Position numbers and translations under genes: made by a program | Notes under the pieces: model-generated | Databases searched by the model: none | What the model was told of the DNA's origin: nothing | What the model saw: the letters and a program-made list of their open reading frames with translations, nothing else | In this document: piece by piece, positions 1-64,000 of the stretch | Layout: every line of letters begins with the position of its first letter | Numbering within the stretch: the stretch's first letter is position 1 | Source of the DNA: Linnemannia hyalina | Taxonomy: Eukaryota > Mortierellomycota > Mortierellomycetes > Mortierellales > Mortierellaceae | DNA: 64,000 nt | NCBI GenBank assembly: GCA_019671135.1 | Contig: JAHRHY010000007.1 | Coordinates: 248,001-312,000, forward strand | Direction of reading: 5' to 3'

Positions 1-2486
1 GAAGGACCCGGGCCTCCGACTCTTCCTCGTCCTCATCCTCTTCCGGGAGATCGACTTTGGAGGTGAGGGAGGAAGGGTTAGCCTTGTAGAGTAGGTCAGC
101 GGCGCCCTTGGCAACAGCGAGTGCGACGGGGTGGTTGCTTCCAGACTCGACCTTGCCCAACATCTGCAGAATCATCTTGGTATCGTCCACTGCGGCCGTA
201 TGAAGCGTCCACGAGTCCGTCATCTTGGGCTTTCCAGTGGTCAAGGTACCAGTCTTGTCAAACACAACCACATCCAACCGCTTGGCCATCTCGAGCGCAA
301 ATCCACCACCCTTGACCAGGATACCGTGCTTGGCAGCAACACCAGTTCCAACCATCACAGCCGCGGGGGAGGCGAGACCCAGAGCACAGGGACAGGCAAT
401 GACCAAGACCGCGACGGCATAGAGAGTAGCATAGACCCAGTAGCTCTCGCCCTCAGGGATCCATCCGTCTGGGATAGCGCCGGCACGACCAGCAATGGCC
501 CAGCCGGCAAAGGTGAGGATGGCCAGAACAATGACAATCGGGACAAAGACACCAGAGATCTTGTCACCGAGGGCCTCAATCGGAGCCTTGGGACTGGCCT
601 GGGCATCCTGAACGAGTTGGATGATCCTGGAGAGGGTAGTATCCTTGCCGACACGGGTGGCCTTGACTTGGATGACCGCCGAGAGATTGATGGACGCAGA
701 GATGACTTTTGACTTGCGCTCGGTCTTTTGAACAGGCAAGGACTCGCCAGTAATCATCGCCTCATCCACCATAGTGTTTCCCTTCCAAAGAAGCCCATCA
801 CAAGGAATCCGGGACCCAGCATTGACCATCAAGATATCTCCGACCTGGATCAACGAAGCCGGGATCTCTTCCAGAGTTTCGTCCGCCCTGACAAGAGTAG
901 CCGTCTCGGGTTGGAGGTCCATCAGCTTGGTAATCGTCTCTGCAGTCTTGCCCTTCGCCATGGCCTCGAGCCACTTGCCCAGATTAATGAACGTGATCAG
1001 AAAGACGGCCGTCTCAAAGAAATCAATCCCGGCGTTCGTCATCGACTCTTGCTGCTCTCCGCCCATCCCCGTCATCCCATCGTGCGCAGAGGCGGGTTTC
1101 TTCTGACTGACCATGTTGGCAATGATGCTCCCGCAGCTCGCAAAGTATGCGACACTCGTGCCCAAGGCAACCAGGGTCTCCATATTCGCTGTCCTGGTAT
1201 ACCTCAACGCCTTGTACGCCTTCTTGTAAAACGGCTGTGCCAACCAGAACTGCACCGGCGTCGCCAAGACGAAAAGCACAACATCCTGAATCCTCAACCC
1301 AGGCGCAACCTCCTTCATCAACCCGACCCGGATGGAATTCGTCTTTGGCAACATCATCATAAAGACCATCGAGACGATGAACATGGGCACCGCAAAGAGA
1401 AGCGAAAGCAAGAGCCGACGGCGGAGGAGAAGTTCTTCACGTTTGATCTTCTCCTGGAGGGCGTTCTTGTTGAGGTGGGCATCGTCGGGGGCGAGGGAGA
1501 CGTCAAATCCGGTGTCCTCGACGGCGGACATGAGGTCGCGGACGCCGATGATGGTGGGGTCGTGGATGATGACGCCAGATTTTGCGAGGAGGTTGACTTG
1601 GACCTGGTAGATTCCGTCCAGCCCCATCAGCGATGCTATTTAATTTGAAAAAGATTTTGATTAGTTCAACTGCCCTTTGTAGATCATCATTCCTGTGTCA
1701 CCTCTCTTCCACCATCCATCAAATTAATACCAAAAAATACTTACATTCAATGGCAGAGACACAGCTAGCACATGTCATGCCCGAGATATCCAACCGAGTC
1801 GTCGTCAACGCCGGAGCACCCGCGCCAGAACCCGGTTCCTCCATAGTGCTCAGAGCAGTCTTTTGGTCATCGTCGACAATCTTCTCGGTCTTGATATGAT
1901 CGGCCTCGAATCCTAGTCCACGGATCTTGTCTGCGATCGTTCCTGGCGTCAGCATAGTCGTGCTTGTTGTGGAGGGAGAGTAAGAGGGCTGGATCCAGTA
2001 TTCGAATTGGGCGTGTCCAGTAGAGAAGGAGACATTGACAGAGGTTGGGTTGACGCCGTCAAGGGACTTGAGAAGTTTCTCGACCTTGGACGAGCACGAA
2101 CCACAGAACATGCCCGAGATATTCAGACTGACTTTATGCAACACCGATCCCGCAGCCTTTCCTGTTCCTGCAACCGCTGCAGTCTTCTTGGCTGCGGTAA
2201 ACTGCGAGAAATCCTCGACATAAGAACAAGCGGTAACGTCATAGCCAGCATTATCAACAGTCTCCGTCAACAGCTCGACAGGACAAAGCTCAGGGGAAGC
2301 CATAAGGGTAGCAGAGCCAAGGAGGAGGTTGACGGCGACGGAGCCGGGTTGGACGGAAGGGAGGAGTTTGAGTGAGTCCTCGATGGCTTTGACGCAGGAT
2401 GCGCAGGTCATGCCTTGGATGCCAATGGTGGCCTTTTGGAGTCTTGCGGGTGTTGTGTCGGTTACGATTACTTGGAGGGAGTCCAT
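1..2486 (-). CDS. CCC2: Copper-transporting P1B-type ATPase (CCC2/ATP7 family), 5' part, truncated by window edge
   Basis: Pumps Cu(I) into the secretory pathway in this family, using ATP. Exon 1 is 2486..1745, intron 1744..1636 (GTAAGT...AATAG), exon 2 is 1635 to beyond position 1. The ATG at 2486 opens MDSLQVIV. Three N-terminal heavy-metal domains are visible: GMTCASC and GMTCASC match the consensus, while the middle one reads GMFCGSC, and the third is interrupted by the intron just after its CxxC. Further on are the TGES actuator loop (about 740-760), the transmembrane CPC motif (about 375-400, read IACPCALGLA) and the phosphorylation site DKTGTLT (about 241-259). The frame of DKTGTLT matches that of the exon 2 start, so no further intron is needed. 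The 3' end with the nucleotide-binding domain is outside the window. Family assignment is certain; the paralogue name is inferred from three metal-binding domains. Confidence 0.95.
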
Positions 2487-3373
2487 TTTGGTGTTGTTTG
2501 TTGTGTGGATGGTATGAGGAGAGGAGGAAGTGTATGTGAGAGGGTGTGGGGAGAAAAGAAGAGAGAAAGTGTGTGTTTGTGTAGAGTGGTTGTGGTGCAG
2601 AGTATCGGCGAAGCAAGTGTTTTGTTGATTTGTTGTATGCGAAGTAAGTGTTTGTGGTATGTAATGTGTGTTCAGGGGGGTATATGTGTGTGTGAGAGAG
2701 AATATTGTTTGTTGTATGAAGACGAAAGAAAAAAGAAAGAGGGAATAGCGAACGTTTATATACTCTATCAGCGTTAGCCTGTGTATTACTAAACAGCAGG
2801 CACCCTTGGAAGAGACAAGAACAATGTGTGCGCGAGATGATGAATGGAACGAACGAATGAGCTCGAGTGATTTCGACAATTGTCTCCCTTCTTTGGTTTC
2901 TTTTTAATTTTTACTCGTTTATTTATTCGCGCACTCTCACCCCCTATCCTGTCCGTTTGTCAATTCCCTCAGCACACAGCGTGTCATTGGCTGGGTGGTA
3001 CAAATCAAAGCACTTGCGATTCTGTTGTCTGTTGGGTCGAATGCCAGTCACACGGTCACACTTGCAGTTGGAACGAATGGAGCCCTTCATTAATATGACT
3101 CTTCCTGTGGGCGGAACAGCGAAACGTGGGAGAAAAAAAAAGCGAGGGGAGGTGATCTGTCAGCCCCAGTCAGGTCAAGGGTTCCATCCCTCTCTACGCC
3201 CTTCCATCTCCCCACTCTTCTTCTCTTCTTCTCCTCTTTACACTTTTTAAACTCATTTCCACACACCCTTCCCCCTCTTCGTTTCTTCTCCCGCTTCTCT
3301 CTCTCTAACTTACGCAGCACACCACACAACTCTCATTCAACAAACCACTCAAAACAAAAGAGACAATTTCACA
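2487..3373. promoter_or_regulatory. Divergent intergenic region between the copper ATPase and AARSD1-like genes
   Basis: About 890 bp with no supportable gene. The side next to the ATPase is rich in GTGTGT/GAGAGA on the plus strand (CA/CT-rich on the coding strand). The side next to the editing protein is CT-rich (3180-3300), as is common for fungal 5' leaders. It must hold both promoters; no specific site can be named. Confidence 0.5.
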
Positions 3374-5034
3374 ATGCACGAAAACGCAACAACAACAACA
3401 ACTCAAGTCCCCGTGGGTCTGCTCACCTGCCAACACACCCCCTATCTCCGTCAATTCAACACCACCGTCCTCTCCTGCTCCAAAAAGCCAAACAAACAAA
3501 AGCTCTACGAAGTCCAACTTCAAGACACCAGTACGCTCTCCTTCCTCTTTCCCTCCTACATGCATGTTTCAGTTCCATTGACTTTGTACACGATATTCTA
3601 ACCAATTGATTTGTCTACCAAATGCAACAGTCTTGTTCCCAGAGGGAGGCGGACAGCCTTGCGACTATGGCACAATCAACGAGAGCATCGAGGTCAAGAA
3701 TGTGCTGCGTGTAGGAACAAGCCATGTCCACCATACCACCGCCCCTGTTGAGGAGGGTATTGAGGCCCGTTTGGAGGTTGACTGGAAGCGTAGGTTTGAC
3801 CATATGCAGCAGCACAGCGGACAGCACCTTGTCAGTGCTCTCTTTGAGCAGCCCGAGTATGGCTGCGACACCCTCGCCTGGTAAGTTGATAAGGGTTATT
3901 TTTTCAGGAACAGAAATCAGTCAGCCAATTGGAAGGGATAAGATAATTAATTCCGCTTAATGATATCTGTATTTACTGTTCATAGGGGTATGAACGCGAC
4001 TCGCTGCCATGTCGAACTGTCCAAGGCACCCACCCCAGAGCAAGTCCAGGAGGTCGAGGACCGTTTGAACCTCTACATCCGTCGCAACTACCCCGTTCAC
4101 GTCACCTTCACTGAAGAGCGCCCCGCCACCCTCCCCAAAGGTAACCTCTTCATTCCGTTGGTATTTGCTATGGCTCATTCCCTCATATTTTCATAATACT
4201 TACCAGAATCATTATTCAATTTCAGATTATGTGGGACCAAACGGAGTGTTCAGGGTGATCGAGATCATGCAAGACTTGGACGTCATTGCAGCAGAAGAAG
4301 ATCCCGTCAACCATGCCCACAAGGAGAAGCGCGGACTCGTCAGACTGGACTACAACCCATGCTGCGGAACCCACGTCAAATCTCTCAAGGATCTTCAATG
4401 CATCAAGCTTCTCCACCAGGAAAAGATCCGTGGCAACAACTCCCGTCTCTACTTTGCGGTCGGTCAACGTGCTCTGGACTTGCTTCAGGAGACTTACCAA
4501 GTCACCAAGGACCTCGCATCCGTCTTGTCGGCCCCCGGCGGACCCGAGACCTATGTCGATACTATCGTCAAGAACCAGAAGGCTGCCCGTGAGACCGTCA
4601 AGCAGGCCAAGAACTTGCTCAAGGAGATTGCTGCTTACCAGGTTCGCGACTGGATTTCTGAGTTGAAGGACAAGAACCCCATCACCACCCAGGAGGACGG
4701 GAAATCAAACTCTGCACCTTACCTGGTCAAGTACCACCGCGACGATGTGGACATGGACTTTTTGGGCGTCATTACAGCACTGCTCAAGGACAACGATCTG
4801 ATTCAAGGACAGCGCATCTTTATTTTGTCGGCCGGCGAGAAGAAGGATGGAGGGCCCATGATTATTATTGGACAGAGCGACGACGCCGTCAAGAAGATTG
4901 GGGCAGAGGTTTCCAAGTTGATTGATATTAAGGGAGGCGGTAAGGGTAGATGGCAGGGCAAGGCCAAGTCCTGGCAGGGACTTGACTCTGCTTGGCTTGC
5001 TGCTGAGGCCCTTCTCCATGCCGAGTCTGCTTAG
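3374..5034 (+). CDS. AARSD1: Alanyl-tRNA editing protein (AlaX / AARSD1-like)
   Basis: Free-standing editing domain that hydrolyses Ser or Gly mis-attached to tRNA-Ala. Exons 3374..3530, 3631..3880, 3986..4140, 4226..5034; every junction has GT...AG ends and closes the frame. The N-terminal part carries the family signature LFPEGGGQP followed by the first zinc pair in HMQQHSGQH. The second zinc pair is CCGTH (CxxxH) in exon 4. The C-terminal part matches the AlaX-L extension and ends in a glycine/lysine segment (GGGKGRWQGKAKSW) that resembles the DHHA1-type GGGxGG motif. No mitochondrial presequence is seen, so cytosolic action is likely. Length is about 456 codons, close to eukaryotic AARSD1. 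Confidence 0.93.
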
Positions 5035-6420
5035 ATGGAAGAGGTGGTTCAAGTAACAAACATAGACAACAGGATAGAGCAACATTAATAGAGCATTAGA
5101 CTGTGATCCAAGGTTGATCAATGGTGGCTGATTATTCATTGGTTCGACGCGCTTTTCTCGCATTATGTTAGTGTCGTTGATCAGTTCTCATTATTGGCGC
5201 TACTGGCTCCGAGGTTCAGGGGACTCATAGTCAATTCGTCTTTGGAGTAAGGTAGAATCAGCATGTACTAGAAAGCAACAGTATGTGGCTGCAATTCGCC
5301 TAGACTGGACTGTTGGCCATCGAAAGGGGGCACCTACTACGAAAAGTAAAAAGTAAAAAGTAAAAAGTAAAAGAAAAAAACGTGAACAATCACATGCCGA
5401 ATCGACAAATGCACTTTCGCACCCCAACTGCACCTCTTTTTTTTTTCTCTCCCGCAGACATGTGCGTGTAAGTATATCATCAATCGACGTATCCCACATA
5501 GCTGAACAAGCTACCGTCACTCAATGAGTTTGTCGATGCGGACACAACCGCTCGAGGCGTGGAACTATATTTGCATACCTGCTGTACTGCACTTTTTTTT
5601 CACGCCCAAACAAAAGCGCCGGTCAGATGAACCCTTCCAATTTCACGAAGTGGCGTAGGTGCTATCCTCTCTCGCGTTCACTAGAGAGAATAAAGCCTTC
5701 CGAGGGCACTTGAACCGGTGATGCAACTCAGAGAAGTAGGTAGATCTGGTGTTGGCTTGTACTTTTATTTGTCGCGTCTTGATGTTGTTCTAGGCAACTC
5801 AGGTTGCACGTTTCTCGAAGACGGAATAGTTTTCCGAATGAAAAAAAAAAAAAAAAATACGCACGAAATGGCTGTTGTCACTCAACCTCGATTCGTCCCG
5901 TCCTCGTCCCTTTCTTCGTGTCTTCAACACCGTATCATACGGTATCTGCACTACCCCAACAAGAAAAGAATCTAACCCGCTCATGCATCGCCACCAAAAA
6001 TTTAATCCGCTCATGCTGGATAATATAATATATCCATCACCAGTTCCAATACAAGGCATGTACCCCTTCACCGTCAAATGATTTACGCTATTCACCATTT
6101 TTTTTTCATAGCTCTGGAGTATGATAGGAAAGGTATTTTTACCTGAGTAACAAAGAAAGAGGGCACAAAGGCTTGCTAATAAATGTTAGATGGCAAAGGC
6201 GCAGAGCAAATAAAAGATAAATCTGACTATTGATGCGGTTGATACTCACACCCACAGATTTAAAGAGCATGTAAAAAAAAAGGGGGGGGGGAAGCCTCGG
6301 ACACCAACATTCATTCTTGGAAGGGCGCAGATTGTTGCATTTGGTGAAGCACATGGAAGTCATGCAAAAAAAAAAAAAAAAAAAAAAAGGATAGGCAATT
6401 AGAGCATGTATTTCACGTAA
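5035..6420. other. Gene-poor region, AT-rich with homopolymers
   Basis: No supportable gene in about 1.4 kb. It contains a short AAAAAGT tandem run (about 5342-5370), A runs at about 5840 and 6366-6387, and a G run at about 6282. A tRNA-like B box on the minus strand near 5710 has no matching A box or acceptor stem. Confidence 0.4.
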
Positions 6421-6485
6421 TAAAAATAATAAATAACACTAATTATTTTCTTGGGCAGACTCTCTGGTGTTGCGTCTTGATGTAT

Positions 6486-6827
6486 CTATCCATGGGCTTC
6501 ATAAGGAGTTGCGCACTCTGAACGATCAGGATCGAACTCTGGGGTTAAGTCGCAGAAGTCGTCAGGGTCGTCAGGGTCAGGCAAGTCTTCGAAAATAACT
6601 TCAAGGCTCATGTCGTTTAGACAATACCGTCTGTTCAGTATCTCATCATCATACGGGACAAGTTCCTCCGGAATGCAAGAAGGATCGCCATTACATTCTT
6701 CCTTTCCCCATTCTAACCATTTCTCCTGAAACGTTTTCGCATGGGAGCCTGCTAAAGTGGTAGCAACTAACAAGGCCAGTGATACTAAGACGATGATTCG
6801 CTTGTCCTGCAGTGGTGAAGAATCCAA
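6486..6827 (-). CDS. Small acidic secreted protein, 5' end uncertain
   Basis: An open frame of about 113 codons. Near the start is a strong hydrophobic segment (RIIVLVSLALLVATTLAGS) that looks like a signal peptide, followed by an acidic mature part with five cysteines and a PDPDDPDD stretch, ending EAHG. It is not recognised. The frame opens at TTG, not ATG, so the true start probably lies in an upstream exon; an acceptor (CTGCAG) directly precedes the DKR codons. I could not place that upstream exon with correct phase. It stands alone in an AT-rich stretch. It could be a small secreted effector-like or cell-wall protein; this is inference from size, signal and cysteines only. Confidence 0.5.
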   Translation of the reverse strand: MDSSPLQDKRIIVLVSLALLVATTLAGSHAKTFQEKWLEWGKEECNGDPSCIPEELVPYDDEILNRRYCLNDMSLEVIFEDLPDPDDPDDFCDLTPEFDPDRSECATPYEAHG

Positions 6828-7008
6828 GGCCCCTCGATAAAAGTTCGCCTAAAGCACACTTGTTGACATATTTGTGTTAATTAATTTATTTTTGACTTAC
6901 TTTTTCTTATACTTTTAAACATCGAAATGGGCCTCCCCGGTTTACTTGGTGGCTCATTGTGGCTGCTTTTGGCATAACCTTAAGAGCTGAGCGCGATTTC
7001 GGTGGTTT

Positions 7009-7086
7009 GGCCGGTCTTGCATTTGTGAGAACTGGCCGTTTTTTTTTTGTAACATTGAGGTCTTGCGTTCGTGAAAACTTGACCTC
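7009..7086. repeat. Two related short inverted repeats in tandem
   Basis: Two 29-30 bp units (7009-7037 and 7057-7086) share the core GGTCTTGC.TT.GTGA.AACT, and each is closed by its own palindromic ends (GGCC...GGCC and GAGGTC...GACCTC). This suggests compensatory divergence of two hairpins or a mobile-element terminus. Confidence 0.5.
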
Positions 7087-7230
7087 TCTGCTATTCTGAC
7101 AATTGTCCATGAAGTTGGTGTCAGAAAAAGTTACAATTATAATAATAAGAGGATAAAGCACCCGCTTTTTCATCACATGAGTTTCAACTTGAAAGTCTGG
7201 CAGCTGTGCAAATCATTAGTCACTGCATCA

Positions 7231-7458
7231 TTATAAAGCATTTGCATGAATCAGCAATGCCGTAATTGTGTTGAGAAGCCCAAGAGCGGTTGCCTTTTCA
7301 GTGTCTCCGGCCTCCGATGCATCGCGAATCAATTGCAAAAACTGTCGAAAGGCCTTATAGTGAACCTTGGCGTCGTTCTTCGGACGTTTACTCATGAAAC
7401 TGTTGATGTCGTTCCATCGAGAGGGGTCTTGTCGGAAGTGTGTAGGAAGTTGGTCCAT
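7231..7458 (-). CDS. Short hypothetical ORF
   Basis: ATG-initiated frame of 75 codons (MDQLPTHFRQDP...), with an amphipathic charged middle (KVHYKAFRQFLQLIRDASEAGD) and no signal peptide or membrane segment. No family is recognised. It lies just outside the 325-bp tandem duplication and might be a remnant of a larger gene. The composition looks more protein-like than most random frames nearby, but nothing else supports it. Confidence 0.25.
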   Translation of the reverse strand: MDQLPTHFRQDPSRWNDINSFMSKRPKNDAKVHYKAFRQFLQLIRDASEAGDTEKATALGLLNTITALLIHANAL

Positions 7459-7590
7459 GTTATGCTGTGAGAGGGATAGAAAAAGGTGAAAAAGGCTGTA
7501 TTAAATCAAATATCGTCCAAACAGTCTACACTCAAAAAAAACTCTGTCCTTACAAGAACACATTCAAATAGTGTTGTCGGCTCTCGATGT

Positions 7591-8200
7591 TTTTGAGCTG
7601 CTGTGTTGCAATCCATCAGTAGGTTAAGTCACCTGTCCGCCGCATCGCTGCAGCGTCAGAGACGCCGGTTCCCATTTAAAGGTTCCAGCTTTTCACCGAT
7701 CTCACTGCCCAGGCAGAGAAAGTGTTTTATCGGGATTGCGCCTCAGGCTATAGATAACCTTACAGGTGTCCCTAGTCCTCATCCACACTTTCTACGAAGC
7801 AAGCGTGCCGAGAACACCGGTTCCCATCTAAGGGTTCCAGCCGATTCACTTTCCCCTATGCACCAGACTGCAGCGCAAACAACACTTCAACATAAACGTA
7901 ATAGACTTTCGGTGTTTTTGAGCTACTGTGTTGCAATCCATCAGCAGGTTAAGTCACCTATCCGCCGCATCGCTGCAGCGTCAGAGACGCCGGTTCCCAT
8001 TTAAAGGTTCCAGCTTTTCACCGATCTCACTGCCCAGGCAGAGAAAGTGTTTTATCGGGATCGCGCCTCAGGCTATAGAAAACCTTACAGGTGTCCCTAG
8101 TCTTCATCCACACTTTCTACGAAGCAAGCGTGCCGAGAACACCGGTTCCCATCTAAGGGTTCCAGCCGATTCACTTTCCCCTATGCGCCAGACTGCAGCG
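7591..8200. repeat. Tandem duplication, about 285-bp unit at 325-bp period, with nested inner repeat
   Basis: Positions 7591-7875 and 7916-8200 are nearly identical (few substitutions) and separated by 40 bp. Within each copy a shorter motif, CACCGGTTCCCAT.TAA.GGTTCCAGC, occurs twice in related form (7667-7700 and 7817-7850 in copy 1), so the unit itself arose by duplication. Long plus-strand open frames across it begin at TTG and repeat each other; they are judged a by-product. Confidence 0.85.
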
Positions 8201-8569
8201 TCCATCACACTCTCCTTACCTTTTCTGGTCTCAGTCAGGGATGGCGAGAAGGCTGCTGTTTAGAAGATAAGACAAAAAAAGGGTAAAGAGATGTTGAGAG
8301 TAAGAGAGACGAATAAAAGTTGTGTTAAAGACTGGGAGTAGCGATGAAAAGGGCGTGTGAATGGTGGCAAAAGAAAAGTCTGGGAGGCATGGGAGTGGGG
8401 GCAAAAGTGGAAAGGGTGCGAGTGATGAAGGCCCCGGAGTATGATGGTCAGGGAGTAAGGGGGTGTGAGCAATGGCCGTCAGGTTACAGGACAATGGACG
8501 CCATAATTACGTCACCGAAGTGTGTAATTGTAGCGCCTTCCGTAACCCAAACGCAAACCTATGTATTGT

Positions 8570-8880
8570 GGGGGCTTGGGATCCCGTTTGGCGGTAGTAA
8601 AGCATCCCTCTCACAATCTTGAGGTCCTGGGTTCGAGTCCTAGGAGAGCGTTTGGTTTGGCTTGGCGCATGATCTCATCATCTCACACTCATGGAGTTGA
8701 GGGCTCCTCTCTCTTCTACAGCACAAAGTCTTCCCTCAAATTCAGAGTCTTGCCACTGCCCCCTACACATTTCTTTCTCAAGTACCATCTTCAGAAATAA
8801 AAAACCCCTGGTGGCTTGTTGCACCACTGGGACTGTTCTCTCCTTACTGAGCCTTCCTACGGGAAGGTTCAATTTTTTTT
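8570..8880 (+). mobile_element. tRNA-derived SINE-like unit with Pol III boxes
   Basis: A degenerate tRNA-like head contains an A-box-like TTTGGCGGTAGTAAAGC (about 8588) and an exact B box GGTTCGAGTCC (8630-8640) in a T-arm whose stem pairs (CTGGG/CCTAG). The anticodon arm is imperfect and the acceptor stem does not close, so this is not a working tRNA. A body of about 230 bp follows and ends in hairpin CCTTCC-TACG-GGAAGG (8852-8867) and a T run (8871-8880). It overlaps the 3' flank of the Fanzor gene on the opposite strand, so its 3' part may belong to that element instead. Confidence 0.5.
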
Positions 8881-8905
8881 TGACTGATACACATAAATTG
8901 GTCTG
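8795..8905 (-). ncRNA. Candidate guide-RNA scaffold 3' of the Fanzor gene
   Basis: Read on the minus strand, the segment just past the Fanzor frame holds hairpin CCTTCC-CGTA-GGAAGG (8867-8852), a second stem CCCAGTGG...CCACCAGGGG (8831-8805) and then TTTTTT. TnpB and Fanzor guide RNAs are encoded at or beyond the 3' end of the nuclease gene in the same direction, so position and fold fit. No homology or expression evidence is available; this is a hypothesis. Confidence 0.25.
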
Positions 8906-8906
8906 T

Positions 8907-9077
8907 CTAACATATTGAAGTAAAGCTAAATCGCTCTCTTGCGTCGACGCGGTTCAGCCTCCTCCGCTTCAGGTCCATCCGATCAACGCCTGCTTTCACG
9001 TCCTTCACGGCCAAAGGTGCCAACATAGACTCGACAGACCGAGTGTTCTCCTCCTCTTCCCAGATGTAGACGCCGTT
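8907..9077 (-). pseudogene. In-frame former C-terminal tail of Fanzor locus 1
   Basis: After the TAG at 9078-9080 the same frame stays open for 56 codons to a second TAG at 8907-8909. It reads as a plausible protein tail (NGVYIWEEEENTRS, then KAGVDRMDLKRRRLNRVDA), with an acidic then a strongly basic, nuclear-signal-like segment. This suggests a nonsense change in a once longer protein, or simply a chance open frame. Confidence 0.4.
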
Positions 9078-12000
9078 CTAGTCGTATGGTTGCAAGTAGC
9101 GAGGGCGCTTGTGGTGAAGTAGGTGCCCCTGGATGATGTTGCACATGGTATGACCTGCCATAACATCTCGATGCACCTTGGCGCCACAAGTGGGGCAATA
9201 CAGCTGACGGATGTCGACTTGGCCAACAAACTCATGGCAGACTGGACACCTCTTGGACGTATAGTATTCGTTTACGCCGACTACGATATAACCCAACGAT
9301 CGGGCCTAAATAAAGCAATACCAGAATACGATAGCATTAATCGTAGATCCTTGCAAAGTCATTGTGAAGGTGGGTTCAAGAAAAGCTCGACTGCTTACCA
9401 ACTGCACAAAGTACTCGGAAAATGCTGTATGGAGGGACGACAACCGTGAGTTCGAAGAGAACTCTCCGAGTCCTATACCGATTACGACCTTGCTCTTGCT
9501 GTCTCGTTTCGCGCCTGGGGTACCTCCCACCAGCTCCAAAAGGCGTTTTCCGATCAGTTTGAACTCTTGATCCCTTGCTCGCTTTGCATCCCACTGATGC
9601 TTCTTGAGAGTAACATTGTTGTAAAATGTCTCGAGATCAGTCTCCACAGCCCTGGACTGGTTGACATATTCGGCGATCGACGCTTCTGCTCCACGGAGCG
9701 ACGGCAAGTTGGTCTCCTTGTGAGCAATTGCCTCCAAGCCCTCGACTGCACGTCCCTTCCTCTGTTCGAGCCATCGTCTGTGCTTAGACGTTGGCTGGTA
9801 GACGGCCTTCTGACTGGCTACCAGGTTGTGGAACTGAGCTGGCAAGGGTACATCGATCTCGGTGATGGCTCCTTGCTCCTCTCCATCAGTTGGAGTGGCC
9901 GACGCGGACGAGGGTAAGAGGGCACTGGCGCCAACGACAAATGCCTGCCCCAAGTCAATCGCGAGGATCTTGATTTCCTTCGGGTCACAATCCCAGATCC
10001 GCTTGACGTCCTCCGTTGTCTTGACCACGCCACGGATCTCCCTGAGGTAGTGGTCGGTGCCTCCAAGCGTCGATATTAGTGGGTCTGGTAGCTTGTCCTC
10101 ACCCAATCGCTGGTACTTGACACAATTGAGTTCATTCAGCTTGAAGGCGAGCAACTGGATCCGATACCCGTCCGTCTTGACCGATCCTCGGAGAGCATAG
10201 CCCTTACTCGAATACGAAGCCTTGGGATTAAAATCTCTGTCCCGAGTATTGGAGATGTGAGCATTCATATCACCAATCGACATACGGTGCGCGGATCGTG
10301 ACCAGTCCTTCCGTTTCCTCCTCTCATCCTCTGTAAATCCTCCAATGTCGGTCAAAAGCCTGTTGATCAGCTCTCCTGGGTCGAGGTTTTTGAGCCAACC
10401 AACAACATCATCCTGAGGAATACGGCTAGGGTCGGTGAAAGATGGGAGAGTTGGATGGGCATAACTCTGTAGCTGTTTCCGTAGGGTCACGTCTGCCCAG
10501 AAGATCCTGACCAGCTCATCCTCTGAAAGATTGACGAACTTTCTTCCACGGGGTGACATTGGTGATAATCGCCAGCTTCTTCCGATCGTCCTGTTCAGAA
10601 TGATGAAGTTCTCCGTTGGGGTCTTGTCTGTATTGACATGATCTGGAGCGCTCTCGGGCAAGAGTCCCTTCTTCTTCTGCTGCTGAATCTGTAGCGGAAA
10701 AGAACAGATAAAAAAAATGTCAGGCGCGTTTCTTGTAAACAGGAGTTTGAACCATTCCAATTGTTATTACCTTTTTGCAAAGATCGAAGGAGCCATTCTT
10801 GAAATGATTTGTGTACTCAGTCGCTAGTTGTATCGCTGTGGACGGGAGAAAGATGGAGGGGTTGTTGTAAGGCTCTGCAGGCAGTGCATGTAAATAAGAA
10901 ATGGAGAGGAGAATGGTTAGAGAGTTGGTCTTACAATAGGTCACATTGCTGCCACAATTACAAGAAGCAAACCTACCACTGCCAGTTTTCGGTGGCAAAT
11001 AGTCTTTGGCTTTATGTAAGAACAAGCCCACAGCCGCAGCTGCACCCGCATTCTTTGTTTTCTGAGGAGCGCTAGCCTTGTAGATGGCAACCAGAAGCGA
11101 TAAGAAAAAAGATTCTGGAGAGTTCTTGTTGTCGACGCTTGCCTCAGGGTTGTTCTTGTTGTCAGATGGCTTCTCTTCTGGGTTCGGGGTGATGCCGTTT
11201 TTGGCCTCCTCGATCTCCTGGGCCGAGAAGTAAGGGGTCAAGTAGCTGAGAATGGTTCTGTCGTCCTCGTCAAGGTGGTCGACAGAGAGGTTTTCGAGGT
11301 ATTGACCGACTATCTGTTGACAGCAAAGTTTCGTTCTCGAAGTAAGTTTAGAGATGTCCGAGAGACATGTGGTGATCGCATGCTGGAGCTTTTGCTGTAA
11401 ATCCGCGTCGTAAGGAATCTCCTTCTTTAGTGCTCGAGACGTATTCGCCTTCAGGGTTCCAATGTCCAAGGTTCGAAGAGGGTGTTCTCGTTGCATGGCT
11501 TTGACGAGCTGAATCTTGGTCATCTTATCTGCTGCAGGTTGAATTTTTTTAGGGGTAGACTTTTGTTTCTTTTTCGGTGGGGGGCTGGTGGCGCCGACGT
11601 TGGTGCTGGGTCCTGCCTCGGTACTGGTGCCGGTACTGGTGGTGCTGTAGGGGTTTTTTGCTGACTCGGCATTTTCTTTTGGAGGCTTCCAGAAGTACTG
11701 CTTGAATATATCGGGCTTCTCGTGTGAGATGAGACGTGATCTCGTCTTGACCGCGTAGCGCTCCCGATACTCGTAAGGCCGTCCCGAGGTGTGAGGGTGA
11801 GGTAGCTGACTTGGAGGACGGTCGACAGTGGAGTATCGGATGAAATTTGTAGATCGCTCTCCTTCTTGATCACCAGTGGCCGATCTAAGAATGATGGGTA
11901 TCCACCAACTGAGCTGTTAAAAAAGAGCCTATTTTTGCCATGGAGACATCCAGGTTTGTTCATTATCATTTCGGCCTATACCTTGATGTTTTTCGGCTGG

Positions 12001-12751
12001 TTTTGAGGCGTAAGCGGATGTCTGCCAGCCATTGGGTCATCTCCTGTAGCTCGTTAATGGGATTCTGAATGTGGGGTAGGGTCAGAGGCGTGAATTGTTG
12101 GAGAGTGAATATCTGAAGAGCCGGGTCAAAGATTCTCTCAGTAGGGTGCTTGCTAGACACGGTAGTGTTCTCCAAGTAGGCATCAACAAGCTCTTGGACA
12201 CTCGCATTTTTTAACGTGTCTAAACAAAAAAAGCCAAAAAAAAGTTAAGGAAATGTGAGTCGAAAATGAACAAGGAACTAAAACAAAAGAGTATATATAT
12301 ATTTCGCCTTACCTTCTGCCTCCAGAGTCCAAATGACCTTGAAGTTTCCTTTGACTCCCATCTTGTGGACACCCTTGCCGTAATCGTTCTGGGTGACAAT
12401 TCCAAGGGTGGTCAGTCCTGTTCTTGAAAGCTCAAGCTGGCGTAACAGGTCAGAGACATGGTAGACAAGATATCGGTCACGACCGAAAGGTCTCCAGATG
12501 GTGTTAATGTTGCTGTAAACTAGCGCGTCACTGTCACGGGTTATGACGATGTCGTCCTGTTTGCAAGTGGATCCGATGCAGGTGTCGGCTTCTGAGCGGC
12601 AACCACAGACGATCCAGCCACTTGCGCGAAGATGTTGGACAAGAGCTTGTCGAAGCTCATGGGTAATATAGAAGGAATCGACAATCGCTTTGTTGAGGGT
12701 CTTGAACTGTTGCTTCCTTAATTTTCCGTGGTTGTTGAAAGTCTCCTCCAT
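9078..12751 (-). CDS. Fanzor-type RuvC nuclease with N-terminal half XPG/FEN1-like PIN domain (locus 1, 5'-truncated)
   Basis: Predicted RNA-guided DNA nuclease of the eukaryotic TnpB (Fanzor) family. Exons: 12751..12313, 12219..11982, 11908..10977, 10874..10771, 10688..9399, 9305..9078; all phases close (1076 aa). Exon 1 encodes the second half of an XPG/FEN1-like PIN domain: SEADTCIG, then VITRDSDALVYS, then VTQNDYGKG, the usual metal-site blocks. A middle region with a poly-charged linker (PPPKKKQKSTPKK) leads to the Fanzor part: RuvC-I AIDLGQ, RuvC-II IGIGLGEFSSN, zinc ribbon CPVC...CPTC, RuvC-III HRDVMAGHTMCNI. The whole RuvC triad D/E/D is present. The first PIN half (seen in locus 2) is missing; the gene instead abuts a TKL kinase fragment at about 12763. 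A basic tail continues in frame beyond the TAG for 56 codons, so the stop may be recent. Activity unknown. Confidence 0.85.
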
Positions 12752-12765
12752 TATGGTCAAAGTTT

Positions 12766-13574
12766 CGTGCAGTTGGTTGCCATCTCCCACATGACCATGC
12801 CCAGCGCACACATGTCCGACTTGGAAGAGTACTTGGGCTTCTCCAAAAAGAGTTCGGGCGCCATCCATCTCACAGTTCCCACACCCCCGGCTGATGAATT
12901 GGACATAGACGCACCAGTGCTCATGGACTACCGGACCTGTGCAAGCCCAAAGTCGGCTAGCTTGACCTCCATGTGTCGTGTCAAGAGGACGTTGGCGCTT
13001 TTGAGGTCGCGGTGAAGGACGCCTTCGTGATGAATGTACTCGAGCCCGCATGCTAGAGTTTCTCAAGTCCTATGTGCTGCGAATAATTTTGCATGGACCT
13101 CGCACGCATGCGAATAATTTTTGAGAAACTCTACCGCACGCTATCTCGTGTGTGAGTCGCATCTTGGTCGGCCAGTCGAGCAACAGTTCTTGTCCGCCAC
13201 CGCTTTTCCTGTTGATTGCACTGGCGAGACTACCGTTTTCGGCAAGGTCCATGAGGAGGTAGATCTGACCGTCTTCCTCGTGTGTTCTGAGGAACTGGAT
13301 GATGTCGCGGTGGCGAGGCCTCTGGAGGAGGGAAATCTCTTTCTGGATGGCCTTCTAGTAAAGATCTGACTGGCTATAGAAGAATTTCTTGGCGGCGACT
13401 AGCTGGACACCCCAGCGAGTCTTATAGACAGCACCGGAGGCTCCCGTGCCAACAAGGCTTTCGCATGCAAAGGGGAATTGCTAAGGTCAAACAACAAGAG
13501 AGCGAATTAGGGAGAGTGTCACCTTTTCCTGCGAATGTGAGAAGATGAGTTCATCCAGTTTAGTTCCTTACCAT
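12766..13574 (-). pseudogene. Truncated TKL-type protein kinase, broken by stops and a MITE
   Basis: Start ATG at 13574 sits directly on a GTAAGG donor; intron 13571..13481; exon 2 from 13480 reads FACESLVGTGASGAVYKTRW (glycine-rich loop), VAAKKFF (ATP-binding Lys), [12 protein letters not shown] (catalytic loop), LADFGLAQV and GTVRWMAPELF. An in-frame TAG interrupts the N lobe (just after SQSDLY) and another lies after the DFG segment (QVR-stop). An 80-bp insertion splits the HEIACGLEY region. The frame ends at MWEMATNC, where sequence of the Fanzor/PIN gene begins. TKL-like kinases with this catalytic domain are numerous in Mortierella-type fungi. Not functional as it stands. Confidence 0.8.
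13054..13133. mobile_element. 80-bp hAT-like MITE
   Basis: Perfect 13-bp terminal inverted repeats (TAGAGTTTCTCAA ... TTGAGAAACTCTA) are flanked by an 8-bp near-perfect target duplication, CCGCATGC (13046-13053) and CCGCACGC (13134-13141). The 8-bp duplication and TAGAG ends fit the hAT superfamily. Removing it restores the kinase reading frame (GAG ATA GCG TGC GGG CTC GAG), which confirms the boundaries. Confidence 0.85.
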
Positions 13575-13599
13575 AGAACAGAACAGCCTGGTGAGAGAA

Positions 13600-14000
13600 G
13601 AGAATACGGTTTTGTTGAGGGTGAGGAATGGAAGTGCAATGAGGTGAGGAATGGAAGTGCGATGAGATGAAGATGAAGAACGGGAAGTGAAGAGATGAGG
13701 CTTTGAAAAATCAGACCAGAGGAGTGTTGCAACCTGATGTGCCTGATTAATACTATTACGTCAAGGCGAAGGCATTAGTTCTGATGGCCATTTCCTCATG
13801 TTATTGGTATCGTCAAACTGAAATTGGTCTGACAATATCGAACTTGGTTGCACAAAGAAAATTTCAAGGGAACTGAAGAAAATTTCAAAGGTCAATCCAT
13901 ACTTTGCCTTTTGCTTTGTCTTTTGCTTTGTCTTTTGCTTTCTTTTGCTTTGTCTTTTGCTTTGTCTTTTGCTTTGTCTTTTGCTTTGCCATTTGCTTAA
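13600..14000. repeat. Short tandem repeats
   Basis: A GAGGTGAGGAATGGAAGTGC unit is repeated at about 13617-13665 (in the 5' region of the kinase relic), and a (TTTTGCTTTGTC)n minisatellite of about eight units lies at 13905-13995. The lysine/glutamine-rich minus-strand frame over the latter is a by-product. Confidence 0.7.
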
Positions 14001-14204
14001 CTTGCGCATGTTTCTTCGAAACGATCAAAAGCTCCCTTGGCAGTGACGACAAATCGATAATGGTTACACAAAGAAGGTTTTAAGGGAACTGGGCTAAAAT
14101 TCGAGGATACGATAACATTGGTAGGAAAGAATACTCTAATCTACTGCCTTCCTTGCTATCGGGACAGCGTTGAACCATGCTTTGCATTATTATGTGCGCC
14201 ATAG

Positions 14205-14322
14205 CTGGCGTGTGGTAGCCAAACGTTCATAGCGACATTGCTTTTTGATCCTTTGATACCGTCCCTTTTAACCTTTGCTTCATTAGAATTCGACGTCGCG
14301 TTGTCGATGCTTTATACTTGGT
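14205..14322 (+). repeat. Dispersed repeat family R1, copy A
   Basis: Similar to 16171-16289 (same strand), to 28083-28165 and to 28756-28800 (both inverted). The shared core is CGTTCATAGCGAC, then TTTTGATCCTT, then a TTGCTTCATTAGAATTCGA block. No coding potential and no terminal repeats were found; probably an uncharacterised non-autonomous element. Confidence 0.65.
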
Positions 14323-14416
14323 GTGACCCGTGCCTGGGTATGGTCTGTGCACACGCGTGTTAAATATGGTTATTATTTAAGGGGCTCTATGCGTCATGTC
14401 CGACAACGGTTGACCA

Positions 14417-14478
14417 TAGTCTCGATCCAGTCCTTCAGATTTTCAGCACTCGAAATCTGAAGGACTGGATCGAGACTA
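14417..14478. mobile_element. 62-bp perfect-hairpin insertion with 9-bp target duplication
   Basis: Two perfect 26-bp inverted arms (14417-14442 and 14453-14478, beginning TAGTCTCGATCCAG) are separated by a 10-nt loop. The direct repeat GGTTGACCA flanks it exactly on both sides (14408-14416 and 14479-14487). A 9-bp duplication is typical of Mutator-like elements. Absence of any mismatch in the arms suggests a recent insertion. Confidence 0.85.
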
Positions 14479-15083
14479 GGTTGACCAGGCGATCGTTGCG
14501 CCTGCAGCTGCTATAGGTTGTTCAGTACCATGTCCGTACAGAACCCTTAAGAACCTTCCTTTTTGGTATTACGACCCGCTCCGCCAATAACTCCAAATTT
14601 TGACACAGACCCTCACTGTGTGAGGTGTACGCTGCGCGAAGAATTAGATTCCAACCCATGGAAGGGAGGGGATGGCCGCGAGACTAAAAAAGGGGCAAAG
14701 AACACAAGAATCACTGTGCTTCCCATTTTCTATCTACACAGTGTCTACATTATCCCAGTACAGTGAGGTAGACATCGGATGAAACGGGGTATCACGTCAC
14801 GAAAAAAGTACATGGGACTTTTGACTTACGTTGTCCCATTCATCCATTCACTGTTTTCCCATTGCTCCATCCCACCCACTCAATCTCACCATTTCCTGCA
14901 CTACATCCGCTCTTTCACCCGTGGTGTTTGTCTACCTTCTTTAAACAATTTGATACCCTTCTCCTACCAACCTGTTGTCTAAAGGTGAGTGCGATGGTCA
15001 TTGCAATGTCAACGTCGAAATCGAGGTTAATGGACCCTAATCCAATTACATTGTTTGTTTCAAATACTGTGAGGTAGTCAATC

Positions 15084-15494
15084 ATGTGTAACGATACAGT
15101 CGCCTCGCAAGGATTATGTGATCTCTTCTGCGGATTCTTATATGATGACGGATACACGCAGGGATCTGAAGAAGGATACTCGAAAGGCTTTGATGTCGGA
15201 TACACGCAGGGATCTGAAGAAGGATTCTCGAAAGGCTTTGATGTCGGATACTCGAAAGGCTTTGATGTCGGATTCTTGAAAGGATCAGATGATGGATTCG
15301 CTAAAGGGTTTGGAGCAGGGTTTAAAAGTGGCCATGATAAGGGCTATTACAAAGGACTGTACGACGCTGATAATCCAATTAGCTACCTGATAAACAACCA
15401 GGTTCTTGTGATTGTGAACGTGTCGCTTTCTCTCCTGATAATATATCTCTGGTGGAGTGTGCGACATAACCGCAAGGGCTACCTGTCTTTTTGA
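15084..15494 (+). CDS. Glycine-repeat protein with C-terminal membrane segment
   Basis: 136 codons from an ATG. After a cysteine-containing head, the central part (about residues 22-90) is a run of GYxxG/GFxxG units at 4-residue spacing (GYTQGSEEG, GYSKGFDVG, GFAKGFGAG), like the deca-GX3 motif of Yae1-type proteins or glycine-zipper proteins. A single hydrophobic helix follows (VLVIVNVSLSLLIIYLWW) with a short basic tail. The repeats are also visible in DNA: the 48-bp block at about 15149 is copied once. A probable 5'-UTR intron is 14985..15077 (AAAG/GTGAGT ... GGTAG). No function can be assigned; an amphipathic pore-like or oligomerising role is only a guess. Confidence 0.55.
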   Translation: MCNDTVASQGLCDLFCGFLYDDGYTQGSEEGYSKGFDVGYTQGSEEGFSKGFDVGYSKGFDVGFLKGSDDGFAKGFGAGFKSGHDKGYYKGLYDADNPISYLINNQVLVIVNVSLSLLIIYLWWSVRHNRKGYLSF

Positions 15495-16165
15495 TCCTCA
15501 ATCCTCAACCCTCACGTACAATCCTCAATCCTCAATCCTCACTTACAATCCTCAATCCTCAATCCTCAATTATCCTCATCCTCATCCTCCATTACAATGA
15601 AATAAATAGTTCATTTACTGCCACAAGAAATAATCGTGATACTTAAGCGAACCAACAGCAGCGCTTTTACCAAAACGCGCCAATTGAAGAACAGCACTAA
15701 TGGCAATCTGGGGGTGTATTCTTTTCACGCAATCTGTAAACAGTATAGCTGGTTTACTGAACGACTTGTAGTCTCTGCGGACATCGATGTAGTCCTATTC
15801 AAATGTGAGCATGGCGAGCTCTTGATTAAAGTCCATCCAGTCGGTCTATCTTGCGTTCGGGAGAACCATGCTGACATCTGGGAGTGCATACTGGAGAAAG
15901 AGATTATATCTCTGCTTGGCAATATCCTCACATTCAACCCTACAAAATTTTCTGGAACTGAGGATGGTCCTCTTTTCATCCTCACCGATTTCCATAAATA
16001 CCATGTTAGTTCTCTTATTTAGTGTGGATACCCTTACAATAAACGATGCGCTTTTTTTCTCTACTACCCACTCTTGGCGTAAATAAAACTTTTTACACTC
16101 ATTTTGATTGTAGCAATTCTTCTTATTGCTGTATGTCAAAAGTACCATGATGAACTTTGTTTTTT
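15495..16165. other. Satellite and gene-free stretch after the glycine-repeat gene
   Basis: An (ATCCTCAATCCTCA)n microsatellite runs from about 15495 to 15590. Beyond it no convincing gene was found; frames of about 100-128 codons on both strands at 15636-16148 have no recognisable features. Confidence 0.4.
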
Positions 16166-16170
16166 AGATA

Positions 16171-16289
16171 CTGGCTTGTGGCAGCCAAGCGTTCATAGCG
16201 ACGTTGTTTTTTGATCCTTCGATGTCAGCTCTTTCAATCCTTGCTTCATTAGAATTCGAGATCGCCTCGTTGATGCTTTGTTCACTTGT
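16171..16289 (+). repeat. Dispersed repeat family R1, copy B
   Basis: Second copy of the family described at 14205-14322, same orientation, with moderate divergence through the whole 118-bp length. Confidence 0.65.
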
Positions 16290-16481
16290 CAAAGTTTTTT
16301 GTGGTTTAAAGAGGTATTTAAACACCAAACCAGGGTTAGTGGTTTTATGCGAGTTGGCATATTATACCCCGTGTGTGAATAGAAGTCGGTGAGAAAAACG
16401 GTGGTGGGGATCTTTACTAATGTCGCTGTAGAATATATATTATACTCTCTCTCTTCATCACTATTAACAAGACATGGACAG

Positions 16482-19127
16482 TCAATAAAATACGACGCCC
16501 ATAATGGTCAGAGTCGAGTTGGTTTTGCGTATTTCAGACAGCACCGCGACTTCGTTAGCTCCGATCAAGTTGCCTACTAAGTCCAAAGTGATGAGAGTCG
16601 AGTTTGTCTTGAGTGCCTTAAACAGCGCAACAGCTCCATTATCTCCGATAAAGTTGTTCCCCAGGTTCAAGGTGGTTAGGGCCGAGTTAGTCTCGAGTGC
16701 CCCAGACAGCGCCTCAGCTCCGTTGTTTCCCATCCAGTTGTATCCTAACTCCAAAGTGGTCAGAGTCAAGTTCGTCTTGAGTGCGTCAGACAGCGCCTCA
16801 GCTCCATTGGGCCCGATCGAGTTGCCCCCCAGTTCCAAAGTGGTTAAGGTCGAGTTCGTCTTGAGTGCCTCAGACAGTGCAGCAGCCCCGTCGGGTCCAA
16901 TTGAGTTTCTCTGCAATCTCAAAGTGGTTAAGGTCGAGTTCGTCTTAAGTGCCTCAGACAGCGCAACAACTCCGTTATCTCCGATCAAGTTGATCCCCAG
17001 GTTCAAGGTGGTTAGGGCCGAGTTAGTCTTGAGTGCCTCAGACAGCGCCTGGGCTCCGTTGTTTCCGATCGATTTGTCGAACAAGTCCAAAGTGGTTAGG
17101 GTCGAGTTGGTCTTGAGTGCCTCAGACAGCGCAACAGCTCCATTGTCCCCGATCGAGTTGTATCCCAACTCCAAAGTGGTCAGAGTCGAGTTGGTCTTGA
17201 GTGCCTCAGACAGCGCAACAACTCCGTAGTCCCCGATCAAGTTGTTTTCATCCGAATTGTCTTCTTCGGTCGAAATGCCCCACAAGGTCAAAGTGGTCAG
17301 AGTCGAGTTGATCTTGAGTGCCTCAGACAGCGCAACGACTCCGATCAAGTTGATCCCCAGGTTCAAGGTGGTTAGGGCCAAGTTAGTCTCGAGTGCCTCA
17401 GACAGCGCCTGGGCTCCGTTGTTTCCCATCCAGGTGTATTTCAACTCCAAAGTGGTTAGAGTCGAGTTGGTTTTGAGCGACTTAAACAGCGCAACAGCTC
17501 CGTTATCTCCGAACGAGTTGTGTTCCAAGTCCAAAGTGGTCAGAGTCGAGTTGATCTTGAGTGCCTCAGACAGCGCAACAGCTCCGTTTTCCCCGATCGA
17601 GTTGTGTCCCAAGTCCAAAGTGGTCAGAGTCGAGTTAGTCTCGAGTGCCTCAGACAGCGCCTGGGCTCCGTTGTTTTCCATCCAGTTGTATCCCAAGTAC
17701 AAAGTGGTCAGAGTCGAGTTGGTCTTGAGTGCCCCAGACAGCGCCTCAGCTCCGTTGGGCCCGATCGAGTTGCCCCCCAGGTTCAAAGTGGTTAAGGTCG
17801 AGTTGGTCTTGAGTGCCGCAGACAGCGCCTCAGCTCCGTTGGGCCCGATCGAGTTGCCTCCCAGTTCCAAAGTGGTTAAGGTCGAGTTCGTCTTGAGTGC
17901 CTCAGACAGTGCAGCAGCCCCGTCGGGTCCAATTGAGTTTCTCTGCAATCTCAAAGTGGTTAGGGTCGAGTTCGTCTTGAGTGCCTCAGACAGCGCAACA
18001 ACTCCGTTATCTCCGATCAAGTTGATCCCCAGGTTCAAGGTGGTTAGGGCCGAGTTAGTCTTGAGTGCCTCAGACAGCGCCTGGGCTCCGTTGTTTCCGA
18101 TCGAGTTGTCGAACAAGTCCAAAGTGGTTAGGGTCGAGTTGGTCTTGAGTGCCTCAGACAGTGCAATAACTCCGTAGTTCCCGATCGAGTTGTCTTCATC
18201 CGAATTATCTTCTTCGGTTGAAATGCCCCACAAGATCAAAGTGGTCAGAGTCGAGTTGGTCTTGAGTGCCTCAGACAGCGCAACAGCTTCGTTGTCTCCG
18301 AACGAGTTACCCCCCAACTCCAAAGTGGTTAGGGTCGAGTTGGTCTTGAGTGACTTGGACAGCGCAACAGCTCCGTTGGGTCCGATCGAGTTTTCGAACA
18401 ACTTCAAGGTGGTTAGGGCCGAGTTAGTCTCGAGTGCCTCAGACAGCGCCTGGGCTCCGTTGTTTCCGATCGAGTTGTCGGACAAGTCCAAAGTGGTTAA
18501 GGTCGAGTTGGTTTTGAGTGCCTCAGACAGCGCAACAGCTCCGTTATCTCCGATCCAGTTGCCCCCCAGGTTAAAGGTGGTTAAGGCCGAGTTGGTCTTG
18601 AGTGCCTCAGACAGCGCAACAGCTCCGTTGTCCCTGATCGAGTTGTGTCCCAAGTCCAAAGTGGTCAGAGTCGAGTTGGTCTTGAGTGCCTCAGACAGCG
18701 CAACAGCTCCGTTGTCCCCGATCGAGTTGTGTCCCAACTCCAAAGTGGTCAGAGTCGAGTTGGTCTTGAGTGCCTCAAACAGCGCAGCAGCCCTGTCGGG
18801 TCCGATTGAGTTGCTCGTCAAATTCAAAATGGCTAGAGTGGAGTTGTCCATGATGTTGCAAATTAGTTTGTCTCGTGCAGATGTTGATGATAGTTTCCCA
18901 TAGGCCCAGCTCTGAACCTCCAGGTGTTGTATAAGGTGCTTGTGTCTCTCGATAGATTCAATGCTGGGGCCTTGTGTCGACAAAACGACAGAGCTGTAGA
19001 GTGGCGGTGTAAATGAGTCGTTCCAATCCTGACTCACACGCGCACAGGTCGCGAGGTCTTTGAGGCCAAAGCTTCTGGCAATCCTTGAGCGAATCTCATG
19101 TAGATCGAGGGGATTTGTCGGGAACAT
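16482..19127 (-). CDS. F-box-like protein with 27 ribonuclease-inhibitor-type leucine-rich repeats
   Basis: Single exon, 881 aa, starting at the ATG at 19127. Residues 1-60 look like a divergent F-box (PLDLHEIRSRIARSFGLKDL, then CARVSQDWNDSF). From about residue 95 to the end there are 27 repeats of 28 residues (consensus LTTLxLxxNxIGxNGAxALSEALKTNST), the NLRC3/RNI class, which folds as a protein-binding horseshoe. Two repeats carry an 11-residue acidic insert (STEEDNSDEDN). Repeats 8-12 and 19-24 are nearly the same, showing a block duplication. The last repeat is degenerate (ends IMGVVFY). Likely role: substrate-binding subunit of an SCF-type ubiquitin ligase or another interaction scaffold; this is inference. 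Long antisense open frames across it result from the 84-bp periodicity. Confidence 0.88.
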   Translation of the reverse strand: MFPTNPLDLHEIRSRIARSFGLKDLATCARVSQDWNDSFTPPLYSSVVLSTQGPSIESIERHKHLIQHLEVQSWAYGKLSSTSARDKLICNIMDNSTLAILNLTSNSIGPDRAAALFEALKTNSTLTTLELGHNSIGDNGAVALSEALKTNSTLTTLDLGHNSIRDNGAVALSEALKTNSALTTFNLGGNWIGDNGAVALSEALKTNSTLTTLDLSDNSIGNNGAQALSEALETNSALTTLKLFENSIGPNGAVALSKSLKTNSTLTTLELGGNSFGDNEAVALSEALKTNSTLTTLILWGISTEEDNSDEDNSIGNYGVIALSEALKTNSTLTTLDLFDNSIGNNGAQALSEALKTNSALTTLNLGINLIGDNGVVALSEALKTNSTLTTLRLQRNSIGPDGAAALSEALKTNSTLTTLELGGNSIGPNGAEALSAALKTNSTLTTLNLGGNSIGPNGAEALSGALKTNSTLTTLYLGYNWMENNGAQALSEALETNSTLTTLDLGHNSIGENGAVALSEALKINSTLTTLDLEHNSFGDNGAVALFKSLKTNSTLTTLELKYTWMGNNGAQALSEALETNLALTTLNLGINLIGVVALSEALKINSTLTTLTLWGISTEEDNSDENNLIGDYGVVALSEALKTNSTLTTLELGYNSIGDNGAVALSEALKTNSTLTTLDLFDKSIGNNGAQALSEALKTNSALTTLNLGINLIGDNGVVALSEALKTNSTLTTLRLQRNSIGPDGAAALSEALKTNSTLTTLELGGNSIGPNGAEALSDALKTNLTLTTLELGYNWMGNNGAEALSGALETNSALTTLNLGNNFIGDNGAVALFKALKTNSTLITLDLVGNLIGANEVAVLSEIRKTNSTLTIMGVVFY

Positions 19128-19194
19128 CGCAGACGTGACAAGAACCGATGGGAGGGGAGTGAGAAATGACTGTGATAAGAGTAAGAAATAAATG

Positions 19195-19312
19195 GGAGGA
19201 GAGAAGGAATGAAATAGGACGAGAGAAGGAATGGAATGGGATGAGAGAAGAAATGAGATGGGAGGAGAGAAGGAATAAAATGGGATGAGAGAAAGAATGA
19301 AATGGGATCACA
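19195..19312. repeat. Minisatellite upstream of the LRR gene
   Basis: Five imperfect units of about 22 bp (GAGAGAAGGAATGAAATGGGA type) in the 5' region of the LRR gene. On the gene strand they are CT-rich, so they may serve as a leader or promoter pyrimidine tract. Confidence 0.6.
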
Positions 19313-19825
19313 AAAAGTCGAAATATTTTAAAAAACTCAATTTCATTTCGCTGCGCGGCAAATAATCCGATCGTGTTGCCACTGTTGCCACCGTTTGGGC
19401 TGTGCATTCGAAAATAAAATTGATGGCGAATGACCCGATCGTGTTGTCACCGTTTGAACAGTCTGTTACACTATTTTTCTCTTCTCATGTGCCGGTCCTA
19501 ATGATTTTCTCTTTTTCGCTGTTTCGCCAAAAATGAGGAATGATATCTCCATTGTGCTGCGTCTTGGATGTACAAATGTTTTGTTACCGACTGCCTCACG
19601 AAGGACAACGTAAAAATAGTCTGTTATCTCACACTCGTACGCTCTCTCTCTTCTATACCCCTTCCTTACCCTGACAAAAGTCAACCTTGCCATTTCTTAA
19701 TCCACGAAAGTCAATCTTACTAATTTTCTCAGTGCGTCTCAAACAGGACTCAGCACTCCATCGACCGCCTTGCTCGCTCACCAACCCCGCTCACCCTAGA
19801 CGCACAACGCTCGCTTCAAGCTACC

Positions 19826-20105
19826 ATGAAGGTCTAGTTCATCACTATCACAACCCTCACCCTTGCGTTGGCCGCCTCAACTACCCCAGCCTTTCATGCC
19901 CCAAGAATCCTCTCCAAACCATCAAAGAGGCTTGCATAACCGCTGGTCTTGACGCTGCCAGAAGCAACTGCAGGGTATATACCAATTCTACCCATACAAA
20001 CTGCGCAGTCCATGGCAAAGTTACGGGCAGGTTCCAGAAAAGTGGACTGAGGGATGCGGCAGGGAACATTAGAGGGAACTGGCGGATTGTACGAAAACCT
20101 CTGAG
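19826..20105 (+). pseudogene. Relic of a small secreted cysteine protein
   Basis: ATG at 19826 gives MKV, then an in-frame TAG, then FITITTLTLALAA, a clear signal-peptide core. The frame then shifts; in another frame the mature part continues as CPKNPLQTIKEACITAG, then RSNCRVYTNSTHTNC, then GRFQKSG. So a signal peptide and a cysteine-rich mature region are both recognisable but broken by one nonsense codon and one frameshift. A GGA/GAG-rich run follows. No family name is known. Confidence 0.5.
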
Positions 20106-20226
20106 CGGTATAAGCAGAATGGAGGAGGAGGAGGAGGAGGAGGAGGGGGGGGGATTGAGTGGATTGTTGAGATGGGTGTTTACAAGCTTAACGTGTTTTG
20201 TAGTTGATTGCGCTTTTGTACTCTAG

Positions 20227-20765
20227 TATTTTCTTTCTATATTTATGTCTTATGAATGAAAAGTTGAAACCCCCCTTCTCCTAATCGAGGCACATCATGG
20301 CACATCCTTATATTGGGCGAGAGAAGTGAATGATGAATAAAAAGATTTCAGAGGAGTAAGGAGGAAAGAAACGCGAGGATGTCGCTAATCACGATTTCCT
20401 ATGCACATAACAAAAGAAGGTACCCCTGAAAGCAGAGGTATGAGAGTCTACTTTTGGTGTGATAGATGAGTGGATGATATCTGTAATGAGAAAACGCGTC
20501 AACAAAAATTCTGAATAAAGCGAACTTGAATTTCTCAACGCGTTTGTATTGTTTGGTTTTATCAGCAGTGGCGAAACCCCCTCTCGTCAGGTTACAGGCC
20601 ATCACATCCCATTTTTTACTTTTAATCACCACTCTCCTTTTTTTTTAACCGATGGACCAGCGATGGACCAACGATGCGAGCTCTAAGATAAAATTAAAGA
20701 ATAACGTTCCTTCGATCCAAATGAAACAAAGAGGGAAACAAAAAGAAAAGGCGTTTGGGGTTTAT
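20227..20765. other. Gene-free stretch
   Basis: No supportable gene, RNA or repeat between the secreted-protein relic and the 3' end of the mitochondrial-protein gene; it probably holds that gene's 3' UTR. Confidence 0.4.
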
Positions 20766-22402
20766 TTACAAATAGGTCATTTTCCAGAGCCCGATACAGA
20801 TCGGGATAGTCTCCCTTGATCCTCTCACGCCCAACCACACCGGTGCTACTTCCTCGTCACTAGATGGCACCTGAGCATTCGGCATCAGTTCCAGACACTT
20901 CTGCTTGATGACATCCAGACCCTGAGGATGATGCTCAAACAGCCGCTCCATGTCATACACAGGTGACTTGAACCGCCGTCCAGTGGATTGCCAGATCTCC
21001 ATCTTCTCATGTGCGAGCTGCCTATCCTTGGCGAGCGTCGGGAGATTAGGTTTCGTGATGTCGATTTCATCCAGTAGTCCTGATTTTGAGGTTCGCCGCG
21101 ACATTGAGAGATCCCGATCCTTATTCTTCTTACTCTCCTTGCTCATTGCCGCAGCATCCTTGCTGGTGCTTGTCCCAGAAGTCAGCTGGAGCCCCTTGCC
21201 AAAGTACATCACACACGGCACTTCAATCCTCTGCGCACTCCTGAACCCCAGAATCGGTCTCAACCCTTCGACCAATCCGTTACTGCCAGTAATGTCAATT
21301 TTTCCTCTAGTTCCAGGTGGATGAGCATACGCTCCATCCAAGACAATGAACCGAGGTCGACGAAGCGTGGGCTGTTTCTTGGTCTCCTTTGTAAACGACG
21401 TCTTGTACAGCACCCTGAACTCATGCGCGACTCGGATCGACCACTGCGCATAGACCAGTTTCGACATGTCCTGTCTCATAAACGCCACCGTGTTGATGCT
21501 CTTATACTTTCCTATGGTATTAAAGGTCACACATGGAGAGACGTTAGCATGTTTATCCTTCGCCATAATTACAGTGTCCTAGTTGACAATTACGTAGGTG
21601 AAGGGTGGTACCTTCTCTGATGACATTGTTGATGACGGTAGATGTGGTGGTCATCCATTTGCCGAATCCGTTGCGTGGGTCATCCTGATAGGCACTTGGT
21701 GTTGGTTTCTTGGTGATGGCGTGGGGCAAGATCCGTTCGGGTACGATCCAGGGCCGGTCGTCAGGTCCTGCTGCCTGTATGAACTTTGTCAGGAATGCTA
21801 TTTTATATCATGAAGTGCGACAGTAGGTTCAGTGTTAGTCCAGACTGTTTGCATTTCCTTAGCACTGCGGTGAAAATGATGGGTGTCTAAGTTCCTGAGA
21901 GCGTACCACTTGGGAGAATGAGCCGGGTATAAAGGCATTGCCGGACAGGTGTGGCCAATATGGCAGCTACAAGGGACACAGGTGCAGAAAAACGATATCG
22001 TTAGGTCAGAGGTCAGCGAGTACAAGAAAAACGGTGTTCCCTGGTCGCCTCAAAGCATTAACGATCACACCAAAGCAAAGTGGTGTCGAGTGGCGACATA
22101 CCATAGGGGTTGTTGGCAATCTTCTTCTCAAATGAAGTCAATTCTTCGTGCTCTCGTTCTGCAGGAGATAATCGCTTGGGTGTTGGTCTTGTGGGGAGGT
22201 CCAGTATGAAGGAACGTGGCGGCATGTCGTTGGACAAGTCCTGTATCCGCGGTTTACGTGGGATAGTAGGTCCTCTTGAGGTACGGATAGTTGCTTTTGG
22301 CAACTGTGAGTTGCTGGTGGAGGCGGCATTGCCGCTGCTGTAGCTCCGTGATATCCGAGAACGTGCGAGTAGTACCCGCGTTCTTGCTATGTGAATCGAC
22401 AT
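20766..22402 (-). CDS. Conserved fungal mitochondrial protein of unknown function
   Basis: Exons 22402..22102, 21966..21907, 21797..21612, 21511..20766; all phases close, 430 aa. The N terminus (MSIHIARTRVLLARSRISRSYSS) is a typical matrix-targeting presequence. The core assembled across exons 1-3 reads ANNPYAAILATPVRQC, then YTRLILPSAFL, and continues across intron 3 into SINTVAFMRQDMSKL; I recall this block order from hypothetical mitochondrial proteins of other fungi but know no function for it. Intron 3 has a good branch site (GCTAAC) before its TAG. The C-terminal part contains a serine/lysine-rich low-complexity insert (SKESKKNKDRD). It is transcribed divergently from SPC25 with about 310 bp between start codons. 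Confidence 0.8.
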
Positions 22403-22713
22403 CCTCCTAGTTCCTGTGTAGGTGACAGTTCTCCTTGCCTGTATGTGTACGAGTGCGTGATTGTGTGAGTTGAAAAGGGAAAAAGCGAAACGAAAACGGG
22501 AGCGAGAAATAATTAGGGCAGTGTGAGGAGTGGCTTAGCTCTCCTTACTGGACCAGGGACTTGATTCTTTGTGAGCGCGTCTCGCTCCTCCACGATTATT
22601 TTTTTATTTTGCCACCATCGCTTCTCACTCGCAAGCAGGGACACAGGAACGTCAGTCTACATCACCGTAATACCACAAGAAGCACAGAACAAACAACGAA
22701 AAAAAAGCAAAGC

Positions 22714-24213
22714 ATGGCATACTCAGAAGCACAAGCACATTCACGGTCGTCTCTCAGGAGCTCAACTGGAACAGGCCCAGGCACAGGGGGGAGACCCTCG
22801 CTCATGATGGACCACTCGAACCATCGTTCCTCCTTTGGAAGCCAACGCCTCTCCCTCCTCTCCTCAAAGACCCCCAACCTATCCACACCAACACTCCCGA
22901 CACCACAGTTCGACAGTGATGAGCTTTTGGCGCGTGCTGCGACATTCGAGACCGAGGTCAACAGCGCCATTCAAAAGATCAAGTCAAAAATCGTCGAAAA
23001 CACTGAGCAGTGGGTTCGGGAAACTGCTGAGGCACGAGGTACGGGACTACAAGCGCGTTGTTGGATATTGTTGCATAGGAGTATCTGGCTCTGGCAGTCC
23101 AGGAATACGGTAAAACTAACTTTCGGTCTCTACCCCTTCCACTTTGTGTCTTAGAGTACGATCGGGAAGTGCGGGAAGAGATGAAGATTGCAGTTGCACA
23201 GGAGGCCGCACTCAACAAAAGTATGTCACGGGACGCGGGATGGACTTGCTTGGTGTGTGATTCCGGTCTGCAACCAGGGATAGCTTCGTTAACCCAGGGC
23301 TCTTCTTTTTTTGTTCTTAATGATAGCATTACAGAAGGAAAGGGAGGAGGCCCAAATCATGACAAAGACGATTCAGCAGCTATCGGCAACATACGAGGAC
23401 ATGAAGCAGACAAGGTCATCGCATGAGACACAACTCGACCTTCTCCGGAAAGAAGTCAAAGCCAAGCGGGAAGGTAATGATAGTTGCATCTGGAGACCCG
23501 GGAGGGAACTTTCGAACGAGCACAGACAAGAGACATTGCATGCAGGAGAAACAAATGAAAAATTGCAAATTCTTGTGTTTGTTCACATGGCACCACAAGG
23601 ACTTATTGACCAGACGAACGCTCTCCTTCTTGCCGTTATTGTTCACTATGAATAGCCAAGATTGCATTAAAGAAGGCGCTGGATGAACAGGTCCTGAAGA
23701 ACAAACCCGAGCTGGCGAGCTACGAGTCCTTCCTCTCCTTGCGTATTGTCGGCGTCAAAGGTATAGTGTTTGCCCTTTTGTGCTTTCGCCGCCATTATGC
23801 CTACCCGTGACATGGATTCGATCGAAATCAACTAACCGTCTTTGTATCTGGGTTACTTTTATGTTCCTTATCCCTTGCATAGTGGACCACATTGGATTTA
23901 TCTTTACGCGGATAAGTGAGCAGGACTGGGATAAGGAATATTCGATCACTCTAGATGTCTCTCAACACGAGTTTTCAGGTACCGTTTGTGGCTCGTTCTC
24001 GTTATCTTCTTTTGGTGTGTCCGACAACAGTGTGACAGGACATATGTGTTAACGTACTTTGTGAATCGTTGTTATTTGTGATGGATAGCGTCGGATTGCT
24101 CGCCCGAGCTGCCGGAACTGCCAGCATTGCTGCGATACCTGAACGAGACGAGGGACTTTTATGGATTTATGAAGAAGGTCCGACAGGCGTTCAAGGAACT
24201 TTCGAAAAAGTAA
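22714..24213 (+). CDS. SPC25: Kinetochore protein Spc25
   Basis: Subunit of the NDC80 complex that links kinetochores to microtubules. Exons 22714..23038, 23155..23220, 23327..23473, 23656..23760, 23883..23978, 24089..24213; phases close, 287 aa. The N-terminal third is Ser/Thr-rich (possible phospho-region), then a long coiled coil (EYDREVREEM, then QKEREEAQIMTKTIQQL). The C-terminal globular RWD domain has the family pattern: LRIVGVKVDHIGFIFTRI, CSPELPEL, LRYLNETRDFYGFMKKVRQAF. Length and order match fungal Spc25. Assignment rests mainly on the C-terminal domain and coiled coil. Confidence 0.85.
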
Positions 24214-24849
24214 ATGGTCAGTGGACACCTTCCAGCGCCCTTGATAGCCAATTCTACAACTTTAATTTGCTCGATAAAAAGTAGACCTTGCGCATCAAGA
24301 CCAAGAAGAAAGGGTGCTGGATTTGGAGGGGCAGTCGAAGGATGAGCAATGGGGCAGCAAGTGTTCGTTGCTCTTAGTCTGTGTTCTGTGTTCTATGTGT
24401 CGTCGCCTTGTTGCTACTGTTGCATGTGTTAGGGCTGACTGGACTGGATTGTAAAGTGTAAAGGGAGGAGGGAGCAAAGAACAAAGAGGAGGGACGATGT
24501 CATGGTGCGTACCCGCGTGCGAATTGTCTGTGTATGGATTCGTCGGGTTCACTTTTTTTGTTTGTCTCATTTCTCCCTTGCACTCTTTTTTTTTCCCAAC
24601 ACACACACACAACACAATCAGTGAGACACAGACAGCAAACACAGACAGACAGGCGCACCCTTTTTTTTATTTTTCCTCTTTCTTCTTCCTTTTCTTTCTT
24701 TCTCTACTTTGCATTCACACTTCTTCACTCACTTTCTCCCACCCTTCTCTCATTCGCACTTTGCATTCCACTTGCACACAAGCAAAACACACACGACCAT
24801 CACTACTTCACCCACGTTTACCTACATACAACAACAACCTTAACTCGAA

Positions 24850-26892
24850 ATGACCTCACTCCATGCACAGTTCCTGGCAACGCACACTGTCGCCAACGTC
24901 CTCAGCGAGAAGAAACAGGACCATGACCTAATTGATATCCAGGTCACCGCCACCGTCGAAACAGTCTTTCAGACCCTCCTTGCCAACGGTAAGAATAACC
25001 ATCCTCGTTTCTCTGTGCAATTGCCTTTATTTATCTGTAATGGCATAACGAGCTCCCGACAGATAATAAAGTTGACACTTGCAAAAAAGACACCATGGTC
25101 ACTGAAATTGTTGCCTTTCCAGAATACAATACAAGTGTTGTCACCTTGACAACTTTGAATGGCGCCCTTGAATATATCGTCTCCGGGTGCAATTGCGCCG
25201 TCATAAGGGAGCGAATACGTTGGTTTTCTCACGGATGAGCCCAACAGTGGTCATGAAAAAGAGAGAACAGGTGGAGGAGTGCACTTTGAAAACTGAGCCA
25301 GAACATGAATCCGAACTTGAACCTGACTCTGATTGTCGTCTTTATCTCTCTTGCTTTTGCCTTTTTTCTACTCTCCGCATGTCCCGCCCGGCCGCTTTGG
25401 ATGGCGTTCTTCTCTCTCTCGCTGTTTCCCTCTGCGACCCTTTTTTTGGTCTCGTCTGGACCCGCGACCTGCCTGATTCTGGATCATGGGAACATACACA
25501 ACAACACGGAAAATTTTCACTCCTGACTGGACGCCCAATGGAGAGTAGACATCCTCTCGGTGCCCGTGTACCGCAAGTTCAACAATCGGAAGGACTATGT
25601 CGCCATCATTGACGCCTTTGACCTTCTTTCGACCCTTGAGGTAAATGAATGGGCAAAAAGAAGAATGAAGTATTTTATCGGACTTTTTTCTTTACTCTCC
25701 TCCTGCCCCCGTGGGAAACAGATGAAAAAAAGGCGACAAGGTAGTATTTGCTGCCGTCATAATGCAGCAAACTGGGGAGCACGATGGAATTGACACACCG
25801 ACTCTTTATTTTATTTTGTACCTTCGAACATGTAGGAGCAAGGGTTGTCGTCAGACTCGGCGAAAGGGTTGAACACCGAGTTCCTGTCGATGCCCGTGGC
25901 GATTCTGGTCGGGATGACGAAAAGTTCCTCCAAGCTGTGGACATGCCAGCCAAGTTTCTCCTTGACGCAGTTGTAAGTGAACATCGGAGGGAGACGGATT
26001 CACGGGCGTACAAGAAAAGTGGGGGCTCGACGGATGTGCAAATACGGCATGCGCATGTGGGCTGTGCAACGATTCCTAACCAAAAAAAAAACCACGTTTT
26101 TTGTTTCCCTTGACCCCATTCACTTTTTTTTAGGATCGAATTGTTTACAAAGCACCGTGTGCACCGCATTTTGGTGGTGGAGGACATTCCTGTCCGCACA
26201 GATCAGGCCGATACGGAGGAGAACACTGCCATTGAGCAGCAACAGCAGGAACGCAAGCCCTTAGCAGGACGCTTGATCTCGCAGACAGATGTCATTCGAT
26301 ACCTGCTTGAGCACAATCACGAGCTAGGCTCCATTCTGGATATCTCAGCGGATAGCTTTGCAGGATATGCCCTGAAATATGCAGAGGAGTACCTTGACGA
26401 AGCAACGGCGAGCAAGCTCAAGAGGACTCCTGTGTCCATCACCATCCAGTCCCAGGCTTGGGACGCCCTTCAAAAGATGTCCACTTCCCATGCCACCTGT
26501 GTTGCCATCGTCGGTAAGACCTCTTGTATTTTCTGCATGCCGAGATGAAGACCTCACCTCTTTTTTTTCTGCGTGACATACTGAACGATCATTATATTTT
26601 GCTTTCTGAATTAGATTCAGATGGGGCCCTCGTAGCAGAAATGTCGGCGGCTGACTTGCGTGGGATCAACCCTAACAGGATCGAGGACTTACATCGCCCC
26701 GTCCTAGTGTTCCTGAAGACATGTCAAGGAAGTCTCAAGAAGCCACTGAGCTGCCGGGCAAGATTTTCTCTGGGACAGTTGATGAGCGGCGTGGTTCGCA
26801 GCCATGGCCATCGGTCTTGGTTGGTCGATGGTGAGGACCGGCCTGTTGGGTGTATCACCCTCAGCGACATCCTTGCCGTCTTTTTGGGATAG
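24850..26892 (+). CDS. CBS-domain protein (AMPK-gamma / Sds23-like)
   Basis: Exons 24850..24988, 25549..25640, 25836..25972, 26134..26513, 26615..26892; phases close, 341 aa. Four CBS-type motifs can be followed: LSVPVYRKFNNRKDYVAIID; HRVHRILVVED with RLISQTDVIRYLL; ATCVAIVDSDGALVAEMSA; and HRSWLVDGEDRPVGCITLSD. Such tandem CBS (Bateman) modules bind adenine nucleotides and regulate a partner enzyme; which partner is unknown. Intron 1 is 560 bp, much longer than the others in the window, and contains an antisense open frame. The leader (24590-24840) is CA- and CT-rich. Confidence 0.82.
24969..25244 (-). other. Antisense open frame inside a long intron
   Basis: Minus-strand open frame within intron 1 of the CBS gene, reading YDGAIAPGDDIFKGAIQSC, then GDNTCIVFWKGNN. 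It is protein-like, with two cysteines in a secreted-protein style, but lacks a proper ATG and signal peptide. It may be a relic or an exon of an embedded gene. Confidence 0.2.
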
Positions 26893-27788
26893 ACCTCGAC
26901 GCGCTTATCAATTGGAGGGCTTTGTTGCGGATGCAAGGAAGGCAAAGACCGCGTACGCTTCTGGTGTATTAGATAGCATGAAAATAGCATGGACATTTGA
27001 TTCAATTGACTTCTTGTTCTTACATTCATATCCAACTAGAGGTGTTATGTATGGGGTTTACTGCGACGACGTGAACGTGATATGATTTTCTCTGCGTCTT
27101 TATCTTTACAACATCATTTTTCGTGTCAAACGATCACACGTGGTTCTTGGGCACCTGGACCATATACAAAGAGTTCGAAAAAAAAACTACCTCGAGCGAT
27201 TTGTCAGGACAAACAAACACAGTACTAGCCTCTTTTAGAATGAAGCTGAAGAGACGGGACGATGATATCTCTGGTTGGTGGATTGGAGGCTCTGTCACAC
27301 GCACGTCTCATTTTGTTTTCATGGTAGAAGAAAAACAATGACGGACAAGGATCGCCCCTTTGCTAGTTAGACTAACACAACAGTCCAGGGTTCTCCGTGT
27401 ATCGAAGCAGGCTCATTTTTTCAATTTACAGGAAATCCTTGGATTCAGTCGTTTCGATTTACCGTGCGTGCGCATTTGAACCATATGGAGTATACGGATC
27501 GGTGATCGGCAAACGCCTTGCTTTTATTTCTATTCTTCAAATCGCAATGATGACACCTTTTTGACGCGACCATGCTATTGAAAACTAAGAGTCTCGCGGT
27601 AAAACATCTAAAGCCCCTTAATAATAGATAATTACCCATATTGTTACTCAGGGGAGAGGGTCGACGGCCAGAGTTGTAGGACCGCTGTTAGGTCCTCAAT
27701 TGGTACGGAGGAGGGGGGGAAGGGGGTTGTAGGTTGGAGGGAGGGGAAGTGATAATAGCGTCCTAAAAAAATCACACAAAACGATACA

Positions 27789-27946
27789 CTGCAGCGTGCC
27801 AGCGAAACTCTTGTCAATACTGCTCTCGTCCAAGTGATGTGTAAAAGGACCTTGTATTCATATTATTAAAGAGGGGGTTGTTACCTGCAGCGTGCCAGCG
27901 AAACTCTTGTCAATACTGCTCTCGTCCAAGTGATGTGTAAAAGGAC
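27789..27946. repeat. Perfect 62-bp direct repeat
   Basis: 27789-27850 and 27885-27946 are identical (CTGCAGCGTGCCAGCG ... AAAAGGAC), separated by 34 unrelated bases. Identity over all 62 bases indicates a recent duplication. Confidence 0.9.
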
Positions 27947-28082
27947 AAAGAGCAGACAAGAGGGCTCGGCGCACTACTAATACTATGTCTACTAAAGAAT
28001 ATGACTGCTAACCTAAGGCATCGCCGCCACTGCCTAGCCACCGCATCTTTTTGTAACAATATGACTTTGCCCCCATGAACAG

Positions 28083-28165
28083 AATAACGCGACCTCGAAC
28101 ATCACGAAGCAATGATTGAAAGAGCCGGCATCGAAGGATCAAAACGCAACGTCACCATGAACGGC
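28083..28165 (-). repeat. Dispersed repeat family R1, copy C
   Basis: Reverse complement matches the 14205 and 16171 copies across the TTTTGATCCTTCGATG, GGCTCTTTCAATC and TTGCTTC blocks. Confidence 0.65.
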
Positions 28166-28755
28166 AAAAGTTTTATTCCTTCCACATAATATTTGGGGCA
28201 AGTGTTATACGAGACTAATCGTAGTCGACTTCACACAGGCTCTTCTGCATTCACTGCGAGAAGGGAAAAAAAATTCCCATCACGAAGTTGTTACATATCT
28301 ATATTCGCACGTGTTGGATTTGGGTTCGAAGAAGTAATTAGATCCCCTAGCTTTACATGGCTTCGGGCTACGTCTCCTAAGGCATCGGACATCCTCGACA
28401 TTTATCGATAGATGGGTGGGATTTACTTCTGACGTGATCGATCCACCAGCGCTGCTCAATTGGAGAAACCACAGGACTGTAATGATTACGACGGTGGTAC
28501 GCATTGTCTCCATGTTTGATGTACACTGTGTGAGCCATTGCGTGTATCCCTTCGTGTGCCGTAACATGAAAAACACAATACAAGCATTGCAGAATCTGCT
28601 GCTTATCGTGACCGATTCGTGGAATGGTGTTGGAGAAGTTAGGTGGACGCTCTTTGACGGCGCTTGAATTGATTCTTGCTTTGCGATTCAGCTGACGGGA
28701 ATGTTCTGGATGTGTGAGTTAAACTAGTGCTGGAAGCGACTCCTTTATATAAATA

Positions 28756-28800
28756 TAACGAAGCAAGTGCTGAAAGAGCTGACATCGAGGCCCCTTTGAT
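28756..28800 (-). repeat. Dispersed repeat family R1, copy D (fragment)
   Basis: A 45-bp fragment matching the GATGTCAGCTCTTTCA and TTGCTTCGTTA part of the family, abutting the minisatellite that follows. Confidence 0.5.
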
Positions 28801-29095
28801 CATTAAGGTGTCCCACCATGTCCGTGGCCTTCCATTTCCAATGTCCCTTTTCCAGCATCCCTTGCACTTTTCCTGCCGTCCCTTGATCTTTTCCTAGTGG
28901 TGTTGGCCCTTGATAGTTTTTCTTGATGGTGTCCCTTGATGTTGTCCATTGGTGTTGCCCCTTGAGGTTGTCCCTTGGTGTTGTCCCTTGATGTTGTCCA
29001 TTGATGTTATCCCTTGATATCATCCCTTGACTCTTGGTGGCTCCTTGATTTTTTCCCTTGGTATTGTCCCTTGACGCGTATCCCTTGGTAACACG
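28800..29095. repeat. Degenerate 15-bp minisatellite
   Basis: About twenty imperfect copies of TGTCCCTTGATGTTG run across this segment. The minus-strand frame gives a DN(I/L)xGQHQ-rich peptide, taken as a by-product. Confidence 0.75.
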
Positions 29096-29221
29096 CTTGG
29101 AGTTGTTCTTTGGACCAGATCACTGATTTTTCTTAGAGCGATGCAAGAACGTCTTCTTTTCTCGGAGCTGCAAACCCAGGAATATATGCGCGCATCCACC
29201 CTATTTCTGTTCTCAGGACCA

Positions 29222-29235
29222 TATAAACACGCCCT
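29222..29235 (+). promoter_or_regulatory. Probable TATA box of the secreted-protein gene
   Basis: ATATAAACACG lies about 60 bp before the CT-rich leader and the 5'-UTR donor (AACAAG/GTAAGT at 29283) of the gene at 29605. Confidence 0.4.
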
Positions 29236-29604
29236 CCCACTTTCTTTTTCTCTTCACATCAATACCCTTTACCACCAACAAGGTAAGTCTCTCATCTCAC
29301 ACCCTTGTCGTTGACCGGCAATAAGTAATAGGGATTTCGTTCGCTGTCTCACACCACTTTCGCATTGTGTAGCCAACGCTCTTCCTGCCTCTTGATACAT
29401 TTCGTCACTGTGTTCGTCGTCGCCTGCAATACCAACATAGTAGGTACCTATGTGATATCTCTCTCACGCACGGCTGTCGCCTTGTAACGCAACACTCTCT
29501 TTGTATTTGCTACTGATTCATCCCATGCTCAAACCACTACCGTTTCTCCTCTTGACATGCTCATATAGAAACGCAACGTTGTGAACATTTACACAACACT
29601 CGCA

Positions 29605-29898
29605 ATGGCCCTCTGCTTGGCCCTCTCCATGGTTCCAACCAACATTTCCGCAACAGTTGATGGTTATTTGCAGACATGCATCACGTTGGATGAATCCAAG
29701 AAACGGTATTACGGAGAACTTTCTACCAAGCGAGACATAAAACAAACCTCCACACAAGCACCCAACAAAGAAGCCAACAAAGCGTGTTATGCCGCGCATG
29801 ACGCATGCCTTGGCAAGCCTGATGCAAACCGTCCAGATTGTGCATCTGAATTAGCTTCGTGTTTAGGGTATAATCCTTATGAGGAGCAATCTTTCTAG
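29605..29898 (+). CDS. Small secreted cysteine-containing protein
   Basis: 97 codons from the ATG at 29605. MALCLALSMVPTNISA is a signal peptide with a likely cleavage after A; the mature part has cysteines in C..., CYAAHDAC and DCASELASC arrangement and ends YEEQSF. A 5'-UTR intron (29283..29568) separates a leader exon with a TATA box from this coding exon, which explains why no ATG lies further upstream in frame. No family recognised; size and signal fit an apoplastic or cell-wall protein. Confidence 0.6.
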   Translation: MALCLALSMVPTNISATVDGYLQTCITLDESKKRYYGELSTKRDIKQTSTQAPNKEANKACYAAHDACLGKPDANRPDCASELASCLGYNPYEEQSF

Positions 29899-31285
29899 TC
29901 AACACTAGGATATTAGCAGTCTGTAAGGTGATCCCACAGATGTTTCCTCACAATAATAATACCTTCAGTAATGAACTTTTCTTGTCCGGTTATGGCACAC
30001 ATGTTTGCAGATACACGTTGGGTCTAACGGTATGCCTTGCTGTCTTTTTTGCGGTGCAAGGTACACGAAGATGCCCCAATTGCCGTTCTGTGGTTATTTT
30101 GCTCACTCAAAATATTCTTGAGAGGGTATCTTCCTGTTGGATATGCAAAGTCCCCTCGATCGTAAATTTCCATGGCCGCAACATTCAAGCACCTTTGTTG
30201 GTGATGTTACAAAATCCATACCCCTTCTATCCATCACCGTGCTAGAATAATGTAGATACTATGCAGGTAGAAGATGAGAAGCACGGTGATTCTCAGTTCT
30301 TTGCCTCTTTTCAGAGACACTTGCACTAACGATTGGCTGGCCACCATTTCAATGTGCGTGTATTGCAATGACCGAAACTAGTGTCTATTGAAGGAACAAC
30401 AAACCAATAACCTATATCAACTGCAGATGCAACGATCGCCTGTTCAACCGTTATCGGGCCTCCTGAATTTGCAACAGTGAGAGGATACGGCGCTCTTGTC
30501 TAGTGGTTCAGACTTTAAAAGTACCTCTTCTGACCGCGTTTTTTGTATCATTGAACTGTGCTCGGATAGTCTCAAAGGATATATGTTATCTTTGCCAAAC
30601 TAAGAGAAAAAATACTATTGTATAGCATCAAATAACCAGCCTTTCATATTTTAATCTCACTCCAAGCTTTATGCCTTTTTAAATTGAGATCTACGATTAT
30701 CGTTTGTTGAAGCGTTAGGCCTTGTTTGAATGGAATAATTGTGAGGATATTCTTGGACGTCCGTGGCATCCGCTTGAACTAGTTTTCGTTTGACATATGG
30801 CAACAGGATTTGGTTACCGTTTGCTCTAATCAGCTCTACTATGTTCCGTTCAAAAATGCCGGCGATACCGGGAGGGGAATTGAGAAATCGGCACTCTTTG
30901 TTTCATTGGATGTGTAATATGCAGAAGGATTCGGTAGTTGGATGCGCGTTGCTTTGTTTTTTTTCGCTCGCCTTAGTTTCGGAAGGAAGATCAATGAAGG
31001 TGGAAGAAGGGTTAGTCTACCTTTGTTGTATAATGAATGGAGGGCGCATATTATTTTCGCTCAAATGGACGACGATTCGAGGAGCGCCTCGCTTCCTTCT
31101 TGCCAGTATTGTGAACTGGACGTGGCATTGATATATTGATGCCTTAATAAGAAAGACAATGGGCCTCCCTATTGACGCTCTACTGTTACCTTGCCGAGTA
31201 GTAAATATCTTGGCGAGAATGCGATCTCAAGTCGTGTCGACCAGCTTGTCTTGACGCGCGTAGTAAAAATATCGTAGATTTAAGA
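29899..31285. other. Gene-free stretch
   Basis: No supportable gene. Short frames occur on both strands without recognisable features. A tRNA-like TCTAGTGGTTCAGAC at about 30502 lacks a B box. Confidence 0.4.
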
Positions 31286-31287
31286 TC

Positions 31288-32685
31288 TTATCCAGCTAGG
31301 GCAGACGAGCCATGTCTGTGTAATCAATCTTCATTGGTTGCACTCGAGAAACTAACCTAAGGAAAAAAATAAAAATGAGCCTGCTCGATTTCTGCACACC
31401 ATCTTTCTTCTTCTCGCACTCAGGAACACATCCATTCGAGCAAAACAAACGATCAATGATAATCCCTCTCATCAACTCCCTACAGAGAATGGCAATTCCA
31501 TCCACCAGCAGCCTTCGAGCGACAACTTCGCCCAATTCATCCGCATGCTCGGCACTCTTTCCCCTGCAGACCGCCAAACTCTTGCATCAGCCCGCTCCCC
31601 TTCTTCCTCTTCCACTGACACCGACCCTGACCCCTATCTGTCAACGAAACCCGCGGTCCAGATCTTGGAGCCTTACGACCGACTGGAAGGATGGCTTACC
31701 AGTTTCAAGCAGCGCAACGAATTCTTCAACTTCACCAAGACACGCGAACTGGAAGACTATGCCGACGTCAAACAGTTCCACCGAGTCCAGCACCTTGACT
31801 ATGCAGCTCCCCCTCTCACCAGTTCCAAGGATGTTAACGTACACAAAAACATCTTCAAGCGTGACCAGGACATGGCAACAATTCAAGCACGTCTCGCCCA
31901 TCTCACTCGACCAATCGACGCAACAGTACACGCAATCCTCGCATCCAACCCCGTGAACATTGAGGACCCTGTTCTTATCAACATCATCGGGACATTCGAC
32001 ATCCTTCGGTACAACCTTGCTTTCATCGCCACTGAAATCACTCACTTGCGCAAGGATGCTCTGTATCGAGACAAGAAAATCATTCCCCCTGCTGACCCTA
32101 ACGACAAAACGCCGCTCATCACCCATCAATAATTTATTGACCAGGAGAAGTTCACCTACTCCCTTCGAAAAGCTTCAGGCCAAACCGGACGTGTCCGTGG
32201 ACGTGGCCGTGGCCGCGGAGGATTCAGCAACATGGGCAATCGCAATGGGCAACAGAACAACAACAACTATTTCGACAATTCTCTCGAAAATTCTGGAAAC
32301 AAGGACAATAGTAACAACGGATCACATGTTCAAACTCCGACACCTCCACCAATAGCAACAACAACAATAACAACTCTGGAGCCACAGACATGGCTCGTCT
32401 GCCCTAGCTGGATAATGGGTTACGAGGACGACGAAGGAAGTCTTGCGTCCATTATCCGAACAGACGAGCCATGTCTGTGCCCTCCCAACCCTCCCTTTCG
32501 TTTAGTTTAGTTTTTCTTTTTCTCTTTTCTTTCGTGCTCGGTGTGCAGAGATCGAGCGGGCTCATTTTTATTTTTTTTCCTCTGTTTAGTTTCTCGAGTG
32601 CAACCAATGAAGATTGATTACACAGACATGGCTCGTCTGCACGGATAATGGACGTAAGACTTCCTTCGTCGTCTTCGTAACCCAT
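31288..32685 (+). mobile_element. Inverted-repeat element with gag-like ORF (possible DIRS-like, non-autonomous)
   Basis: The outer 33-bp ends at 31288-31320 and 32383-32415 are inverted copies (TTATCCAGCTAGGGCAGACG...). A longer inverted pair of about 100 bp joins 31301-31400 with 32540-32640, and a third pair of about 64 bp lies at 32415-32478 and 32622-32685. The 18-bp motif CAGACGAGCCATGTCTGT occurs four times in alternating orientation. Split inverted repeats plus an internal complementary region are known for DIRS-type tyrosine-recombinase retroelements. No reverse transcriptase or recombinase is present, so the element would be an internally deleted derivative. Confidence 0.65.
31545..32223 (+). 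pseudogene. Gag-like ORF with one internal stop
   Basis: An ATG opens MLGTLSPADRQTLASARS. The helical, charged middle (LTSFKQRNEFFNFTKTREL, later FKRDQDMATIQARLAHL) runs 195 codons to TAA at 32130, then continues in frame as FIDQEKFTYSLRKASGQTG with an Arg-Gly-rich nucleic-acid-binding tail. The overall shape (helical body, RG-rich tail, no enzyme motif) is that of a retroelement structural protein. Its place inside inverted repeats supports this; the family assignment remains inference. Confidence 0.5.
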
Positions 32686-32689
32686 GATG

Positions 32690-34337
32690 TGATTGTTGCA
32701 AAAGAACTATTTTATGTGATCTAGTGCTTATTTTCATGGTCTTAGAATCTTTCCTCTCCATCGTTTGGTGTCCATTTGTGTTTTGAAATGACTGACCTCA
32801 TTGCAACGCGTCGCGTACCCGATGCATGGTCCCTTCGAGCGTACACGAATCATTTTCTTTTTCGGTTATCTTGGTGTTTATTCTAGGTCGTGTTTTTCCG
32901 ATTGACCCTAAAAAGCTGCCAGGAGAATATATATGCATGGGCCTTCTGACCGATCTTCGTTTGTATTTAGTTGTCTTGAACCGATAGCCGACCCTGGAGC
33001 CAGTAAGCTAACTTTCGCTCTGTGAAGAATAAGCGCTGGTTGCCTGAATGTGTTGTGTGTGTTTTATGTCATGTTGACCATTCTTTTTCCAATGAGTGTC
33101 AAGTACGCGCCGATAAGTTTGGACAAGTTGATGGTTTTTTTCTTTCGAATGGCTAAGTTCTACAAAAGATCGTAAGTGTCGGTGATTTCTCCTATGTTCT
33201 TTTTATTTTCCGGAAAACAAGCGCGTCGCTAGGCACTGAACTTTTCAGAGATGGTGCCCCACTTTTAGACGTGCTCTTACACATGGACCTTACTCTTTCC
33301 TTCAGACATTTCGCCCCGAGAGATTTGACCGCTGTATGCTTTCCATCCCTTTCCAACATGCTGTTGAGTCTTTTTTATACCCCATTGGCTTCGTAGATCT
33401 CTACTAGTAAGATATACCCTGTTTAGAAACGCTTCTTTAAACCACACACGTACTGACGAGCGATATCCATCTGTTGTCTTATGCCTTTTGTCTTTGCTAT
33501 CCTTTTCTTTTGAACTGTACAATCAAATAGTGTGTAGCCTTATTCGTTATTACCTTTGTTGAATCAAACGCATACTGCAGCCAGCCGCGGATGTCGGACT
33601 TGTTAGGATCTTGACGATTGAACTCACATCAATTCATCACAAGTCGATTTCAGAGAGGGACACAAATGGTACAAGTTGTAGTCGGATATTTGGTTGTGGT
33701 GTTGCCTTTTCTGTACGGCTAGATCACTTTTCAAACGCTACAGGCTCCGCTTGGTTTCCTTCTTTCGCCAGGGTTATTTTTTCCAAGGTTCACACATCGT
33801 CAATCATGTTTTGTTTCAACAAGGTAGCTTGCCATTGAATGCATCATCAAAATAGACAAGAGTTACCCTTTAACTTACCCACACAAAGCTCTCCATTATA
33901 TTTGTCATTCATTGCTGAATAGCTCTCCTTTACATAATCAAGACCTCAACCAATAAATGTACCAATTGTGAGGGCTTTTTACTACTCTCAAAAAAATCGG
34001 GGATGAAAAGAAGACTGTGTGTCGACTTTTTTTTTTGGTGCTAGAACTCCTTTTTTTTTTGTTGTCCATTCATGTGCAGCACTTTTTCTGAGTGTTGAGA
34101 ATATGAAATAAACCGCAGGACGTTTTGTTGGGTTGTCGCACTATCGCTTCCTTCATTTCTAGTCCTTTACTACTCGTCCTATGCCACCTGTTCTCCGTCA
34201 TCCCTTAGCTCATCTTTAATCCTTCCGTCCTTATACCTCCTTCCTCCTCGACTCTCCCTTGGCACTCATCCCCCGTCTTTCCGCTAGATCTGCTGGGGAG
34301 CCCGAAGTCTTCTGCCGTAAGATCGTCATATGCCTCA
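32690..34337. other. Gene-free stretch
   Basis: No supportable gene. A TATA-like ATATATATGCATG at about 32925 is followed by a leader-like sequence, but no open frame follows. Confidence 0.4.
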
Positions 34338-34871
34338 TTACTTCTTAGGGGTACACGCTGCATCGATGCTGTACCACACGCCGTGGACGCGTTTGGCGAC
34401 ATCCTGAACCTGCGCACGATCAAATAGCTCAGTCGGGATGGTTGTGTGATGAGGCTCTGTAGTGACAGCGCCAACTCCTGCCTTCTCCGGATCTGAATTG
34501 ATAATGGCGTGGATGGGGATCAAGGTCGTGATCGTGACGAGTCCTCGGGTAACATCATGTTTTCGCCCAGAGACAGTGTTGTACCCGTCGACGCAGCTGA
34601 CGATTTCGCCATTGGGACGGTAGTTGTGGCGCATGTCGTTGGTGCGGCAGCAATGGCATAGCGATAGAGTTGATCCTCCCGGGATGACGGGTTTGAGTGG
34701 CTTGTCGGAAGGGAGTGGTTGCCCTTTGGGGAGGAACAGTAACAGATATATTCGGATCTGAGGCAGACTACTGTCATTACGTAGGCGATTGGGAAGGGGG
34801 GGGGGGGGATTTGGTGGTGTCTTAGTCCCCTTTTTCGCACACGGTTGTCCAGATGAGAAGCTCACGGACAC

Positions 34872-37028
34872 TCAGACTACGATACGTGTCACCATTGCTT
34901 AGTTCTACTCCCTCTCATCACTTTCAAAGCTCACGCATGTTGAGGATTTAGGGTGCATGTAGTGCTAGGGACTAAGCACTTTTTTTTTCTTTTTTTTCTT
35001 TTTTTTCTTTTTTTTCTTTTTTTTCTTTTTTCTTTGGGTGACAGGCGTGCTTGTGTTTGTCGACATGTGAAGCTCCATTTTATTTTATGATTTTTTGTTC
35101 ATGATCACAATGTGGCTTTCTTTTGGATCCGATCGGTTTGCTAGGCTCGGTTTGCCTCATTTCACGCAGTTTTAATTACCCCTTTTTTAGGAAGAAAGGG
35201 AGCTGCGGATATAGGAATGTGTTAGCATCTCGCCTTTGTTGGCTGAAGGCATAGTGTTCAGGATAATATGCTTCTGTTATGATTCTTGGATGTGGTGTGT
35301 TCAGCATCTGGCGTTTGCTTTGATCCACATGATGATGCGCACGGATAGTTTTGTCAAGGTCTGCATCATCATTTTTTTTAGTTGGTTGCGTATCAATTTA
35401 CGCGCGTCGTACTCCATCATCCTTTTTATTTCTATCGTTCAAAACGTTTTTTTTGACGACTAATGATAAAAAATTGTTGAGGAAAAAAAAATCATTCTCA
35501 TTGCTTATGCGTTCCATGACTAGATATGTTCGAGGTCCAACCTTAGGGAGAGTGAGTGCACTGTCTCATCACGGTTACTATAGAAGGTTATCGCCTGTTT
35601 TTTTTTGTCCCATTTATGCAAACTGCAGAAACAAACGTTGCGGAATCTTTTCTACCTTGTGAACGACAATGAAAAATAAAAGGATAAAAAGAAAGTTGTA
35701 CATGTCTACCTTCACGAAAGTTGGAGAAACGGTTGCTTTTGGAGTAATATAGTGTAGAAATGAAGGAGGGGACCGCAAATTGAGAGAAAAAAAAGAGATG
35801 GCACTGACTGAAATGAGGAGCGAAGCTGTGGCTGAGAAGAACATGTAGGTAATCGAATAGACTCTTTTCTTATGTCCCTAGTCTTCTGACTGAGAAGTCC
35901 ATCACCTTTTATCGAAGGGTGCAAAGCCCCATAACGCGTCACTATGTGATGCACGAAAATATCGAAACGCGTCGATATCTATCTGGGTGGCGCAGAAAAA
36001 TTAGATCAGACGAATAACCACTCATCAGAGTTCCCCCCCGCCCACCTATCTGCGTGCTGTAGACAACATTCATCCCGGGTTCGACAGACAGGGAGAAAAG
36101 GCGCTTGTGTCTCAAAGAATAGCGTGAAAGGAAAGCTCGTGCCGTATTTGCATGCATGGGCTTGAGCGAAAAAAAGGCACAAGGTAAATCCGGAAGGTTG
36201 TCAACTCGAGCATGGCATTTTCCTTGAAGATGCGCGTCCTTGCTAACAGCGGCAAGTAAATGAAGGTGTCCGAATCCGTCCTTCCCCTTTAATTCGTCCT
36301 CTTTACTCCCTTCAAACAACCAACATGCCTGGCTCCCCTTCTCTCTCTGTCCCTCACACCCCCTTCTTTCTCTTCCTGTGTCCCATCTTTCTTTCTTTCT
36401 TTCCTATTTTTTTTGGTTACTTTGTCCTCCTCTCTCCCCTTCGACTTCTTCAACCTGACCAGTCAGCAATCCTTCAGTATGGCTAGCTGCCGGGTATAGG
36501 ATACGATAGCAGAAACAGGGCCTTGTTTTGATATTTTTTTGTATTCTTTGCCGTGGTGGATGACCAGGGAGTTGATAGAGAAGGTGCCGACCGATATCTT
36601 TTTATTTGCCATCCGTCTTGTCTGCCTCGTAGCCTCTCCCCCCTTTTTCCATCTGTTTGCATCTTTCCTGGCTCCCCTTCTCTCCTCTCTTCTTTGCCCT
36701 TTCTTCTTTTTTGTCTTCCACTTTCTCGCTCACAACCTCTTTTTTGTTCCTTTTCCTCTCTCCCTTCTAAACCCTTTTCCCTCTAGCCCCATTCCTGCAT
36801 CGTTCTCCATCGCTCCTTCCCTCAACAGCCATTTTTGCAACAGGTAAAGCACAACCCATCCACTCTTCCTCTTTTCGTTCCACCTGCCTCTACCCTCTTC
36901 CCACTTTCGATGTCATCTTCCTGTTGTTTTCTCTTGTCACACAAAGGCCCACGACAACTGAATAGACGCTGACACCATTCTCTCACTTTTCCTTGACACG
37001 GACCCACCAATAGAAATCGTAACCAACC
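34872..37028. other. Gene-free stretch with microsatellite and a long pyrimidine-rich leader
   Basis: A (TTTTTTTTC)n microsatellite lies at 34980-35030. From about 36340 the plus strand is strongly CT-rich up to the KRE9-like gene, as expected for its promoter and leader. Confidence 0.45.
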
Positions 37029-38066
37029 ATGCACACATTTTCGCCTCTCTTGATCGTCGCCACCTTCTTGGCCCTTGTCTCCACCGCCTTCGGTAAGCAG
37101 CATGGGTCGCTTCAGTGGTCTCTCACAAGCATCTCATTAGCTTTAGCAGAGAAGAACATAGGTCCTCACCAACAAACCTTGCTCTATCACTTTTCCCTTT
37201 CTTCCTCTTGATACTTCGTAGCGGACCTGGTTATCACATCACCTACTACGACGTCGTTCATTGTTGCCGGCGGTCAATTGCCCATCACCTGGTCCTACTC
37301 TGGTCCCCAACCACCTTCCCCTGCCACCATCTCCGTCGAGCTCGTTGACAACGTATGTATCTTCTAAGTATTCTTTCTGAGGGGGTACATACAAACCAAA
37401 CGAAGGGGTCACCTACTAACTCTCTCTGTCACTCTTTTCTTTTTTTCTTTGTCTGTGCGGACCATACTTGCCTCTGGATAATGCATTCGATAAACCATCT
37501 CTGTCGCTCTCACTCTCTGGAATGTTTTCATGCCACCCCCTTTCTTATACTGGACTCACGACCCAATCTGGCCCAACCAAACAAACCCGTTCACACAACA
37601 CACGGACACCCCCCCCCCGGACACACATAGTCAAAGGCGCTGTTCACGGGCCCTCTGGCCCTTTTCTCTAGCCTGGCAACAGCCTCAGGAAGTGCCACAT
37701 GGTCAGTTCCCAAACTCGGTTTCGCGGGCGCCAATTTCTCTGTGCTCTTGATCGCCAACGTCAATAACCAGGCGACAATCTTTGCCCAGGGCCCTGCGTT
37801 CTCCATCATGCCCGAAGGCACCGCACGTACGCCAACTTTTTTTTTTGTGTGGTTTCTTTGTGCTGAGAGGAAAACTGCTTGATTTTGAACAGAGGACTAA
37901 TCATTTTTTTCCCCTCTGACTCCCTTTGTGAATAGCACCAAAAGCAAACACAACCACAGGCACAACCAATCCCTCGTCAGCGGCGGCGGCAGTGACAAGG
38001 TGGGAGTGGGCTGGAAAGGGTGTCCTGGCCCTTACCTCAACCCTATTCGTCTGGATGCAGCTCTAA
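37029..38066 (+). CDS. KRE9/KNH-domain, probably GPI-anchored cell-surface protein
   Basis: Exons 37029..37092, 37222..37352, 37631..37826, 37936..38066; phases close, 173 aa. Signal peptide MHTFSPLLIVATFLALVSTA at the N terminus. The body matches the yeast cell wall synthesis Kre9/Knh1 N-terminal fold: DLVITSPTTTSFIVAGGQ, LPITWSYSGPQP, then GSATWSVP and FSVLLIANVNNQ. A short Thr/Ser-rich stretch (ANTTTGTTNPSSAAAA) precedes a C-terminal hydrophobic tail (GVLALTSTLFVWMQL), the usual GPI signal. Acts at the cell surface; members are linked to beta-glucan assembly in yeast, but small single-domain forms like this are of uncertain role. Confidence 0.85.
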
Positions 38067-38476
38067 GCGGTCTCTATACTCTCCCCTTTCCTATTCATGG
38101 ACGCTGTTGATACTTATATCTCCCCTATCCGTATCGGTCACTCATCCATATTGTATGTATCCAATGCACTTAATACTTTACACTTTTGTGATTCCTCTCT
38201 TGTTGTGATCCTTGATGGTAGTTGCTGAAAGGTTGTCATGAACTTAGTAATAAACACTCTTGAGATCCATATCATATCCAATAATTGGTGGTTGGGGTGT
38301 CCATTATTTGAAAAACGGAAAAAAAACTAGTGTACAATACTAATGCGAAAAAAATGAGGTCAAGCGTAGGAGAAAGGCGGAAGGGGAGGAGGAGGAGGGG
38401 GGGTGTTGAAAAAAAGGTATCCAGGAGCAAAATGAAATCCAGGTTTTCCTGAGGCAAAAAAAATGACTCCAGAGTT

Positions 38477-38973
38477 TTACTTCTTGGGGGCAGGCTTGGC
38501 CTTGGTAGGCAAAGCCTTGGAGATCTTGCCAGTGCCGACCTTGGGCATACCTCCAGCCTTGCGCTTTCCACCAGCCTTGCGCTCAGCCGCCAATCCAGCA
38601 TCGGCGAGAGACTTCATGATGGTCAGCTTTCCAGTGGCTCCTGCACGGGTGGCCATGACGGTCTCAATGTTCTTGTTGATCTGGGCCGAGAGTCTCTGCT
38701 GGGTCGACTTTTGTTTGATCAGCATGTTGCTCTTGGGGGCGTATGATCTTGCTATTGTTGTTGGTTGATGGGTGAGTAATAAGAAGATAGGCATAGGGGT
38801 TGTCAGTCGTCTGGGTTTCGTCCGACTTATCCGTGTAGTGTCCTGGTGTGCAAGTTTGTCTTTGTCTGTATTATCCAGGTAGTAAAAGTACCTCCTTTCC
38901 GGAGGAGTCCGGTGTTCTGCTTCTTGACGTTGTCCTTGACGACATTGGACTTCTTGATAACCTTCTGTGCCAT
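38477..38973 (-). CDS. L10K / UPF0390 (DUF2462) family small basic protein
   Basis: Exons 38973..38892 and 38751..38477; 118 aa. Begins MAQKVIKKSNVVKDN, then across the splice RKGARSYAPKSNMLIKQK, with INKNIETVMATRAGATGKLTIMKSL in the middle and a Lys/Ala/Pro tail. This is the pattern of the Leydig cell tumour 10-kDa homologue family, small basic nucleolar proteins of unclear function. The ATG chosen lies in good context and matches the family N terminus; an in-frame upstream extension is leader. Divergent from the small ORF at 39264. Confidence 0.8.
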
Positions 38974-39263
38974 TGTTGATGATGAGTTGTTGGATGCGGA
39001 GTAGGTGGCGAGATGGGTGTGTGAGAACAAAGAAAAAGAAAAAAAAAAGAAAAATGCCTCCTCTCAATGTTTATCTCTCCTCTGCGTGACTTGCAGTCGG
39101 AATTGGACTCTTTTGGCTTGACCTGGACGAACCAAACCAGCTCTGTTCCTGTCTGTCCCTTTCATCACCCAACTTCTTCCTCATCACCTCTCAGACCACC
39201 AACACTTATTCTCCCTTCCCCTACCACACACCTACCAAACACCCTCAATCCCCCTCCTCAGTA

Positions 39264-39440
39264 ATGGCATTACCCAACCTGCGCCGAATCTTCGCATCCT
39301 CTAGGACGGCCGAGGAAGAAGCCCAAATCTCCCGCTCGGCATTCTTCAAGTTCTCAGGATACGTTCTCACCTGTGCATTCATCACCTGGGTCGCCACCAA
39401 GCAGGGCGCTCACCTCCGCCTTGGCGCCCCTTCTCCCTGA
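39264..39440 (+). CDS. Small single-span membrane protein (58 aa), probably mitochondrial
   Basis: ATG-initiated frame, MALPNLRRIFASSRTAEEEA, then a hydrophobic helix (FFKFSGYVLTCAFITWVA), then TKQGAHLRLGAPSP. An arginine-containing head followed by one helix resembles small subunits of respiratory or import complexes, but I cannot assign a specific one. It lies in a CT-rich promoter context, 290 bp from the divergent L10K gene, in an otherwise dense housekeeping cluster. Codon choice resembles that of its neighbours. Confidence 0.55.
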   Translation: MALPNLRRIFASSRTAEEEAQISRSAFFKFSGYVLTCAFITWVATKQGAHLRLGAPSP

Positions 39441-40320
39441 AAGTAGTCTTGAGGTACTTTTGCAGCACACAGTCTGGCCCTTCATGGAGCGAAGGCGGGA
39501 AACAGTAGCAGGAACAGGAGCACACCCAGCTCGTCGCAGTCAGTACGACACCTACTTGGCAAAGACACGGTTTCTTTCAAGAACGACCTTCAATATACCC
39601 CCCCATCGTCAGCAAACAACACTCTTCTCTCCTCGTTGTCTCCAATAAACGACCTTCCTACACGTTCAATTAATCCCACCATCGTCGCAGTTTTGCTCGC
39701 TTTCTGCCAAAAAACCCCCGGTTCTTTCATGCCTTCCCCTTCGACTCTTTGTAACTTGAGAGTCCTGACCAATCCCCAGTCACACAGATTTCTCAGTGCG
39801 CTTTGCCCAAACATAACAACCAAATGGACACTGCTCCAGTAGTTCTCCCTACGGTTGAGAATCTGGTCCTTTTAAGCGTTTGTTCTCGGGGGGTTTTTTT
39901 GCTTGTTCTATATGAAAGTTTATTATTGTACAATGTGTTTGATGCATGTTGTGTGTTTGCTGTGTTGTATGGTGAAGAAGCGACAGTGCCAGATCAAAGG
40001 GGCGAGGAAAGAGTGGGCTGATTTGACTGGCTGGCTGGAGGTGACTGGTTGGTTGGAGTTGGCTGGTTGACTGATAGAAAGTGGGTCCTTGTGCACGCGA
40101 GTAGACAAAAGTGGCAGAGCTCCTTCCTGCAATTATGCTATCCTTGATCCCGTCAAAAAACAAGAGTCGCCCCGCCAACCAAACAGATCTCAGTATCCTC
40201 CCCCCAATCCTCCAGATCTCCTTCCAGTCTTGCGAAAAATCACGCAATAAAAACGGGAACCTCCTTTTTTGCTCCTGACCCTCTCCTCCTTGCCTGACTG
40301 CTCAAGTCCCTCTCGCTCGT

Positions 40321-40524
40321 TTAGTTGTGGCGCTTGGCTTCGAGACGAAGCTTCTCGTACAACTGGGTGACTTGGTGGTTGATGGATGTAGGGGCCGAGT
40401 GAATGGCGGTGCCGTTGGAGAGGAAGTTGTGGAGGGCGACAACGGTCTCGGTGGCGGTCAACGAACGCGAGTCGATGATCTCGAGCTTCAGTGGTGGTGG
40501 TGGGGCACGGGCAGTCGACGACAT
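40321..40524 (-). CDS. Small conserved-looking protein (67 aa), function unknown
   Basis: ATG at 40524 opens MSSTARAPPPPLKLE; the body IIDSRSLTATETVVALHNFL and end VTQLYEKLRLEAKRHN form two predicted helices; no signal or membrane segment. GC-rich codon use and a leader opposite the MiaB-type gene (about 250 bp between ATGs) indicate a real gene. It weakly resembles small RNA polymerase- or mediator-associated helical subunits, which is not enough for a name. Confidence 0.6.
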   Translation of the reverse strand: MSSTARAPPPPLKLEIIDSRSLTATETVVALHNFLSNGTAIHSAPTSINHQVTQLYEKLRLEAKRHN

Positions 40525-40776
40525 CTTTTTGTTGTTGTTGTTGGTGGTGATGAATGAAAGGTGTTGGGCGCTCCCCTTTTTGTGGGCTGAAAAAGATAAA
40601 AAAAGTGAGAACCAAAACAAAAAAATGGGAGAAAAGCCACAGATTCGGACCATTGCTGGCAGTCACGGTCCACAACCCACTTCTGGCTCTTGCTCGGATT
40701 TTTTTTGTCAACACCCTCTTTCGCCGAACTTTCCTTTACACTTTTCCCTTCCGGACTTTCATTCAGGAACAAAGAC

Positions 40777-42871
40777 ATGTCGATGCTGACTACAAGGGCC
40801 TGCAGACTCGTCCTCAGACGGACACTTGTCTCCCACCGTGGACTCGCAACTACCACCAACACTATCGTCCCCCCTCCCTCTTCCACTTCTACCGACTCTT
40901 CTTCCTCGTCCACCAACAACAACCAGTCCGCCTCAACCACCACTTCTCCTTCCACCTCCACCAAGACTGCCACCGACAAAACAAAGAAAAAGCACATCGT
41001 CTTTGGAAACCGCGGCCCGTCCCTCCAAGACTTTCTCAATTCAACCACCACCTCCCCCTCCTCAAAACCCGCACTCGACCCCACAACAACAACGCCCCTC
41101 GACATTCCCTACCTCTCCATGAAAGGCCGCCAACTCGGACAAGGATCGAAATACTTTGTAGAAGTCTACGGCTGCCAAATGAACGTCAACGATACCGAGA
41201 TCCTGATGGCCATCATGAACGGGGCCGGGTACACCAAAGCCGACGATCATGAGGATGCAGATATCGTGTTTCTGGTGACTTGTGCGATTCGGGAGAATGC
41301 CGAGACGAGGATTTGGAACCGATTGGCGGATTTGAAGAGGAAAAGGTTGGGGCCTTTGAAGGATCGTGCGCCGCTTGTTGGTGTCCTTGGCGTAAGTTCT
41401 TTTTTTTTCTTTCTTTATTTGTGGTTTTGTTCTTGATTGGAAAGTGCAAAGAATTAATTTGGTGGTTTATTTTATCCTTTGAGAATAGTGCATGGCGGAG
41501 AGACTGAAGGACAAGTTACTGGACTCAGACAAGATGGTCGACTTAGTCTGTGGACCAGACGCATACAGATCCATCCCGCACCTCCTTTCCATCTCTGAAA
41601 CCACCCGTCAGGGCGTCGCAAACGTCATGCTCTCTGCCGACGAAACCTATGCCGACATTGTCCCACTCCGCATCTCCCCCGAATCCTTCTCGGCCCACTT
41701 GTCGATCATGCGTGGATGCAACAATATGTGTTCCTTCTGTGTAGTGCCATTCACGAGAGGCAATGAGAGGTCAAGGGATGTGGAGAGTATTCTGAAGGAA
41801 GTCAAGCAGTTGAGTGATCAGGGGGTCAAGGATCTGACGCTGTTGGGCCAGAATGTGAATTCGTATCGGGATACGAGTAAGGATGGAGTTGAGCTTTCGG
41901 AGGGCGTAGGCGCAGAACTGAGTAACCCTGGGTTCAATACGATCTACAAGCGCAAGGATGGTGGCATGCGGTTCACAGAGTTGCTGGACAAAGTTTCGTT
42001 GATCGACCCGGAGATGCGGATCCGGTTCACGTCCCCACATCCAAAGGATTTCCCGACAGCGCTGTTGCACCTCATGGCATCCCGTCCCAATATCTGTTCT
42101 CAGATCCATATGCCCGCCCAGTCTGGGTCTACAACCGTCCTCTCCAAGATGCGACGCGGCTACTCTCGCGAGGCGTACTTTGAACTCGTCGACAACATCC
42201 GAACCATTGTTCCTGGCGTTGCGCTCTCTTCGGATTTCATTACGGGATTCTGTGGCGAGACGGATGAAGACCATAAGGACACCATGGACCTAATGCGCAG
42301 GGTTGAGTACGAGATGGCGTACATGTTCATGTACTCTCGTCGTGAGGGGACACATGCGGGCCGCAGACTGCAGGATGATGTCCCTGAGGATGTCAAACTG
42401 AGGCGGTTGCAGGATATCATTGGAATCTTCCACAAGGGTGCCGAGAACCGGTTCCGTGCACGTGTGGGGCTCCCTGCTGGAGAGTGTGTGCTTGTCGAGG
42501 GACGGAGTCGGAGGGACAAGAGTCGGTGGATTGGTCGTGCAGATGGAGGGTTCAAGATTGTGTTTGATGATGACTTGATCCTCCCCACTATTGAGTCCTC
42601 CTTGACTTCTGGGGGTGTAGGTGGAGGAGAGAAGGGACGGGTCCAGATCAAATTGGGGGATTATGTCCAGGTGGTCACGACAAGTGCGACTAGCACGTCA
42701 TTCCAGGGTAAGGCTGTTGCTCGGACGTCTTTGACAGAGTTCAGTCGCTTCCAGTCTTTGCTCAACCAAGGGTCTGTTGGTCGTATGTCTTCCGGATTTG
42801 GCGTCGCCCTGCCACCTGTCGCTTCGCAGCTCGGACTTGGTGGCCATGCTACCTTGAACATCTCTCCTTAG
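40777..42871 (+). CDS. CDK5RAP1: tRNA methylthiotransferase, CDK5RAP1/MiaB family, mitochondrial
   Basis: Radical-SAM enzyme expected to convert i6A to ms2i6A at position 37 of mitochondrial tRNAs. Exons 40777..41391 and 41489..42871; phase 0, 665 aa. The N terminus (MSMLTTRACRLVLRRTLVSH) is a presequence, then a Ser/Thr-rich linker. UPF0004 domain: YGCQMNVNDTE, VTCAIRENAE, LGCMAERL supply three cluster cysteines; the third Cys codon begins exon 2. Radical SAM motif MRGCNNMCSFCVVPFTRG (CxxxCxxC). C-terminal TRAM domain: GECVLVEGRSRRDKSR ... LGDYVQVVTTS. The MiaB blocks GQNVNSYRD and HMPAQSGST are present. The in-frame extension upstream of the ATG has no ATG of its own. Confidence 0.93.
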
Positions 42872-43128
42872 TGTGAGTCGTTGCGCGTTTTGCTTTTTTT
42901 TAGATTTACATAGTTCAATTTTTCCTTTTTTTTTTTTGTTCCCCCTCACCAAATGTACATTACTTTTCATATCCATCATTTCGTTTTTTTCCACGCGTTG
43001 CATATTGTTTCAAGCAATGTTTTAATCGTAAAAGTTTTGTGTACAAGCGAAAAAAAAAAGAAAAGAGCAATGTCGCCAAAGAATGCAAAAAAAAGGTCTC
43101 TCCCTCCTTCCCAGTCCCGTCTCCTGAA

Positions 43129-44595
43129 TTATTTCCTAGCAAAGGTAACCTTCATCTTATGCTCGGGTCCAACCTGGTAATCGGCCAGGGCGGTCTTGGC
43201 AGCCGCAGAATAATACTCATTATCATACTCCACAAAGGCAATGCCCTTCTTGCCCGGAACCATACGGACCTCCTTGAAACCAGGGTACTGTTGAAACAAC
43301 GAAACCAATTGTGCTTCCACAGTGGATTCCTGGGGGAGGTTCTGGAGGAAGAGAATGCTGTTCCTGGGCAAATACTCGTCTGGGATCATTGGCACTCCAC
43401 CCGCCGCCGCAGCTCCTGCTCCTGCTCCAGGTAGTGATGATGCGCCGCCAGCGCCCGGTTGTTGCGCGCCATAGGGTGGGTATTGTTGGTAAGGGTTTTG
43501 GTGTTGTTGGTTGTGGGCGGCAAAGAGGGCCTGTTGCTGTTGCTGTTGGACGAGGAGGGCTTGTTGTTGTTCTTCGTGGAGGCGTTGCTGTTCCTGGGCG
43601 AGGGCTTGTTGTTTTGCCTGGAGCTTTTGTTGGCGCTTCTTGTGCTTGAACTCGTTTGCGAATTTTTCTATAGCGGTTTTTTTTTGTTTTTGGAGGTGAG
43701 AGAGGAGAGAGTGAGAGAGAGAGAGACAGGGTTAGGGAATGATGTCTGTTTGTAGATCGTACGTCAATAGGGAGGTGTTAAAACATGGTTAGAGGGAAAG
43801 AAGGGGTGGGTGAGTGAGTGTTACCTTTGGTGAGAAGGCGCTGCTTGTGATGTTCTTCAAACTCGCCATCCTTCTTTGCGTGTGCGTCCGACTTGTTCTT
43901 TGAGAATTGGATCACCTATTCGCCAATAACAAAAAAAAACACGCGCCTCAAGGAGTTAATTGACAATACCACTTGGGAGATCGCGTTGCAGCCAAGAGAC
44001 ATACAAATCCTCCAAAAACTGAGAAAAAAAGCGTGAAAAGGTTTACCATGGGCTTGCCGTAGAGGGGGAAAGATTGGACTTCAGCAAGGGCCTTGGACGC
44101 CGATTCCTGGTCCTCGAAGACGACGAACGCCTGACCGCGCATCCGGATGTTGGAGTGTGCTACGATTTCGAGGACTTGGCCGTATTGTCCGAACAATACC
44201 TTCAATGACTTCTTCAGTACTAGTTTGTTTTTGGTTGGTGGTAACGAGAAGAGAAGATCGCGAGGGGAGGCTGAGTTAGTTGTGGGGTCCTGGAGGTGTG
44301 TGAAATCTGGTTGGCTAGTGTTGATGCATATGTACGCCATGCACAACACGGTGATCCCTCACTCTTGTCCACCAACTGCTCCTTCGCCGTTAAAAGCGAG
44401 TTGATTACCATCGAGCTTGATCTTTTCGTTGAGGTTCTTGATGTATAATGTAGGACTGGGTACTGGTGTGTTGTCGACGGCCATTTCTGTTGTCGCTGGT
44501 GCACCTGCTGCCGGTGCTGGTGCTGTAGAAGTAGAAGCAGCAGTAGCAGCTGATGTGTCCTCTGCGGGCGGTGCCTGTGTCATGACCACGTCCAT
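43129..44595 (-). CDS. U1A / U2B''-type spliceosomal snRNP protein
   Basis: Exons 44595..44409, 44219..44047, 43915..43825, 43667..43129; phases close, 329 aa. RRM1: TLYIKNLNEKIKLD (RNP2) ... LEIVAHSNIRMRGQAFVVFE (RNP1), then SFPLYGKPMVIQFSK. RRM2 at the C terminus: NSILFLQNLPQES ... VPGKKGIAFVEYDNEYYS. The linker is rich in Gln (polyQ stretches) and Pro. Two RRMs with these exact RNP motifs are the U1A/U2B''/SNF signature; binds a U1 or U2 snRNA loop. An acidic-free Ala/Thr-rich head is lineage-specific. Which of the two proteins it is cannot be decided; many fungi have one. Confidence 0.9.
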
Positions 44596-44856
44596 TGTGT
44601 GCTTCCTGTTGTCCTTGTGTGTGATGTCTGTGTGAGAAGAAGGAGTGAAGAATCGCCACTTTGCACTTTGTATGTGAGCGTTGGGAGTGAAATCCAAGGG
44701 CAGTCAGTTGTGATAAGCCACCTTTAAGCAATGTTGATCTGCAAAGGGGACAACGAAAAAATGACCTTTTCCGTCAAATACAAGTGCACACTCCTTTCGT
44801 TTTTTCTTTCTTTCTTTACTTTCTCGCACCTTCTGCACAGGATCATAGGAACTATC

Positions 44857-46946
44857 ATGCTACGACGAACGACGAGGACGGTACACACGGTAACGGCACA
44901 ATGGACAAGGACGCTCTGCACCGCAACAACAAGGCGTTCATGCCTACCACTCTTACATCGCACCACATTTACAACATCGATACCCGCCATCACCTCTTTA
45001 ACGACAGGATCTCCAAGGCTAGTTACCGCAAGAGGACACTTAGTCTCTCATACCACCCGGCGATACCTTCAACAAAACGCCTTTGAGGTAACTTATCCAT
45101 TTTATGAACCTGCTATTTGATCCGTCCATTCAACAACCATCAACTAACCCACCCGTCCTTATTTACCGAACCAACAAAATAGACCCTCGGGATCTACAAA
45201 CCTCTCGCCGAGAACCTCGCCTTCACAAAACAAATCACCCAGCCCACAAAACTCCAAAAATCATTCATCCCTCCAATCCTTCTCAACAATGACGTCCTTA
45301 TCCGCGACACTACTGGGTCCGGGAAAACCTTTGGAGTCCTCCTCTCAGTACTCAACAAACCCCGGCGGAAGATGGTGGTAGGGAATGGGGTGAGCGTAGG
45401 CGGCGGGAACGGGATTACGTCGGTGATTGTGGTTCCGAATCAGGAGTTGGCCTTTCAGTTGGTTGAATGGACAAAGGAGCTGTTTCCGAGTTTGTGGGAG
45501 GAGGAAGGGGACGGGTTTTTAGATGGGATGATTCAGGCGGTTGTTACCCCTCCACCGTCGCCAGTCGATCCTACTTCTACAGGCAAGCCAGCAGGACCAG
45601 GACCAGGAGGATACACATCAACAGGAAAGAAGACGCGCCATCGCCCCCGAGCCACATCCTCCTCCAACACAAAAGCAGACGAAGAGCAGATCGAAAAACT
45701 CGCCCAGAATCCTCCACACGTCCTCGTCGCAACCCCACACCGACTTTGGGACCTTCTCCAACGTGGGGTCCTCGACCTCTCGCAGATTGAGACGCTAGTC
45801 TTGGATGAAGTAGATCATTTGATCAGGCTGCCGAACCGGTTTGCGAGCAGGAAGCAGGTTCTCAATAGGGATCTCCATCCAAAACCTGCAGAGCTGGCCG
45901 TGAGCGAGATCTTAAGATCTGCCCAGGCTGCGGGGCGGTACCCTCCCTCCTTAGCACCAGTAGAGGCCACTGATCAGGAAACTGGCCTATCGACGGAGGA
46001 TCAGGATACCACCACTAGTAGCGGCGGAAAGGTGGCAAGGACGGGGAAGGGAGCAGACAGGATCCAGATTGTTGCGGCGTCAGCGACGATGAATCGGCCC
46101 ATGCGGCATTGGTTGGAGACTGTTCGGGGGTGGGTTCAGGACCCGACTTGGGTGGATACGACCAAGAGTGTAGTTCTGCCCGAGGGGATTGAGCACCGTT
46201 GTATTATTGTCGGGCCTGATTCTGTCCGGAATATGCGTTTTGATACCAGTGAGAGCGAGAAGGTTGGTGGTGATGGAGGAAGGGAGGAGCTGGAGGTGGA
46301 TATGGCGGAGACGGATCGCGCATGGAACCAGTCCAAGGACGCCTCCAACACCCCAACATCAAAGGAGAAGGAGGCAGCATGGAAGGAACGCAGCCTCTCA
46401 GCCCGAGGCGTTATCTCACCCGACATCGACACTGGTGCTGTAGAAAAGTTCCGGGACGACGATGACAGGATGTTGGAGGGTGTCGCTATGGCCTGTCAAC
46501 TGGACGATGTCAAATCCGCATGCGTCTTCTTCTGTACTTCCTTCAGTTTGAAGGATTTGGCGACCCGGTTCGAGTTTGAGTTTGGGTTACCTGTCAAGAC
46601 TATCCAGGACGCCTTCCCCCTCTCCCAACTCCCTCCTTCCTCTACCTCCACCTCCACCTCTGCCCTCACAACGACGGCAACGACGAAGAAGAGGAGTGCA
46701 GGAATCTACATTGCGCATGAAGAAAACGCCCGCGGCCTCGACCTCCCCGGCCTATCCCACGTCTTCATCGTCGGACTCCCCTCGTCACCATCCAGTTACC
46801 TACATATGGCCGGGCGGACGGGTCGGATGGGTGAACGGGGTGAGGTTGTGACGATTCTGAGGGATGATGAGTTTTTGGAGGATAGGGCCCGAAGTCTGTT
46901 TAGGATGTTGAATGTCAAGGTCGAGCCTTATCGGCATGTTGAATAA
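44857..46946 (+). CDS. DEAD-box RNA helicase, mitochondrial (MRH4/DDX28-like)
   Basis: Exons 44857..45087 and 45183..46946; 664 aa. Presequence MLRRTTRTVHTVTAQWTRTL. Motif Q region PTKLQKSFIPPIL, Walker A DTTGSGKT, motif Ia VPNQELAFQL, motif Ib VATPHRLWDLL, motif II LDEVDHLI (DEVD variant), motif III ASATMN, and in the second RecA domain ENARGLDLPGLSHV and HMAGRTGRMGE. Low-complexity inserts lie between Ia and Ib and between III and IV. MRH4-type helicases assist the large mitochondrial ribosomal subunit; that role is inferred from the presequence and divergent motifs. Shares a 260-bp divergent promoter with the snRNP gene. Confidence 0.85.
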
Positions 46947-47789
46947 AAAATAAAAATCCCTGATTGGGGGGTGTTTAGACCGTAGAATGTAGAGAAAGGC
47001 AGAGGGCGGGGGGAAGAGGCGTACTTGTAAGCATTGCTTTAGATAGATGCGCGTGCTTGAATGTTGGTCTATTTCAGCGTCGCCCATCATTTATTTGTCC
47101 GGATAAGAATAAAGACCTGAACAGACAAAGATTGAAAGCGTGCGTGTGTGTGCTTTTCCTGTGAGTGGCAAAGCATGCACACATGAGCAACCACATATTC
47201 GTCCTACTGCCTTTCCCCAATTATCCAATTATGAATGACGTAGGGGGAGGACACAGGGGCAACACGAGATGCAGAGGCTCTGTGCCCACTTGAGGGGATT
47301 AGCCGTGGTTATGGTCTCCCACGCTATGCTTTTTCGGCGGGCTCTTTTGACAAATCCAACAACACTCATAAAAAATCAATGTAAAGCGGGAGAGTTTCTG
47401 GGGGTAAGAACAACCTTGGGGTCAATTGCTACTGCTGGACCCATCATTGGGTTGAGTCGGTAGAGTTGGGTTTTTCGGAAAATGGTGTCCGGGCAAAGGT
47501 AAAGGAGGAGGAAGCATGATGGGCTGACCGGACAGTCTTCCTTTTCTCTCTTTTTTTGTTTCCCCATGGCGTAGTATATATATGTGTCCAATGGAATATG
47601 GTTCGGACAAGAAAATCCGAGACTAGCGAAGGAGATACCCTGCAATTGACAACATGAACAATCAAACAGACAAGGACAATGGGACGATGATATGATATTC
47701 TTTGAATTAGATGCGTTTATTATACAGGGTTGTTGTTGTGTGTGCAAAGTGTGGTGTGAATGAGATTTGTAACAAGGAAGCAAAATGCT
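46947..47789. other. Gene-free convergent intergenic region
   Basis: Between the 3' ends of the helicase and HPPD genes. No gene; contains a short TATATATA run at about 47574. Confidence 0.4.
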
Positions 47790-49094
<1,305 letters not shown>

Positions 49095-49617
49095 TGTATG
49101 TGAGTTGTGTTGGTAGAGTGGTATTGGGAGGGGAGAAAGAGAGTGGAGTGGGATGGGTTATGGAGTAAAGAATAAGAAGAAGAAAAAAAAAGAAAAGAGG
49201 AAGGGATAAGGCTTCCTTTTTATCCTTTGCCCTTTTGTCTCTCAGTCTATTACACTCGTCCTGTTTCTTTCTAATCGTCGTCCATTCGGATGAACAGAGG
49301 GCAAAGTAAGCCCCTTCATTGTCCGAAATGTGTATCTTTTTGAGTTGCATCTGTGGGGTCACTCTCTAATTATTCTGTCGCTAAGCCCGTTAATAGTTTT
49401 TGGTGTCACTGTAACACTCTCTTCTCTCTTTGTTGACACTACATCATGCCCCCTTTGTCTACGCCCAACATCCACCTGCTCTCATTCTCCGGAAATGCCT
49501 TTCGCCGTCCTTCCTTCTCTTTCTCTGTGTCTCATCGCCAACTTGTTTGTTCCCCACGCTCCTCCTCTCACCCTCTCTTCGCCTTTTTTTTTTCTCTCAC
49601 ACTCGTACCCTTTGCGC

Positions 49618-49650
<33 letters not shown>

Positions 49651-50480
49651 CACACACAACGCTCTCTTGTCAATAAAGCCCCTTCACTTGCAATGCATAA
49701 CCAAACAGAATGAACGAATCCAATGACCTGATGAATGTCCAACCCTCGGAGATGAATCCCCGAGATGTAAAGTAGATGAGCGTGTGAGTTTCCCAGAGGG
49801 TGGGTCGACACAGCAATTGCCCCGGACTCAAAAACTTGCTGAGTTTGTCTGTGTACTACTCCCCTTCCTATTGGATCGGTCGGACAGGATTGGCTGTATT
49901 TCATACATACGTATTCTGTACCTTCTTTCCCTGCCACGCTTCCTTCTCCTTCCACTCTCCCCATCCTTCGCTGAATAATATTCCTTTCCCCACTATTCTG
50001 TCCAACCCACCATTGGCCTATTTTGTTCCCTTCTTGCTGGAACCTCGCCACACAAAAAAAAAACGATGAATGGTGGGACCTGCACTAACAATCGACACCA
50101 AGGACACATTCTCGTCCTCTCGCCTCACTGCTCATCGAACAAATCTTCTTTTGTTGTGGTTCAACAAAGCTCCTTAATCCTTCCACGACCAAAGAAGTGC
50201 ATGCTCACACAAATGACAGACCCACCAATGAAAATGCAACCGGCAAAGATTTTCCTACTAGCTCACAAAAAAAAAAAAGAAAGGGTTCATAGAGGGGCTT
50301 ACTTGCCCGAAAAAAGATGATGCACGCTCATCCATCTCTCCGTCCCACGATCCCAAGAAAGGAAGCCTTTGTCCGTTTTGTTTGCTTCTTTCGTGGAAGA
50401 AGGTGTGAGAGAAAGGGAGGGAGAGGAGAGAGAGGGAACGCGCCACCAAATTTGTCTATGGCCAACAGATTAAAGTTGCA
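49095..50480. other. Intergenic region with CAGA microsatellite
   Basis: HPPD promoter followed by a (CAGA)n run at 49617-49648 and CT-rich segments. No supportable gene; frames of up to about 190 codons on the minus strand cross the microsatellite and lack features. Confidence 0.5.
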
Positions 50481-50486
50481 TCACCA

Positions 50487-50614
50487 GTGATATCAAATAT
50501 CACCTAGAGGAAGTACAGGAAAAATGGGTTGAACGTGGTCTGCAACAACTACGAAAAAAACAAGACAAGTACTTTTTATGCATGTCAACTATCCCTTAAT
50601 CCGTAGAAGGGGAT
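50487..50614 (-). ncRNA. Candidate guide-RNA scaffold 3' of Fanzor locus 2
   Basis: Just beyond the stop codon, read on the minus strand, are two stems: ATCCCCTT...AAGGGAT (50614-50591, one bulge) and GTGATAT-TTG-ATATCAC (50503-50487). The position corresponds to that of the paired stems after locus 1. No sequence homology between the two was established by eye, so this is only a candidate. Confidence 0.2.
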
Positions 50615-50644
50615 AATGTAAACTATAGTTTCTATCTATAGAGG

Positions 50645-53600
50645 TTAGGTTTGTTTGGGGGGTCTTGCAAGGGGCTCGGGCCGTCCTAGAGACTTGAGGT
50701 ACTGTTCTCCGATCAAAGCGATGTTGTGCGCCCCCACTCCATCTCGGTGAATCCACCGAGTGCACTCAACACAGGCGCATGTCCTCATCGACGGCTTGGC
50801 GAGGCGGGTGGCTCGGTTCTCAACCACACATGTTGGACACATGGTGGAAGTAAGATACTCGTCGACCAGGGCAGCCTTGTATCCGAGCGCAGCACTCTAT
50901 CGGTGCAGGAATAATAAAATTGTGTTCCATAGATTTGCCATGGCATCATGAGTGCACACAATCAAGACAAAAAGATACAACCATGCCTTTCACAATTTTT
51001 TTTTGCCTTTCGTACCTGCTGTAAAAGACGTCTGAGAAACGTGGTGTGCACCGAAGAGAGATTAAAGCCAGACCGGAAGGTTCCATTCCCCAGGGCAAAA
51101 AAAACTTTTCTTTGGTGGACGGGTACGCCCTCACATGCCTCATCCACCATCCGCAAAACGCCAGCGACGGCCAGATCCAACTCCGACATTTTCGCCATTC
51201 TGTGCTCGTGAACCGCTACCTTCCATTCTCTTGACGCGTAAATCCCGTGGATCAGCGGTTCCTGCTCGTAGTACTTCTTGTGAGCTGCCGTCAAAGCATC
51301 CAACGAGGTGTCGTAGTTTGTTGAGGGGAGAGAATTCTCTAGGTCGTGGACAGACGGGAGAGTGGTGAGCTTGTCCAGGTCGGTAATCCGTGTCCAAAGG
51401 GATGAGTCGACAACATCGCCTGGACCAGCTGTTGGGTGTCGCCTTTTCCAATGCTGTTCCCAATCTCGGAAGGCCAGAGTAGGCTGGTATAGGGAGGCCC
51501 TCTTGATCAGCAGATTGATGACTTTTCCACCGGGAAGTGTCAAACAAAATGCACCACTCACTACCTCTCCGGGATCAATACCGACGACAATGACTGAATC
51601 CAGGTCGTCGCCAAACGCGTCGATAAGATGCTGCCGCGTTGGATAAAGCTTCTCGATCCTAGAAAGAAACTCACTGTAATTTGGGGATTGGCGGGGTTTT
51701 GTAAGGTCATACGCGAGAATCTGCAGCTGGTGGCCATCCGTCCTGATATAGTTGTTGAGGGCGTAGCGGTAAGAACGCGGCTGCTGACGTGGGGTGGGAA
51801 GAGGCGGTGGTCGATGACGATGGCGTTGATGATGGCAACGGTGGTGTCGGGGCCGTGAGGGAGGCGTTGTGCCGTTCTCGGAAAAAATTGACCTTATTCG
51901 TCAAATACCGTGCGAGCTCTAACTGTCCGTAGATGTGTGGATGGGCCTCCTCACGCTCAGCCATGGTTGTTGTCCTCTTCCCGTATGTCGTCTGCTGCTT
52001 ATTCCTGGCTTCCTTGATGACATCTCGGTCACCGATGAATAGTTCTTTGATCACCTCTCCGTACGAAGAACGCTGTTTTGCCGCTGCCCAGTTGTGAGTG
52101 TAGCGGGTGTCCTCCCATACGTTGTCCAACTGAACTGCCTTCTCTCCCCAGAGAAGCGCAACCAATGCTTCCTCGTTGATGTCGATGAAGGAATCGCTCG
52201 TTTTGGCCTGGGTGCAGAACCGGGGCCGCTTGGATGATGGTAAGAGGAGGAAATATCGCCAGCAGAGTTGAATATGACCCGGCTTGAAAATGATCTTCTT
52301 GGATCGCTTGAGGGCGTCGTCGTCGTCCACACCCTCGTTAACGTCAGCAGCCCCGGCATCACCACCAGCGTCGGTGCCATCTTGATCTATTTCAGGAAGA
52401 CCATCGCAATCAATGGACAGCTTGGAGAGCTGGCATTGCATAAACAAAAGGAGTGTTAAAATATGTTTTACACCCCATTGAAAATATTTGACAAACTGAA
52501 TGGATATGGATAGATGGTACCTTTGTTCTAAGAGTCTCCGGTATTCTCCTGTAATGCAGTTTCTGATCTAGGCAGATCTTGGGTGCAAGTTCCGCGATGA
52601 TATTACTCAAAGCCAGATCCGTTGAGTTGAGGGCTTTGAACCCTGGGCACAGCGTCTTCTTGAACTCGTTAAACGTCGAGATTGCTTCAGCGACAGCATC
52701 CTTGCTCTTGTCCGACGCGGGTGGACGTCCTTGGGGGACAATGGAATTCCTCAAGACGAAGGACAGTAGGTTTTGGACAAACCTTTCCGCCCAATCGGAA
52801 TCCAGGATCTTCTCTAGGAAGCTCTCGTCCGGTCCATCCTCTGCCTGGTTCAGTCCAGTCTCGATCAGCGGCTGTAGAATGCGCATCTCGATAAGCTTGT
52901 ACACAATGTGTTTGGCGCTATTGACGGTAGAGACTGCCGAACTCACGTGTTGGGTTAGCTGCGCAACCTCTGCTTTCGACAGATTGGTTGATCTTCCTAG
53001 GCAGCCTTGCAGGGATCCAGTCGTGAGCGTGACCGTTGCGAAAACAGACTGGAACGCTCTCTTCAAGGCCTTGGGTCCAGCTATTCCTTTAGGTTCGCCA
53101 AGGAGTTTTTTCTTTTTCTTCTTGGCAGTGGGGGCAGGCACTTGGTCGATACGGGGGGATTGCTCCTTGGGCTTTGAAGGACGGGGGGTCGACGGCTTCA
53201 ATCCTGAAAGTTCCACGACATCAACAGGGCTGGCCTTTTCTAGGAAAACAGTGTCCGGCACATAGCGATCTTGCACGTCTGTGCGCGAGCGGAATCTAGA
53301 TGCGATTTTGCAATGAGTTGTGTTAAGGTGGAAATATATGTATATAGCTGGACAAGGCGGAGAAAAATACCAGGAGAAAAGACATACCTGGAACGACGCC
53401 ACTTCTGTCGTCGCCGCTGGAGGGCACGTGAACCATGTCGGCGTTGTTTTTTAATCTTTTGCTTGTGCGATGGTGGATGTTCGGCTGGGCCATGCGTCTG
53501 CCTGATGGAAGGTGATCCCGCTGATGTAGCTTGCGGATATGGTGCTGATCCTGCCTTGGGTGCCGTTGGGAGTGGTGGTGGCGTTGCCTCTGCGTCTGTC

Positions 53601-53698
53601 GCCGCCCCCTGAGAAGCTGGATCTACTAGCAGCCCAGGCGGCAACGATCCCGTCCGACTCGCGGAAAAGCGACGCCAATCATTGTAGGCTTTGTTGAA
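50645..53698 (-). CDS. Fanzor-type RuvC nuclease, C-terminal portion of locus 2
   Basis: Continues in the same frame as the PIN-domain exon after a single TAA. Segments: 53698..53388, 53295..52521, 52429..51893, 51783..51016, 50896..50645. It begins FNKAYNDWRRFSAS, passes a Pro/Lys-rich linker (KKKKKKLLGEP) and a long helical region (GRSTNLSKAEVAQLTQHV), then RuvC-I VGIDPGEVVSG, RuvC-II FFALGNGTFRSG, zinc ribbon CPTC...CACVEC, and RuvC-III RWIHRDGVGAHNIALIG. DxG and HRD aspartates are present, but the RuvC-II glutamate seen in locus 1 (GEF) is Thr here (GTF); Fanzors are known to use a relocated glutamate, so loss of activity is not proven. No in-frame ATG occurs until deep inside, which argues that this is part of the upstream gene. 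The 51892..51784 gap is an intron with an unusual GTCAAT donor or a frameshift. Confidence 0.8.
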
Positions 53699-55264
53699 TT
53701 ATGTTTCCTTAATTATGGCCATCAGTCGTGTGTGTGTATCGGCCGCCGGGCTGATCCTGTTGTTGTCCAGAGTGGTTTCCTCGCAAAGCACGAATGTCTT
53801 GAGAGCATGGCCGAATTCTGTCACATCTACACGCAGCTGTCGATCGGCCGTTTCGATCCTCCTCAGATCCTTGTCGTGTGCCTTCACCGTTGGGTTAGGA
53901 TTGCATCGCAGTCGACGACGTGCGCTTTGGGTGGCTGAGTCCTTGATTGTACGGGCCTTTTGGTGTATTATGTCAAGGTAGCGCCTAACATAGATCCGAA
54001 CCACCTCCACTCGATCTTGGCCAACCGTTCCATCAAGACCTGTCATCTTGAACTGACGGATCGTATCGACATTGGATGTCAAGCCATAGGAAAAAACTCC
54101 GTTGGTGTAGTCGTTGTTCGATACCAGAGCGGCAAGCGTTAGATGTACAGGGGTCGGAAGGCCATGCTCGTTCAGAAGCTCATCTTTGTGGAAAGTAGTC
54201 CAAGTGTTCTTGACTGGCATGGTGACGGACATGATTGACTCGAATGCCATGAGATCGGAGTCCTTGGTGATAACTCGGATATCTCCGGGTACGGCAGCGT
54301 TGTTGACTGTCCGCGCAATGCACGTGTCGCTTTGGTTGAGACATTGGCAAATCGTCCATCCACTCTGACGCAGTACTTCCGAAACGGCGCGCAATGCCTC
54401 CGGTGGTGCTCGGTACGACGCCTTCAGGCGTTTGTATAGCTGTCTTTTGTTGTGCAGCTTGCCCTCCGTGTAATCTCGTTCAAGTGTTTCCAACTGCTTG
54501 GACAGCGCCTGATCTCGTTTGCCGTGCGCCCATTCCTTCTCCATTGATCGTAGACCATCCATATGGAGCATTGTAATGTCCTTAGACAATCGTGAGGAGA
54601 GAATCTTCTCAATTGCGGCTCCGACAGATCGAAAATCCTATTGGAAACAGCGAATTATTATTTTGGTCACAGCAATTTAGCTTTTCTCCAGATAGCATGA
54701 ATCATTTAACTTTTTTCCAGATCAGTACAATCCATTTAGCTTTCTCCAGATGGTATGATTTATGGTACTTAAAATGACCTTTTCCTGGGCGCAGATTGTG
54801 GTCAGAGCGCCGCTCTCGTCGAACCGAATCTGGGATGGCTGTGTTGCCAGCAATCGCTGCATGTCTTCAACGAGAGTCGACGACCCGGAGCTGATTTGGA
54901 GGGGTCGGAGGCGTTTGTTAGAGGAAGCAGTGTCGGCGGTGTCCGCATCGTCGACGTCGGCTGCTCGTTTTGGGCTGGATGAAGCCTGCCGTGTAGATGT
55001 TGTTGTGTGAGTAGACATGCCCGCGCCATCGACGTCGGCTGCTCGCTCTGGGCCGGATGAAGCCTGCTGTGTCGATGTTGTTGTGTGAGTAGATAATTGA
55101 CATCGGGCGGACTTTGCAGCGAACTGCACTGTTTTATGGAAACTCAGCGAGTTCACCAACGCAAAAAACATCGACGCAAAATCTACTTCACATCTCTTCT
55201 TGGTTAGATCTTCCTCCACTCCGTCTGTCGCCTTGATCCACCCGGTGAGATTTGTGATGCCCAT
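53699..55264 (-). CDS. XPG/FEN1-like PIN nuclease domain, N-terminal portion of Fanzor locus 2
   Basis: Exons 55264..54779 and 54637..53699 (TAA). The start MGITNLTGWIK and EVDFASMFFAL match the XPG N-terminal block; a Thr/Ala-rich insert with two near-identical units (THTTTSTQQASSGPERAADV / THTTTSTRQASSSPKRAADV) interrupts it. Then ITMLHMDGLRSMEKEWAHGK (second Asp block), SGWTICQCLNQSDTCIART (XPG-I, where the usual EAD is QSD), VITKDSDLMAFES, and LVSNNDYTNGV (the helix-hairpin region). Five acidic positions typical of flap nucleases are present, one glutamate is missing. The frame runs past the TAA without break into the Fanzor segment. The intron 1 donor is AAG/GTCATT, non-typical; intron 1 holds three tandem 29-bp repeats (54675-54761). 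Confidence 0.78.
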
Positions 55265-55870
55265 TGCTGTAATTCTAAGTAATTCACAATTGAAGGTTGA
55301 TGGTTAGCGCGAGTCTGATTTCATAGATTCTCTCAATAGCACGGGTCGCAATCACTTTCAACATCGGCCTTACATAGGTCTGTTGAAGCTCAATTGAGAA
55401 GGGGGGCAGTTTAGGAGAAGGGGGAGAAGGGGGCAGTTTAAATGAAAGGGACACGAGGCGATGCAGAACGGTGAAAAAGAAGCTAGTGGTCTTTATTCAC
55501 TCAGCCTCAGCCGCTCACTCAGTCACCGTGACCATCAGAGCTATGAGCTAGGGGTGAGCGAATTAAGGGGTAGGATGGTTCTTTCGCACCAATCCCATGC
55601 ATTTCAGCCTCAGTGGACAGACACTGAGATGCAACGCTATCGGCGCGGGCACAGGACCCTTTCTAAAACTCAGGGCGCGTATGATACTCCTAAATCATTC
55701 TTGGTGCAAAGAAGACCTTGCAGAGAGAGCAGATTCGCTGGGTGGGTTGAGGATATGCTTGTGTTATGCCTTCTCGTTTATTTTATCTGCACAGGATGCA
55801 GCCAGTCATGAGTAGTTCAGTAATTCATCGTTTGGTCCCTTGAATTTTTTCGAGACATAAGGGGATACTT
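55265..55870. other. Gene-free stretch upstream of Fanzor locus 2
   Basis: Contains a GA/GGGGCAG-rich short repeat (55399-55442, GAGAAGGGGGCAGTTT units). A plus-strand frame of 116 codons at 55461 has no recognised feature. Confidence 0.35.
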
Positions 55871-55879
55871 AGGTAGGGG

Positions 55880-56969
55880 TGTCGCGACATTTGGCGGACA
55901 CTATCAGATCCTTAGCCAGGAACTATCGGAACTCCCTTTGATGCATGGAAGAGCCGAAGAGTTTGTTGATAAGGTACGCATTGATGATTGTTGTATCCAG
56001 TAATCAGAAGAAGATCGGAGCCCATGCGCGATAAGTCCTGAGCTGAGTCGAATAGTAGCTGCATAACTGGTCGGCAATGTCGACTCCGTTCATGTGGTGG
56101 TTGTTGTCATCGATGATTTTGGGATGGGAAGTAACGCCATGGAACGTCCTTTATGAGCAGCCCGCACTGACTTTGCGCTGGCGCTTGTCTCTCGAGGGCG
56201 TCTGCGATCTTGGACAACGGATCAGTCGTTGTCGCCGAGGCTGAGGGCATGGACGGTGAAGAGTATGGAGACAGGTCTATTGTCCATCCAGAACACGGTA
56301 AGAACCTGAAGTGGGTCTGGCGATTGTCGCGGTTAGCTTTTATAGCCTAGCAGAGGGCAAGAGTGGTAACTCTCTTCGTTAAATAAAAGAAAAGGAAGCG
56401 AAGCACCTATCTATCACAGGCTCTACTTTTGAGAACCAATGTTGCTCAGGCTCGTTGGGGTTGGAGACATGAAAAAAACGCTTCAGTTGTTCGAAGCGGA
56501 CGAGGGACATGAAGGTAGTGATGTTGTGTTGAGGACATTCAGGGAAGGTTGACCAATACTCAGAGACAGAGTTCTGCCTGAACACGCCCATGTAGACAAT
56601 GATGCCGAGGAATGTGCGCAGTTCGTCAGGTGTGGTCTTTACCCATTGGCGCGATCCCTCTCCTGTGCCGGCTCCTTTTGATGCTGCATATGCGTTAGTG
56701 TTGTCTGCCAAATCCGTCAATACTGGGTCGGAGAAGATTTTCTTTGTCGGTGGAGCTGAAGCATCTATCACCCCTTCATCTCCTGCCTTCTCCTCCTCCT
56801 CGTCCCCAGAGCTATCTGTACCAGGCGTTGGTCGAGTACGACAACGGACCGAAAACAACAACTCCTCCTCCTCCTCCTGTGCCTCGTCAACCTCCTCCGC
56901 AGATGCTACTACGGTGCCTTGAGAGTCAGAAACGTCAAAGGAACCGAGGAACTCGAGACTGGAGTCCAT
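55880..56969 (-). pseudogene. piggyBac-type transposase relic
   Basis: ATG at 56969 opens MDSSLEFLGSF, an acidic head, then the piggyBac block DELRTFLGIIVYMGVF, EYWSTFPECPQHNI, FEQLKRFFHVSNP and VEPVIDRCF, ending in a stop at 56379. Homology resumes at VFWMDNRPVS (about 56300) and HHMNGVDIADQL with SYYSTQLRTY and IINAYLINKLFGSS near 55950-56090, with several in-frame stops. The segment with the first catalytic Asp is missing. No terminal inverted repeats were recognised. Inactive. Confidence 0.85.
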
Positions 56970-58790
56970 GAGTGAGTAGGGTGAAGTCGATGTGTGAGAA
57001 AAAAAAGGTAATGGGTTGCGGGATGATGATGAGAAAAAAAGAGCTGAATTCGAGAGTGATGAATGTAATGTGACGAAGACGACAAGGACACTCCCACGAC
57101 GTAGTCTTCTAACCCGTTTTATTGGAAACCTGGATAAATCGAAAAAAATGTGGTGCAAATTTGCACCACAAACAAACTAGGGGATAAGGGCCAGCAGCTG
57201 AAGGGGAGGGAAAAAAAGAGCAAGAGAGGGGCATTCCCTTGGAAAATCGATTCATCTGTCTGCTTTATTACATCTCCCATGATACAGCCCTTTTCTCGCT
57301 CAGGTACAAAGGGCGGGAAAAGATAACGCCATGGTCGTGAATGAAATCAGGCTTGGAAAATTGGTTGGACTCACCTAACCCGTAATGTGTTCTTTCTTCT
57401 ATCAGATGGGGCACCGATGACGGTAGACTTCCCTCCCTCCCTCTCACGTCTGCTTCACACGCACAGGAACCCATCCATCACTCTTTAGGTGCGTCGAAAA
57501 AAAGCTTACTCCATTGCTTTGCGCCCTGTGGGTCACGCTCCCTTCACAGTGCAATATAAGAATTGGTGAATCTCATCCCGCCTCTTCCTTCAGCTCCTTC
57601 CTCACCTCCATTCTATCCTTGATCAAAGCTCACACCTTCCATGAAAATAAAGACTGCACATATCCTAGAACACACCTTACTACCAATGATGACACAAACA
57701 CAAGACGAAATGAAATATGAAGACACCTTATCCGTTGCTGCTGAAGACATTTGAAAAGAAAATAAAAACATCGGACGAAGAAAAGTGGCAAGCTAGGAAA
57801 GAGGGCGGACAGCAGAGAAGGAAATGGATCGCGCCCCCCCCCCCCCTCTTTTTAATATCTCAAACGTGGGTATGGACAAGTGCAAACAAACAATCCCATC
57901 GCCTATATTCCAATTCAGCCATAGCCGCCACTTGAACACAACTGAATCATATCCAATTATCGCGCTGTTGAAAGTCCCTTCAAATGCACCATTGGCTTCC
58001 ATTTTTGTTTTTTTATTTTTTATTCTTTGGATATTGGTATACGGAACTGTACGAATATGACGATCAACTACCCTAATTTGAGGTCAAAGCTGAGAAACAA
58101 AGTAGTCCGCATCGATGGGTCTTGCTCGTGTGGTCGAATCCACCTTCCTCTTCGTGTTAGAGATGTATGCATGAAAAAAAAAGTTTGCAAGCCTGTCATT
58201 TGAGAGCCATATCCGTTGCTGATGTGCACTCCTAATGAAAAAAAAAGATGCGGTACTCTCCAATCGATAAATGGAAAGACGTTCAATAGTCTGGTGGAAG
58301 AAAAACGGCAACCGAGAAAAAGAAAACAAAGGGTCAAGCATCCCATGAGGCCATGGCTATCACGGTCATTTTTTTTCCACAACTCAAACGAGGTATGGAA
58401 AACACCCCAATGAATTGAAAATATTGCGTGTATCTCAATCTCAATCTCAGGCCGCCACTTGATCGATGACCGATCAACGAAGACAACACATGTCAGTATC
58501 ACGCAACTGTTAGCCTCCATTATATTCTTTGGTAAGCATGAGTACGGCTACGAAGAGCCAGGTATCTTCCTTGGAGGTTGACACCGCGAGTCATGAGAGG
58601 TGAGAGTCAATCAACAGCGCATTACATCGACCTTCTTCTTCATCGAAGACATCTTAATACATCGGTAATAAAAGGATCTATCCACTTTAATCCAGCAAAA
58701 TTATATTAAAACGAGTATAGTGCGGTGCTATTATATGTGGCTCCGAAAGCAAGTCTAGCATAGAAGTGCCTTATCGCTGGTGTAATTAAA
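56970..58790. other. Gene-free stretch
   Basis: No supportable gene. A palindrome TGGTGCAAATTTGCACCA sits at 57151-57168, and a C run at 57833-57846. Segments at 57880-57970 and 58380-58520 share a theme (AATTCA..AT.GCCGCCACTTGA) suggesting an old duplication. Confidence 0.4.
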
Positions 58791-58839
58791 TTGGGAGACG
58801 CGAGAATCGTCACAAAGAGGCCGAGCAACTCTGGCGCGG

Positions 58840-59077
58840 ATTCTCGCAGCTCCCGTTGATGGTTTAACCAACTTGGGTGATGAATTGCACACAATTGCCA
58901 AGGAGCTTGCTGTGTCCAATGCCGTCAACGCGTAGGTACTCGAGATGCTTGCCAATATTCTTGCCAAGTTGGAGGTTTGAAATTGCAAGATCGAGCAAGA
59001 CAATGCTATTGGTGAAGCCGTCGACAACGTCATCGCTAGTGGCGGAACCGTCATCATTGGTGGAGACCCAACCTAAT
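58840..59077 (+). pseudogene. Fragment of an unidentified protein gene with internal stops
   Basis: One frame reads APVDGLTNLGDELHTIAKEL, then SNAVNA-stop-VLEMLANILAKLEV-stop, then DNAIGEAVDNVIASGGTVII with GGDPT. The Ala/Val/Asn-rich amphipathic style looks like genuine former coding sequence, with two nonsense codons. Not identified. Confidence 0.35.
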
Positions 59078-59079
59078 AA

Positions 59080-62000
59080 ATTTCAACTCCTGTATCATCC
59101 AACTGGCTTGACTCGACTACGAAATGCCTTGACGTTTTGGAAAAATGATCCCAGACGCACCGTCTAGGAAGGAAAAATGAAGACGATGCTTCGCTTAGAA
59201 CTTTGCGGAAATTGGTGAACACAGTACGACTTCATGGCACCCTTTAAAGGACAACAGCACAGGTGCCAGCAGGCGCTATTGTCAACGCCCACATCACGAT
59301 TAAGCAAGCATGCCATCGTAAAACGGTTGAGTCCGATCACCGACGTCAATGTCCGTTGCAAGATATATATCCAAGATAATACGACCGATTAAATTTTACG
59401 GACATCTCGGTATTGGCAGAAGTTAAAAGTATTTCCTTCGGCGTCCTCGTTCGATCCCTTCCCCATATCGTGCGATGGTGATGCCTTGTCTATTAAATGA
59501 GATAAAGAACCAGTTAGATCTTATTACCACAAATCAAAACAACTAGAGAAATGACGAAGACTTATATCAACCCACCGCTCATATTCAATACATCCGCTCT
59601 CACCTGCGGCTATTGTACTTGACGGAGCATGCTCGTCCCTAAACCTGAGAGCTCGTCTTGAACATTGTTGGTAAATACAGGTGTAGCACAGGTGTTTCAA
59701 ACTCTCTATGATATTGTACATATAATAACATGCAATATCATATGTCATCGAGAGTCTCAGCATGCGGTTCTTCTATGATGCTCAGTAGTAGTTAAAAACA
59801 TTTACTTATTTTGATAGGCACATAATCAGCAATTTGTGTTGCCCGTGAAGGCGTGTCATGTACAACCGGCTAGAGCAGCACCTTTTCCGTTATATGTCTC
59901 AAACAGCTCTCAGCTTTCTGTACCTTATCGAAGCTCAAGTAGAAAGATGTCTAGTATGAGTTCACGAACCTCGCGCGTTCAACACTTCATTTGTTCATTA
60001 TTACTTTGACATCTCAAACTGCATCTCTCTCCTTTACTCGTTTATGCATTTGTTCGGCACTTTCAAGTGTGTGCTACGTCCTCCATCGCTCATCATCATA
60101 CTGAAGATGCAGCCCATGCGATTGGAAAAGTTCTACTGGAACTCATCAACAGGACCAGAGACTCGGCGCTTATTGACCTCCCTACAGTTCCTTATCGATA
60201 TTCTCAAAAAACAGAAGAAAGGCGCCTGCCAAGAGAATGGGGATATCGATGTTCTGAGACTGGGCTTGTTGATCGACAAGAAAATTGGGTGTGTGGCTAT
60301 AAAGGAACTCGATAGTGCTCAAGTAGATGATGGCGCGCGTATGATAGTCGAAATTCTACGTATGGTGTAAGTTATAGAGAGAGGAAAAGTGTCTGCTAAA
60401 AAAAAAAAGCCCTGTTGCTTAAACAGAGGGAGACACAAACCGTTGCTGCAAACAATCATACACTGCATGGCAGGTAGTCAACCCAACCTTAATTTGAAAA
60501 GAACATCAAGGACGTGCTCCAGTATGAATCGCGCATGGACCTACTTGTGCTAATTGAGTATAATGAAAAAGGGCGTCTAGTAACTGTTTGGATAGTTGGT
60601 AAAAAAAGAACGTTTTTACATGGGAGAAAACTTTTCATGGAGTGGGGGTATAAAAACTAACGGAGTGAGAGAGTGATCATCGCGAAACTTACAAGTAAAA
60701 CGAGAGGAACTAGCCGCAGCAGCCTTCATCTAGATAATCTATTATTACCCTGCAGATATAGCAATTACATCGTGCATGGCCCTAAAAAAACACACGCGTT
60801 CGTTTGACCGATGGATCAGTTTTTATAATTGTTCGAGCAAGCCAATGCAGTTACGACAAGACACGCCCGGTTGGTAATAAGTGAAAAGGGGAGAAAAGAG
60901 CTAAGCAAGCGGATGGTGAGTGCCACCAACCGACGAAAAAAATATTGAAGGGAGAACAGGGGACTGCAAGGGGTACGCAAGCGCCAAAACAAAAAATAAC
61001 AAATAAACAGTAACTCAGGATGGTGCATGTAGGCAAAATGTCCAATTACACCGGGCGGCAGCTAAGTCCGTTAATTTCTGATGGAACTTCATTTTGGGTT
61101 GGTCCAAATTCTTTTTTTCTTTTCTTTGTCTTTCACTCCTCGCACCCAAAAGTAAGAAAGAAAGAAAGAAGAGATTAAGCCAGGATTCATTTTGGCATCG
61201 TTGCGTTTTTTTTCCTATCAAAGAGATCAAAGGATCTAGATAATACACACCCACTATGAAAAAAAGTACTCTCAAAACCATGCTACGTCTGTTTGCTGCC
61301 ACGCGCAATTTCAGTCAGTTCCCAGGACACGCCATCATGTTTTTCTTAACACGCATTGTGAAAAAGCCCACAAATATTCTAGAGAAAAATGTAGTGCGCA
61401 CATTGGGAGTTGTCTGTATTACCTTGTGCAATAAGGGCATCCATGGTGATCTCACGCCCGATACTAAGAGATGTTTGCTTTACGGGTCGATGTTTGTTGC
61501 CCAAATATTTTCCACAGGTAACCATTGAATATAATAAGACATTCTCAAGATCAGAACCGGATCGATATTGCAGAACAACCCGTTACCTACGACGCTTTTG
61601 AGCCGCATTCATGGTTCACTCTCCTTGTACAGTTTTGACAGGGACTGTGCCTACTCCTGCACACATATTGGCATTCTTTGTGCTTCTAGAATGCGTGAGG
61701 TTTCCTTTCTACCAAGCGCCTTGAGAAAGGATTGTTTACATGTAAGAGAGAGTTACCATTAGCCCATTCATAAAAATGTATAAAGGCACCCCTTCATTTA
61801 TCCAAGGTAGACTGACGCGCAACAAAAGGTCGCCTCCCTTCTCGGACACCACCGTATCCTCTGTCCTGATCTTGATTCAGAAAAATGAAAAAAAAAACGC
61901 GTAACGCGAAATCATCTTCGCCCACTGATACAAATTGTGCGCTGAGCACGGCTCGCATCCTTGTCAAAAATGAACCGACCATATTCTGCACGCACACAAT

Positions 62001-62160
62001 CGCGCTCCTGAAGATTTTCTTCAGTAGAAAAATAAAACTTGGTTTAATGGTGGTACAGTAATATTAACCCAGCACAACGAAAAAATATAGCACCCTCGTC
62101 TACTCTAGGGCGCGCTAGTCCACTCAACGACAGCAAAAATCAACAACTCTCCTTTCTGCG
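59080..62160. other. Gene-poor AT-rich region
   Basis: About 3 kb without a gene I can support. Frames of about 108 codons (60044, plus) and 90 codons (61256, plus) begin with ATG but show no family feature. Several scattered direct and inverted short motifs suggest old repeats. Confidence 0.4.
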
Positions 62161-62163
62161 CCA

Positions 62164-63630
62164 CTACGGAAAGGGCACGGAGGGAAGATCAACCTCCATC
62201 TGTGCATCTTCCTCGTGTGCAACCTGCTGCACTCCAGTATCGTCCTGTCTTTTTGTAGACACAACAGTTCGAAGATGTTCATGTTCGACCGCAACAACGG
62301 TGCCTCCAGCAACAGCGACGCTAGTGGTGGCAGATCCAGAAACGGGCTGAAGAACATGATGATGATGCTGCTCCTTCTCCTTGACAACAAGCTTTTCCTC
62401 CATCTCCTCCTCCATCTCGGCCTGTCCCTGATCCAGTCCCTTGACGACCAAATCAACCTCTGCTCCCCGCTTAAACTCGTCAGAGTCCATCATCATCGGT
62501 GCAGGGGACATGCTCTCAAAATCCTGAGGCGTGTTGGCCTGTGTCTCAACGGGGGTCTCCAATGAGGGTGTAAACACCAAAGGCCGGCTCGAATCTGTAT
62601 CATCCTCATCATCATCCTCTATGCTTCCTCCAGTTGTACTACCGCCACTGTTGTTGAGTCCCCTGGTCTCTTCCCGAATCAGCTTTCGTGCTAACGTCTC
62701 AGGGTGTGAGCTGCCGCTCCCAGTCAACGTGGATGAGACAGAAATGGAGGGGCGCCTTTCTGTTTTAGAAAGCGTCGGGGATGTAGACGTATGTGTTGCT
62801 GGAGGATTTGACGTTGACGGTTTGTTGGTGTTGGTTGTGGTTGTGTTGGTTGTGGTGCTCACTGCATCGTCCTCATCGTCGTCCTCTCCTGTCTGTGCTG
62901 GTGTCGAGGCACCGGTATCATCTGCATCCTGAAGGGTTGGCAATGCGGGTATAGGAGTTCCCACCTCCTATTTTGTTATTTGATCCGCAAAGAAGAACGA
63001 TATGGGTGTCAATGACCGGTCAAAAAAGAGTGCTTGATAATCTGAAAGCACCCTTGTGTTTAAGTATGAGCTCAGGTGCAAATGATGCCTTACCTCCTCG
63101 ACCTGACGGGGAATAGGTGCCTGCTCGATCTCTTCGTCATCCTCATCATCATCAAAATCGACCTGTCTGTCCGCTATTTAACGACAGCAATATTTCACAA
63201 GAAAGAAAAAAAAGTGTGAGTGGAGGTCCTCGCCGCAGCAGTTGACTAGTTTCTGTTACAGATGTGTGATATCCAGAACACGGCGCAAAGATCCTAATTT
63301 CGATGTACTGTCCTGCTATGATACCGCTGCTTACATTTGACCCATTTGAACACCTGCAGCTGCTTCCCGTTCTTGGACTCTGCCCACTTCTTGTCCCTAT
63401 TCACAGTCGAGACAGCAAGACAGAGAAAAAAAATGTCAGCGTAACGCCTAGATTCCGTGAACTGGGCTAACAGATGGACTGATCTGTGCTGGCTCCGATG
63501 TCGGCTGTTACAATAGTAATGTTGGTTACCAGCACTGGACGGGCTGGAGGACGGCGCGTTTGAGTCTGTCGTGTTCTCCTCCTGCGGCGTTCCTGACGCC
63601 TCTTCCTTCGCGTGGACGCGTTGAAGTCAT
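62164..63630 (-). CDS. BCL7-like protein (SWI/SNF-associated family)
   Basis: Exons 63630..63530, 63396..63335, 63173..63094, 62967..62164; phases close, 348 aa. The N-terminal block reads RLKRAVLQPVQCW, then DKKWAESKNGKQLQVFKWVK across two splice sites, matching the BCL7 N-terminal motif (KKWV...RIYKWVP). An acidic run (DFDDDEDDEEIE) follows, then a long Ser/Thr/Asp-rich disordered tail with a His run (QHHHHVLQ) and acidic end. Metazoan BCL7 proteins bind the SWI/SNF remodeller; a chromatin role here is inferred from the motif only. Short exons around the conserved block agree with real splicing. Confidence 0.75.
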
Positions 63631-64000
63631 CTTGTGGTATGATGTGTTCTAGGTGTGTGGGTTTGTTGAGAAGCAAACTGCACCTGGGCGAGTTGCCAAT
63701 GAAGTTGAAGATGTGAAAATCGTCATAGGAGACAACTCAGTCGTATGGCCTGTACATCTCTGCCAAAATTAAATATTTGCCCAGCCCAGTCCGTGGACTC
63801 CGACTGAGTGCTAAAAAAAAGTCTCCGAGGCAGGCAGAGAGAGGGGGTGAGTCAGACGCCACCATTTTTCATTATCAATCTTTGTTTTGCTCCAATCGAT
63901 AGCAAGGGCCCCCCTTTCCTTGCTTTCCTCTCCACCTTCTTTCCTTCTCTTCTCCTCTTCCCCCTCTTCCCCCTCTTCACCCTCTTCACCCTCTACCCCC
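63631..64000. promoter_or_regulatory. Upstream region of the BCL7-like gene
   Basis: Leader and promoter side of the minus-strand gene. The last 80 bases are a CT-rich tract (CCTCTTCCCC units) that may belong to a plus-strand gene beyond the window. Confidence 0.35.

Follow-up and report, generated by a model that had tools for sequence, protein, structure and literature searches.

Within a 64,000-nt stretch of the Linnemannia hyalina genome (GCA_019671135.1, contig JAHRHY010000007.1:248,001-312,000, forward strand), hereafter the window, a five-exon gene on the minus strand (55264-50645; all feature coordinates are window positions, 1 being its first letter) encodes an XPG/FEN1-type domain followed by a Fanzor domain. 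The fusion of these two domains is real, and the gene is the cargo of a multicopy transposable element, although the copy present in the window is decayed and its gene dead. A sequence-only reading of this DNA had placed both domains here, XPG first and within one gene, and this arrangement is borne out. On the strength of sequence comparison, we hold it somewhat probable that the locus is a decayed, multicopy DNA transposon encoding a single XPG-basic linker-Fanzor protein, which would be RNA-guided and would employ its second nuclease to process the target.

The five exons, all on the minus strand, divide the protein as follows. Exon 1 (54773..55264) supplies the start (MGITNLTGW), the strand with the first active-site Asp of the XPG/PIN domain (CEVDFAS) and a low-complexity loop, and has a homologous exon 1 in a diverged family of the same genome, family B, the window copy itself belonging to family A. 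The XPG/FEN1/EXO1-type core (MDG, QSD, TKDSD and NNDY) and the start of a conserved basic linker occupy exon 2 (53388..54637), while exon 3 (52521..53295) contains the linker (FRSRTDVQDRYVP...) together with the stretch downstream of it. The N-terminal Fanzor region and RuvC-I (GIDPGEVVSG) are encoded by exon 4 (51016..52429), and the alternative RuvC-II Glu (DEYLTSTMC), the zinc ribbon and RuvC-III (HRDGVGAHN) by exon 5 (50645..50896). The donor of intron 1 was placed by comparison with family B.

The sequence-only reading had further linked the two domains by one frame through normal introns, which fails for the window copy and holds for its better preserved relatives. The window copy has a nonsense TAA in exon 2 (53701-53699), an 11-bp frameshift deletion in exon 4 (between 51811 and 51810) that also occurs in copy L009, and a private mutation of the intron 1 donor (54772), which reads GTAAGT in the other 11 copies. 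The complete 1397-aa frame is kept in two of the 12 family A copies (L015 and L018), and all seven family B copies read encode an intact fusion of 1351 aa, with four introns as in family A. Among the other family A copies, L011 has no internal stop and has lost its final stop, L010, L012 and L013 are intact apart from one stop at codon 477, and L017 carries a single stop at codon 337; frameshifts are present in the window copy, L009, L014, L016 and L019. The base change that creates the TAA is common to five of the 12 copies, the other seven having a sense codon there.

Assignment of the C-terminal half to the Fanzors is supported by a match to PF07282 (E 2.9e-7) and by both published Fanzor fingerprints, namely the DPG of RuvC-I and the alternative Glu. 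The former is present as GIDPGEVVSG in families A and B and as GIDPGEAN in family E; a fourth family, F, has DLG at RuvC-I and so falls outside the DPG criterion. The latter, a RuvC-II Glu six residues ahead of the zinc ribbon, is itself a published Fanzor criterion and is found in all four families (DEYLTSTMC in A and B, DEFLTSSVC in E, NEYYTSKRC in F). The pattern D-X(125,275)-[TS][TS]XX-C4-X(5,50)-RD (PMC3627910) likewise occurs in families A and B, with a gap of 201 and the sequence TSTMCPTC...CVECTRWIHRD; a decayed copy of family E has CPTW instead of CPTC. Searched against the PDB, a C-terminal profile of the four families matches TnpB-like L79, SpuFz1 and GtFz1, and a profile of exon 4 from A and B found no Fanzor there.

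Recognition of the N-terminal domain depends on profile comparison. When single sequences of the XPG part were searched against Pfam and the PDB, the matches were sub-threshold, a profile of families A and B alone gave a weak, sub-threshold XPG match (E 0.043), and the XPG part stays below the curated cut-offs of NCBIfam. A four-family profile searched against the PDB matches EXO1 (E 2.4e-7), RAD2 (1.5e-6), ERCC5 (4e-5) and FEN1 (~1e-3), and, of 33 PDB sequences with E <=1, 32 bear the name XPG, RAD2, EXO1 or FEN1; the XPG/FEN1 identity proposed from the letters is thereby upheld, with families A and B joining the XPG family partly through E and F since the profile spans all four. The likeness is collinear from the DG motif via DSD to the NDY region and beyond, and by eye extends to the N-terminal MGI and D strand. 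The fusion differs from XPG/RAD2, EXO1 and FEN1 in its long exon 1 insert, its RuvC partner and a Gln in place of the first Glu in families A, B and E. AlphaFold jobs of 3 and 4 sequences gave low-confidence models (pLDDT 41.6 and 43.6).

This Gln occupies the first position of the E-x-E/D pair, which, together with D28, D191, D268, D290, D292 and D340 of family A, we take to correspond to the FEN1 active site; family F has Glu there, within EAD. With the residue replaced in three of the four aligned families, the XPG domain cannot be taken to be active, and it may be weak or dead as a nuclease. It could instead be non-catalytic and help the Fanzor to bind by gripping the guide RNA or branched DNA, without cutting, which would suit both the substitution and the faster divergence of the XPG parts than of the RuvC part between families A and B. 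We regard this as rather unlikely, as both A and B retain the other presumed FEN1-type carboxylates and family F has its EAD. Moreover, dN/dS between A and B is at most 0.22 in all eight regions compared, silent sites being saturated in most of them, which indicates a constrained domain, although binding alone could impose such constraint too.

The family A element occupies 50590..57186 of the window (minus strand; 6597 bp; ends TA/TCCC...GGGA/TA). Elements of this kind, ~6.6 kb in length, are present in 12 near-identical copies in the genome, with flanks that are unrelated between copies. The 12 copies are 99.1-99.8% identical in the main aligned block; in three of them identity falls to 95.8-98.7% in the 0.45 kb on the transposase side, and L010 is missing the final ~25 bp of the element 3' end. 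In the 11 copies with both ends visible, TA flanks each side, and every one of the 12 has TTA on the left, the T of which may be part of the element itself. When the joined flanks of 11 copies were searched as empty sites, a match across the junction was found for L017 only, at seven places elsewhere with 73-79% identity.

The element also holds the 5' part of a piggyBac-like (DDE_Tnp_1_7) transposase at 56379..57176 on the minus strand (PF13843, E 2.5e-20, positions 8-115 of 349), corresponding to its N-terminal part; no catalytic part was seen in the family A element by Pfam match or three-frame reading. More decayed transposase pieces, read by eye in three frames, reach ~55.9 kb. The target duplication of piggyBac is TTAA, and membership of family A in that group was rejected because its ends are flanked by TA rather than TTAA. 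Given that only this transposase fragment was seen, the element's own protein may do more, with the XPG domain serving transposition through excision or end processing and the Fanzor acting as a separate RNA-guided homing activity on the same chain. A stop between the domains in five of the 12 copies shows that copies whose coding capacity may end with the XPG part have spread, in keeping with such a division, but help in trans could explain their spread, and XPG-type nucleases are not known to act as transposases; this division of labour is improbable.

The connection between the domains is itself under selection. Between families A and B, dN/dS at the XPG-Fanzor junction is below 0.09, taking dS as at least 3, and the junction is conserved as in-frame protein across intron 2. 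It is very improbable that two neighbouring genes, XPG-like and Fanzor, are packed in one element and only seem fused, for, despite the stop right after the XPG domain in those five copies and an ATG opening exon 4 of family B, no stop separates the domains in the seven B copies read or in the intact A copies, the junction is kept in frame, exon 4 of family A starts with Leu rather than Met, and a two-gene reading leaves exon 3 unassigned.

Between the stop codon and the element end lies a stretch conserved in an alignment of six copies (50590..50646, minus strand), which is a candidate omega/reRNA scaffold, and hence a candidate guide RNA. It contains a predicted hairpin, CUAUAG(N7)CUAUAG, and a terminal stem, UAUCCC/GGGAUA, that reaches the element end. 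A 22-nt motif within it (50623-50644) adjoins 12 family A and 11 family B genes, and occurs at one further place with one mismatch; a reversed-pattern control gave 0 matches. Just ahead of this region, codon identity is raised in the last 26 shared residues (17/26 vs 240/670, p 0.0025), a tail that was picked after the regional dN/dS result had been seen. The 3' fold of family B beats shuffles (z -3.6 over 73 nt and -2.4 over 111 nt), and that of family A does not (z -0.97 over 61 nt and 0.01 over 101 nt). The omegaRNA of SpuFz1 is described as lying between the stop codon and the right end, extending 14-15 nt into variable sequence.

If the XPG-linker-Fanzor protein is indeed RNA-guided, its working may be envisaged in four steps. 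A transcript of the right end, starting close to the stop codon and running up to the terminal GGGATA, would fold into the guide-RNA scaffold, with the host bases just past that end serving as the guide. The protein-RNA complex would then locate an empty site, whose guide target is predicted to lie beside TTA, the triplet that each of the 12 copies has on its left. There the RuvC domain, whose fingerprints are intact in full-length copies, would cut. Lastly, and least securely, the tethered XPG domain might trim the displaced strand, a flap or the R-loop edge, after which repair might copy the element back. XPG is reported to have cut a 3' R-loop flank in vitro (cited in PMC7286691).

Like the Fanzor1 proteins SpuFz1, GtFz1 and PpFz1, the fusion combines a DPG RuvC-I, the alternative RuvC-II Glu, a zinc ribbon and RD, and, as for SpuFz1, the gene occupies the right end of its multicopy element and is followed by conserved noncoding sequence that runs from the stop codon to the element end. 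Whereas known Fanzors are 400-700 aa in length (2023 Nature paper), the XPG-Fanzors comprise 1351-1397 aa and have an N-terminal XPG-type domain, of which the passages of the Fanzor literature examined make no mention; a literature search covering titles, the opening lines of abstracts and selected passages likewise found no description of the fusion. MCi-2 of Mucor circinelloides, whose near-identical 6-kb 3' part encodes a Fanzor, is a comparable set of multicopy fungal elements (Bao and Jurka 2013). Two of its subfamilies have 11-12-bp TSDs and one a partial Crypton transposase; family A has TA on either side and carries a fragment of a piggyBac-like transposase. The natural role of Fanzors has been stated as unknown (2023 Nature paper), and the long-lasting union of a Fanzor with a nuclease of the flap/R-loop type suggests that target processing and repair belong to that role. 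This can be tested, since the genome offers 12 near-identical copies and two families with intact ones, and since both the guides and a target flanked by TTA are predicted. The protein would also constitute a natural RNA-guided enzyme with two nucleases, which would interest genome engineers.

Association of the two domains extends across the genome. A RuvC/TNB match lies downstream on the same strand of 70 of the 80 XPG-like loci, and 63 of the 91 TNB matches have XPG upstream, leaving 10 XPG loci without RuvC and 28 TNB matches without detected XPG; this count leaves out ten exon-1-only places, a single one having RuvC no more than 6.5 kb away. Chance adjacency is rejected, as each of two controls gave 2. 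None of the four host-type XPG_I genes has a RuvC match within 6.5 kb downstream, and XPG_I scores above the Pfam cut-off at five further loci of the present kind, four with RuvC/TNB downstream. The fusion is conserved and recurs in several families of this genome that have diverged from one another. Scans of viral contigs (patterns A1, A2, A4 and A6) and of prokaryote genomes (pattern A4) gave no confirmed relative. More tentatively, and with less than even likelihood, the fusion may exemplify an extensive and long-lived class of dual nucleases borne by transposons. In it a single chain would pair an RNA-guided RuvC with an active, structure-specific XPG-type domain, the latter acting on the guide-made R-loop and converting the guided cut to a recombinogenic break by which the element is copied; the class would take in DPG (Fanzor) and DLG lineages, with dozens of loci in one genome. 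The window itself holds a second, distant XPG plus RuvC/TNB arrangement, that of family F (9081..13069, minus strand), seen as separate ORFs: an XPG-like ORF (12281-13069), a linker ORF (10723-11916), a RuvC ORF with DLG (9309-10763) and a zinc ribbon (9081-9305), all on the minus strand.

The XPG-Fanzor gene of the window (C48:248001-312000, in a genome of 51.5 Mb) is read on the minus strand as five exons, from the ATG at 55264 to the end at 50645, and an intact family A reading comes to 1397 aa. Exon 1 is placed as ending at 54773 because GTAAGT stands at the position matching 54772 in family B and in 11 of the 12 A copies, which also led to the rejection of a donor at 54778. Family B, a diverged family of the same genome with at least 11 loci by place, encodes an uninterrupted protein of 1351 aa in all seven copies whose frames were read (L021-L027), again in five exons; another B copy, L028, is truncated at its 5' end and 97.75% identical over the remainder. 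When A is compared with B in eight regions, most show saturated silent sites and all eight have a dN/dS of at most 0.22, while the junction RRHGSRA...RFRSRTD...RYVP, which spans intron 2, gives a value below 0.09 with dS taken as at least 3. Judged from these comparisons of sequence, the XPG-Fanzor fusion is conserved. The same order, XPG then Fanzor, recurs at lower identity in the genome match tables for families C, D and E, of which the letters of one E locus were read (L020, itself decayed). Six family B genes are also preceded, at a distance of 4.3-4.5 kb, by pieces 73-76% identical to family A exon 1 (C4:810069, C12:3415828, C18:99200, C1:3817453, C49:1745622 and C50:518675).

The XPG part is recognized through profiles. 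As single sequences, the XPG parts of A, B, E and the window's family F copy gave nothing over the Pfam cut-off. With only A and B in the profile, RAD2 ranked first (E 0.043), and a four-family profile (E, B, A, F) matched EXO1 (2.4e-7), RAD2 (1.5e-6), ERCC5 (4e-5) and FEN1 (about 1e-3), with 32 of its 33 matches belonging to this family by name. At the FEN1 positions the carboxylates are kept except in the Glu-x-Glu/Asp pair, whose first Glu is replaced by Gln in A, B and E; in F the pair reads EAD. With this Gln, the domain may have a role in binding only.

For the Fanzor part, the zinc-ribbon (TNB) model PF07282 scores over cut-off in families A, B, E and F. The DPG motif and alternative Glu given as Fanzor fingerprints in PMC10711439 are both present in A, B and E. 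A C-terminal profile retrieved the TnpB-like L79 (3.2e-5), SpuFz1 (5.5e-4) and GtFz1 (1.5e-3); chains of TnpB and of Cas12f type ranked lower, as did a few other zinc proteins. Family F, represented in the window by a second, distant XPG and RuvC/TNB arrangement at 9081-13069 (minus strand, window reading), combines DLG with the alternative Glu and is therefore TnpB/Fanzor-like but, by that fingerprint, not a Fanzor. This copy looks truncated at its 5' end, since protein-kinase-like pieces, seen by eye, precede its XPG part; its RuvC part has at least 109 matching pieces in the genome.

The pairing was counted genome-wide from the match tables, the main matches being entered for some of them; further pieces of counted loci, exon-1-only or exon-3-only pieces and the A-like fragments that precede E genes were omitted. 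The totals are lower bounds because the searches score best candidates only. At least 80 XPG-like loci remained after merging, and among the matches listed 70 of 80 are followed on their own strand by RuvC/TNB no more than 3.3 kb downstream (47 of 57 without the A and B copies). Ten exon-1-only places were left out of the XPG loci; as RuvC was matched within 6.5 kb of one of these, their inclusion gives 71 of 90. Conversely, at least 91 TNB matches were found, and 63 of the 91 listed are preceded on their own strand by XPG at up to 6.5 kb; the controls gave two with XPG downstream and two with XPG on the opposite strand. The XPG_I model found at least 15 places, comprising four strong host-type genes, none with a RuvC partner downstream within 6.5 kb, and 11 weaker ones; RuvC/TNB lies downstream of 9 of the 11 weaker places listed, and of 4 of the 5 among them over the curated cut-off. 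Those unpartnered among the matches listed (28 TNB, 10 XPG loci) could represent fragments, pairs that have diverged, or genuine singles. At C23:1074450, an XPG match falls inside a 1398-aa open frame, and TNB is matched 3.1 kb further downstream; this may be a nearly intronless member.

The window's XPG-Fanzor gene sits in a mobile element. Family A copies are alignable over about 50589-57187 between unrelated flanks, with 99.1-99.8% identity in the main block; in L011, L013 and L017, which have about 177 bp extra in the transposase region, a separate 0.45-kb block on that side is 95.8-98.7% identical. In gene orientation the left end reads TTA-TCCCC and the right end GGGA-TA; the left-end TTA is present in 12 of 12 copies, and the right end was observed in 11, since L010 is without the last ~25 bp. 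Upstream of the gene, and oriented like it, a piggyBac-like transposase is represented by its N-terminal part (PF13843, E 2.5e-20, positions 8-115 of 349). Decayed C-terminal pieces, seen by eye, accompany it, so the element apparently encodes no working transposase. The A-type left end TATCCCYTAGTKTG also occurs 3-10 kb upstream of E/F loci, at C1:298811, C12:3160187, C23:2619154 and C5:1599253, and further at C12:3092365 (control search: 1), as if cargo genes had been swapped between shared element ends. L020:4418-7907 is composite, with an A-like fragment (73-83%) directly upstream of the decayed family E gene.

The window copy is broken: a TAA at 53701-53699 separates the XPG part from the linker, 11 bp are deleted between 51811 and 51810, and the intron-1 donor has a change that none of the other 11 copies shares. 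The frame is complete in L015 and L018, and in L011 save for loss of the final stop. Frameshifts occur in the window copy, L009, L014, L016 and L019, and L017 has one stop, elsewhere than codon 477. A stop at that codon, between both domains, is the sole defect of L010, L012 and L013; as the underlying base change (window 53701) is common to 5 of 12 copies, the version bearing this stop has spread. The simplest reason would be help in trans; an XPG-only product may also be made. Mixed patterns of shared variants, seen by eye in L019 for example, suggest exchange between copies.

If the element works like the TnpB model that has been discussed for Fanzors, the complex would cleave the empty site next to TTA, and repair would then copy the element into the cut. 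TTA is plausible as a target motif, since CATA, TTAA and ATN are reported for Fanzor1. The putative XPG nuclease, being part of one polypeptide with the Fanzor, would process the displaced strand, a flap or the edge of the R-loop; according to work cited in PMC7286691, XPG cut the flank on one side of an R-loop in vitro. No paper retrieved in the literature searches describes Fanzor or TnpB joined with XPG in such a sense.

A conserved right-end stretch is a candidate guide RNA from its sequence and position, the latter matching the location of the SpuFz1 and GtFz1 RNAs. CCTCTATAGATNGAAACTATAG lies directly 3' of the stop codon in 12 A and 11 B genes, and its reversed control had zero matches in the genome. 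When A and B copies were folded, the sequence running on to the element end gave a CUAUAG hairpin and a terminal stem, UAUCC(C/U)/GGGAUA. The family B fold beats shuffles (z -3.6, or -2.4 with more upstream sequence); that of family A is no better than shuffles (z -0.97 and 0.01, respectively). Codons are identical between A and B at 17 of the last 26 residues versus 240 of 670 elsewhere (p 0.0025), for a tail picked only after the regional dN/dS comparison, and 5 of 671 sliding windows reach its codon identity. With one mismatch, CCTCTATAGATNGAAACTATAG occurs at one further place, C8:536469-536490, where the lone 22-nt motif has none of the identified A or B genes beside it and may mark a 'ghost' element, an RNA without a gene.
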